Positions 1 to 39,585 of a stretch of 39,585 nucleotides of DNA are shown piece after piece (within the stretch, counting starts at the first letter, position 1; every line of letters starts with the position of its first letter). The position numbers and the translations under genes were made by a program. Source of the stretch: an uncultured Pseudomonadota bacterium. Lineage in GTDB: Bacteria > Pseudomonadota > Alphaproteobacteria > RF32 > CAG-239. Under the pieces are notes generated by a model. It was not told the origin of the DNA, ran no database searches, and saw nothing but the letters and a program-made list of their open reading frames with translations. Location of the stretch: the NCBI GenBank assembly GCA_902785935.1, contig CADAAN010000004.1:1-39585 (forward strand), in the 5' to 3' direction.

Positions 1-1
1 T

Positions 2-151
2 TTCAAAGCTGAAGGTTTGTCTGAACTATGGGTCCCGAAACAAGTGCTTTATGTCAAAAATCCACCTCTTCTCGGCAGCGGAAAATTTGACTATCAAACA
101 GCAAAAAAAATGTTTGAAGATGGCCAATTTCAGACGTTAAATGAGGCATAA
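2..151 (+). CDS. Acyl-activating (AMP-binding) enzyme, C-terminal end only
   Basis: The window opens inside a reading frame that runs without a stop from base 2 to a TAA at 149-151, giving 49 residues that end in LNEA. The segment PPLLGSGKFDY is the typical end of the AMP-binding/acyl-CoA or acyl-ACP synthetase superfamily, where the lysine of the (L)GSGK motif is the catalytic lysine of the mobile C-terminal domain. The spacing and the LLGSGK-D wording resemble the synthetase half of Aas (2-acylglycerophosphoethanolamine acyltransferase/acyl-ACP synthetase), but with only 49 residues the substrate cannot be assigned. It converges with the deoA operon, and the 12-bp gap leaves room only for a weak AT-rich hairpin (about 159-176) that also overlaps the deoA stop codon. 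Confidence 0.7.
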   Translation, partial: FKAEGLSELWVPKQVLYVKNPPLLGSGKFDYQTAKKMFEDGQFQTLNEA

Positions 152-163
152 AAAATGCAAAAA

Positions 164-1471
164 TCACCCGATTTTTTCTAAAATAATATCATTTTGCACG
201 GGTTTTTGATCATCAATCTGAATAAGCCTGCAAATTTTTGAGGCGACATTTTCATAATCAGCCTCAGAATTTGCATGTACAAAGCAAAGCGGTGTTTTGC
301 CGTCCGCCTTATCACCGATTTGGCAAAACTCAGAAAATCCGGTTGCATGATTGATTTGTTGTAAAGGATGCGTGCGACCGCCCTTGAGCTCAATCAACAA
401 AAGCCCGATATCTCGTGTTTTCATTTTACTGACATAACCTTCGCGCTCGGCAAAAACGGGGCGAATGATAGGGGCCTTTGTCATATAATGCCATGGTTTT
501 TGAACAAAATCCGCCGGACCACCCAGCGTTTTGACCATTTTTGCAAAAACTTCCAAAGCCTGACCGGAATGCAAAACATTTTCAATGCGCGCAAAAGCTT
601 CCTGCCTGTTGCATGCAAGTTTTGTATTGATTAAAATTTCGCTTGCCAAGGCTTTTGTCACCGCATCAAGGCGAACATTGACATTTATCTCTTTCAAATA
701 TTCCACTGCCTCAAAAATTTCCAGCGCATTGCCGATTGAAGAACCTAAAACCGCATTCATATCCGTCAGTAAAGCTGTTGTTTTTGTGCCGGCACCATTT
801 GCGACTTCAACAATAGAATTTGCTAAATTGCGTGCATCATCAACGTTTTCCATAAATGCCCCGTTGCCGAATTTGACATCCATCACCAAATTATCAAGCC
901 CTGAGGCGAGTTTTTTTGATAAAATAGAGGCGGTAATCAGCTCAATCGATTCTACCGTCGCACATACATCTCGAACAGCATAAATACGCTTGTCGGCCGG
1001 AGCCAAATTGCCCGTTTGACCGATGATGGCACATCCCGCTTCACGTACGGTTTTTTGAAATAGGTCATTTGAAGGTGCCGTTTGATATCCCGTTATCGAA
1101 TCAAGTTTATCAAGCGTTCCCCCCGTATGCCCGAGTCCGCGTCCCGATATCATCGGCACATAAGTACCGCATGCTGCTAAAATCGGTCCCAAGACAAGAC
1201 TGACTTTATCTCCGACACCGCCGGTTGAGTGTTTATCAACAACGGGAGCATCCAAATCCCAATGTAAGACATCACCGGAATCCCTCATGGCAAGTGTCAA
1301 ATCTATTTTTTCACGTTTAGTTACACCATTTAAAAAAATAGCCATGGTTAAAGCCCCGATTTGCGCATCTGATATGCTCTCATTTGCAACACCTTTGATG
1401 AAAAAATCAATCTCTTGCCTTGAAAGTGTTTCTTTATTGCGTTTTTTTCGGATAATCTCCTGCGGTAACAT
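164..1471 (-). CDS. deoA: Thymidine/pyrimidine-nucleoside phosphorylase
   Basis: A 435-residue protein, the usual length for the thymidine/pyrimidine-nucleoside phosphorylase family. It splits thymidine or uridine with phosphate into base and (deoxy)ribose-1-phosphate in the cytoplasm. The phosphate-binding segment KHSTGGVGDK is at residues 80-89 and the family signature SGRGLGHTGGTLDKLD at 109-124. The N-terminal helical domain and the C-terminal mixed domain (HPLQQINHATGF) are both present, so the protein looks intact. It is the last gene of a minus-strand operon with the purine nucleoside phosphorylase (1 base apart) and cytidine deaminase, which fits nucleoside salvage or catabolism. Whether it prefers thymidine (DeoA) or accepts uridine too (Pdp) cannot be read from the sequence. 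Confidence 0.93.
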   Translation of the reverse strand: MLPQEIIRKKRNKETLSRQEIDFFIKGVANESISDAQIGALTMAIFLNGVTKREKIDLTLAMRDSGDVLHWDLDAPVVDKHSTGGVGDKVSLVLGPILAACGTYVPMISGRGLGHTGGTLDKLDSITGYQTAPSNDLFQKTVREAGCAIIGQTGNLAPADKRIYAVRDVCATVESIELITASILSKKLASGLDNLVMDVKFGNGAFMENVDDARNLANSIVEVANGAGTKTTALLTDMNAVLGSSIGNALEIFEAVEYLKEINVNVRLDAVTKALASEILINTKLACNRQEAFARIENVLHSGQALEVFAKMVKTLGGPADFVQKPWHYMTKAPIIRPVFAEREGYVSKMKTRDIGLLLIELKGGRTHPLQQINHATGFSEFCQIGDKADGKTPLCFVHANSEADYENVASKICRLIQIDDQKPVQNDIILEKIG

Positions 1472-1472
1472 G

Positions 1473-2273
1473 TTATTTCTCCAAAAACTTTAATATTAAA
1501 CCTTGTAAATCGACAGCAGATTGGCGTGCTTCAAAAAGTGTTTCTTCGTGCGTTAAGGTATGCGTCTGGATATCGGCACTTTGGTTTGTAATCACCGAAA
1601 TTGCGGCAACCTTCATTCCAAAATAAACGGCGGCAATCACCTCAGGTACGGTTGACATGCCCACGGCATCTGCACCCAATATCCGAAAAGCCTTTACCTC
1701 AGCCTTTGTTTCAAAATTCGGCCCGACAACAAAAAAATATGTACCCTCAAACAGTTTAATGCCCATTTCCTGAGCTGTCTGACGCAACCTGTTGGCCAAG
1801 TTTTCATCATAAGCATGGCTGACATCCGGAAAACGAGGCCCTTCGGCATCATTGTTCACCCCCGTTAATGGATTTTGACCTGAAAAATTGATATGATCCG
1901 TAATCATCATTAACGCCCCGGGCTCCATCTCTTTTCTTAAAGAACCTGCGGCATTGGTGGCAATCACTTCTTTAATGCCGAGCCGTTGATAAGTTGACAT
2001 CATATCTTTAATCAGTGCAGGAGAATGCCCCTCATAAAGGTGATATCGCCCGTTCATGCACAAAACATTTTTGCCACCTAAAGTACCAGCAATTAATTCG
2101 CCCTTATGGCCGGCGATTGTAATTTTCGGAAAACCGATTTCGGTATAAGGTATAATGATTTTATTTTCAACCTTATCGGCAAGCACACTCAAACCGGAGC
2201 CTATAATAATCAAAACCTCAGGCTGAAAATCACCAAGACGAGCGCGAATATTTTGTACATAAGTTTCAATCAT
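1473..2273 (-). CDS. punA: Purine nucleoside phosphorylase, trimeric class
   Basis: A 266-residue protein of the trimeric purine nucleoside phosphorylase/MTAP family, which phosphorolyses inosine, guanosine and xanthosine-type nucleosides to base plus ribose-1-phosphate. Family landmarks in order are the phosphate loop GSGL (25-28), GHKGEL (55-60), the GRYHLYEGH block (75-83), TNAAGSL (106-112) and the base-binding stretch around NFETKAEV with VGMSTVPE. The start codon overlaps the end of cdd by four bases (ATGA), a sign of translational coupling, and deoA follows after one base. The symbol is given by family resemblance; punA, xapA and deoD2 are all used for relatives. Confidence 0.9.
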   Translation of the reverse strand: MIETYVQNIRARLGDFQPEVLIIIGSGLSVLADKVENKIIIPYTEIGFPKITIAGHKGELIAGTLGGKNVLCMNGRYHLYEGHSPALIKDMMSTYQRLGIKEVIATNAAGSLRKEMEPGALMMITDHINFSGQNPLTGVNNDAEGPRFPDVSHAYDENLANRLRQTAQEMGIKLFEGTYFFVVGPNFETKAEVKAFRILGADAVGMSTVPEVIAAVYFGMKVAAISVITNQSADIQTHTLTHEETLFEARQSAVDLQGLILKFLEK

Positions 2274-2668
2274 TTTTCCAAATCCTCACGAAATGCAACC
2301 GGCATAAGATCATTTAATTGATATGTTTTTTTAATGCCCGATATGTCAGCTAAGTGGATTTTTGTATCAGTTGTTGCAAATTCCGCAATCCTCTGCAAAC
2401 AAGCACCGCAAGGCGTAATTAAATTTTTGCTTTGGGCAACGATAACAATATCCGAAATTTTGTATTCACCATTTGCAACCATGGCGCAAATGGCGCTTTG
2501 TTCAGCACAAGTTCCGCACGGATAAGACACATTTTCCGTATTGGCTCCGACATAAATTTGATCACCCTGACTTAAAACAGCCGCCCCGACTTTAAAGCCG
2601 GAATAAGGAGCATATGCGTTTTGCCTGACCTCAAGCGCTTTTTTGAAAAGTAAATCAAGTTTTGTCAT
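2270..2668 (-). CDS. cdd: Cytidine deaminase
   Basis: A 132-residue homotetrameric-type cytidine deaminase, which converts cytidine and deoxycytidine to uridine and deoxyuridine. The zinc site is complete: C54-A-E56 (catalytic glutamate) in PCGTCAEQSAI, and the C87/C90 pair in PCGACLQ. The substrate-binding FKVGAAV and GANTENVSY segments are also present. It is the first gene of the salvage operon: its product feeds the pyrimidine phosphorylase encoded two genes downstream. The start lies about 100 bases from the divergently transcribed AsmA-like gene, so the interval 2669-2768 must carry both promoters. Confidence 0.93.
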   Translation of the reverse strand: MTKLDLLFKKALEVRQNAYAPYSGFKVGAAVLSQGDQIYVGANTENVSYPCGTCAEQSAICAMVANGEYKISDIVIVAQSKNLITPCGACLQRIAEFATTDTKIHLADISGIKKTYQLNDLMPVAFREDLEK

Positions 2669-2768
2669 TTTATCCGCCTTTTGATGAAAAAATTAATTGT
2701 TTATAAAGATAATATATATTATTCTAAAAATTGGTAAAGATTTTTTTTCTATTCGGGGGAATTTGTCC

Positions 2769-5700
2769 GTGTTTAAAAAAATATTCATAACGCTTATCAT
2801 ATTGATTGCCTTGGCATTTGGCGGTTTAACATATTATGTTTCAACGATCGACTGGAATAACTATAAAAATAAGATGGCCGAGCAACTTGAGAACGTTACC
2901 GGCAAAAGAGTTGTGATTAATGGCAATGTTGGTCTTACATTTTGGCCAAGACCACACTTAAGCGCAACGAACATCAAAATTTATAACAAAAATGCCAATC
3001 CGAAAATGGCTAACACACCTCTTGCTGAAATCAAAGAAATGGTAGCTGACTTAAGTTTGATGCCGCTTATCCACAAACGCTTTGTAATAGATAAGATGAA
3101 TTTAAACGATTCTCGTATTTTGATAGAATTTTTCGATAACGGACAAACAAACTGGTACACCGAAGTTGATCCCGAACAGAGTTTTGCCTTGTCGGGGGTT
3201 GATATCGCCTTTAACAGCATTATGTTGCAAAATTCAGTAGTACACATCATCAATCCAAGCTGGAATTTCGATTCTGTTTTCAATAAAGTCAATGCCGACA
3301 TTTCGGCTCAAAGTCTTGTTGGTCCGTTCAGGATTGACGGCAATTTCATTAAGGACAACACACCGGCCGGTTTTGCTTTAAACATCGGTACTTTATCCGA
3401 GAGTTTTGCAACCTCGCTCAATCTTGTTTTGACGCATCCGAGCTCAGAAAGTTATGCTCGTTTTGACGGATCCATTTTATCCAACAACAGCGAACTTAAA
3501 GGCAATTTTACGATAGAATCACAAAAACCCTCTGTCTTTTTGAATACCATCTCCGGTCAAAATCTTTTAGATGAAAAATACAATTATCCCGTAGCATCAT
3601 CAATTGATTTAAGTGTCAATCCGAAAGAGATTGATTTATCGAGCTTTATTGTCAAATACGGTGAAAATTTAGCCGGCTCTGGACGTGTTTTGATCCCACT
3701 GAAAGAAAACATTGACAACAAAAAAATCATCAATATTTCATTTGAAATGACAGATTTGGATTTAATGCCTTTTGCCTCTGTTTTAAAAGAATATTTGAAA
3801 AAGTATGACGGCACAAAAAAAGCCTTTTCACCGAATTTTGAATATGATGTCGTGGCAGATATAACGGCAACGCGCGCGTTATTAAACGATGAAACGATAC
3901 GCGATTTTAAGCTTAGCGCCGATTTAATAAACAATCGATTAAACATTAAAAATCTCTCAGGTTTAATGGTTGGCGATACCGATATTTACGTCAAAGGTGA
4001 TGTTTTTGAACACGAAAAAGCTCTGTCTTACAGCCTGAATATACAAAGTTCATCTCAAGATTTTTTAAAATTCTTAAAATGGCTGAAAATTGAACCGAAA
4101 ACATATGCCCCTTCAACATATCGCAATGCACGCCTTGCAGCGAGTGTATCGGGCAACTTAGGTGAGATTAAAATCACCCCCTTCGAATTTGGCTTTGATA
4201 AAATCGAAACATCGGGTATTATAGGCCTCAAACGCGATCGCAAAAATGCGTGGTTTATTGTGCTTCAAAGTGAAAATATCAATTTTGACAATTATCTTCC
4301 GCCCATTAAAGAAGATGAAAAGAACACCGCATTGACAGACAGACTTAAAAACCTGTTAAGTCATTTTAAGCTTTTAAATGAAACGGATGTCACGTTAAAT
4401 CTTTCATTGGGTCTTGGCATTTATGATAAGGTGCCGTTTGAAAATACAAGCTTGAAATTGACATCAACAGATGGGCAAATTAATCTTGAAAAACTCGAGA
4501 TTGAACGTTTGGTCGGCGCCTCGCTTCACATGCAAGGAAAACTTTCTAATTTGGGCGCTAATCCGAGTTTTGAAAATTTGAAATATCAGGTTAAAACAGA
4601 TGATTTCGGTGCATTTAATCAAAAATTAAAACTTAATTTGCCGGATTGGCCATTGTTTACTAAAGTAAGTCGTGCAGATATTCAAAGCATTGCTTCCGGC
4701 ACATTTAATACGGCAAATGCAAAAATTGTAGCGCAAATGGGCAAAAACTCTTTCAGCTATGCCGGAAGATTGTCTCGCCAAGGTACTGATTTATCTTATC
4801 GTGGTAAAATCAAGATTAAAGCACCTGACTTTTTAGACTTTGCAAATCAAATTAATCTGGACTATAACCCTCGACGACTGATTGGCAATGTTTTGACATT
4901 TGACGGCGATATTGACGGCACACTTTCTAATTTTCGTGCCGAAAATATCAGTGCTTTTATTGGGACAAATCAGTTTACCGGACGCTTTTCGTATACCAAA
5001 CGAGGTGACAAACCTTTAATCAATGCCGATATTTCGACCAATCTTTTTGAATTTGATCGCTTTGTTTATGAGCCGGCGCAACAGGGCATCATGCGCAACA
5101 AAAAAGAACAACATACATTTATCGAAATGCCGCGCTTTGATACAAAGACGATTGATTACGGTATTTTTGAAAACTTTGATTTAAACGGTACGTTTCATAT
5201 CAAAAATTTAAGTTATCAAGATACTGATGTTGAAAATGTATCTTTTAAGCTCAACGTTGATGATGGTCGCATTATTGTGCGTGATTTTATTGCTGATAAA
5301 AAACCTGCCGTCTATAAGGCAAATTTTGATATTGATACAAAAGCGACAAATAAAATCAATGGCGATTTGAGCATTGAAAATGGCATGATTGAAAATTTTG
5401 GCGGTTCTTTGTACCAAATCAAAAATGCCAATGTGTACTTAAAGGCAAAATATGAGGCATCAAGCCTTTCTGTCGCCGATTTTATCAAGACATTGAACGG
5501 CAATATTGAATTTGACTTTAACAATATGGTCTTCGAGGGCTTTAATATTGCGGTAATTGTTGATGATTTGATTACACGTACCCGTTCAGTAGGCCTTGAT
5601 GAATTTTTGCACGAAAATTTGACCGGCGGACAAACGACTTTTGACAGAGCACAAGCAAGAATTGATCTGAAAAACGGAGAATATACCATAAAAGATGCCG

Positions 5701-7199
5701 TTTTAAGGCTTGATGATTTAACAAGCCTTGAGCTCAAGGGCAATGGTTCTTTAAGCTCTTGGCAGACAGATTTGAAGTTAACCATTGACAGCCAGAAAAT
5801 AAAACAAAATTTGCCGACTCTATCTTTTACTTTGACGGAAATGCTTTCAAACCCAGTTTTAAAAATCGATGATGAAACGTTAAAAGAGACGTATGATGCA
5901 CATTGGGCAGAATTAGAACGTCAGCAAAAAGAGTTGGCTGAAGCCAAAGAAAAAGCCTTAAAAGAAAAGATGTCTGCAGCGCAAGAAATTGTTGCTCGTC
6001 AGACGAATTTTATCAATACAGAAGTCATGTCGCGCTTAAAACGCTATAAACCTTTCAGCGCTAATGTTTCTATCCAAAATGTATATGAAAGCGTTAATAT
6101 CGAAGCAGATGATATGCTTAAAACACTGCGTGACTTAGCATCAAAGGCATATCGTGATTATCAAGACGGGGACATTGATAAAATCAATTTGCAAACGCAG
6201 GTTTTTGAGCCTGTTTTGCCTGAACTTGTAACGCGCCTTGATAACAATTATGTCGACGATTTGAAAATTCATATTGCATCAAATCGGCAAAGAATAAATC
6301 AAATTAATCAAAACACAAAAGAAAAATCCGTCAATTATCAAAACACACTTAATTCTTATACTATGCGGTTGATGCAAATCGGTTCGCTTGTCGTTCTTGA
6401 CAGATTAGATGAGGTTAAAACAAATAAGGCAAAAATTGAAACAGATATCAAAGAAATTGCCTCTCTGGACAGACAAGCCGGCGCATTGATACAAAAGCTT
6501 GATGAAGAAAGACGTATCGGTATATTAGATAATCGTTATCAAGAAAGCACAAAACTTTTAGAAAATACAAAATCTCATTTTGAAGATTTAAATACCGCGC
6601 TTGAGAACCTTTTCTTATATATTCAGGATGTACTTTATTTTGAACAAACGGGAGAGCATAAAACGCCTCAGGTAAAAGAGAAAAAAGTCCCTGATGTTGC
6701 GAGTGAAACCACGTTTTTGGAACAGCCTCAAAAAGTTGAAGCTGTGACAAAAGCAGAGTCTGAATCTTTACCACCATCAACATTTGATGAAAAATCTGAG
6801 CAAAAAGTCAGTCCATTACTTTCCGAACCTGTTGAGGAAAAATCGGAACTTGTTGTTGAGCCTCAGGTTTTAAGCTCGCCTGAGATTGTACCCGAAAGAT
6901 TTAAGCCGCAAGAAACAGTCAAAGAAGTGCTTCAATCCCAAGAACAACTAAGCGAAAATAAAACAGAAAAAGCGCCTGATGAAACACCAAAACAGGTCGT
7001 TGTAGAAAAGATTGAAACACCTAAAATTCCGCTTCTTGTCGAAACGGAAGATGATTACATGTCAAAGCCTGCCGTCAGTGGTACAATCGTTAAAAAAGGT
7101 GCAAAATCGGAAGAAAATAATTTTAAACAACCTGCAAAAAGCCTCTTAAAACCGATTGATGGCGAAGTTGTCATCAGTGGGTCTGTCAAAAGAAAATAG
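2769..7199 (+). CDS. Very large AsmA-family envelope protein with coiled-coil and acidic tail
   Basis: I start this protein at the GTG at 2769, because a strong GGGGGA Shine-Dalgarno lies eight bases upstream; an in-frame TTG at 2697 has none. That gives 1476 residues. Residues about 1-22 form a single membrane anchor (KKIFITLIILIALAFGGLTYYV), followed by the AsmA N-terminal signature region (GKRVVINGNVGLTFWPRPHLSATNI) and a long run of beta-rich repeats typical of AsmA/TamB-like bridge proteins. These are thought to help phospholipid traffic or outer-membrane assembly from the inner membrane across the periplasm. From about residue 1040 it changes: a Lys/Glu/Ala-rich coiled coil to about 1295, then about 180 residues rich in Pro, Glu, Lys, Val and Ser. 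That C-terminal extension is not part of AsmA proteins I know. It is flanked by minus-strand genes and appears monocistronic. Confidence 0.82.
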   Translation: MFKKIFITLIILIALAFGGLTYYVSTIDWNNYKNKMAEQLENVTGKRVVINGNVGLTFWPRPHLSATNIKIYNKNANPKMANTPLAEIKEMVADLSLMPLIHKRFVIDKMNLNDSRILIEFFDNGQTNWYTEVDPEQSFALSGVDIAFNSIMLQNSVVHIINPSWNFDSVFNKVNADISAQSLVGPFRIDGNFIKDNTPAGFALNIGTLSESFATSLNLVLTHPSSESYARFDGSILSNNSELKGNFTIESQKPSVFLNTISGQNLLDEKYNYPVASSIDLSVNPKEIDLSSFIVKYGENLAGSGRVLIPLKENIDNKKIINISFEMTDLDLMPFASVLKEYLKKYDGTKKAFSPNFEYDVVADITATRALLNDETIRDFKLSADLINNRLNIKNLSGLMVGDTDIYVKGDVFEHEKALSYSLNIQSSSQDFLKFLKWLKIEPKTYAPSTYRNARLAASVSGNLGEIKITPFEFGFDKIETSGIIGLKRDRKNAWFIVLQSENINFDNYLPPIKEDEKNTALTDRLKNLLSHFKLLNETDVTLNLSLGLGIYDKVPFENTSLKLTSTDGQINLEKLEIERLVGASLHMQGKLSNLGANPSFENLKYQVKTDDFGAFNQKLKLNLPDWPLFTKVSRADIQSIASGTFNTANAKIVAQMGKNSFSYAGRLSRQGTDLSYRGKIKIKAPDFLDFANQINLDYNPRRLIGNVLTFDGDIDGTLSNFRAENISAFIGTNQFTGRFSYTKRGDKPLINADISTNLFEFDRFVYEPAQQGIMRNKKEQHTFIEMPRFDTKTIDYGIFENFDLNGTFHIKNLSYQDTDVENVSFKLNVDDGRIIVRDFIADKKPAVYKANFDIDTKATNKINGDLSIENGMIENFGGSLYQIKNANVYLKAKYEASSLSVADFIKTLNGNIEFDFNNMVFEGFNIAVIVDDLITRTRSVGLDEFLHENLTGGQTTFDRAQARIDLKNGEYTIKDAVLRLDDLTSLELKGNGSLSSWQTDLKLTIDSQKIKQNLPTLSFTLTEMLSNPVLKIDDETLKETYDAHWAELERQQKELAEAKEKALKEKMSAAQEIVARQTNFINTEVMSRLKRYKPFSANVSIQNVYESVNIEADDMLKTLRDLASKAYRDYQDGDIDKINLQTQVFEPVLPELVTRLDNNYVDDLKIHIASNRQRINQINQNTKEKSVNYQNTLNSYTMRLMQIGSLVVLDRLDEVKTNKAKIETDIKEIASLDRQAGALIQKLDEERRIGILDNRYQESTKLLENTKSHFEDLNTALENLFLYIQDVLYFEQTGEHKTPQVKEKKVPDVASETTFLEQPQKVEAVTKAESESLPPSTFDEKSEQKVSPLLSEPVEEKSELVVEPQVLSSPEIVPERFKPQETVKEVLQSQEQLSENKTEKAPDETPKQVVVEKIETPKIPLLVETEDDYMSKPAVSGTIVKKGAKSEENNFKQPAKSLLKPIDGEVVISGSVKRK

Positions 7200-7369
7200 T
7201 TATTTTATTTATTGATAAACACCATGCACGGGTAAGGCTCTCCCAATCTATCAACAGCTGATACTTATGCAATCTGATGAAATGGATGAACCAAGTCCTG
7301 TCATGATGATCGGGCATGCTTGCGGATGACGTTTAAAATAAATACCATCACTACCTGATGCAGACAAAA
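7200..7369. other. Intergenic region with a possible decayed repeat
   Basis: No gene is supported in this 170-base gap between the convergent AsmA-like and tyrS genes. It contains an imperfect hairpin, GTCAT at 7300-7304 with ATGAC at 7326-7330, and the phrase GGATGACG, which also ends the palindromic element at 10850-10936 and occurs at about 30052-30059. It may be a decayed copy of a dispersed intergenic palindrome. No clean U-tract terminator is visible for either flanking gene. Confidence 0.35.
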
Positions 7370-8623
7370 CTATCCTTTAATCAGGCCGTGTTTTTTCTTG
7401 CCCTGTGAGAGCTTGACCTCACCGTTTTCAATATCTTTTGCGGTGATGATATAATTTTCGTCCGTCACCGCTTTGTCATTGATTTTTAAGCCGGCTTGTT
7501 TAATCAAGCGGCGAGCCTCGCCTTTGCTTGCAACAAAACCGATGTTTAAAAACGCATCCAAAACCGAAATACCGGCTTTCAAGTCTGCTTCTAAAACAGG
7601 CAAGTTATCGCCTGACATGCCTTGTTCAAAGGTTTTGACAGCTGTTTCAAGCGCCTCGTCAGCAGCAATTTTGCCGCGACACATTTTCGTCGCCTCATAA
7701 GCCAAAATTTTTTTAGCCTCGTTAATTTCCTGATCTTTTAAGGCTGATAAGCGCTTTACCTCATCCATCGGCAAGTCGGTGAAGATGGCAAGACATTTTG
7801 CCACCTCGGCATCGCCGATGTTTCTGAAATATTGGAAATAATCATAAGACGAAAGTTTTTCTTCATTAATCCAAACGGCATTGCCTTCCGATTTGCCCAT
7901 CTTTTTGCCTGCCGAATCGGTCAAAATCGGGCTTGTGAAGCCGAAAAGCTCAACATTATAGCGACGGCGCCCGAGTTCTGTACCCGAGGTGATGTTGCCC
8001 CACTGGTCTGCTCCTGCGATTTGAGCACGACAGCCGTAGCGTTGATTTAACACGCAAAAATCATAGCCTTGCAAAAGCTGATAATTAAACTCCAAAAAGC
8101 TCATCGGCTGTTCACGCTCCAAACGTGTTTTAACACTATCCATCGTGAGCATATGATTAACCGAATAACAGGTGCCGATGTCGCGCAAAAATTCAAGGTA
8201 GTTTATGGATTTAAACCAATCCCAATTATCAACCATTTCAGCACCATTGCGCGCATTTGAAAAATCAAGAAAAGTTTTAAATGATTTTTTTAAGCCTTCC
8301 GCATTGTGTTTTAAGGTTTCTTCCGATAAAAACGGGCGAAGTTTATCTTTGCCGGACGGGTCACCGATGCGTGCCGTTGCCCCGCCGACAAGCGTTAAGG
8401 GCTTATGACCGCATTTTTGGAACCAACGCATCATCATCACCGGCACAATATGCCCGACGTGAAGGCTGTCGCCTGTCGGATCTGAACCTAAATAGCCAAC
8501 GGCAGGAACGCCCTTTTGTTCGCACTCATAAAGATAGGCGTCAAAGCCCTCTAAATTGGTGCATTGATTAAAAAAGCCGCGTTCAAGCATAATATTTAAA
8601 AATTCAGATTTGACGTTTGCCAT
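7370..8623 (-). CDS. tyrS: Tyrosyl-tRNA synthetase
   Basis: Class I tyrosyl-tRNA synthetase charging tRNA-Tyr in the cytoplasm. I start at the ATG at 8623 (MANVKSEF), which has an AGGAAAG ribosome site; the frame extends 20 codons further upstream without one. The 417-residue product has the HIGH-type motif HVGH at residues 55-58, the tyrosine-pocket segment QLLQGYDF, the ADQWGN loop, the KMSKS-type motif KMGKS at 241-245 and a C-terminal S4-like RNA-binding domain (KGEARRLIKQAGLKINDKAV). Length and motif order are normal. It sits alone between two intergenic gaps, in the same direction as ftsZ. Confidence 0.96.
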   Translation of the reverse strand: MANVKSEFLNIMLERGFFNQCTNLEGFDAYLYECEQKGVPAVGYLGSDPTGDSLHVGHIVPVMMMRWFQKCGHKPLTLVGGATARIGDPSGKDKLRPFLSEETLKHNAEGLKKSFKTFLDFSNARNGAEMVDNWDWFKSINYLEFLRDIGTCYSVNHMLTMDSVKTRLEREQPMSFLEFNYQLLQGYDFCVLNQRYGCRAQIAGADQWGNITSGTELGRRRYNVELFGFTSPILTDSAGKKMGKSEGNAVWINEEKLSSYDYFQYFRNIGDAEVAKCLAIFTDLPMDEVKRLSALKDQEINEAKKILAYEATKMCRGKIAADEALETAVKTFEQGMSGDNLPVLEADLKAGISVLDAFLNIGFVASKGEARRLIKQAGLKINDKAVTDENYIITAKDIENGEVKLSQGKKKHGLIKG

Positions 8624-8748
8624 TTTTCTTTCCTTTGATAAAAACGAATGGCCTACCATAAGCGTTTTGAACAAAAAAATCAAGAGAGATTCTGCGGATT
8701 TTATAATTTTGTTTTAAAAGGCAAAAAATCATTAAAAATGGCGGATAT

Positions 8749-8776
8749 AAAAAAACCTCGGCTTAAAACCGAGGTA
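8749..8776 (-). terminator. Rho-independent terminator of ftsZ
   Basis: CCTCGG (8756-8761) pairs with CCGAGG (8769-8774). Read on the minus strand, the hairpin is followed by a run of U (the A-run at 8749-8755). It begins six bases beyond the ftsZ stop codon. Confidence 0.85.
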
Positions 8777-8781
8777 ATTTT

Positions 8782-10545
8782 TTATTTTCTTCTTAAAAAC
8801 GACGGGATATCAAGATTATCCATATCATCATTCGAAAAATCTAAAGGATCATCATCCTGTTCAAAATGCGGCGTGGCCGGTTCTTCAGCAGGATTTGAGA
8901 TGTTCGGTTGGTCCTTGCGATTTTTTCTGGCCCTTGAAATGCCTAAAATTTTATCAATAAATTTTGATCTTGAAGGCGTTTCGACAACCTCTTCAACGGC
9001 CGGTTCTTCATGTTTTTCCATAAAGAGGCTTCCATCGTGTTGCGGAAACAGAACGGGTTCTTCTTCCATCATATCGATTTTGGTTGTGCTTGAAAAAATA
9101 TCTTCATCATCGGGCAAAAAGTCTTCAATCGATTTTTCAGCCTCGGAGGTTTTTTCGGGGGCAGGGGTCTTATTGATGATGGCATTGAATAAAGCTGACG
9201 CTTGAGGCATTTCAGGCATTGCTTGAGACATTGGAAGATTTTCTTCTTCAATTTGCCCAAGGGCACTTTCTTCTTCTTTTAAGATTTGCTCGGGCTCAGT
9301 CGTTGTTTCAAGTGATTGCTCAATAACTTCGGTTTCATTGCTTTCCTGAATATCTGAAGCTTCCGTTATCGTTTCTTCAAGCGTATTTTGAGACGTATTT
9401 TCATCCGATTTTTCTTCGTTTTCTTGAGAATTGGCCTTAAAACGCTCTAAATTATAATCAATATCTTCGCTGTTGATGGCAAAATTGCTTTCTTCTTTCG
9501 AAGAAGGCGCATAACTGTCATCAATGTATGAGGACAGACGATTTTCTTTTTGTTCGGGCGTCTTTGTTGACGGACGACCATCAATGCCCGTTACAACGAT
9601 TGAAACACGCATTTTGCCTTCAAGCGTATCGTCTAAGCTTGAGCCGAAAATGATGTTGGCATCATCGTCAACTTCTTCTTTAATGATGTTTGAGGCTTCT
9701 GCAATTTCCATCAAAGTGATGTCACTGCCGCCGGTGATGTTAATCAATACGCCTTTTGCCCCTTTCATTGAACAATCGTCCAAAAGCGGGTTTGAAAGTG
9801 CATGTTCGGCCGCAACGCGCGCTCTGTCATCACCATCGGCTTCACCGGTGCCCATGATGGCTTTGCCTTTGTCTTCCATAATGCTTTTAATGTCAGCAAA
9901 ATCAAGGTTAATCAGTCCCGGCATCATCATCAAATCCGTAATGGAACGTACGCCTGAATAAAGCACGTTATCCGCCATGATGAAGGCTTCCGGCAGGGTC
10001 GTATTTTTATCTGCAATGCGGAACAAATTTTGGTTTGGAATAACAATGATACTGTCAACTTCTTCTGTAAACCTTTTTAAGGCTTCTTCAGCGTTTTCCA
10101 TGCGCTTTTTGCCTTCAAAATCAAAAGGCTTGGTTACAACACCGACAGTTAAAATCCCCATTTCCTTGGCAATTTTTGCAACAACAGGTGCCGCACCCGA
10201 TCCCGTACCGCCGCCCATGCCGGCTGTAATAAAGACCATATTGGCGCCTTCAAGCTCTTTAGCGATTTCTTCTTTAGCCTCTTCAGCTGCCATTTTGCCG
10301 ATTTCAGGTCTTGCACCGGCGCCTAAGCCTTGCGTAATTTCAAGGCCGAGCTGAATCTTTCTGCTTGCGGCGGAATGTGCTAAAGCCTGCGAATCGGTGT
10401 TGGCTACGATAAAATCGACGCCTTCGAGTTTTTTTGCAATCATATTGTTGACAGCGTTGCCGCCGCCACCGCCCACGCCGATGACCGAAATACGCGGTTT
10501 CAAGTGCGTGATGGGGGTATCTGCAACTGCTAAATCAATGGACAT
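8782..10545 (-). CDS. ftsZ: Cell division protein FtsZ with long C-terminal linker
   Basis: Tubulin-like GTPase that forms the division ring. The GTP-binding signature GGGTGSG is at residues 111-117, with the N-terminal [13 protein letters not shown] loop and the T7 loop region ([11 protein letters not shown]). The globular core ends near residue 330. It is followed by about 240 acidic, Glu/Ser/Pro-rich linker residues and the conserved C-terminal peptide [10 protein letters not shown] (578-587), which in the family binds FtsA and other membrane tethers. Total length is 587; long linkers are usual in alphaproteobacteria but this is on the large side. No ftsQ or ftsA lies upstream and the gene has its own terminator, so it is an orphan outside the division cluster at 35.4-39 kb. 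Confidence 0.97.
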
Positions 10546-10647
10546 TTATCTGAAACTCCTCAAAAAAAATTTGAATATATATCATCAGCAATACACGAAA
10601 TAAATTAAGGTTTGGTTACCAAAAGATAAGAATTTTCAAAATTTTGC

Positions 10648-10675
10648 TTGATTTTTAGATTTTTTTGTGTAACAC
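10648..10675 (+). promoter_or_regulatory. Probable promoter of leader RNA copy A
   Basis: TTGATT (10648-10653), 16 bases, then a weak TAACAC (10670-10675). The box is poor, but it aligns with the much better promoter of the related element at 31.4 kb, where the conserved CGTAACC hairpin begins the same distance downstream. Confidence 0.4.
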
Positions 10676-10680
10676 TTAAG

Positions 10681-10838
10681 GCGTAACCAATATGGTTGCG
10701 GTGTCTAGGAAACATCTTTAACTGTATAGCTCCTTGTAGGGAGTAAACGATATAAGCACATTTGTGACGAATAAGTTTGTCTGTACAGTTACAGTTTTCT
10801 AGCTCCCACTTTGGAATTTTCTGAAGTGTTTTTTTTAA
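10681..10838 (+). ncRNA. Structured leader RNA, copy A
   Basis: Not protein coding. The following pairings can be drawn. Hairpin 1 is CGTAACC with GGTTGCG (10682-10700). Hairpin 2 is GTGT with ACAT (about 10701-10715). The domain-closing helix P2 is AACTGTA (10720-10726) with TACAGTT (10784-10790). P3 is CTCC (10730-10733) with GGAG (10740-10743). P4 is TAAAC with GTTTG, and it holds the small CACA/TGTG hairpin. The 3' strand of P3, GGGAG (10739-10743), can instead pair with CTCCC at 10803-10807. That segment abuts a terminator hairpin, CACTT (10807-10811) with AAGTG (10824-10828), followed by eight T. The same plan recurs at three other places in the window. The downstream gene is the prepilin-like protein, about 145 bases on. 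Confidence 0.6.
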
Positions 10839-10849
10839 TTTAACAATAA

Positions 10850-10936
10850 CGTCATCCCGAATTCATTGGAGCTCGAAAAACTCGCTCATCTCCGATTCCG
10901 GGATCTGTGAGATCCTGAGACAAGCTCAGGATGACG
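10850..10936. repeat. Palindromic intergenic repeat
   Basis: An 87-base imperfect inverted repeat. The ends CGTCATCCCGA and TCAGGATGACG are near-complementary, and a perfect inner stem pairs CCTGAG with CTCAGG around ACAAG (10914-10930). The GTCATCC...GGATGAC wording is that of dispersed palindromes common in intergenic DNA of many alphaproteobacteria. It lies between leader RNA A and the prepilin-like gene and could be transcribed as a long hairpin. Confidence 0.65.
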
Positions 10937-10984
10937 ATTAAGGGTTCTGGATGATGATAATATAAAGAAAATAGGAGAAAAAAT

Positions 10985-11653
10985 ATGAGATGTAGAAACG
11001 AAACAGGCAGAAGTATGGTTGAGATGCTTGGCGTGCTGGCGATTGTCGGGGTGTTGTCGGCGGGGGCTTTAAAAGGTTATTCTAAGGCGATGATGCGACA
11101 TAAATTAAACAAGAATGCTGATGAAATAAGCTACCTTCTTGCTACGGCAATTTTAAATCAGGATAAGCTAGCAGGAGCAAATTTTGGTATGATTGAAGAA
11201 TTGAAGGCTTTGGGTGCTTTTACGTTTCCGATTGAAGTATATACTCCCGCTTGGCCCGGAGGGGGATATCGAGCCGTTAACGATTCGCTCGGCAATCAAA
11301 TTTGGTTTGAAAACTATACTAAAGAAGAGTATCCTCAAGTCGGTGATTTGATGGCTTTTGCGGTTTATTTGCCTCAATCAGATTACATCAATAAGGTTTG
11401 CTATAATTACGTGAATGTTTTCAAAAGTATGGCTTCTGAAATTTACGGAATTTATGCAACAAATGAAACAGGTTCCGAAACTAAAAGAGATGCTTATCGC
11501 GGACAATCCTGTTCTTTTGGAAAATGTCTTGAAACAATGACAAATACGGACATTATCAATATGTGCCAAAAGCATTGCGCCAATGCCCAACGTTGCATAT
11601 TGTACGCAAACTGGGGCGTGCCCGGAGAAATGATACAAAAGAGATTTGAGTAA
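10985..11653 (+). CDS. Prepilin-like (type IV pilin/pseudopilin N-terminus) surface protein
   Basis: A 222-residue protein with a short basic leader, then G-RSMVE and a hydrophobic helix (MLGVLAIVGVLSAGALKGYSKAM). That is the prepilin peptidase site with Glu at +5 of the mature protein, so I read it as a type IV pilin or pseudopilin-like protein. The remaining 170 residues have no recognisable fold. They include several cysteines towards the C-terminus (CYNYV, CSFGKCLE, MCQKHCANAQRCILY), suggesting disulfides outside the cytoplasm. A clear AGGAG precedes the ATG. No pilus assembly genes are nearby. The leader RNA and palindromic repeat upstream suggest regulated expression. Minor pilin or adhesin is the likeliest role. 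Confidence 0.7.
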   Translation: MRCRNETGRSMVEMLGVLAIVGVLSAGALKGYSKAMMRHKLNKNADEISYLLATAILNQDKLAGANFGMIEELKALGAFTFPIEVYTPAWPGGGYRAVNDSLGNQIWFENYTKEEYPQVGDLMAFAVYLPQSDYINKVCYNYVNVFKSMASEIYGIYATNETGSETKRDAYRGQSCSFGKCLETMTNTDIINMCQKHCANAQRCILYANWGVPGEMIQKRFE

Positions 11654-11712
11654 AATTAAGGTATGAAATCACAAGAAAGATAAATCACACGTGTATCAGC
11701 CATCACAAAAGT

Positions 11713-11743
11713 TCAAAAAAATGCCGCTTTTTAAGAGCGGCAT
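11713..11743 (-). terminator. Terminator between the prepilin-like gene and glyA
   Basis: ATGCCGCT (11721-11728) pairs with AGCGGCAT (11735-11742). On the minus strand the hairpin is followed by a run of U (A-run at 11714-11720), so it chiefly serves glyA; the stem may also slow plus-strand transcription. Confidence 0.75.
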
Positions 11744-11762
11744 TGTAGTTAAAGGCTTTTTT

Positions 11763-13019
11763 TTAATATATCGGAAATTGACGGCAAAGAGCAATCATTT
11801 CATCAGCCGTTTTTTGAATGCAGTCTTGCTCATCACCTTGAGCCAATGCATCAATCACGTTTGAAATGGCATGACCGATTTTGATAAACTCGTCTTCTTT
11901 AAATCCGCGTGTCGTTCCTGCCGGTGTACCGAGTCTGATGCCTGAAGTAATTTTTGGTGGTTGAGGATCAAACGGAATGGCATTTTTGTTGCACGTGATA
12001 TGCGCTTTTTCAAGTGCGGAAGCCACAACATCGCCCGTTAAACCTTTCGGTCGCAAATCAACGAGCAATAAATGCGTATCCGTACCGCCGGAAACTAAAT
12101 TAAGCCCGCGTTTTTCAAGTGTTTGACCTAAAACTTTGGCATTTTTAATTACTTGAGCGGCGTAAAGCTTAAATGAAGGGCTTAAATCCTCTTTAAAGCA
12201 AATGGCTTTTGCTGCAATCACATGCTCTAACGGGCCGCCTTGTATGCCCGGAAAAACTGCGGAATTAATTTTTTTAGCTATCGTTTCATCATTTGTTAAA
12301 ATCAAACCGCCTCGCGGCCCGCGAAGTGTTTTATGCGTTGTCGAGGTCACGACATCGGCGTATTTTAGCGGGTTTTCATGCACTTTTCCTGCAACCAAAC
12401 CTGCAAAATGTGCCATATCAACCATCAAATAAGCGCCTGCTTTATCGGCAATGCTCCGAAAACGCTTAAAATCAATCGCCCTCGGGTAGGCAGAACCGCC
12501 GGCAATAATTAATTTCGGCTTACACTCAAGCGCCAAACGCTCAACCTCGTCATAATCAATAAGCCCCGTGTCCTCTTTGACACCATACGAAACGGCATTG
12601 AGCCATTTGCCGGAAAGTGAAACTTTTGAACCATGCGTCAAATGTCCCCCGGCGGCAAGCGACATACCCATAATGGTATCACAAGGTTGCAATAAGGCAA
12701 CATAAACCGCCGTATTGGCTTGAGAACCCGAATGCGGTTGAACATTTGCATACTTTGCATCAAATAAGGCTTTAGCACGTTCAATGGCAAGGGTTTCAAT
12801 CGCATCTACATTTTCACAGCCGTGATAATAGCGATGGGACGGGTAGCCCTCGGCGTATTTGTTTGTTAAAACACTGCCTTGTGCTTGCATGACGGCCAAA
12901 GAGGCATAATTTTCAGAGGCAATCAGCTCAATCTGTTCTAATTGGCGAATTTTTTCCTTCTCAATGATGTCAAAAATTTCTTTATCCTCATTTTTAAGTG
13001 TATCATGAAAATCCATCAT
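11763..13019 (-). CDS. glyA: Serine hydroxymethyltransferase
   Basis: PLP enzyme interconverting serine and glycine with transfer of a one-carbon unit to tetrahydrofolate. The 418-residue length is normal. Landmarks are the N-terminal ELIASENY substrate segment, [14 protein letters not shown], the PLP site [11 protein letters not shown] with the Schiff-base lysine K230 in [14 protein letters not shown], and the C-terminal [12 protein letters not shown]. Its ribosome site (GGAG) lies inside the last codons of rpiB, so the two genes form a translationally linked pair, an order also seen in other alphaproteobacteria. It ends at the terminator at 11713-11743. Confidence 0.96.
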
Positions 13020-13025
13020 ATATTT

Positions 13026-13457
13026 TTACTCCATATCCAATTTTTCGATTCGTTTTTGGTGGCGACCGGCCTCAAAAGAAGTGTTCATGAAAATGTCAAT
13101 GCGCCTGACAACATCGTCAAATGCCATTGTTCGTCCGCCAAAGGCAATGATGTTTGCGTTGTTATGCTTTTTTGCCATTTCGGCCGCGAAATCATCATAT
13201 AAAAGCGCAGCTCTGATTCCCTTAAATCGATTCGCGGCAATAGAAATACCGATTCCCGTGCCGCATATCAAAATACCGAAATCAGCTTTTTGTGCTAAAA
13301 TATGCTTGGCCATTTTAGCCCCGAAATCGGGATAATCAACCGAATCTGTATTATAAGTGCCTAAATCATCGAGTTTGATATTTAATGTGCCGTAATGGTT
13401 GATGAGTTTTTCTTTAAGTTCAAAACCGCCGTGATCTGATGCAATCGCAATTTTCAT
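13026..13457 (-). CDS. rpiB: Ribose-5-phosphate isomerase B
   Basis: A 143-residue RpiB/LacAB-family isomerase interconverting ribose-5-phosphate and ribulose-5-phosphate. Seen are the N-terminal IASDHGG (phosphate-binding region), catalytic C65 in LICGTGIGISIAANR, and the C-terminal HQKRIEKL. It is first in the rpiB-glyA operon. Ribose-1-phosphate from the nucleoside phosphorylases could reach the pentose pathway through such an enzyme after a mutase step, but no mutase is visible here. Confidence 0.95.
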   Translation of the reverse strand: MKIAIASDHGGFELKEKLINHYGTLNIKLDDLGTYNTDSVDYPDFGAKMAKHILAQKADFGILICGTGIGISIAANRFKGIRAALLYDDFAAEMAKKHNNANIIAFGGRTMAFDDVVRRIDIFMNTSFEAGRHQKRIEKLDME

Positions 13458-13567
13458 AAAAACAATTCCTTTCGCTGTAATCTTCTCTTACTTAACAATA
13501 AATATATTGAAAATAAAAGCATTTTTTACATTTTTTAAAAAAAAGTGCAAAAATTTAAAAAAAAGTG

Positions 13568-13595
13568 TTGACGCGGGCAAAAAAAATTGTATATA
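13568..13595 (+). promoter_or_regulatory. Promoter of the tRNA-Cys/tRNA-Asn unit
   Basis: TTGACG (13568-13573), a 16-base spacer, and TATATA (13590-13595), preceded by TG-like sequence. The first tRNA begins about 30 bases downstream. Confidence 0.65.
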
Positions 13596-13624
13596 TGTAA
13601 ATCACCGCTTAGGTACCATAGGTT

Positions 13625-13699
13625 GGCCGGTTGGCAGAATGGCTTATGCAGAGGACTGCAAATCCTTTTATATCGGTTCAATTCCGGTACCGGCCTCCA
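13625..13699 (+). tRNA. tRNA-Cys (GCA)
   Basis: A complete cloverleaf can be drawn: acceptor GGCCGGT (13625-13631) with ACCGGCC (13689-13695), discriminator T, encoded CCA, anticodon GCA at 13658-13660 with flanking GGACT/AATCC, and a GGTTCAATTCC T-arm. The next tRNA follows after four bases. Confidence 0.95.
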
Positions 13700-13703
13700 A
13701 AAT

Positions 13704-13778
13704 TCCGACTTAGCTCAGCGGTAGAGCAATCGGCTGTTAACCGATCGGTCGTCCGTTCGAACCGGACAGTCGGAGCCA
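13704..13778 (+). tRNA. tRNA-Asn (GTT)
   Basis: Acceptor TCCGACT (13704-13710) pairs with AGTCGGA (13768-13774), followed by discriminator G and encoded CCA. The D-arm is AGCTCAGCGGTAGAGC, the anticodon arm ATCGGCTGTTAACCGAT (GTT), and the T-arm TCCGTTCGAACCGGA. The last 18 bases of this locus are repeated exactly at 16684-16701. Confidence 0.96.
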
Positions 13779-13780
13779 AA
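13763..13780 (+). repeat. Left copy of an 18-bp direct repeat in the tRNA-Asn 3' end (att-like)
   Basis: This 18-base stretch, from the 3' half of the T-arm through CCA and two more A, recurs exactly and in the same orientation at 16684-16701. In both places it is followed by a GCCTCG...CGAGGC terminator. Such repeats of a tRNA 3' end are the usual trace of tRNA-directed integration or segmental duplication. Confidence 0.75.
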
Positions 13781-13787
13781 GAAGAAA

Positions 13788-13811
13788 GCCTCGCTTTATA
13801 GCGAGGCTTTT
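13788..13811 (+). terminator. Terminator of the tRNA unit
   Basis: GCCTCGC (13788-13794) pairs with GCGAGGC (13801-13807), followed by four T. Confidence 0.85.
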
Positions 13812-13817
13812 GATATT

Positions 13818-13848
13818 AAAAAAAATGCCCCAACGATGAAGCCGGGGC
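13818..13848 (-). terminator. Terminator of the nuclease/membrane/YwqK operon
   Basis: GCCCC (13827-13831) pairs with GGGGC (13844-13848). Read on the minus strand it runs into a U-tract (A-run at 13818-13825). It lies about 20 bases past the stop of the repeat protein. Confidence 0.7.
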
Positions 13849-13869
13849 TCATAAAAATCTCAAATGTAC

Positions 13870-15045
13870 TTACTTTTCTATCAAATCTCCGTCTTTATAA
13901 ACTTCTGTTAAAATGATATTTCCTGCTTTATCATAAATATTTCTTTTTCCATCAATCTTGCCATTTTTGTAATTGATTTCTTCTCTTAACGTCCCATCTT
14001 CATCATACAATTTTGTTAAGCCATCTCGCTCTCCGTTTGTCCAATATGCTTCTTGTTGCAAGGTTCCATCTTTATAATACCATTTGAAAACACCATTAGG
14101 TACGCCATTTTTAGCGATAGCTATGGCATGAATATTGCCATTTTTATAATATTTTTTTATCAATCCGTCAGGTAAACCATCCTTGATTTCCCCTTCATTT
14201 TTCAAAGTTCCATCCTTATAATAAGACTTTGATATACCATTTTCCTTACCATCTTTCCAAGAGCTCTCCGCTTTTAAGGTTCCATCTTCATAATATTTTT
14301 TCCATATTCCATGTGGTTTGTCGTTTTTAAAAGTTCTTTTTTGGACTAATATTCCATTTTCATCGTACTCATTACAATCTTTTTGATCGTTTTTGATATA
14401 GCATTCAAATCTGAGCTGACCATTCCTATGATAAAATTTATAAAAGTCACGCGTTCCGTCATTTTTATGATTCGTCTCATACTCTAAAGTCCCATCTTCA
14501 TAATATAATCTAACAGCTCCATTATCCTTGTTATCTTTTAAATATGACTCACTTTGTAGTTTTCCATTTTTATAATATGATTTAAAGACTCCATTCATTT
14601 TGTCGTTTTTATAATTTGATTCAAATTTTAAAGTTCCATCTTCATCATACGACCTAGAAACTCCATTTCTTTTGCCATTTTTCCATTGATCCTTCGTTTG
14701 TAATTTTCCATTGTTATAATAGAATTTATCAAAACCATCTGCTCTACCATCCTTAAAATTTACCTCACGTTTTAAAGTTTCATCTTGGTAATACAATTTA
14801 GATACCCCATTTATTTTGCCATTTTTATAATATTTTTCCAATTGCAACGTTCCATCTTCGTCATATACTTTCCATAACCCCTCCTTTTTGCCATCTGCGT
14901 TTAGCATTCCTTCTTCTTTTATTTGATTATTCGGATATAATGCAGCTTCTGTAGATGGTTCTGATGTATTGTAATTATTTGGCTGCGCATAAGAAATTGT
15001 TGAACATAACAAAGTTAAAAAAAGAAAATATATAATTTTTTGCAT
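13870..15045 (-). CDS. Secreted YwqK/MORN-type repeat protein
   Basis: A 391-residue protein with a signal peptide (KIIYFLFLTLLCSTISYAQ), followed by about 14 copies of a roughly 23-residue unit whose core reads NG-x-x-K-x-YY-x-DGTL-x-x-E-x-x-YKNGK. This is the pattern of the toxin_YwqK/MORN-like family, predicted to form elongated beta structure. In other bacteria such proteins occur in contact-dependent or immunity-type cassettes as well as free-standing surface proteins, so the role here is open. The start codon directly follows the stop of the upstream membrane protein with no gap, which argues for coupled translation. The operon (nuclease, membrane protein, repeat protein) lies inside the segment bounded by the tRNA-Asn direct repeats. 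Confidence 0.75.
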   Translation of the reverse strand: MQKIIYFLFLTLLCSTISYAQPNNYNTSEPSTEAALYPNNQIKEEGMLNADGKKEGLWKVYDEDGTLQLEKYYKNGKINGVSKLYYQDETLKREVNFKDGRADGFDKFYYNNGKLQTKDQWKNGKRNGVSRSYDEDGTLKFESNYKNDKMNGVFKSYYKNGKLQSESYLKDNKDNGAVRLYYEDGTLEYETNHKNDGTRDFYKFYHRNGQLRFECYIKNDQKDCNEYDENGILVQKRTFKNDKPHGIWKKYYEDGTLKAESSWKDGKENGISKSYYKDGTLKNEGEIKDGLPDGLIKKYYKNGNIHAIAIAKNGVPNGVFKWYYKDGTLQQEAYWTNGERDGLTKLYDEDGTLREEINYKNGKIDGKRNIYDKAGNIILTEVYKDGDLIEK

Positions 15046-15579
15046 TTAATCTCTCCTTTGGTGTGATGTTGATGGGTTTTGAGGTGTCATTTGGGAGATA
15101 TTGTCAAGTTTTTGATATATGTACCAAAATATAATTGCTAGCCCAACAGTAAAGTATGAATAAGGATTCTTAAAAAGGACAACAAACACCTTTAATAGAT
15201 TTAGAGGGTTTACAAAAAAATATGGTATTTCCCAAAAGAAATTAAAAAAAGTCATATTTGGAAGAGCTGTTTCTTTAAACACAATCCAATAACTATACCA
15301 CAACAAGAAAACACTCAACACAAAACATAGCTGGCACAAACCATAACTTATATTTCTTAATATAGGCAATTTTTCCTTGAAAATAAATCTCTTATAACAA
15401 ATTATAGAAAATAACATTTTTTTTAAAAAATTTGGATATATCCAATTAAGAAAATCATATAAAAGACAAATACCTACAAAGACCCCTAATACGCCTAAAC
15501 AAATTTCCATCGCCTTGGTGTTCCCTCCCGATACGCGAGAAGCATTTACTGCACTTTTAGCTAAAACAGCATAGTTCAT
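15046..15579 (-). CDS. Unknown membrane protein with about four membrane spans
   Basis: I place the start at the ATG at 15579 because a GGAG ribosome site lies eight bases before it; a GTG at 15588 overlaps that site. The 177-residue product has hydrophobic segments around residues 25-45 (ICLGVLGVFVGICLLYDFL), 80-105 (CFVLSVFLLWYSYWIVF), 118-140 and 145-162 (YFTVGLAIIFWYIY). The N-terminal 20 residues (Ala, Ser, Asn-rich) are hydrophilic. I do not recognise the family. It sits between a secreted nuclease-like protein and the YwqK repeat protein in one operon, so a membrane anchor, exporter accessory or immunity-like role is possible but unproved. Confidence 0.55.
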   Translation of the reverse strand: MNYAVLAKSAVNASRVSGGNTKAMEICLGVLGVFVGICLLYDFLNWIYPNFLKKMLFSIICYKRFIFKEKLPILRNISYGLCQLCFVLSVFLLWYSYWIVFKETALPNMTFFNFFWEIPYFFVNPLNLLKVFVVLFKNPYSYFTVGLAIIFWYIYQKLDNISQMTPQNPSTSHQRRD

Positions 15580-15609
15580 TTGACACACTCCGATGTTATA
15601 TATGATTTA

Positions 15610-16065
15610 TTATTCCGAGCAACTAAAAGAAACACATTTTGTTTTTTCAAGCATATACTCATTGACATTGATATCATCTGCCCATAAAATTCCGACATGA
15701 CGCGTTTCACCTCTGCACACTTTATCAGGGGTTTCTTCAAAATAAATATGCTCTTCATGAAAACTCAAAAGGCGTTTCAACTCTTGTTGAGCTTCTTTGC
15801 CATATTTTTTGACTTCCTCAGGAGAAATATTCATTTTTTTTGCTTGTCTTAACGATTTATCATTTGTACGTGATTCCGGACAATCTATATCGGCTAATCG
15901 AATTGAAACATATTGATTATTAAGAGCTGCTTTAACAGTATCGCCATCAGAAACTTTTGCAATCGTAACCTGTACTTTTTTAGGTGACGCTATTTCCGCT
16001 GCTATTGATTGTGTATTCAACGCAAAAGCAACAACAAGACTTAAAACAAAAATTGATTTTTCCAT
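15610..16065 (-). CDS. Secreted thermonuclease-like (SNase fold) protein
   Basis: About 151 residues from the ATG at 16065, which starts a clear signal peptide (EKSIFVLSLVVAFALNTQSIAAE); an ATG at 16089 would add eight residues. The SNase/TNase-like pattern follows: VSDGDTVKA, then IRLADIDCPES (the Arg of the catalytic set and a metal-binding Asp), KKYGKEAQQELKRLL (Glu region), then ETRHVGILW (second Arg) and NEYML. Such enzymes cleave DNA and RNA with calcium. The length is normal. The C-terminus (KTKCVSFSCSE) adds two cysteines. It is the first gene of a three-gene operon behind structured leader RNA D. Confidence 0.75.
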   Translation of the reverse strand: MEKSIFVLSLVVAFALNTQSIAAEIASPKKVQVTIAKVSDGDTVKAALNNQYVSIRLADIDCPESRTNDKSLRQAKKMNISPEEVKKYGKEAQQELKRLLSFHEEHIYFEETPDKVCRGETRHVGILWADDINVNEYMLEKTKCVSFSCSE

Positions 16066-16094
16066 AACATTTTCTTTTTTTCCAAACATTAAAA

Positions 16095-16352
16095 CCCAAA
16101 GTACGCCTTTTTAAAAGGCGGACGGGGCGTACAAAAATCATATACTGCAAATGACTCCGATGACCTTTAGGTAACAGCCTTGAACATCTCTCACCGGCAC
16201 CCCAACCGAAGTCAGGGGATAATTTGGGATTATTCTTTTAAAAAAATATACCCTCAAAAATACAGTGCATCCATCACTGTGCAGTATTAAAGCTTTTGTA
16301 AGCTCCGTGCCCAATATCAAGGCACTTGATAAAGAAATCACTTTCCTTATCT
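16095..16352 (-). ncRNA. Structured leader RNA, copy D
   Basis: Reading on the minus strand from the predicted start near 16352: two 5' hairpins (GTGCC/GGGCAC and AGCTT/AAGCT), then the closing helix ATACTGC with GCAGTAT. Inside it lie ACAGTG/CACTGT, an AT-rich hairpin, CCCC/GGGG, and a GTGA/TCAT arm holding AGG/CCT. The 3' strand GGGGTG of the G/C hairpin can pair with the downstream CGCCCC. That segment is part of the next hairpin, GTACGCC with GGCGTAC (16101-16131), and the following U-tract is interrupted. The core phrase CTAAAGGTCAT..GAGTCATTT is shared with copy C at 35 kb. The nuclease gene starts about 30 bases downstream. Confidence 0.6.
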
Positions 16353-16359
16353 AAGGATT

Positions 16360-16388
16360 ATTACAACACATTTAAGGATAAATGTCAA
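16360..16388 (-). promoter_or_regulatory. Promoter of leader RNA D
   Basis: On the minus strand: TTGACA (16388-16383), 17 bases, TGTAAT (16365-16360). This is a near-consensus sigma-70-type promoter placed just behind the broken glyS end and just before the first hairpins of the leader. Confidence 0.7.
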
Positions 16389-16397
16389 ATATTTTTT

Positions 16398-16680
16398 TTA
16401 CAGAAAATACTCGCGCAAATAGGTTGGCAAATCAGCCGTATTGACGCGGATTTGTTCCATCGTATCACAATCACGCACCGTCACCGATTCGGGGCTGTTT
16501 TCAATCGTCTCAAAATCGACGGTAATACAAAGCGGCGTGCCGACCTCATCATGGCGGCGATAAGCCTTGCCGATGTTTCCGGTATTTTCAAGCGCGACAC
16601 GGCCGATGCCGAGTTTCATCAATTTGTTTTTAAGCTCATGGCATTTTTGCAAAATCAATGTGATACGCAAAAATGGATGG
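16398..16680 (-). pseudogene. glyS: Glycyl-tRNA synthetase, C-terminal fragment
   Basis: The translated minus strand carries ENTGNIGKAYRRHDEVGTP, then LCITVDFETIEN and SVTVRDCDTMEQIRV. This is the C-terminal anticodon-binding domain of the single-chain (alpha2) glycyl-tRNA synthetase, a protein normally about 450 residues long. Only the last 90 or so residues are here: the catalytic domain is absent. At its right edge the frame runs straight into the duplicated tRNA-Asn tail (16684-16701), so the upstream part was cut off at that junction. It has no plausible start of its own. It is a remnant, presumably carried or left by the event that made the direct repeats; a full synthetase must exist elsewhere. 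Confidence 0.75.
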
Positions 16681-16683
16681 AAT

Positions 16684-16701
16684 CGGACAGTCGGAGCCAA
16701 A
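16684..16701 (+). repeat. Right copy of the tRNA-Asn-derived direct repeat (att-like)
   Basis: Exact 18-base copy of 13763-13780, without the rest of a tRNA. It marks the right boundary of a segment of about 2.9 kb that holds the nuclease/YwqK operon and the glyS fragment. No integrase gene lies between the copies. Confidence 0.75.
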
Positions 16702-16707
16702 AAAAGA

Positions 16708-16739
16708 GCCTCGTTTTTACGAGGCTTTTCGTTTTTTTT
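16708..16739 (+). terminator. Terminator copy next to the right repeat
   Basis: GCCTCGT (16708-16714) pairs with ACGAGGC (16719-16725), followed by TTTT and a longer T-run. It resembles the terminator behind tRNA-Asn in position and sequence, so it was probably the original tRNA terminator or duplicated with it. Confidence 0.75.
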
Positions 16740-16751
16740 GGTAAAAATTTC

Positions 16752-16779
16752 TTGATTTTTACATAATTTTATGTATCAT
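16752..16779 (+). promoter_or_regulatory. Probable promoter of the tolC-like gene
   Basis: TTGATT (16752-16757), 16 bases, TATCAT (16774-16779) preceded by TG; the start codon is 38 bases further on. Confidence 0.5.
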
Positions 16780-16817
16780 AACGGCGTTTTAATAAGAATA
16801 AAATATGGTGAAGTTAT

Positions 16818-18170
16818 ATGAAAAATTCTTTGAAATTTGCGCTTTTGATTTCATGCGCATTTTCGCTTAATGCCAATGCGGCAACAATTTTTGAGGCTAT
16901 GGGAAATGCTTATCAACACAACCCAACATTGCAAGGACAACGTGCCTATTTGCGCTCGATTGATGAAAATGTCGCAATTGCAAAATCAGGGTATCGGCCG
17001 AATATATCATTGAACGGCAGTTATTCCGATGCGCATATTCACAACGATACGAGAACTGTCGATGACGGTTATACCAAAGCGATGTCTGCGGTTTTATCTC
17101 AGCCGATTTTTAATGGTTTTTCGACATTTAATTCTGTGCGGGCCGCTGATAAAACCGTTGCGGCCGAACAAAGCAATTTGTACAACGTCGAACAAGAAGT
17201 TTTGCTTGCGGCCGGTACGGCTTATCTTGATGTTTTGCAAGACGAATCGATTGTCGAATTGCAAAAAAACAATGAAAAATTATTAAAAAAGCGTCTTGAT
17301 GAAACGCGCGAGCGCTTTAATGTCGGTGAAGTGACGCGTACTGATGTTTCGCAGGCAGAGGCCCGTCACAGCGCGGCCATTTCTGATCGTATCGCAGCAG
17401 AAGGTAATTTGGCCGCATCCAAAGCTGTTTATGCACAAATTATCGGCACAACGCCGGAAGCTTTGAGTGAACCGGTGAATATGGCTGAGCTTTTTCCGAC
17501 GAATCAGGAAGCGGCTTTGAAATATGCTTATGATCATAACTACAATTTAAAAGCGGCGAGAAGCGCTTTAGAGGCTTCAGATTATACGGTTGATGCCAAT
17601 GAGGGCGCATTGTTGCCTCAGGTTAATTTTAAGGCACAGGCTTTACGCAGTAAGACGGAAGCTGTTCATGCCAGAGATCCTGAAACAAACAGTTTTGAAT
17701 GGACGGTCAATATGAATGTGCCGCTCTATAATTCCGGTGAAACGCGTGCTAAAATTCGCCAAAGCAAATACAAAAAATGGCAAGCACAAGAAAATGTGTT
17801 GGCTGCCGAGCGTGAAATGATTGCGGTTGTGACATCAAGTTTTGAATATATGATGACGAATGAGTCGCGCTTGAAATCAGTTAAGGATCAAATCAAGGCA
17901 TATGCTATCGCGCTTGACGGTGTTCAACAGGAAGAAGCTTTGGGTAACCGTACGGTTTTAGATGTTTTGGATGCTTATCAGGCTTTGCTTAATTCAAATG
18001 TGGAAGAAGTGCAGGCCAGACGCAACTATTATGTGTCAGGTATGGCGCTTTTGGTGTCGATGGGTAAATTGACGGCCAAAGATTTGGGCTTGAATGTCAA
18101 TCTTTATGATGCCGAAAAACATTCAAAACAAACGCGAAACAAGTTTTTATCGTTATCAGCTAAAAAATAG
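16818..18170 (+). CDS. tolC: TolC-family outer membrane efflux/secretion channel
   Basis: A 450-residue outer-membrane channel of the TolC type, which connects inner-membrane ABC or RND pumps to the exterior. There is a signal peptide (FALLISCAFSLNANA), then two homologous halves of helical-hairpin and beta-strand repeats. Typical phrases are AYQHNPTLQGQRAYLRSIDENV, the LSQPIFNGF strand, RLDETRERFNVGEVTRTDVSQAEARH, the second-half VNMNVPLYNSGETRAKIRQSKY, and NRTVLDVLDAYQALLNSNVEEVQARRNYY. Length and motif order match type I secretion TolC homologues. The ABC exporter at 23 kb is a possible partner but is of the exporter half-transporter type, and no membrane-fusion protein is visible. A popZ-like gene follows after seven bases. 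Confidence 0.92.
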   Translation: MKNSLKFALLISCAFSLNANAATIFEAMGNAYQHNPTLQGQRAYLRSIDENVAIAKSGYRPNISLNGSYSDAHIHNDTRTVDDGYTKAMSAVLSQPIFNGFSTFNSVRAADKTVAAEQSNLYNVEQEVLLAAGTAYLDVLQDESIVELQKNNEKLLKKRLDETRERFNVGEVTRTDVSQAEARHSAAISDRIAAEGNLAASKAVYAQIIGTTPEALSEPVNMAELFPTNQEAALKYAYDHNYNLKAARSALEASDYTVDANEGALLPQVNFKAQALRSKTEAVHARDPETNSFEWTVNMNVPLYNSGETRAKIRQSKYKKWQAQENVLAAEREMIAVVTSSFEYMMTNESRLKSVKDQIKAYAIALDGVQQEEALGNRTVLDVLDAYQALLNSNVEEVQARRNYYVSGMALLVSMGKLTAKDLGLNVNLYDAEKHSKQTRNKFLSLSAKK

Positions 18171-18177
18171 GTGAAAA

Positions 18178-18393
18178 ATGGAAGGTCAGACCGACGAAGA
18201 AGAAATTTCAACGGAAGAAGTTTTAGCCTCAATCAGGAATATTTTGCTTGAGAAAAAAGAGGCTGAAGCTTTAGAACCGGCTTTTGAGCTGACAAAAGAA
18301 ATGCTTTATAAGCCTGTTGTTGAGCCGAATTTTAATGCAAGTGCGGATCAGATGATGGACGAATTTGCATCATTTTTTGAAACAAAACGTTAA
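18178..18393 (+). CDS. Minimal PopZ-type (DUF2497) polar organiser-like protein
   Basis: Only 71 residues. The N-terminal ISTEEVLASIRNILLEKK matches the conserved first helix of PopZ/DUF2497 proteins (EEILASIRRII type), which recruits partners in polar organisation. The C-terminal half (SADQMMDEFASFFETKR) is short and acidic, and it lacks the family's usual Pro-rich linker and C-terminal helical oligomerisation domain. Position supports the call: in alphaproteobacteria a DUF2497 gene often follows a tolC homologue. The valyl-tRNA synthetase gene that frequently comes next is missing here. A ribosome site overlaps the tolC stop codon. It may be a reduced PopZ or a decayed gene still in frame. 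Confidence 0.65.
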   Translation: MEGQTDEEEISTEEVLASIRNILLEKKEAEALEPAFELTKEMLYKPVVEPNFNASADQMMDEFASFFETKR

Positions 18394-18414
18394 TTTTTTT
18401 AAAGGAGAAATAAA

Positions 18415-19053
18415 TTGAAAAAAACAATTTTATCATTGATTGCTGTTTCATTTTTGGCGGCATGTGCCACAGATCCCTATACGGGTGAAAGTAAAGTATC
18501 AAAAACCGCATGGGGGACAGGTATCGGTACGGCTGTCGGGGCAGGCGTCGGTGCTTTAATCGGCGGTGAAAAAGGTGCTTTAATCGGTGCCGGCGTGGGC
18601 GCGGGTGTCGGTGCGGCAAGTGGCGGATATATGGATATTCAGGCAAGAAAATTGCGTGAAAGCTTGCAAGGCACAGGTGTACAAGTGGCACGTGACGGGC
18701 AAAACATCCGCTTGATTATGCCCAATGCAATCACCTTTAATACCAACGAGGATGTAATGAAAACAAGTGCCAATAAGGTACTCGATTCGGTGGCTGTTGT
18801 TGCTAAAGAATATGATAAGACCAACTTACAGGTTATTGGCTATACAGACAGCACGGGCAACGATAAGATCAATATTCCGCTCTCACAGCGTCGAGCTGTA
18901 AGCGTTGCAAATTATCTTAAGCTTAGAGGCATTAATCCCGCACGAATTTCAGCAGCCGGCATGGGGGCTTCAAACCCGATTGCTTCAAATGATACGCCAC
19001 AAGGGCGTGAACAAAATCGCAGGGTTGAAATTTATCTTATCAACGCACAATAA
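18415..19053 (+). CDS. OmpA-domain lipoprotein with glycine zipper (YiaD-like)
   Basis: Starts at TTG 18415, behind AAAGGAGA. The 212-residue precursor has a lipoprotein signal with lipobox LAAC (cysteine near residue 17). A glycine-rich zipper follows (GIGTAVGAGVGALIGGEKGALIGAGVGAGVGAASGG, broken here only for naming), then an OmpA-like peptidoglycan-binding domain with ITFNTN, GYTDSTGND, LSQRRAVSVANYL and the closing RRVEIYL. Family members sit in the outer membrane and hold the cell wall. Likely envelope stabilising, perhaps linked with the TolC-like protein encoded upstream; a strong terminator follows. Confidence 0.9.
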   Translation: MKKTILSLIAVSFLAACATDPYTGESKVSKTAWGTGIGTAVGAGVGALIGGEKGALIGAGVGAGVGAASGGYMDIQARKLRESLQGTGVQVARDGQNIRLIMPNAITFNTNEDVMKTSANKVLDSVAVVAKEYDKTNLQVIGYTDSTGNDKINIPLSQRRAVSVANYLKLRGINPARISAAGMGASNPIASNDTPQGREQNRRVEIYLINAQ

Positions 19054-19080
19054 TCGTGATTTAAAAAATATTTGTGTTGA

Positions 19081-19106
19081 AGCCTCTCGTTTCAGAGAGG
19101 CTTTTT
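19081..19106 (+). terminator. Terminator after the OmpA-like lipoprotein
   Basis: AGCCTCTC (19081-19088) pairs perfectly with GAGAGGCT (19095-19102), followed by a T-run. Confidence 0.9.
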
Positions 19107-19178
19107 AAATGTAACGAAACTTTCACAAATATTTTTTTAATACGTGCTATAATCAAATAGAAAAGAGTGGAAAAAAAC

Positions 19179-19207
19179 TTGACGAAGTGATTTTTTCACT
19201 ATATAAT
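19179..19207 (+). promoter_or_regulatory. Strong sigma-70-type promoter of the cysteine-rich protein
   Basis: TTGACG (19179-19184), 17 bases, TATAAT (19202-19207). The spacer contains a GTGA...TCAC inverted repeat around a T-run (19187-19199), which could be a regulator site. An extra TGCTATAAT occurs at 19144-19152. Confidence 0.75.
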
Positions 19208-19242
19208 GAAAAAAAAGATGTCTTTTTATAAGGGGTACGAAC

Positions 19243-22200
19243 ATGCGCAAGGTCGTAACGTTTCTGTTTTTAAGTTTATTTGTTTTTGCAGCGACAGCTC
19301 ATGCGAGGGTGTGCTTTTTGCCGCATGTTTTCGGTGGAAAAGAGACTTGCTTGAGCGATCAAGAGTATGCTGTTTGTAAAGGCTTTGACCGATCAACACC
19401 ATGTCCTAACGGACAAGAGCAGGTCAGTTGTGTCAACAGCAAAAACGGACGAACCTATTATAAATGTTATTGCCGTGCCGACATGGTTAATTTAATGGAC
19501 CATCCTGAGTATACGTGCCGTACCGGCTATACAGAACAGTGCGGTTGCGCCGTTGAGCATTTGGAATGTTCACCTGAATATAAGTATGAGGGTGACGGAT
19601 TGGGGCATTGCAAAGGTTACATCAATTCAGAAGGTGTCGGTGCCTGTGTTTTGCCGAATGGTGAAGTTTGGTACAAGGATTGCCAGTGCAACAGCAAATA
19701 TTCGTTTACGTGTAAAGAAACCGGTCTTCAATATCCGGGAGATGAATTTGCATGTGTGACACCAGGTGGCTTAAAATATTATTCACAATGCGATTGTGCA
19801 TCAGGTTGGAGCGTCAACTGCGGCGGCAATAAAAAGGGTTGTACACGTCCGATGACGAGTGTTTACGGCAATGCTCCTAAAGACACAAATAGCCAGGGGT
19901 CCGGTTGGTGCTATAAGTGTGAGGAATATGTTTGCAGAACGACGGATTTGATTAATATGTCCGCGTATTATTGCGAATTTTTGGAAAATGTTAATTTTGA
20001 TTGTCAAAAACTTGGATACACTTATGCTCCGACAGGATATTGTCCCGAAGGTACAAAAAATGCCGGTATGACGGGTGCAAAATGCCCTTATGGCAGAGAT
20101 TATATGGTTTGTGAAGATGAGGATATGCCTTATTTATCAAAAGAGAGCTGTGAGGCGGCTGTCGATGGTTCTATCTGCAGCTTAGGTGCCGAAGGATGGT
20201 ATTTGTCAGGTTGTAAGACAAATGAAGGGTATGAATATGTTAACGGAACATGCAAGGCTGCTCCGTGCCCGGCAGGTTATCGTACGAATTTGACAGAAAC
20301 AAATTGTACCGGTGAGTACACGCTTCAAGCAGGGACACAAAAAAGTGCCGGTGAAATTTGTAAAAAATGCGTTTGCACGCCGCAATCAGATTGTATCTAT
20401 TCTGATCATCAAGTCAGTGAAAGCGGTATTATCTATGCAGGACAAGCTCTTTTAACAGACAGATGTTGTAACGGATATTACAAAACATGTGAAAATCAAT
20501 GTCCGGGCGGAAGTCGCAGTTATGATACAGATTTAGATGAAAATGCGATGGAAATTGAAAAATGCCAGTCATGCGGTGAAGAATACTACACAATTAAGGC
20601 ATGCAAGAACGGTTATGCCTTGAGAGGTAATGAATGCGTTTCTACAACATGTGATGCATCCTTCGGCTATGGAGCAGTTGTAAAAAATGTGAATAACTGC
20701 AAGACTTCGGATGGCTTGTACGAAGGTGCATACGGTTGGAAGTTTGATTATCAAACAACTTCTTCAGGCTATCAGCAAAACGGGGATGACGCTTGCACGA
20801 AGTGCATTTGCGATGTCGCTGACGAATGCAAATGGGATGATACAAATAAAGGTCCTGACGGATCATTACATCCATCTGACATTTGTTGTAACGGCAAATA
20901 CAAAAACTGTTATGCTGATACTATTCCGGCAGAGGCAACAACATCGGCTTGTAATGATGAAAACGCGGAAGATATCACAGAATATAAAGCTTGCGATTTT
21001 GGCAAATACTGCATCATAAACAGTTGTAAAAACGGGAAGCAACCTGTCAGCAATTCTTGCGTTGAAGATGAAGATATTTGTGGCGGCGGTGACAATATCT
21101 GTGAGGAAAACACTTATGAAAATTCTGATTGCGGTGGTTTATGTGCTTTAGGTCAAGCATGTGTCAGTAACGAAGGGACAACTTGCCCGTATCAGTGTGA
21201 GTGCTTGAATGCGCAGGGTTTTTATGATACGTGTCCTGTTGAGGCCGTATGCGAGAGTAACGAGACTTGTCAGCATGTGACAGGGTGTGCCGGTGGTTAT
21301 GTGCAAGAAAATGAATGTGCCGGTGTATGGTCACAAACTTTTGATTATGGATCTGTCAAATGTGGTGTATGCACAGAGTGCAATGCCTCAGAAGGTGATT
21401 ATTTAACATGTCCGAAGGAAGCTGTTTGTGAGAAAATTGGTGTTTGTCAACACGTAACAGGGTGTGGCAGTCCGTATGTTGAAGATTCAGCTTGCTTAAA
21501 TGAATTTGATGAGGTCGCTGTGTTTGGTGATATTCATTGTGGCAACTGTACTTGCGGCGAAAATGAATATCCGTTGCAAGGGGTTTGCGAAGCTGGCGGA
21601 TATCGTTGTGTCAGAAATGGTGTTTGCTATGTCAGAAACGGATGCAAATCAGGATATCATGCTGTAGGGGAAGCATGTGTGGCCAATACTTGTCAAAATG
21701 ACGGAACAGATTATACGAAGACATATAATGCGATTTATAATTCTCTGTGTTCTTTCGTTGCAGTCGAGCCTGGTTATACCTACACAGATTATGCTGTTAT
21801 AAAAGCAAATACAAATCAATTGTGCTGTGGCAGATCGGGTGAGAAATTGATTTGTGATTATTATACAAAGCAGGCTTGCGAATCGGCTAACACAGGCTTT
21901 AGCTGTGCGGATGATGGCAATGGTTGCTTTGTCAAAAACGGGTGTAAAACGGGATATCATCCCGACGGGACATCGTGTGTGGAAAATACCTGTTCAGATG
22001 ATGGTACAACCAATACCTCAAGTCGTACAAATCCAACCGATGGTGCTTGCCCGACACCTAAATGGAAAGGAAATACAGATTATACCGTGGCCGGTCCGAA
22101 TGGTACCATTGACTGTTGCGATGTAGGTTTGACTGTAATTGATCGTTGCCTGAAGGGTACGTATAAGGATAGAGTTTCTTGTGAGGCTGATTGCTCGAAC

Positions 22201-22767
22201 GGTAGGTGCTTGTGTCTGCAGAAACTTGATGGTAAGAGTGATGATAGCTGTCCGTGCACATGCGACCAAGGAGGTGTCTATGAGCCGGGTGATGATATTG
22301 ATGAGTGCACGGCCTCAAAGTACAATGCTCTGAAAAGAAAAGCGATTATTGCAGGATATTCCATCAATACATGTACGAGTTCAACGAGTTCAAATAGCGG
22401 TAGTGGTATAGGTGTTTATAAATGCCGTAAGAGCTTGTCAGGGTCGGAATATGGTGATAAGTGTACAACGCATTATGGCTTGAAGGAAAATAAAAACGAT
22501 CTCGATGGATATTATCACTACGAAGGTGCTTTTGATGATGGTTGCTTGACATTAACCGCTACGCAAGAAGGTGATACAGCGACTTCAACCAGAAGAGACA
22601 AATGCATAGCAGCACTGACGGCTGTTGATAATGAAGTAAGTGCATGGAATACTAAATGTCCGGATCAACAAATTGATATCTATTGGTATCATAATTCCAT
22701 AACAGACAACTGCCAGATTTGTGTTATTAATGGCGGAAAATGGCAAGCTTGTTCTGAAGCTTATTAA
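19243..22767 (+). CDS. Giant cysteine-rich secreted protein
   Basis: An 1174-residue protein with a signal peptide (VVTFLFLSLFVFAATAHA) and about 120 cysteines by hand count, roughly one residue in ten, spread over the full length. Short Cys-anchored modules recur: GYxxxGxxCVxNTC (three or four times, for example GYHAVGEACVANTC and GYHPDGTSCVENTC), CxHVTGC, CCNGxYKxC, and CKNGY-like turns. No catalytic domain is recognised, and no C-terminal anchor or sorting motif is obvious. It must be exported to an oxidising place, so an envelope-surface or released disulfide-bonded protein, such as an adhesin or a protease-resistant coat, is the natural guess. It has its own strong promoter and a terminator, and does not have the leader RNA seen before other surface genes here. 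Function unknown. Confidence 0.7.
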   Translation: MRKVVTFLFLSLFVFAATAHARVCFLPHVFGGKETCLSDQEYAVCKGFDRSTPCPNGQEQVSCVNSKNGRTYYKCYCRADMVNLMDHPEYTCRTGYTEQCGCAVEHLECSPEYKYEGDGLGHCKGYINSEGVGACVLPNGEVWYKDCQCNSKYSFTCKETGLQYPGDEFACVTPGGLKYYSQCDCASGWSVNCGGNKKGCTRPMTSVYGNAPKDTNSQGSGWCYKCEEYVCRTTDLINMSAYYCEFLENVNFDCQKLGYTYAPTGYCPEGTKNAGMTGAKCPYGRDYMVCEDEDMPYLSKESCEAAVDGSICSLGAEGWYLSGCKTNEGYEYVNGTCKAAPCPAGYRTNLTETNCTGEYTLQAGTQKSAGEICKKCVCTPQSDCIYSDHQVSESGIIYAGQALLTDRCCNGYYKTCENQCPGGSRSYDTDLDENAMEIEKCQSCGEEYYTIKACKNGYALRGNECVSTTCDASFGYGAVVKNVNNCKTSDGLYEGAYGWKFDYQTTSSGYQQNGDDACTKCICDVADECKWDDTNKGPDGSLHPSDICCNGKYKNCYADTIPAEATTSACNDENAEDITEYKACDFGKYCIINSCKNGKQPVSNSCVEDEDICGGGDNICEENTYENSDCGGLCALGQACVSNEGTTCPYQCECLNAQGFYDTCPVEAVCESNETCQHVTGCAGGYVQENECAGVWSQTFDYGSVKCGVCTECNASEGDYLTCPKEAVCEKIGVCQHVTGCGSPYVEDSACLNEFDEVAVFGDIHCGNCTCGENEYPLQGVCEAGGYRCVRNGVCYVRNGCKSGYHAVGEACVANTCQNDGTDYTKTYNAIYNSLCSFVAVEPGYTYTDYAVIKANTNQLCCGRSGEKLICDYYTKQACESANTGFSCADDGNGCFVKNGCKTGYHPDGTSCVENTCSDDGTTNTSSRTNPTDGACPTPKWKGNTDYTVAGPNGTIDCCDVGLTVIDRCLKGTYKDRVSCEADCSNGRCLCLQKLDGKSDDSCPCTCDQGGVYEPGDDIDECTASKYNALKRKAIIAGYSINTCTSSTSSNSGSGIGVYKCRKSLSGSEYGDKCTTHYGLKENKNDLDGYYHYEGAFDDGCLTLTATQEGDTATSTRRDKCIAALTAVDNEVSAWNTKCPDQQIDIYWYHNSITDNCQICVINGGKWQACSEAY

Positions 22768-22785
22768 AATACAGCCACAAACAAT

Positions 22786-22815
22786 CGGCGGGGCGTAAAA
22801 ACCCCGCCGAGGTTT
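22786..22815 (+). terminator. Terminator after the cysteine-rich protein
   Basis: CGGCGGGG (22786-22793) pairs with CCCCGCCG (22802-22809), followed by a short T-containing tail. A second perfect hairpin, CCACCGGC with GCCGGTGG, follows at 22828-22846. Confidence 0.75.
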
Positions 22816-22853
22816 GTATACGGAAAACCACCGGCTAGGCCGGTGGGTTGCTT

Positions 22854-22945
22854 TTCATTCGGGTAATTTGAGATTTTTCATTCGGGTAATTTGAGATTTT
22901 TTGTTCGGGTAATTTGAGATTTTTCATTCGGGTAATTTGAGTTTT
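22854..22945. repeat. Four tandem 23-bp repeats
   Basis: Four head-to-tail copies of a 23-base unit with core TTCGGGTAATTTGAG, in exact 23-base register (the C before GGG falls at 22860, 22883, 22906 and 22929). The third copy has GTTCGGG instead of CATTCGGG. There are no spacers, so it is not CRISPR. It lies between the terminator hairpins and the ABC exporter promoter region; a binding-site array or slippage product are both possible. Confidence 0.85.
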
Positions 22946-23021
22946 TTTGTTATAAAAAAAGCCTTGACTTTGCGGCTTTGAAAGGCCAAAATAACATCGA
23001 AATATAAAGGGAAAAAATTCT

Positions 23022-24749
23022 ATGGTTTGGCACTTTTTATATAAATATATCAAACAGGCAAAATATTTGACGATTGCACTTTTTATGTTGCTTGGGTTTG
23101 AATCTGTTTTGGCGCGTTTTCAAAATTATTTAATTGCAAATATGGTTGGTGCACTCAGCGAATTTGATAAAAATACCATTGTTCCGATTTTGATAAAATA
23201 TTTAATTTTTTTTGTTTTTACGCTTTTATTTTTAAGCTTGCTTGAGGCAATGAGGCGTTTTTTTGAGGCTAAATTTTTGCCTTTTATCTATACACGAACG
23301 GCTAAAGACTTGTTTTCAAAGGTGCATAAACATGCGATGCGCTTTTTCGAAGAAGAAATGTCTGGCAATATTTCAGGCAAGGTATCAAACGTCTTGACGC
23401 AAATCCAAAATATGTATGGCAACATTCTTTTTGGGTGTTTTGTGCCGTTGATGGAAATGGCAACAAGCCTTTTCTTTATTGCTCTGGCGGATAAAAAATT
23501 ATCGCTGATTATCGGCTGTTTGAATATGCTGTTTTTGTTTGTGACCATTTATTTCAGAAGACAGCTTGCGCCCTTGTCGGCTGAGCGCTCAAAAATGTAT
23601 TCGATTGCAAACGGTGTTTTTGTAGATGGTGTGACAAATGCCAATCTGGTTAAAAGTTTTTCAAACTATTTTTATGAAAAGCGTCATTATTTCAGAGCCG
23701 TACGTCAAGCGGCCGATGCAGAGCGAACTGCGATGATGAAGCGTGTTAATGTTGATTTTATGTCGCAAATTGTTTTTGATATTATGACACTGATATCGTT
23801 TGTGCTTGTTTTTTGGTGGTGGTATCGTTTCGGACTTGATTTAGCTGGTGTTGTATTGGTGACATCGCTTATTCAAACTTTTATCAACGCTATTCGGCAT
23901 ATGGGCTGGATGGCAGGATCGGTTGTTCAACTTTACGGCAATATCAAAGATTGTCTTTGTCTGCTTGATATGGATTGTTATGTTAAAGATGTACCGAATG
24001 CAGAAAAGCTCAAAATCAAGAACAGTTCAATTGAATTTAAGCAAATTTCTTTTGCGTATCCTAATAAGAAAAGGGTTTTCAATTGTTTTAACCTTTTAAT
24101 CAAACCAAATCAAAAAATTGGTCTTGTCGGTGTGTCCGGCAGCGGTAAATCAACCTTGATTAAGCTTTTGGTGCGCTATTATGATTTGCAAAAGGGGCAA
24201 ATTTTAATCAGCGGCAAAGACATTTCAAAAGTGACCCAAGAGAGCCTTCGCTCTCAAATTGCAATGATCCCGCAAGAAAGTACACTTTTTAATCGATCTT
24301 TGATGGAAAATATCCGCTATGGCAATCCGAATGCTTCGGATAAAGAGGTTATGAAAGCCGCAAAAAAAGCTTATATTCATGATTTTATTATGAGTTTGCC
24401 GGATGGTTATGACAGCAAAGTCGGCGAACGAGGCGTGATGCTTTCGGGTGGTGAACGTCAGAGGGTTGCCATTGCTCGCGCAATTTTGAAAAATGCACCG
24501 ATTTTGATTTTAGATGAGGCAACATCCGCGCTTGATAGCGAAAGCGAGCGATATATTCAGCAATCTTTGAAAGAACTGATGAAAGGCAAAACCGTCATTG
24601 CCATTGCACACAGGTTGTCAACCTTAAAAGAAATGGACGAACTTGTCGTTTTGAAAAAAGGCAAAATTGTTGAGCAGGGAAAACATCAAGAATTGCTTGA
24701 AAAAGATGGTGAATACGCCAAATTTTATCACCTACAAGCGCTAAAGTAA
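23022..24749 (+). CDS. ABC exporter half-transporter (MsbA/lipid or multidrug type)
   Basis: A 575-residue fused membrane-plus-ATPase subunit that works as a dimer in the inner membrane. Hydrophobic helices lie around residues 15-35, 55-75, 135-155, 160-180, 250-268 and 275-292. The ATPase domain has Walker A GVSGSGKS (370-377), Q-loop IPQEST, signature LSGGERQR, Walker B ILILDEATSALD and the switch histidine in IAIAHRLST. It belongs to the ABCB/MsbA-like exporter class, but the substrate cannot be assigned. It begins after the 23-bp repeat array and has no accessory protein beside it. Confidence 0.9.
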   Translation: MVWHFLYKYIKQAKYLTIALFMLLGFESVLARFQNYLIANMVGALSEFDKNTIVPILIKYLIFFVFTLLFLSLLEAMRRFFEAKFLPFIYTRTAKDLFSKVHKHAMRFFEEEMSGNISGKVSNVLTQIQNMYGNILFGCFVPLMEMATSLFFIALADKKLSLIIGCLNMLFLFVTIYFRRQLAPLSAERSKMYSIANGVFVDGVTNANLVKSFSNYFYEKRHYFRAVRQAADAERTAMMKRVNVDFMSQIVFDIMTLISFVLVFWWWYRFGLDLAGVVLVTSLIQTFINAIRHMGWMAGSVVQLYGNIKDCLCLLDMDCYVKDVPNAEKLKIKNSSIEFKQISFAYPNKKRVFNCFNLLIKPNQKIGLVGVSGSGKSTLIKLLVRYYDLQKGQILISGKDISKVTQESLRSQIAMIPQESTLFNRSLMENIRYGNPNASDKEVMKAAKKAYIHDFIMSLPDGYDSKVGERGVMLSGGERQRVAIARAILKNAPILILDEATSALDSESERYIQQSLKELMKGKTVIAIAHRLSTLKEMDELVVLKKGKIVEQGKHQELLEKDGEYAKFYHLQALK

Positions 24750-24924
24750 AAAATAAACTGAAAAATAATTTCGGACTGTCCTTTTTTATATCGCGGTCAG
24801 GCTGCTGCATCACTGTATAAAAATCAATGACTAAACACATTTTTGAACACAAATTTATAATTTGTATTAAATCTTTTTTAAGGCTCATTTGCTAAAATCA
24901 ATCCATAAATCAGGTAAAATTGAG

Positions 24925-25878
24925 ATGAAAAATATTAAACTTGTACTTTTTGTTGTGATGATGGCAATGCCCGTGTTTGCTCAAACGCGCGGTGTACCTT
25001 TAATCGCTGATGAAGATTTGAATTTTGATATGACAGAAGACGCATTTGGCAACACCATTAAGCCAAGCATAAAAGAGGGAGAAACAATCAAAGTTGATAC
25101 ATCTCAATCTTTGAGCGAAAACCTGAAACAGAAGAAATCTGATGATGATGAACCAAAAAAAGAAGAAAAAAAATCCGGCGGTGAAAGTTGGGTCAAAAGT
25201 TTATTTAAAGGCGGCGAGAAATCAGACAGTGTCAAAAATCTGATGGAAGAAAAGAAAAAAGCACTTCAAAACAAGCGCTCAAATGCTTCTGTTTTTGATA
25301 TTGCCGGTGTGATGCTACGAATGAGTTATACGCAAGCGGAGGCGGAGCTTATCAAAAGAGGCTATAAAAAAACAACGCAAAAGATGGATGTGCCGAATTT
25401 TATTCGCTGGCGTAATGAAGAAAAATGCCGCAATCAAGGCGTTGTCGGCTATGAAAGGCTTGAAAACTGCATCATTAAATTGGCTCAGAAAGATAACTAT
25501 TATTACATATCAAATGCAACTTTTAATAAATTTGACAGCAAAGAAACGGTTGAAATTTTTCTTTCAAGTACTTTTACCAATAATAAGATTTACAAAGTGA
25601 CATATTTAACCGAAGCAGCCAACGTGAAAGGAAGCGGGACTAAGGCTGTTTATTTGCGCAACTTGAAGGTTTATGATTTTTGGAAAAAAATCAGCCAAAA
25701 ATACGGGACACCTGACGATGAACAAGATGCTATTTGGGGACTTGGTGACAATCGGCCATATTTAAAGGCATCGACCGGATATTTGCGTCTTGAAGATCCG
25801 GTTTTAGAGGCGCTTGACGTCAATCGTATGTCGCGTGAAGATCAAAAGTTTATTCATACAGATAATTATACATTTTAA
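24925..25878 (+). CDS. Unknown exported protein upstream of chpT
   Basis: I start at the ATG at 24925 (MKNIKLVLFVVMMAMPVFAQ), which gives a clean signal peptide and 317 residues. The mature part opens with an acidic stretch and a charged Lys/Asp/Glu linker (about residues 75-115: KKSDDDEPKKEEKKSGG). It is followed by a compact domain of about 190 residues starting near VFDIAGVMLRMSYTQAEAELIKRGYKK. That domain includes two cysteines (EEKCRNQGV, ENCIIKL) and the phrase VYDFWKKISQKYGTPDDEQDAIWGLGD. The phrase MSYTQAEAELIKRGY resembles a helix that precedes small periplasmic sensor or PASTA-like folds, but I cannot name a family. It is ten bases upstream of chpT and probably cotranscribed. Confidence 0.6.
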   Translation: MKNIKLVLFVVMMAMPVFAQTRGVPLIADEDLNFDMTEDAFGNTIKPSIKEGETIKVDTSQSLSENLKQKKSDDDEPKKEEKKSGGESWVKSLFKGGEKSDSVKNLMEEKKKALQNKRSNASVFDIAGVMLRMSYTQAEAELIKRGYKKTTQKMDVPNFIRWRNEEKCRNQGVVGYERLENCIIKLAQKDNYYYISNATFNKFDSKETVEIFLSSTFTNNKIYKVTYLTEAANVKGSGTKAVYLRNLKVYDFWKKISQKYGTPDDEQDAIWGLGDNRPYLKASTGYLRLEDPVLEALDVNRMSREDQKFIHTDNYTF

Positions 25879-25888
25879 TGAGGATAAA

Positions 25889-26503
25889 ATGACAGACATT
25901 GCCCAAACTCAAGTGGCCGAGCTGATTTGCACACGTATCAGTCATGATTTAATCGGTAATATCGGCTCAATTTCAAACGCGCTTGAATTGATGGAAGATG
26001 ATCCTTCCGATATAACGGATGTGACGCCGATTTTAAAAAGCAGTGCAAGCACGCTTATTGCGCGGCTTAAATTCTTCAGGCTTGCTTTCGGGTTGAAAAA
26101 TGCTGCACCGAAAAACTTAGAAGAAATGCAAAATATCGCACAAAATTATATTGATACAATTGGTTCTATGAAATCAAAAATCAGTATTTTATGGCAAATA
26201 AAAAATATTTCGCTTTATAAAATCGCATATTTAAGCATCATGGCGCTTTGCGATACATTGATTAAAGGCGGACATTTAGAAGTTTTGGAAACAAATGAGG
26301 CTTTAAGCATCAAAGCAAAGTCAGATTTTGACTTATCTTTGTCAAAGCTTGAAAATATGCAAAACGCATTAATGGACGATATGACAGGCGACAATCCGGC
26401 TCTTATGGCGCCGATTGTATATTTAAAAAATCTTGTCGGAGAAGTCGGGGTTGAAGTGTCACTTGCCTATCAAGCAAAAGAGGCTTTGCTGTCTATCAGA
26501 TAA
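25889..26503 (+). CDS. chpT: ChpT-type histidine phosphotransferase
   Basis: A 204-residue protein starting at the ATG at 25889 behind GAGGA. The N-terminal segment ELICTRISHDLIGNIGSISNALELM carries the phospho-accepting H19 in the SHDL context typical of ChpT, which in Caulobacter and relatives passes phosphate from the kinase CckA to CtrA and CpdR. The rest forms the degenerate Bergerat-like second domain of the family (ALCDTLIKGGHLEV, then SIKAKSDFDLS), and the length fits. Its presence implies a CckA-ChpT-CtrA style cell-cycle or envelope circuit. CckA and CtrA themselves are outside the window. Confidence 0.85.
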   Translation: MTDIAQTQVAELICTRISHDLIGNIGSISNALELMEDDPSDITDVTPILKSSASTLIARLKFFRLAFGLKNAAPKNLEEMQNIAQNYIDTIGSMKSKISILWQIKNISLYKIAYLSIMALCDTLIKGGHLEVLETNEALSIKAKSDFDLSLSKLENMQNALMDDMTGDNPALMAPIVYLKNLVGEVGVEVSLAYQAKEALLSIR

Positions 26504-26586
26504 ATCTGGTCAAAAGTTTTATTTAAATCATATGCGCAAAAGATTAACTTTTTTAAGGAAATTAATCTTTTTAGAAAGGAAAAATC

Positions 26587-26907
26587 ATGCGTGTGTCAAA
26601 AATTTTGACATCTATGATGCTCGGAGCTCTTTTTACTTTGAGCGCTACAGATGTCTTTGCGGGGGCTGCCTCAACGAGCGAACCCGGTGTTTGGGATAAA
26701 ACAAAGGGTGTTGCCTCAGATGTTTGGGATGGTACTAAAGAAGTGACGTCAGATGTTTGGGATGGTACAAAAAAAGTAACATCAGATGTTTGGGACGGGA
26801 CAAAAGAAGTCGGCTCAGATATAAAAGAAGGTGTTACGGGTGATGAAACCACATCAACAACGACTCGTCATCCGAACGGTTCAACAACCACCACGACAAA
26901 AAATTAA
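26587..26907 (+). CDS. Small exported protein with 11-residue repeats
   Basis: A 106-residue protein with an AAAGGA ribosome site and a signal peptide (ILTSMMLGALFTLSATDVFAG). The centre has four consecutive 11-residue units of the form xVxSDVWDGTK (for example EVTSDVWDGTK and KVTSDVWDGTK), then IKEGVTGDE and a Thr-rich, polar tail (STTTRHPNGSTTTTTKN). Eleven-residue repeats of this kind form amphipathic helices, as in LEA-like and membrane-surface proteins. At the DNA level these are near-identical 33-bp tandem repeats, so copy number may vary between strains. No family named. A hairpin terminator follows immediately. Confidence 0.6.
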   Translation: MRVSKILTSMMLGALFTLSATDVFAGAASTSEPGVWDKTKGVASDVWDGTKEVTSDVWDGTKKVTSDVWDGTKEVGSDIKEGVTGDETTSTTTRHPNGSTTTTTKN

Positions 26908-26908
26908 A

Positions 26909-26939
26909 ACAAACCCGCTGATAAAGTCAGCGGGTTTGT
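26909..26939. terminator. Shared hairpin between convergent genes
   Basis: ACAAACCCGCTGA (26909-26921) pairs with TCAGCGGGTTTGT (26927-26939), a 13-bp perfect stem between convergent genes. The T-run after it is short on the plus strand, and A/T-rich sequence lies on the other side, so it may work in both directions. Confidence 0.75.
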
Positions 26940-26944
26940 CTTTA

Positions 26945-27616
26945 CTATTGACCAAGAAGATAAGTGTCACACATAATTTCAGGGGATATAATCACGCGCT
27001 GATATTCATGAGTGACGATGCCCGAGGCGTTATCCACTTGATATCTTGAGCTTTCAGTCAGGACAAACAGTTGTTTAACATCGTGACAAACAGCGAAAAC
27101 GGCAGAAAAACCGCCCCGTAAAGCTCGGATAACGTACCCCTTTGAGGTCAGGTGCACCTCTTCAATGTGACCAAGAAGTGCTAAACCGCGGCGCTCAAAA
27201 ACAACCATCAAATCATCCGAAATCCACATCAGGACGTAATTTTCGCCCATGTACGCGACCTTCAAATCTATCGCAGAGAAAGTGTTTTTCGTGCTGTTTT
27301 TCACAAAGATAAAGTTGCGATAGAAAAAGGCCGGCGTTTTTGCTGTGCCCAAATTTTTGAGCCGACAAAGCTTACCGCCTTCTTTTTCAAACAGAAAACA
27401 CTTTGAGCCCGTGACAATGATTTTGAATTTCCGGTTGAGTTCATCAAGCTCTTTGGTGGAAGGTTGCCTGATATGGCTCAAAAGCTTGCCGATCATGGGG
27501 TTTTCTTTTTCATAGCATCTGAGAGAGCAAATGTCTCGACCGATAAATGATGCCGGAGAACCGGTTTTGTACACCTGCTTTTCAAAAGCAAATGAACATA
27601 CACAATTGTTACTCAT
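26945..27616 (-). CDS. Unknown cytoplasmic-looking protein
   Basis: A 223-residue protein without signal peptide or membrane span. The N-terminus has four cysteines in 35 residues (CVCSFAF, ICSLRCYEKE). The remainder alternates short beta-like strands (KIIVTGSKCFLFEKE, VAYMGENYVLMWISDDLMVVFERRG, GYVIRALRGGFSAVFAVC), which suggests a beta-rich, perhaps propeller-like or PH-like fold. I do not recognise the family. The start has no strong ribosome site, so a later start (for example the ATG at 27496) is possible. It converges with the small repeat protein. Confidence 0.45.
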   Translation of the reverse strand: MSNNCVCSFAFEKQVYKTGSPASFIGRDICSLRCYEKENPMIGKLLSHIRQPSTKELDELNRKFKIIVTGSKCFLFEKEGGKLCRLKNLGTAKTPAFFYRNFIFVKNSTKNTFSAIDLKVAYMGENYVLMWISDDLMVVFERRGLALLGHIEEVHLTSKGYVIRALRGGFSAVFAVCHDVKQLFVLTESSRYQVDNASGIVTHEYQRVIISPEIMCDTYLLGQ

Positions 27617-27790
27617 ATACTTAAAATTTAGAGATTATCATAATTAGGAATTAAGACGTTGATAACATGATTTTTTGTTTTTGTCAAGAATAAAAATAAA
27701 AAATATTTACAAAAAATTAAAGAAATTCTTGACCTTAAGATATAGTTGTTATATTAGAAAAAATATTTTCAAGAAAAAAAAGAGGATATT

Positions 27791-28537
27791 ATGAGTTTTA
27801 ATGATTTAGGTCTGTCGCTTGAAACCGTTCGGGCAATTGAAGAGGTCGGAATTGAAAATCCGACGACGGTTCAGGCTGATGTTATCCCTTCCGTTTTAGA
27901 GGGAAAAGATATATTTACGATTGCGCCGCAACGTTCGGGTAAAACATATTCTTACGTTTTGCCGCTGATTGATATGATTGCGCAAAGAAAAGTACAAAAT
28001 ATTTTGATTATCACTGCAGATAGCTTTCAGGCAAGCAATGTTTCAGACTGTTTTGCCGTGTTTAACAAATATCACAAAAACAGCGATGACGATGATGCAA
28101 ACGTGATTATTGCAACGCCCGATTTGATTTTGGAACTTGAAAGTGAGCAAAAGCTTGATCTTGAGCGTATTGATGTTTTGGTTGTAGATGATATCAATTT
28201 GCTCAAGAAAAACCATCAGCTTGGCAATCTTGAAAAAATCTTGGAAAAATTGCCTGCCGATAAGCAAAATATTGTTTTTACGAATCGTCGTTCAAAAGAG
28301 ACGCAGAGCATTTTGGATCAAATCTTAAAAGCACCGACGGAAATTAAAATTGACCGCAATAAAGAAGATGAGGCTTTTGAAGCTCAGGGCAGAATAGAAG
28401 CGAAAAATCAGGCACCTGCTATTCAAATTACAGAGCCGAAATTTGATTCTGAAGCGCTTGAATATGTTAAAAAATTTCAGGTTTTCGGAGATAAAACACC
28501 TCATTTTCTGTTGATAAAAGGTGAATTAAAGCGTTAA
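27791..28537 (+). CDS. Truncated, motif-degenerate DEAD-box helicase (RecA-1 domain only)
   Basis: A 248-residue protein matching the first RecA-like domain of DEAD-box RNA helicases: Q-motif region FNDLGLSLETVRAIEEVGIENPTTVQADVIP (1-33) and motif I APQRSGKT (45-52). ATPDLIL follows at about 108, and then VVDDIN (131-136) stands where DEAD should be, with FTNR where SAT should be. The second helicase domain (motifs IV-VI) is absent, replaced by about 55 charged residues (KNQAPAIQITEPKFDSEALEYVKKFQ) before a natural stop. The reading frame is clean, so it is probably expressed, perhaps as an RNA-binding or regulatory relative without full helicase activity. yebC and ruvC follow in the same direction. 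Confidence 0.75.
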   Translation: MSFNDLGLSLETVRAIEEVGIENPTTVQADVIPSVLEGKDIFTIAPQRSGKTYSYVLPLIDMIAQRKVQNILIITADSFQASNVSDCFAVFNKYHKNSDDDDANVIIATPDLILELESEQKLDLERIDVLVVDDINLLKKNHQLGNLEKILEKLPADKQNIVFTNRRSKETQSILDQILKAPTEIKIDRNKEDEAFEAQGRIEAKNQAPAIQITEPKFDSEALEYVKKFQVFGDKTPHFLLIKGELKR

Positions 28538-28618
28538 AAATGAAAAAAAACTCTTGCGAGCAAGGATGAAAATCGTTATAAAGCTGTTATCAAATCCACT
28601 TTTTAGGAGATAAATAAA

Positions 28619-29374
28619 ATGTCTGGGCATTCCCAATTTAAGAATATTATGTACCGCAAAGGTGCTCAAGATGCTAAAAAAGCACGTGTTTTTGCAAAAC
28701 TTGCACGCGAAATTACCGTGGCAGCTAAGTCAGGTTTACCCGAGCCGGATAAAAACCCGAGATTAAGGCTTGCTATTCAGGCCGCGCGCGCCGAAAGTAT
28801 GCCGAAAGACAATATTGAACGTGCTATTGCCAAGGCGACGCAAACCGCCGGCGGTGCAGATTTTGTCACCATGCGTTATGAAGGTTTTGCCCCCAATAAG
28901 GCCGCTGTTATTGTTGAAGCTTTGACCGATAATAAAAATCGTACGGCCGGCAATGTGCGTACGATATTCGGCAAACGCGGCGGTGCAATGGGTGAAACGG
29001 GTTCTGTTGCGTTCAATTTTGAGCGAATCGGCTATATTGCTTATCCGGCATCGGTTGCAAATGCAGATGAAATGTTTGAAAACGCTTTAGAGGCAGGGGC
29101 AAATGATGTTTCTTCCGATGAAGAGATTCATGAGATTGAAACACTTCCTGATGATTTGTTTGCCGTGACCGAGGCTTTAGAGAAAAAGTTCGGTACGCCG
29201 TCAGCTTCAAGACTTGATTGGAAACCGACCGTTAAGGTTGAAATTAACGATATCGAAACGGCACAAAAGTTTTTGGACTTTATTGATGCTTTGGAAGATG
29301 ATGACGATGTTCAGCACGTTTATCACAATGCCGAAATTTCTGAAGCCGTTTTGGCCGAAATGAATAAGGAATAA
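28619..29374 (+). CDS. yebC: YebC/PmpR-family regulator or translation factor
   Basis: A 251-residue YebC/TACO1-family protein, the usual length. The N-terminal SGHSQFKNIMYRKGAQDAKKARVFAKLAREI is the family signature (usually SKWANIKHRK), followed by NPRLRLAIQAARAESMPKDNIERAI, YEGFAPNKAAVIVEALTDNKNRT and GGAMGETGSVAFNFER. Members are described as DNA-binding regulators and, more recently, as factors that ease ribosome stalling. It lies four bases before ruvC, a very common pairing. Confidence 0.93.
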   Translation: MSGHSQFKNIMYRKGAQDAKKARVFAKLAREITVAAKSGLPEPDKNPRLRLAIQAARAESMPKDNIERAIAKATQTAGGADFVTMRYEGFAPNKAAVIVEALTDNKNRTAGNVRTIFGKRGGAMGETGSVAFNFERIGYIAYPASVANADEMFENALEAGANDVSSDEEIHEIETLPDDLFAVTEALEKKFGTPSASRLDWKPTVKVEINDIETAQKFLDFIDALEDDDDVQHVYHNAEISEAVLAEMNKE

Positions 29375-29378
29375 TTCT

Positions 29379-29864
29379 TTGGTTCGGATTTTAGGACTTG
29401 ACCCCAGCCTTGCCTCGACGGGCTGGGGTATTATTGAAGCTGAAAACAATCGTTTGAAGTATATTGCAGACGGTTTTATCAAAACGAATCCGAGAGATAC
29501 GATTTCTGCGCGTTTAGCTGTGATTTATCGCGCGCTTTGCGAAGTGATTGAAACATATCAACCTGCGGAAGCTTCAATTGAAGTGATTTTTTTAAACGAC
29601 AATCCGATGTCAACCATCAAGCTTTCAGAGGCGAGAGGGGTTGTCATGTTGACCCCCGCGATGTATCAGATACCACTTTTTGAATATGAGCCGAGCAAGG
29701 TTAAAAAAGCGCTTGTCGGAACGGGAGCGGCTCTCAAAGCACAGGTTGAAACAATGGTTAAGGTTTTGCTTTCAAACATTAAGCCAAAAAATAATGACTC
29801 GTCAGATGCTTTGGCTATCGCCATCACGCATGCTCATTTCAGAACAAGTCGTTCTTTAGGTTAA
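29379..29864 (+). CDS. ruvC: Holliday junction resolvase RuvC
   Basis: A 161-residue RuvC. It starts at TTG 29379, with AAGGAA in the end of yebC as ribosome site. The catalytic acidic residues are in place: D8 in ILGLDPSLASTGWG, the Glu in ASIEVIFLNDNP, and the Asp pair in DSSDALAIAITHAH. The enzyme cuts four-way junctions made in recombination. It is linked to yebC, but the ruvA and ruvB genes that often follow are not here; the next gene is an unrelated surface protein on the other strand. Confidence 0.92.
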   Translation: MVRILGLDPSLASTGWGIIEAENNRLKYIADGFIKTNPRDTISARLAVIYRALCEVIETYQPAEASIEVIFLNDNPMSTIKLSEARGVVMLTPAMYQIPLFEYEPSKVKKALVGTGAALKAQVETMVKVLLSNIKPKNNDSSDALAIAITHAHFRTSRSLG

Positions 29865-29876
29865 ATATAATTTGAG

Positions 29877-29922
29877 GCGCGTATTGTCGTGTTGATTTAT
29901 TGATCAAATCAAAGCTACGCGC
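29877..29922. other. Nested inverted repeat behind ruvC
   Basis: GCGCGTA (29877-29883) pairs with TACGCGC (29916-29922), with an inner TTGATTT/AAATCAA stem. It follows the ruvC stop by 12 bases and probably forms the 3' end of its transcript, though there is no clean U-tract. Another hairpin, CCCCTTGCA with TGCAAGGGG, lies at about 29974-29995. Apart from these and a GGATGACG at about 30052, the gap 29865-30068 holds nothing I can name. Confidence 0.5.
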
Positions 29923-30068
29923 TGAGCCTTAAAAAGTATAGATGATTTTGATAAATCTGATATTTAAATTTTTCCCCTTGCATGGTGCAAGGGGGAAGAC
30001 ATATCAATCTTAAAGATCGCTTGACCTTAACGCCTTAAAGACGTTGAGGAGGGATGACGTTTGTTGTT

Positions 30069-31199
30069 TTATCTGTACCTTATTTTGACATGATTTGACT
30101 TGCCTGCCACCTGATTTGCCTCGTCGATGGTATAGATACGCTTTCCTGTATATTTGACTAAATTGCCTTGATAGTCGCGATAAGCTGTACTGCCGTCGGG
30201 TTGTTTTTCGCCAATCAAAGCCGGTTGCAAAGTATATGTTCCGTCGGCATAATTTAAGCCGCGCATGGCATCACGGCAAGCGACCAATTCTCCGCGGCAG
30301 TTGATGGTTTTGTTGGTTAAGTCCAATGCGACTTGTCCTGTAGAACCTGAGCCGCTGGAAATTACAAATCTTGCCAAAGCCTCAGGACTGATGGTGATGT
30401 CGGTAATACTTGATGGAAAGGCATAATCTCCAATACTTGTGACCGAATCGGGTATCTCAATTGAGGTAAGGCTGTCGTTGTCAGCAAATGCCCAACCTCC
30501 TATTGAAGTGACAGAATCGGGAATCACAACCGAGGTCAGATTGTTAGCCCCGAATGCCCTCTCTCCAATACTTGTGACTGAATCAGGAATCGTCACAGAG
30601 GTCAAATTGTTGGCATAAAATGCAAAATTTTCGATTGATGTAACCGAATCGGGAATCGTTACAGAGGTCAGGTTGTTGAGAAAAAATGCATAATTTCCGA
30701 TTGAAGTGACAGAATCGGGAATCGTCACTGATGTCAGGTTGTTTTCACCAAATGCATAACCTTCAATTGATGTGACCGTATCAGGTATCACAACCGAAGT
30801 CAGGTTGTTCAGAGCAAATGCACCATATCCAATTGAAGTAACCGAATCGAGAATCGTCACTGATGTCAGGTTGTTGTGAGAAAACGCATTTTCTCCGATT
30901 GAAGATATTGTCCCTGTCACAACAACATTTTCGATGCCGGTAAATCGAGTGTCTTTATTATTACCGGATACACTTTTTCCGTTTGAATCATATGTGGGCG
31001 TGAAAGCCTTATTGTTTACAGATGCATTTTCTCCTGTCCCTGTAATAGTCAAGGTTTTACCATCTTCTGAAATGGTGTATGAACAGCCTGTGCCGCAGGC
31101 ATCCGCCACACCTTCATCGCCCGCTGTTCCGGCATAAACATTTACCGCCCCTAAAGCCGTCCCTGCTATCAATGCAAATATAAATTGACTGTATTTCAT
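30069..31199 (-). CDS. BspA-like leucine-rich repeat surface protein (first)
   Basis: I start at the ATG at 31199 (MKYSQFIFALIAGTALGAVNVYAG), which has an AGGAG site and a signal peptide; 376 residues. After an N-terminal segment with two cysteines comes an array of about seven to eight 23-residue repeats of the form LTSVTIPDSVTSIGxxAFxxNN, the BspA/TpLRR leucine-rich type found in secreted and surface proteins that bind host or other ligands. The DNA repeats are about 69 bp and nearly identical. The C-terminal 24 residues (KRIYTIDEAN..., VAGK, ending IRYR) are almost the same in the second BspA-like protein at 33.8 kb. Leader RNA B lies directly upstream. Confidence 0.85.
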   Translation of the reverse strand: MKYSQFIFALIAGTALGAVNVYAGTAGDEGVADACGTGCSYTISEDGKTLTITGTGENASVNNKAFTPTYDSNGKSVSGNNKDTRFTGIENVVVTGTISSIGENAFSHNNLTSVTILDSVTSIGYGAFALNNLTSVVIPDTVTSIEGYAFGENNLTSVTIPDSVTSIGNYAFFLNNLTSVTIPDSVTSIENFAFYANNLTSVTIPDSVTSIGERAFGANNLTSVVIPDSVTSIGGWAFADNDSLTSIEIPDSVTSIGDYAFPSSITDITISPEALARFVISSGSGSTGQVALDLTNKTINCRGELVACRDAMRGLNYADGTYTLQPALIGEKQPDGSTAYRDYQGNLVKYTGKRIYTIDEANQVAGKSNHVKIRYR

Positions 31200-31235
31200 A
31201 TTTTTTCTCCTGTTTTTATTTTTTTCACACTTTAA

Positions 31236-31400
31236 ACAAAAAAATTCCGTCTTAGATAACCAAAACGGGAGGAGCTGTAAGAACTGTAACATCACAGGTG
31301 AAAGTATTCCAAAGTTAAACTTTTCTATTCCTTTCACTCCTCCTAAGAGGAGTTTTGATGCTAAGATGTCTTACAAACATCGCAACCATTTTGGTTACGT
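31236..31400 (-). ncRNA. Structured leader RNA, copy B
   Basis: Minus-strand transcript beginning near 31399. Pairings: CGTAACC with GGTTGCG, then GATGT with ACATC. The closing helix is AGCATCA with TGATGTT. P3 is ACTCCTC with GAGGAGT. P4 is GTGAAAG with CTTTCAC, and it holds AAAGT/ACTTT. P3's 3' strand GGAGGAG is also fully complementary (7 bp) to CTCCTCC (plus-strand 31268-31274), which touches the terminator stem CCGTTTT with AAGACGG (31268-31262 and 31253-31247). That stem is followed by a U-tract. The BspA-like gene starts only 37 bases beyond with no room for another promoter, so its mRNA must read through this terminator. Confidence 0.65.
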
Positions 31401-31405
31401 CTTTA

Positions 31406-31434
31406 ATTGTGGCATAAAATAAGTGCGTTGTCAA
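31406..31434 (-). promoter_or_regulatory. Promoter of leader RNA B
   Basis: On the minus strand: consensus TTGACA (31434-31429), 17 bases, CACAAT (31411-31406). The first leader hairpin starts about nine bases after the -10 box. Confidence 0.7.
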
Positions 31435-31466
31435 ATATTTTTCTTTTAAAATTGATAAAAAAATGC

Positions 31467-31494
31467 TTGAAAATCATAAAAAAGGTTGTATAAA
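31467..31494 (+). promoter_or_regulatory. Probable rpsA promoter
   Basis: TTGAAA (31467-31472), 16 bases, TATAAA (31489-31494). It is divergent from the leader RNA B promoter, leaving a 5' leader of about 100 bases before rpsA. Confidence 0.6.
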
Positions 31495-31604
31495 GAGCCT
31501 GTCTTTGTTTCAAAGGGCGCGCTTTGAAAGATATTTTTTTTAACTTCGCGCAAGTCCGCTTTTGCAAAGCAAAGGGTCCGGCAACAAAAAAAGAAATTTA
31601 TTTT

Positions 31605-33287
31605 ATGACTACAGAATTTAAAATCCCCGAAACAACTGAAAATTTTGAAGAACTCTTGAATGAGCAATTCGGTGACAAAGGTATTGTCGGTACAGTTGTT
31701 AAAGGTACCATTATCCGTGTGACTGATGATTTTGTGACCGTTGATGTCGGTTTGAAGTCCGAAGGTCGTATTCCGCTTCGTGAATTTGGCCAAAATCCGG
31801 AACTCAAAGTCGGCGATCAGGTTGAAGTTTTGGTTGACAGATATGAAGATAAAGACGGCAACATTGTTTTGTCACGTGAAAAAGCACGTCGTGAAGAAGC
31901 TTGGGTTGAGCTTGAAAAATTGATGAATGCCGGTGAACGTGTCAATGGTATCATTTTCGGTCGCGTTAAAGGCGGCTTTACCGTTGATTTGCAAGGTGCT
32001 ATTGCCTTCTTGCCTGGTTCACAAATTGATATTCGCCCGATTAAAGATGTGACACCTTTGATGGGTATTTCTCAACCTTTCCAAATTTTGAAAATGGACA
32101 GAGAACGTGGCAATATTGTTGTTTCACGTCGTGTTGTTTTGGAAGAAACAAGAGCAGAAGCCAGAGCAGAATTGATTGACGCCATTAAAGAAGGTGCCGT
32201 TTTGGATGGTATTGTGAAAAATATCACAGATTATGGTGCATTTGTTGACTTAGGCGGTGTTGACGGTTTGCTCCATGTGACGGATATTTCATGGAAACGC
32301 ATCAATCATCCGGCAGAAGTTTTGAGTGTCGGCCAGACAATTAAAGTCCAAGTGATTAAATTCAATGAAGATACACAGCGCATCAGCCTTGGTATGAAAC
32401 AGCTTGAAAAAGATCCTTGGGAAGGTGTTGAAGAAAAATATCACCTCGGCGATGTGATGAAAGGTATTGTCACAAACATCACGGACTATGGTGCATTTGT
32501 TGAGCTTGAAGACGGTATTGAAGGTTTGGTCCACGTTTCAGAAATGAGCTGGACACGCAAAAACGTTCATCCGGGCAAGATTGTTTCAACATCTGAAGAA
32601 GTTGAAGTTAAAGTTTTGGAAGTTGATCCCGAAAAGAGAAGAATCAGCCTTGGTATCAAACAATGCCAACCCAATCCGTGGGCGGCTTATGTTGAAGAGC
32701 ATCCTGCCGGTTCTGTCATTGAAGGCACAATCAAAAACATTACTGAATTTGGTTTGTTTGTCGGCTTGACGGACGAAATCGACGGTATGATTCACCTTTC
32801 TGATATTGCATGGGGTGAAACAGGCGAAGAAGCTGTCAAAGCTTATGAAAAAGGTCAGGAAATTAAAGCCAAAATCATCGATGTTGATGTTGAAAAAGAG
32901 CGTATCAGCTTGGGTATCAAACAGCTTGATGAAAACAATGCGGCTTTAGCGCTTGAAAACTTGAAGAAAGGTGACATTGTCAGAGCTATTGTCACCGGTG
33001 TTGAAGAAAAAGGCGTTGCTGTCGAAGTTGAGGGCATTCCGGCTTTGATTAAAAAAGCTGACTTGTCAAAAGACAAAGAAGGTCAAGTTTTGGAAAACTA
33101 TCACGAAGGTGATGTTTTAGAGGCAAAGCTTACTTCTGTTGACAGAAAGAACGGCAAACTCGGTGTTTCGGTCAAAGCATTTGAAATTGAAGAAGAAAAG
33201 AAGGCTTTGGAAGAATATTCAAATTCCAATGCTGCCGGAACTTCTTTAGGTGAAGCTTTGGGCGAAGCTTTGAAAAAAGCCAACTAA
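31605..33287 (+). CDS. rpsA: 30S ribosomal protein S1
   Basis: A 560-residue S1 protein with six OB-fold S1 repeats. Representative repeats are GTIIRVTDDFVTVDVG, NGIIFGRVKGGFTVDL, GIVKNITDYGAFVDLGGVDGLLHVTDISW, GIVTNITDYGAFVELEDGIEGLVHVSEMSW, GTIKNITEFGLFVGLTDEIDGMIHLSDIAW, and a divergent sixth (AIVTGVEEKGVAVEVEG). It binds mRNA on the 30S subunit. I start at ATG 31605 (MTTEFKIPE); the ribosome site is weak, as often for rpsA, whose leader usually mediates autogenous control. The cmk and ihfB neighbours seen in many proteobacteria are absent; a strong terminator follows. Confidence 0.96.
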   Translation: MTTEFKIPETTENFEELLNEQFGDKGIVGTVVKGTIIRVTDDFVTVDVGLKSEGRIPLREFGQNPELKVGDQVEVLVDRYEDKDGNIVLSREKARREEAWVELEKLMNAGERVNGIIFGRVKGGFTVDLQGAIAFLPGSQIDIRPIKDVTPLMGISQPFQILKMDRERGNIVVSRRVVLEETRAEARAELIDAIKEGAVLDGIVKNITDYGAFVDLGGVDGLLHVTDISWKRINHPAEVLSVGQTIKVQVIKFNEDTQRISLGMKQLEKDPWEGVEEKYHLGDVMKGIVTNITDYGAFVELEDGIEGLVHVSEMSWTRKNVHPGKIVSTSEEVEVKVLEVDPEKRRISLGIKQCQPNPWAAYVEEHPAGSVIEGTIKNITEFGLFVGLTDEIDGMIHLSDIAWGETGEEAVKAYEKGQEIKAKIIDVDVEKERISLGIKQLDENNAALALENLKKGDIVRAIVTGVEEKGVAVEVEGIPALIKKADLSKDKEGQVLENYHEGDVLEAKLTSVDRKNGKLGVSVKAFEIEEEKKALEEYSNSNAAGTSLGEALGEALKKAN

Positions 33288-33312
33288 AAGCTTGGTGTTT
33301 TAAGCCAAAAAA

Positions 33313-33345
33313 AGTCGCGCTTATCAGGCGCGGCTTTCTTTTTAT
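33313..33345 (+). terminator. rpsA terminator
   Basis: AGTCGCGC (33313-33320) pairs with GCGCGGCT (33328-33335), followed by a T-rich tail. On the other strand the A-run gives a U-tract, so it may also end the small minus-strand gene that follows. Confidence 0.85.
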
Positions 33346-33355
33346 GAATATTATC

Positions 33356-33739
33356 TTAATGACGATGTTTATGGCCGCCGTGGTGTTTTATTTGAACAGG
33401 TGCTTTTATTTTGTGGTGATGGTGGTGAGATTTATAACCATCATATAAAATTGCGCCGACCATAGCCGTTGTGATACCGGCTAAGATGGCGGAGCCCGTT
33501 GAATAGTCGTCGTAATAATAATTGTTTGTCTGTGTAGGATACTGCCGCACAACCGTCAATGCCGGTGATGTTGTTGTCGTGACAGTGTGGCTTAAAACAG
33601 CGGGTTGCGATACGCTTGTAACGGTATTTGTCGTCATTTGACGTGTGACATACCCGTTGTCATCAATAACGACAATTGTTTCAGCCATTGTGCTTGTTGC
33701 ATAAAGCATAAATGCAAGTGTATAAAAAAGTTTTTTCAT
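33356..33739 (-). CDS. Small exported His-rich protein
   Basis: A 127-residue protein with a GAGG ribosome site and signal peptide (KLFYTLAFMLYATSTMAE). The mature part is Thr/Val-rich. It has one hydrophobic glycine-containing segment (GSAILAGITTAMVGAILYDG, about residues 80-99), then a C-terminal tail rich in histidine and lysine (HHHHHK, KHHGGHKHRH). The tail suggests binding of a divalent metal such as zinc, nickel or copper, or simply a charged surface, and the helix may insert in a membrane. Family not recognised. Its stop is just past the rpsA terminator. Confidence 0.6.
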   Translation of the reverse strand: MKKLFYTLAFMLYATSTMAETIVVIDDNGYVTRQMTTNTVTSVSQPAVLSHTVTTTTSPALTVVRQYPTQTNNYYYDDYSTGSAILAGITTAMVGAILYDGYKSHHHHHKIKAPVQIKHHGGHKHRH

Positions 33740-33815
33740 TTTAACCTCATATAAAAATGTTTCAACAATCTATAAAACGAAAAAACTTTTGTTTGCGTTC
33801 ATTTTTTTATACAAA

Positions 33816-34943
33816 TCAGCGATAGCGAATTGAAAAAGTGTTTGTCTTGCCGGCGACGGCATTTGCCTCGTCAATGGTATAAATACGCTTGTTTTTGTAA
33901 CCGAGAAATGTCCCATCTGCATCATAATATGTTGTGCTGCCATCTTCATTTTTTGTGGTATAAGGATATCCGAAACCGATGCCGTGTTCATAGCCGTAAG
34001 CTTTACAAGCCGCAATGTTGTTGCATACCAATTTTTGGTTTGCCATATTGATTAAATCAAGGCAATCGCTTTGAGTTTTGCAAAGGCTGCCGCCGGCCAT
34101 CGATAAAGCTTTAGCGCTTTTATACGCTATAGCTTTGGTTTGGCAAGCTTCCAAAGTTTCGCATCCTTCTTCAGTCCCGCCGGCAGACATTGTTTCAGGT
34201 GAGGAATAAAAACTGTCACCAACGCGATAAACTCCATTCATATCTTTTGTATAGTTGATGATGTTGACAGCTTCCTCGTTTTGCCCTTTATTTGTGCAGT
34301 CCACGTCTGTTTGGCAATAAATCTGTATAGGAACCTGATATTCTCCGTTACTTCTTTGCCCGGTCATCCATTCACCCATCCCTATTTTTAAGAATGCATT
34401 CTCTGCGATGGTTGGTGTACCTTCAATTACCAAAGAAGTAATTGTTGCATCAGTGAATGCTTCACTTTCAATTCTTGTAACACTTTCCGGAATGACAAGT
34501 GTCATCGTTTTTCCAAAATAAGGCGACCATGAAAAAGCGTTTTTACCAATATTTGTTAGAGAATCGGGAATATTGACGCTTTGAAGGTTATAACAGCTAT
34601 CCACTGCGGCATAACCAATAGAAGTGACAGAATCTGCAATACTTAAACTTTCTATAGAAGAGTATTCAAAGGCACGTTCACCGATATTTTTTATTCCGGA
34701 AACAACAACAGATGTATAATCATTTCCCCATGGTACATCTATTGTCCAACGTGTCAAAGGAGTATAATCTTTCATTTCTCCTGTACCTGTAATTTGGAGT
34801 TCTGAGCCATTTCGGCGGGCCGTACATAAATCATTTGCTGTTTTGCCGCAATCCCAACAATTTTCTTCATCCACCCCGCAATCATTGGCGGCATTTGCAT
34901 TAAAACTTAATACTAAACCAAACATCAAAGTCCATTTTCTCAT
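33816..34943 (-). CDS. BspA-like leucine-rich repeat surface protein (second)
   Basis: Start at the ATG at 34943 (RKWTLMFGLVLSFNANAA, signal peptide) behind GGAG; 375 residues, nearly the length of the first. The repeat part is shorter and more diverged (IESLSIADSVTSIGYAAVDS, LQSVNIPDSLTNIGKNAF, LVIPESVTRIESEAF, LVIEGTPTIAENAF). Then comes a Cys-containing segment (CQTDVDCTNKG, GCETLEACQTKA, LCKTQSDCLDLINMANQKLVCNNIAACKAYG). The C-terminus repeats the KRIYTIDEAN...VAGK...IRYR ending of the other protein. Leader RNA C lies directly upstream. Confidence 0.82.
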   Translation of the reverse strand: MRKWTLMFGLVLSFNANAANDCGVDEENCWDCGKTANDLCTARRNGSELQITGTGEMKDYTPLTRWTIDVPWGNDYTSVVVSGIKNIGERAFEYSSIESLSIADSVTSIGYAAVDSCYNLQSVNIPDSLTNIGKNAFSWSPYFGKTMTLVIPESVTRIESEAFTDATITSLVIEGTPTIAENAFLKIGMGEWMTGQRSNGEYQVPIQIYCQTDVDCTNKGQNEEAVNIINYTKDMNGVYRVGDSFYSSPETMSAGGTEEGCETLEACQTKAIAYKSAKALSMAGGSLCKTQSDCLDLINMANQKLVCNNIAACKAYGYEHGIGFGYPYTTKNEDGSTTYYDADGTFLGYKNKRIYTIDEANAVAGKTNTFSIRYR

Positions 34944-34976
34944 AATATTTTCTCCAAAAAAAATTGTTAACACCAT

Positions 34977-35212
34977 AAAAAAAACCACTCTTTCGAGCGG
35001 CAGGGGAGTTGAACAATCACGTTTAGCGAAATGACTCTTATGACCTTTAGCTTTTTGACAAGCCTGAACATACGTCACAAGCTCCCCGCCTTGCGGGGAA
35101 TTTAAATACCAAAAAAAGGCATCCTAAACGGATACCATTTCTGGTATCGCTAAACTAAAGAGCCGTTCAAAGCCCCGAACCTCTCGGTTCTCGATGAAAT
35201 TTCTTTCATCGT
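34977..35212 (-). ncRNA. Structured leader RNA, copy C
   Basis: Minus-strand transcript starting near 35212. The 5' hairpins are CGATGAAA/TTTCATCG and GAACC/GGTTC. The closing helix is GTTTAGCG with CGCTAAAC (8 bp). Inside are GATACC/GGTATC, ATGCC/GGTAT, CCCCGC/GCGGGG and a GTGAC/GTCAT arm holding GCTT/AAGC. The G/C hairpin's 3' strand GGGGAG can pair instead with CTCCCC (plus-strand 35003-35008). A terminator follows, CCGCTC with GAGTGG (35000-34995 and 34990-34985), then eight U. The gene starts 34 bases later. Copies C and D share the two extra inner hairpins and the AAAGGTCAT..GAGTCATTT core. Confidence 0.65.
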
Positions 35213-35218
35213 GGTTTT

Positions 35219-35247
35219 ATTTTAGCAAACAAATTCGGCTTTGTAAA
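35219..35247 (-). promoter_or_regulatory. Promoter of leader RNA C
   Basis: On the minus strand: TTTACA (35247-35242), 17 bases, TAAAAT (35224-35219), with the first hairpin of the leader beginning about ten bases later. Confidence 0.65.
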
Positions 35248-35394
35248 GAAATTTTTTTCGCAACAAAAACACAAAATATATGACTTTAGATATATCAACA
35301 AATTTTTCAATTTTTTTTCGCCTTACATACAGCGTGCATATCGCCGAATTATATAAGAACAAACCAAGAACAGTTAATAAAATCCTAAAATTTT

Positions 35395-35428
35395 CCATTG
35401 ATTCCCATAAAATACCATGATATACCAT
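35395..35428. promoter_or_regulatory. MraZ operator: four ATGG boxes at 10-bp spacing
   Basis: CCAT occurs at 35395, 35405, 35415 and 35425, exactly one helical turn apart; on the minus strand this is ATGG-N6 repeated four times. MraZ proteins are known to bind tandem short direct repeats (TGGGN with 5-bp gaps in E. coli, hence a 10-bp period) upstream of their own gene. The array ends 35 bases before the mraZ start, as expected for autorepression. Confidence 0.75.
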
Positions 35429-35463
35429 AAACATTGTTTGATTTAAGAAAAAGGAAGTCATCG

Positions 35464-35937
35464 GTGAGAAAGACATTTCTCTTTTTAGATACTGTATTTA
35501 ACAAGGTTGATTCGAAGGGCAGAGTTTCGCTTCCTGCCGATTATCGTGCCATTGTTAAAGAGTTGTCATCCGAGATTGTTTGTTATCGCAGCTTAACTTC
35601 GCCTTGTATTGAGGGCTGTGCGGAAGATTTGCTTGAAAAGCTGGCTTCTGAAATTGAAGATTCCAATGACTTTTTTTCTGAAACACAAGATGATTTAACA
35701 AACCTTATTTTCGGTGATGCAAAGCGTTTTACGTTTGATAGTACGGGGCGCATCGTCTTGTCCGAAAAACTCTTAAAACATGCAGACATTACAGATACGG
35801 CTGTTTTTGTCGGTAAAGGACGCAAATTTCAAATTTGGTCGCCTGAAAATTGGGCCAAAGAAGAAGCACGCATCCGTCAAAAAGTTTTGCAGACAAGGCC
35901 GGTTTTAAACGCCAAAAAAACGGGAGATCAAGCCTGA
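35464..35937 (+). CDS. mraZ: MraZ transcriptional regulator
   Basis: I start at GTG 35464, eight bases behind AAAGGAAG, giving 157 residues. Two AbrB-like swapped-hairpin halves are seen: FNKVDSKGRVSLPADYRA near the N-terminus and RFTFDSTGRIVLSEKLLKHADI near residue 95. MraZ forms a ring and represses the division/cell-wall cluster, including its own promoter. It heads mraZ-rsmH-ftsL-ftsI, and the next start codon is one base past its stop. The CCAT array upstream is its likely operator. Confidence 0.92.
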   Translation: MRKTFLFLDTVFNKVDSKGRVSLPADYRAIVKELSSEIVCYRSLTSPCIEGCAEDLLEKLASEIEDSNDFFSETQDDLTNLIFGDAKRFTFDSTGRIVLSEKLLKHADITDTAVFVGKGRKFQIWSPENWAKEEARIRQKVLQTRPVLNAKKTGDQA

Positions 35938-35938
35938 A

Positions 35939-36859
35939 ATGAATGAAGTGCAAAGACATATTCCCGTTATGCTTTCCGAAGTCTTAGATGCCCTAAACGT
36001 CATTGATGGCGGGGTGTATGTCGATGCAACATTCGGTTTTGGCGGATACAGCGCGGCCATCCTTGATAAAGCAAAATGCAAGGTGATTGCGCTTGATCGT
36101 GATCCGACGGTTTTATCGCGCGCACAAGAGTATAAAGCTAAATATCATGAACGTTTTGAATTTCATCAAACCCGTTTTTCTTGCCTTCAAGAGTTTGTCA
36201 AAGAAAAAGTCGATGGCGTGGTTTTTGATATCGGCGTCTCGTCGATGCAAATTGACGATGCCGAGCGTGGTTTTTCTTTTTTGAAAACAGCCAAGCTTGA
36301 TATGCGCATGTCAAAAGAGGGCATAAGCGCTTATGATCTTGTCAACACACTTGATGAAAACGAACTTGCCGATATTTTATACCACTTCGGAGAAGAAAAA
36401 AAATCGCGCCAAATTGCCCGTAAAATAGCATTATATCGGCAAGAAAAACCGATTGAAACAACAACGGAGCTTGCAAATATCATTTATCAGGTTATCTATA
36501 AAAAAACGGGACATCCTGATCCTGCAACACGCACGTTTCAGGCCTTGCGGATTGCGGTTAATGATGAGCTTTGTGAACTCAAACAAGCCCTTGAGGCATC
36601 AAAAAATCTTTTAAAGCCTGAAGGACGCTTGGTTGTTGTTGATTTTCATTCTTTGGAAGATCGAATCGTCAAAACTTTTTTCAAAGAAAATACGGTTCAA
36701 AAAGTACATGTTTCACGTTATAAAAAAGAATTGCCAAGCGATGATAAGGCATTTTGTTTTGCATCTGACGTGATTTTGCCCTCAAAAGAAGAAACAGATT
36801 TTAACCCGCGCGCGCATTCGGCAAAAATGCGTTTTGCAATCAAAAGCAAAGGAGAATAA
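35939..36859 (+). CDS. rsmH: 16S rRNA m4C1402 methyltransferase RsmH (MraW)
   Basis: A 306-residue AdoMet-dependent methyltransferase acting on N4 of C1402 in 16S rRNA. The N-terminal HIPVMLSEVLDAL, motif I YVDATFGFGGYSAAIL, the VDGVVFDIGVSSMQIDDAERGFSF block (including the SSMQ family phrase), RTFQALRIAVNDEL and VVDFHSLEDRIVK are all present. Length and order are normal. It is translated right behind mraZ and followed by ftsL. Confidence 0.95.
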   Translation: MNEVQRHIPVMLSEVLDALNVIDGGVYVDATFGFGGYSAAILDKAKCKVIALDRDPTVLSRAQEYKAKYHERFEFHQTRFSCLQEFVKEKVDGVVFDIGVSSMQIDDAERGFSFLKTAKLDMRMSKEGISAYDLVNTLDENELADILYHFGEEKKSRQIARKIALYRQEKPIETTTELANIIYQVIYKKTGHPDPATRTFQALRIAVNDELCELKQALEASKNLLKPEGRLVVVDFHSLEDRIVKTFFKENTVQKVHVSRYKKELPSDDKAFCFASDVILPSKEETDFNPRAHSAKMRFAIKSKGE

Positions 36860-36862
36860 GAA

Positions 36863-37219
36863 ATGGTTAGTACAAAGACAGCTTTAAGTGCATTGTGGCT
36901 CACATTAACATGCTTTGTGATTTTCGGATGTTTTATTTTGAAAAATCAGGTGCATGATTTAGAGCGCGAGTTGTCACGTATCAATCAAAATATTGCTCAG
37001 GATGTTAAAAATATTCATGTCTTAAAGGCTGAATGGGGGCGCCTTAACACGCCGGAACGCTTGAGAAAACTTGCAATGGAGCATGGTTCTTTAAATAAAA
37101 TCAGAGCTGAACAAATTATTAACTATTCTGCGTTACCATTTGAAAACGAATCGTCATCAATCGCTGTCGCGAAAAACGGTTCAAAGGAATATAAAAAACT
37201 GGTCAAACAGGAACGTTAA
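36863..37219 (+). CDS. ftsL: Cell division protein FtsL
   Basis: A 118-residue bitopic membrane protein. One transmembrane helix (LSALWLTLTCFVIFGCFIL, residues about 7-25) is followed by a periplasmic heptad coiled coil (HDLERELSRINQNIAQDVKNIHVLKAEWGRL) and TPERLRKLAMEHG, the typical FtsL/LytB-like end. Members pair with FtsB and FtsQ to activate FtsWI. The call rests on these features and on its place between rsmH and ftsI. Confidence 0.88.
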   Translation: MVSTKTALSALWLTLTCFVIFGCFILKNQVHDLERELSRINQNIAQDVKNIHVLKAEWGRLNTPERLRKLAMEHGSLNKIRAEQIINYSALPFENESSSIAVAKNGSKEYKKLVKQER

Positions 37220-37231
37220 TCGAGAAAAAAA

Positions 37232-38980
37232 GTGCTTTCGGTCAGCTTGTCTAAAAAAAATCCGCGTTCATACGAGCTCAAACCTGAAGAAGGTGTGAGG
37301 TTGACTGAAGGTTTGTTTGAAGAAAATTATAACACTTCCGCCGTGCAAACGACAAAAGCACGTATGCCGTTTGCGGTTGCGGGGTTTTTGGCAATTTATC
37401 TTTTGATTGCGGTGCGCGTATTTATGGTTTGTCTGCCCGGCGGAATTAAAATCAGTTTGCCGACAGATGATTTTTCCGAGCGTGAAATTGATGTCAATGC
37501 ACCGATTTCAAGAGCCGATATCGTCGACAGAAACGGTTTGATGATTGCAACCTCTTTGCCGACGGTCAATTTATACGCCAATCCCAAAAAAATCCAAAAT
37601 CCGAAAGATGCCGCAGAAAAGCTGGCTAAGATTTTTCCTGAAATCGGGTACGACAATCTTTATGCAAAATTGACAAAAGAGCGTTGTTCGTTTTCGATGA
37701 TTAAGCATGATTTGTCGCCTGCCAAACAGGCACAGGTCAATGCTTTGGGTATACCGGCTTTAGAGTTTCAGGAAAGCGAAAAACGTGTTTATTTGCACAA
37801 TAATTTATTTGCCCACGTCTTGGGTTATACAAATGTTGATAATGTCGGACAAGCAGGTATTGAAAAATTTATGGGCGATCGTTTAACAAAATCTGCCGAG
37901 CCGCTGAAATTGACACTTGATATGGGTGTTCAGGATACGGTGCATGAAGAGCTTTCAAAAGCGATGGAAAAATTTCAGGCCGTCGGTGCAGCGGCAATTT
38001 TGATGGATGTTAATACCGGCGAGGTTATTTCGATGGTCTCACTGCCTGATTTTAACCCGAATGTTGAAATTCCGGTCGGACAGAAGGCTTTGTTTAATTT
38101 TCCGACACTGGGTACGTATGAGCCCGGTTCTGTTTTTAAAACATTTAATACAGCACTTGGGTTAGAAAGCGGAAAAGTTAAGGTTTCAGACAAATTTGAT
38201 GCCACAAAACCGATTGTTGTTCAAAAGCGTAAAATCAGCGATTTTCACGGTGAAAACAGATGGCTTACCGTCGGTGAAATTTTAATTCACTCTTCAAACA
38301 TCGGCTCGGTACAGCTTGTCAGCCGCGTGGGCAGAGAAGATCAGCGTAAGTTTTTGGAAAATCTCGGCTTTTTTGAACGCATCAAAGGTTTGGAAATTTC
38401 AGATTCGGAAAAAGCTAGACCGCAGTTCCAGAGCAAAAAAAATTGGACAGATATTACCATGGCAACCGTATCTTACGGACATGGTATATCCGTTACACCG
38501 ATGCACGTGATTACGGCATTTTCGGCCTTGATGAACGGCGGTATTTATCACGAACCGACTTTGATTAAATCAGATGAGCGCAGGCTTTCGCGCCGTGTGC
38601 TCTCAGAGCGTACTTCGGAACAAATGCGCCCGCTTTTGAGAGATGTTGTGCTTTATGGTTCGGGCAAAAAAGCCGAAGTGCCGGGGTATGAAGTCGCAGG
38701 CAAGACAGGTACGGCAGAAAAAGCCGTTAAAGGCGGGTATGCCAAAAAGCGTGTGACAAACTCATTTTTATCAGCATTTCCGGCCTCAAATCCGAAATAT
38801 GCCCTGCTCGTTGTGATAGACGAACCGAAAGGTATTAAAGAAACTTGGAATTTTATTACATCGGGCTGGAACGCCGCACCGACAGCCGGCAAAATCATTG
38901 CCGCCGTTGCACCGCAACTCGGACTTAAAGCCAATTTTGATATCGAAACGCAGCGTGCGCATGTCAAAGCCGTACAATAG
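37232..38980 (+). CDS. ftsI: Division transpeptidase FtsI (PBP3)
   Basis: A 582-residue class B penicillin-binding protein that crosslinks septal peptidoglycan with FtsW. It has a short cytoplasmic tail, a single membrane helix (FAVAGFLAIYLLIAVRVFMVCL), a dimerisation/pedestal domain (ISRADIVDRNGLMIATSLP), and a transpeptidase domain with SVFK (catalytic serine), SSN (HSSNIGSVQL) and KTGT (AGKTGTAEKA). I use GTG 37232 as start, 12 bases behind ftsL. In most bacteria murE and the rest of the cluster would follow; here dnaK does. Confidence 0.94.
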   Translation: MLSVSLSKKNPRSYELKPEEGVRLTEGLFEENYNTSAVQTTKARMPFAVAGFLAIYLLIAVRVFMVCLPGGIKISLPTDDFSEREIDVNAPISRADIVDRNGLMIATSLPTVNLYANPKKIQNPKDAAEKLAKIFPEIGYDNLYAKLTKERCSFSMIKHDLSPAKQAQVNALGIPALEFQESEKRVYLHNNLFAHVLGYTNVDNVGQAGIEKFMGDRLTKSAEPLKLTLDMGVQDTVHEELSKAMEKFQAVGAAAILMDVNTGEVISMVSLPDFNPNVEIPVGQKALFNFPTLGTYEPGSVFKTFNTALGLESGKVKVSDKFDATKPIVVQKRKISDFHGENRWLTVGEILIHSSNIGSVQLVSRVGREDQRKFLENLGFFERIKGLEISDSEKARPQFQSKKNWTDITMATVSYGHGISVTPMHVITAFSALMNGGIYHEPTLIKSDERRLSRRVLSERTSEQMRPLLRDVVLYGSGKKAEVPGYEVAGKTGTAEKAVKGGYAKKRVTNSFLSAFPASNPKYALLVVIDEPKGIKETWNFITSGWNAAPTAGKIIAAVAPQLGLKANFDIETQRAHVKAVQ

Positions 38981-39057
38981 TTTTTTATAAAATATTGTCT
39001 TTCCGCGGTTCAAGGCAGATTATTTATTACGAAAATAAAATTTTTTTTAAATGACCT

Positions 39058-39086
39058 CTTGCACATCAAAAAAGTGCTTCCTATAT
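39058..39086 (+). promoter_or_regulatory. Possible RpoH-type heat-shock promoter of dnaK
   Basis: CTTGCA (39058-39063), 16 bases, CCTATAT (39080-39086). The pattern resembles alphaproteobacterial RpoH promoters (CTTG...CYTATNT) and sits about 48 bases before dnaK. Based on two short boxes only. Confidence 0.5.
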
Positions 39087-39134
39087 AACCTTTTAGAAAT
39101 TGGATTGAATACAATTAAAAAGGATTAAAATAAA

Positions 39135-39585
39135 ATGAGCAATAAAGTTATCGGTATCGATTTAGGTACAACAAACTCGTGCTTTGCCGTGATGGAAGGC
39201 AAAGATGCTAAAGTTTTGGAAAACTCAGAAGGTGCACGCACAACGCCTTCAATGGTTGCATTTACGGACAACGAGCGTTTGGTCGGTGCAGCGGCAAAAC
39301 GTCAAGCTGTGACAAATCCGGAAAACACGCTTTTTGCAATTAAGCGTTTAATCGGGCGCCGTTTTGATTCTGCCGAAGTCCAAAAGGACAAGGCCACCGC
39401 TCCGTTTAAGATTGTCTCGGGCGATAATGGTGACGCTTGGGTTGAAGTTAAAGGGCAAAAATATGCACCGTCACAAATTTCAGCCATCGTTTTGCAAAAA
39501 ATTAAAGAGTACGCCGAAAGCTATCTTGGTGAAACAATTGAAAAAGCTGTGATTACCGTTCCGGCATATTTTAACGACTCTCAAC
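39135..39585 (+). CDS. dnaK: Chaperone DnaK, N-terminal part
   Basis: The first 150 residues of Hsp70/DnaK, cut by the window end. Hallmarks are [18 protein letters not shown] (phosphate 1 loop), [32 protein letters not shown] and [12 protein letters not shown]. It folds proteins in an ATP cycle with DnaJ and GrpE. The start is preceded by AAAAGGATT. It follows ftsI with its own probable heat-shock promoter in the 150-base gap, so it is probably not part of the division operon. Confidence 0.97.

Follow-up and report, generated by a model that had tools for sequence, protein, structure and literature searches.

The window, a 39,585-nt stretch, is a single contig (C4) from a genome of 1.46 Mb that is 99% complete; it contains four structured leader RNAs located upstream of genes for exported proteins. 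An earlier reading of the sequence alone had placed these leaders, named A to D, in one family with a shared fold plan, and all four are found at the positions that it gave. The type I covariance model (R1), in which the core is aligned and the terminators are left outside, matches copies A and B alone (next match E 0.39), and its type II counterpart (R2) matches copies D and C alone (next match E 0.085), all covariance-model E-values being rough because of short calibration. In addition, the predicted fold of copy B has a z-score of −4.9 relative to shuffles. The elements of copy B, which precedes a BspA-type leucine-rich repeat (LRR_5) gene, are as follows.

31406–31434, minus strand: promoter, identified by its sequence (TTGACA at 31429–31434 and TATGCCACAAT at 31406–31416)
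31271–31399, minus strand: type I RNA core, from HP1 to the CTCC linker (R1 E 2.7e-23; fold z −4.9)
31381–31399, minus strand: 5' hairpin HP1 (CGTAACC..GGTTGCG; 44 exact plus 6 near copies genome-wide, covarying across genera)
31365–31381, minus strand: hairpin HP2 (layout as in Rfam c4-a1b1)
31369–31376, minus strand: P1 5' strand TTGTAAGA, in the HP2 loop (a1 equivalent)
31356–31363, minus strand: P2 5' strand TAGCATCA (b1 equivalent; partner TGATGTTA at 31287–31294)
31336–31353, minus strand: hairpin P3 (3' strand GGAGGAG at 31337–31343)
31300–31335, minus strand: P4 arm (internal loop GGAATAG / GGAATA, a diverged form of GAGATAAG / CGAATAA)
31284–31297, minus strand: hairpin HP5 (CTGT..ACAG), whose loop holds P2' (b' equivalent)
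31275–31282, minus strand: P1 3' strand TCTTACAG (a' equivalent)
31268–31274, minus strand: linker CTCCTCC, complementary to the P3 3' strand GGAGGAG (last base common to the terminator stem)
31238–31268, minus strand: intrinsic terminator (gene start ATG at 31199)
30069–31199, minus strand: gene for an exported BspA-type LRR_5 protein of 376 aa (PF13306 at 30477–30803)

The other three copies and their genes are as follows.

10682–10806, plus strand: copy A, type I RNA (R1 E 2.4e-30)
10705–10713/10794–10802, 10719–10727/10783–10791, 10729–10744 and 10803–10807, plus strand: A helices P1, P2 and P3, and linker
10807–10836, plus strand: A intrinsic terminator
10985–11653, plus strand: A gene, type IV pilin-like protein (GRSMVEMLGVLAIVGVLS)
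16125–16306, minus strand: copy D, type II RNA (R2 E 2.2e-34)
16290–16306, 16281–16288/16142–16148, 16200–16219 and 16155–16197, minus strand: D elements HP2, P2, P3 and P4
16130–16137 and 16124–16129, minus strand: D P1' strand and linker
16104–16123, minus strand: D hairpin resembling a terminator, its U-tract poor
15610–16065, minus strand: D gene, SNase-like exported protein similar to thermonuclease (identified from its sequence alone), with its start corrected to 16065
35004–35176, minus strand: copy C, type II RNA, GATACC variant (R2 E 9.4e-29)
35160–35176, 35148–35157/35021–35028, 35083–35100 and 35035–35081, minus strand: C elements HP2, P2, P3 and P4
35009–35014 and 35003–35008, minus strand: C P1' strand and linker
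34977–35001, minus strand: C intrinsic terminator (GCCGCTC..GAGTGG T8)
33816–34943, minus strand: C gene, exported LRR_5 protein (PF13306 at 34389–34700)

The start of gene A lies 149 nt past its terminator, with a palindromic repeat (CGTCATCCCGAAT..TCAGGATGACG, 10845–10945) in between; similar repeats come after several other leaders. LRR_5 C-termini, for example those of the window genes at 30069 and 33816, share the motif RIYTIDEANxVAGKxNxxxIRYR, which is perhaps an anchoring or sorting domain.

Pattern searches of the host genome extend this set from four members to about one hundred. The 5'-hairpin pattern of A and B occurs 54 times (4 in the reversed control) and the P4-arm pattern of C and D 53 times (1 in the reversed control); reading of the flanks resolves these into 52 type I leaders, 50 of them intact and 2 damaged by deletions, and about 50 type II leaders, a count that rests on the pattern search. 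The two damaged copies, L017 and L038, have a common P1/P2 sequence and different deletions, one lacking P3 together with some of the P2 side and the other the P2'/P1' strands, so that they constitute natural mutants for the switch.

From 5' to 3', a type I leader consists of the promoter, HP1, HP2 (GTGT..ACAC, whose loop is the P1 5' strand), the P2 5' strand and P3 (ACTCC..GGAGT), followed by P4, HP5 (CTGT..ACAG, whose loop contains the P2 3' strand), the P1 3' strand, a CTCC(TCC/CC) linker and the terminator, after which come the Shine-Dalgarno sequence and the gene. The closing-helix pairs of the original fold plan are correct and correspond to P2; an additional variable helix outside it, P1, pairs the HP2 loop with the strand immediately before the linker. 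P1 and P2, with a length of 8–9 bp, are almost private to each copy and yet perfectly paired: among 49 type I copies there are 44 distinct P1 and 45 distinct P2 sequences, with pairing scores of 18.8 (P1) and 18.5 (P2) for a copy's own strands as opposed to 9.5 and 8.6 after exchange of partners between copies. Covariation reaches 0.528 in an alignment of 19 copies (A3), compared to 0.199 upon shuffling; slid structures do not exceed 0.11. In a larger alignment of 85 copies from gut-alphaproteobacterial MAGs (A5), which leans towards the model because it was fitted to it, both partners change in 32 of the 37 pairs and the score is 0.762 (0.218 shuffled).

Type II leaders follow the same plan, with an HP2 loop pairing with P1', P2, P3 (CCCCGA..TCGGGG), P4, linker and terminator. 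Unguided RNAalifold predicts 42 pairs, with compensatory changes in 23, and the covariation of alignment A8 is 0.573 versus 0.224. The P4 core, on the other hand, differs between types, being CGAATGTACAAG / CTAAAG in type II and a near-invariant GAGATAAG / CGAATAA in type I. The shared plan holds for all four copies, which fall into two related but distinct types, A/B and C/D. The poor loop conservation between these pairs, which had been taken to argue against a tight small-molecule aptamer, reflects the two subfamilies instead; because the P4 internal loop is strongly conserved within each type, a ligand- or protein-binding core stays conceivable.

Promoter and terminator signals accompany nearly every type I copy of the host genome, with a −35-like site in 52/52, a −10-like site in 50/52 and a hairpin followed by a T-run in 51/52; in the window, the terminator-like hairpin described for each copy is present, with the U-tract of D being poor. 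Complementarity between the linker and the 3' strand of P3, also part of the sequence-only reading, is real and covaries: the linker follows its partner through GGTGGAG/CTCCACC, GGCGGAG/CTCCGCC, GGAGGAG/CTCCTCC, GGGGAG/CTCCCC and CGTGGAG/CTCCACG, and none of 2000 permutations reaches the observed pairing score. For 83 of 85 copies, the linker duplex has a higher predicted stability than P3. In type II relatives this pairing lengthens to approximately 10 bp (GGTCGGGGAG/CTCTCCGACC). These features support two mutually exclusive states of the leader RNA, as judged from sequence. The linker overlaps the base of the terminator stem by merely 1–3 nt, suggesting that it may block the stem base rather than replace the stem. 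A separate candidate antiterminator, HP1, was rejected: AACCAAAATGG could pair with CCGTTTTAGGTTA in many of the leaders' own terminators, and in relatives the score is 12.8 for own and 12.3 for permuted partners (16/500). With a promoter of its own for each leader, an intrinsic terminator between it and an exported-protein gene, a covarying competing pairing upstream of that terminator, and dozens of homologues, the proposed transcription-attenuation architecture is well supported.

The host genome has 103 elements in total (52 of type I, 50 of type II and one RF02221-like), and 61 of them precede BspA-type LRR_5 genes, covering 61 of the 81 LRR_5 loci; random placement yields 4.1 such elements, with a maximum of 12 in 2000 trials. 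Genes downstream of the other elements include type IV pilin-like ones, and the start codon lies within 42 nt of the terminator in 37 of 49 measured type I copies. The single RF02221-like copy, of a third type (L298, G000:C8:20627–20714, 32.9 bits with RF02221), has a terminator and also precedes an LRR_5 gene, the first ORF of which looks truncated.

A covariance-model search of relatives, which had been suggested as a check, covers 153 genomes of the order; R1 (type I) matches 102 of them and R2 (type II) 124, copy numbers in relatives being lower bounds. Tandem type I leaders are observed 200–460 nt apart at G020:C12:36014/36237, G020:C6:71810/72036, G038:C9:3948/4169 and G434:C5:82612/83075. 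In a class sample, type I extends to two more families; type II extends to 19 genomes from other families, and the other alphaproteobacterial families that have it number about 16. Type I leaders of other genera mostly stand ahead of small Cro/C1-type HTH proteins; these form a large, divergent family of ~75–110 aa (L110–L130, L132–L208), often with several members per genome. Genes downstream of type II relatives encode lipoproteins, beta-barrels, a nuclease, pilins and regulators. Among the GTDB matches listed for the type I core pattern, all are MAGs labelled Alphaproteobacteria, Rhodospirillaceae or proteobacterium, many of them from rumen or gut; the same pattern has no match in viral contigs.

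At Rfam gathering thresholds the whole window yields two tRNAs and nothing else, and an E-value scan of 30900–35500 gives chance matches only. Tandem tRNA-Cys and tRNA-Asn genes are located at 13625–13778. The statement that no named class matches the leaders therefore holds at Rfam thresholds, but not once homology is followed through intermediates, which lead to RF02221 (sRNA-Xcc1) and to the C4 superfamily (RF01695/RF03163). Relative to a gathering threshold of 53 bits, at which RF02221 has no match in the window, this family scores 37.2 and 27.2 bits exactly on type II elements of two unrelated genomes, and its outer helix in Rfam is the P3'/linker pairing. When RF02221 loci are read 130 nt further upstream, HP2, P1 and P2 appear outside the Rfam model; the P1 and P2 pairings exceed all 1000 permutations, and 17 of 26 pairs of the extended loci covary on both sides.

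Genes downstream of the RF02221 loci encode Bro-N, Rha, P22_AR_N, KilA-N and SymE proteins, and the ribosome-binding region complements the P2' strand (0/1000 permutations). Many of these loci (L287, L289, L291, L295, L297, L302, L305, L312) have a Shine-Dalgarno region that closely repeats the 5' strands of P1 and P2, as exemplified by L295 with tcgaaaaCCCCaatagtagc upstream and tcgaaaaGGAGaatagtagc before the ATG; sRNA-Xcc1 thus has the appearance of one component of a C4-type cis/trans repressor that acts on antirepressor and symE genes. sRNA-Xcc1 was mapped as an 88-nt RNA (PMC2996969) and is located upstream of symE in integron cassettes that are common in Xanthomonas (PMC12444791); it apparently represents the 3' portion of a C4-type leader. 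Its Rfam family comprises the 3' 87 nt alone, as a free sRNA; the loci keep a ribosome-binding-site (RBS) target, unlike types I and II.

A covariance model built only from the upstream-extended RF02221 loci (R3) connects these elements to phage. It matches the c4 locus of phage P1, annotated as a1, b1, C4, a2, b2 and icd, with E 9.2e-6 (2.2-kb search, filters off), in a register where P1 corresponds to a1/a' and P2 to b1/b'. R3 also matches type II elements of other families in full register (E 1e-8 to 2e-6) and, again in register, 8 of 28 type I relative loci (E 1.6e-4 to 0.016), in these eight at the element and nowhere else. Within the window its lone match is copy A (10700–10811), at a weak E of 0.059, and there is no direct match to the type II copies; the C4 link of the window copies runs through intermediates. 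R1 and R2 do not match RF02221 loci, and the Rfam C4 models (RF01695/RF03163) at gathering threshold have no match in the window or in six relative loci.

The C4 RNAs of phages P1 and P7 (RF01695, RF03163 c4-a1b1, RF02944 c4-2) are arranged in the same order as the leaders: after the promoter come two hairpins, the second of which has a1 in its loop, then b1, a closing strand, an arm, a hairpin whose loop carries b', a' and another closing strand. The leaders reproduce the a1-b1 ... b'-a' arrangement with a1 and b' in hairpin loops. C4 RNA is processed by RNase P to a ~77-nt RNA. Phage C4 has an a2/b2 RBS target and antirepressor genes; in types I and II their places are taken by an intrinsic terminator and by surface genes of the bacterium. 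Permutation tests detect no a'/b' target within 110 nt downstream of type I (own copies and relatives) or type II, with RBS-target positive controls at 0/500 permutations; instead of a phage antirepressor operon, the window contains LRR_5, pilin and nuclease genes, antirepressors being found at RF02221 loci only. Lacking an antisense target and carrying a terminator in its place, types I and II are derivatives of the C4 superfamily rather than C4 antisense RNAs.

Taken together, the leaders are probably cis-acting transcription attenuators, derived from the architecture of phage C4-type antisense RNAs and amplified to about 100 copies. According to this model, each leader would be transcribed from its own promoter and the nascent RNA would adopt one of two exclusive folds. 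In the long-range fold, a1 and b1 would pair with a' and b', leaving P3 closed and the CTCC linker free, so that the terminator forms and the gene is off. The C4-like fold would instead join the 3' strand of P3 to the linker, with b' in the HP5 loop; the base of the terminator stem would be occupied and the gene on. Since each copy has P1 and P2 sequences of its own, every leader would address itself alone. Termination, readthrough and the direction of switching are inferred parts of the model, and our favoured guess is that binding of a protein or ligand to the conserved P4 internal loop acts as the trigger.

That loop is also an argument for a metabolite or second-messenger riboswitch, or a pair of such classes, in which it would be the aptamer and the likeness to C4 one of layout only. 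Its bases are nearly constant across 14 genera although the helices drift, the output goes through a terminator, tandem copies exist and the genome has one clear GGDEF protein. c-di-GMP riboswitches control surface genes in other bacteria, and multi-copy terminator riboswitches such as the c-di-GMP classes exchange strands between domain and terminator, with many copies on surface genes. Compared to these, types I and II have no Rfam match and carry copy-specific helices, which a riboswitch would not need; there is no consistent metabolic gene downstream (LRR proteins, pilins, small HTH proteins, lipoproteins and nuclease are found), and R3 ties the leaders to P1 c4 and RF02221, neither of which is known to have a ligand. 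A riboswitch, listed as an option by the earlier reading, is not required, and we consider it unlikely; as a whole, that reading's interpretation is partly supported.

The leaders could instead be precursors of trans-acting C4-like sRNAs, from which the piece from P3' to linker is excised and silences other mRNAs, the downstream gene being incidental. In phage P1, C4 is cut out by RNase P. Acinetobacter baumannii has a large family of processed C4-like sRNAs (PMC5320573), the P3' strand begins with GG like the RNase P site described there, and RF02221 was itself found as an 88-nt RNA (PMC2996969). The Group 1 sRNAs of A. baumannii likewise comprise many C4-derived RNAs with variable a' in one genome; they are, however, processed and trans-acting (PMC5320573), whereas types I and II are terminator-bearing leaders on surface genes. 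The position of 61 of 103 copies ahead of same-strand LRR_5 genes, the short terminator-to-start distance in 37 of 49 type I copies and the absence of an a2/b2 target in the 110 nt downstream make this explanation quite improbable. A repetitive or mobile element of the integron or REP kind that had travelled with surface genes and had no regulatory role would fit the high copy number and the occurrence of RF02221 RNA in a common Xanthomonas integron cassette with symE (PMC12444791), but is hardly credible given massive compensatory change, a promoter–leader–terminator–gene order kept in 14 genera, the rarity of decayed copies (2/52 type I) and no transposase seen within the window.

The attenuator model joins phage C4, sRNA-Xcc1 and two undescribed RNA families that were unjoined in the sources searched. 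In this literature, made up largely of papers available without subscription, no C4-type transcription attenuator and neither type I nor type II is described; the main text of a human-microbiome RNA survey (PMC8040213) does not mention the host lineage. In a lineage of gut Alphaproteobacteria, types I and II rank with the most common regulatory elements. A more speculative and rather doubtful extension is that a phage immunity RNA was domesticated into more than 100 orthogonal, self-addressed and perhaps stochastic switches that choose surface proteins, amounting to RNA-based surface variation. Should the switch operate in the inferred way, a translational silencer of phages would have become a transcription attenuator on most of the BspA-type surface genes of one bacterium; the system is a direct test of how an antisense RNA evolves into a cis switch, and bears on how gut bacteria control large families of surface proteins.
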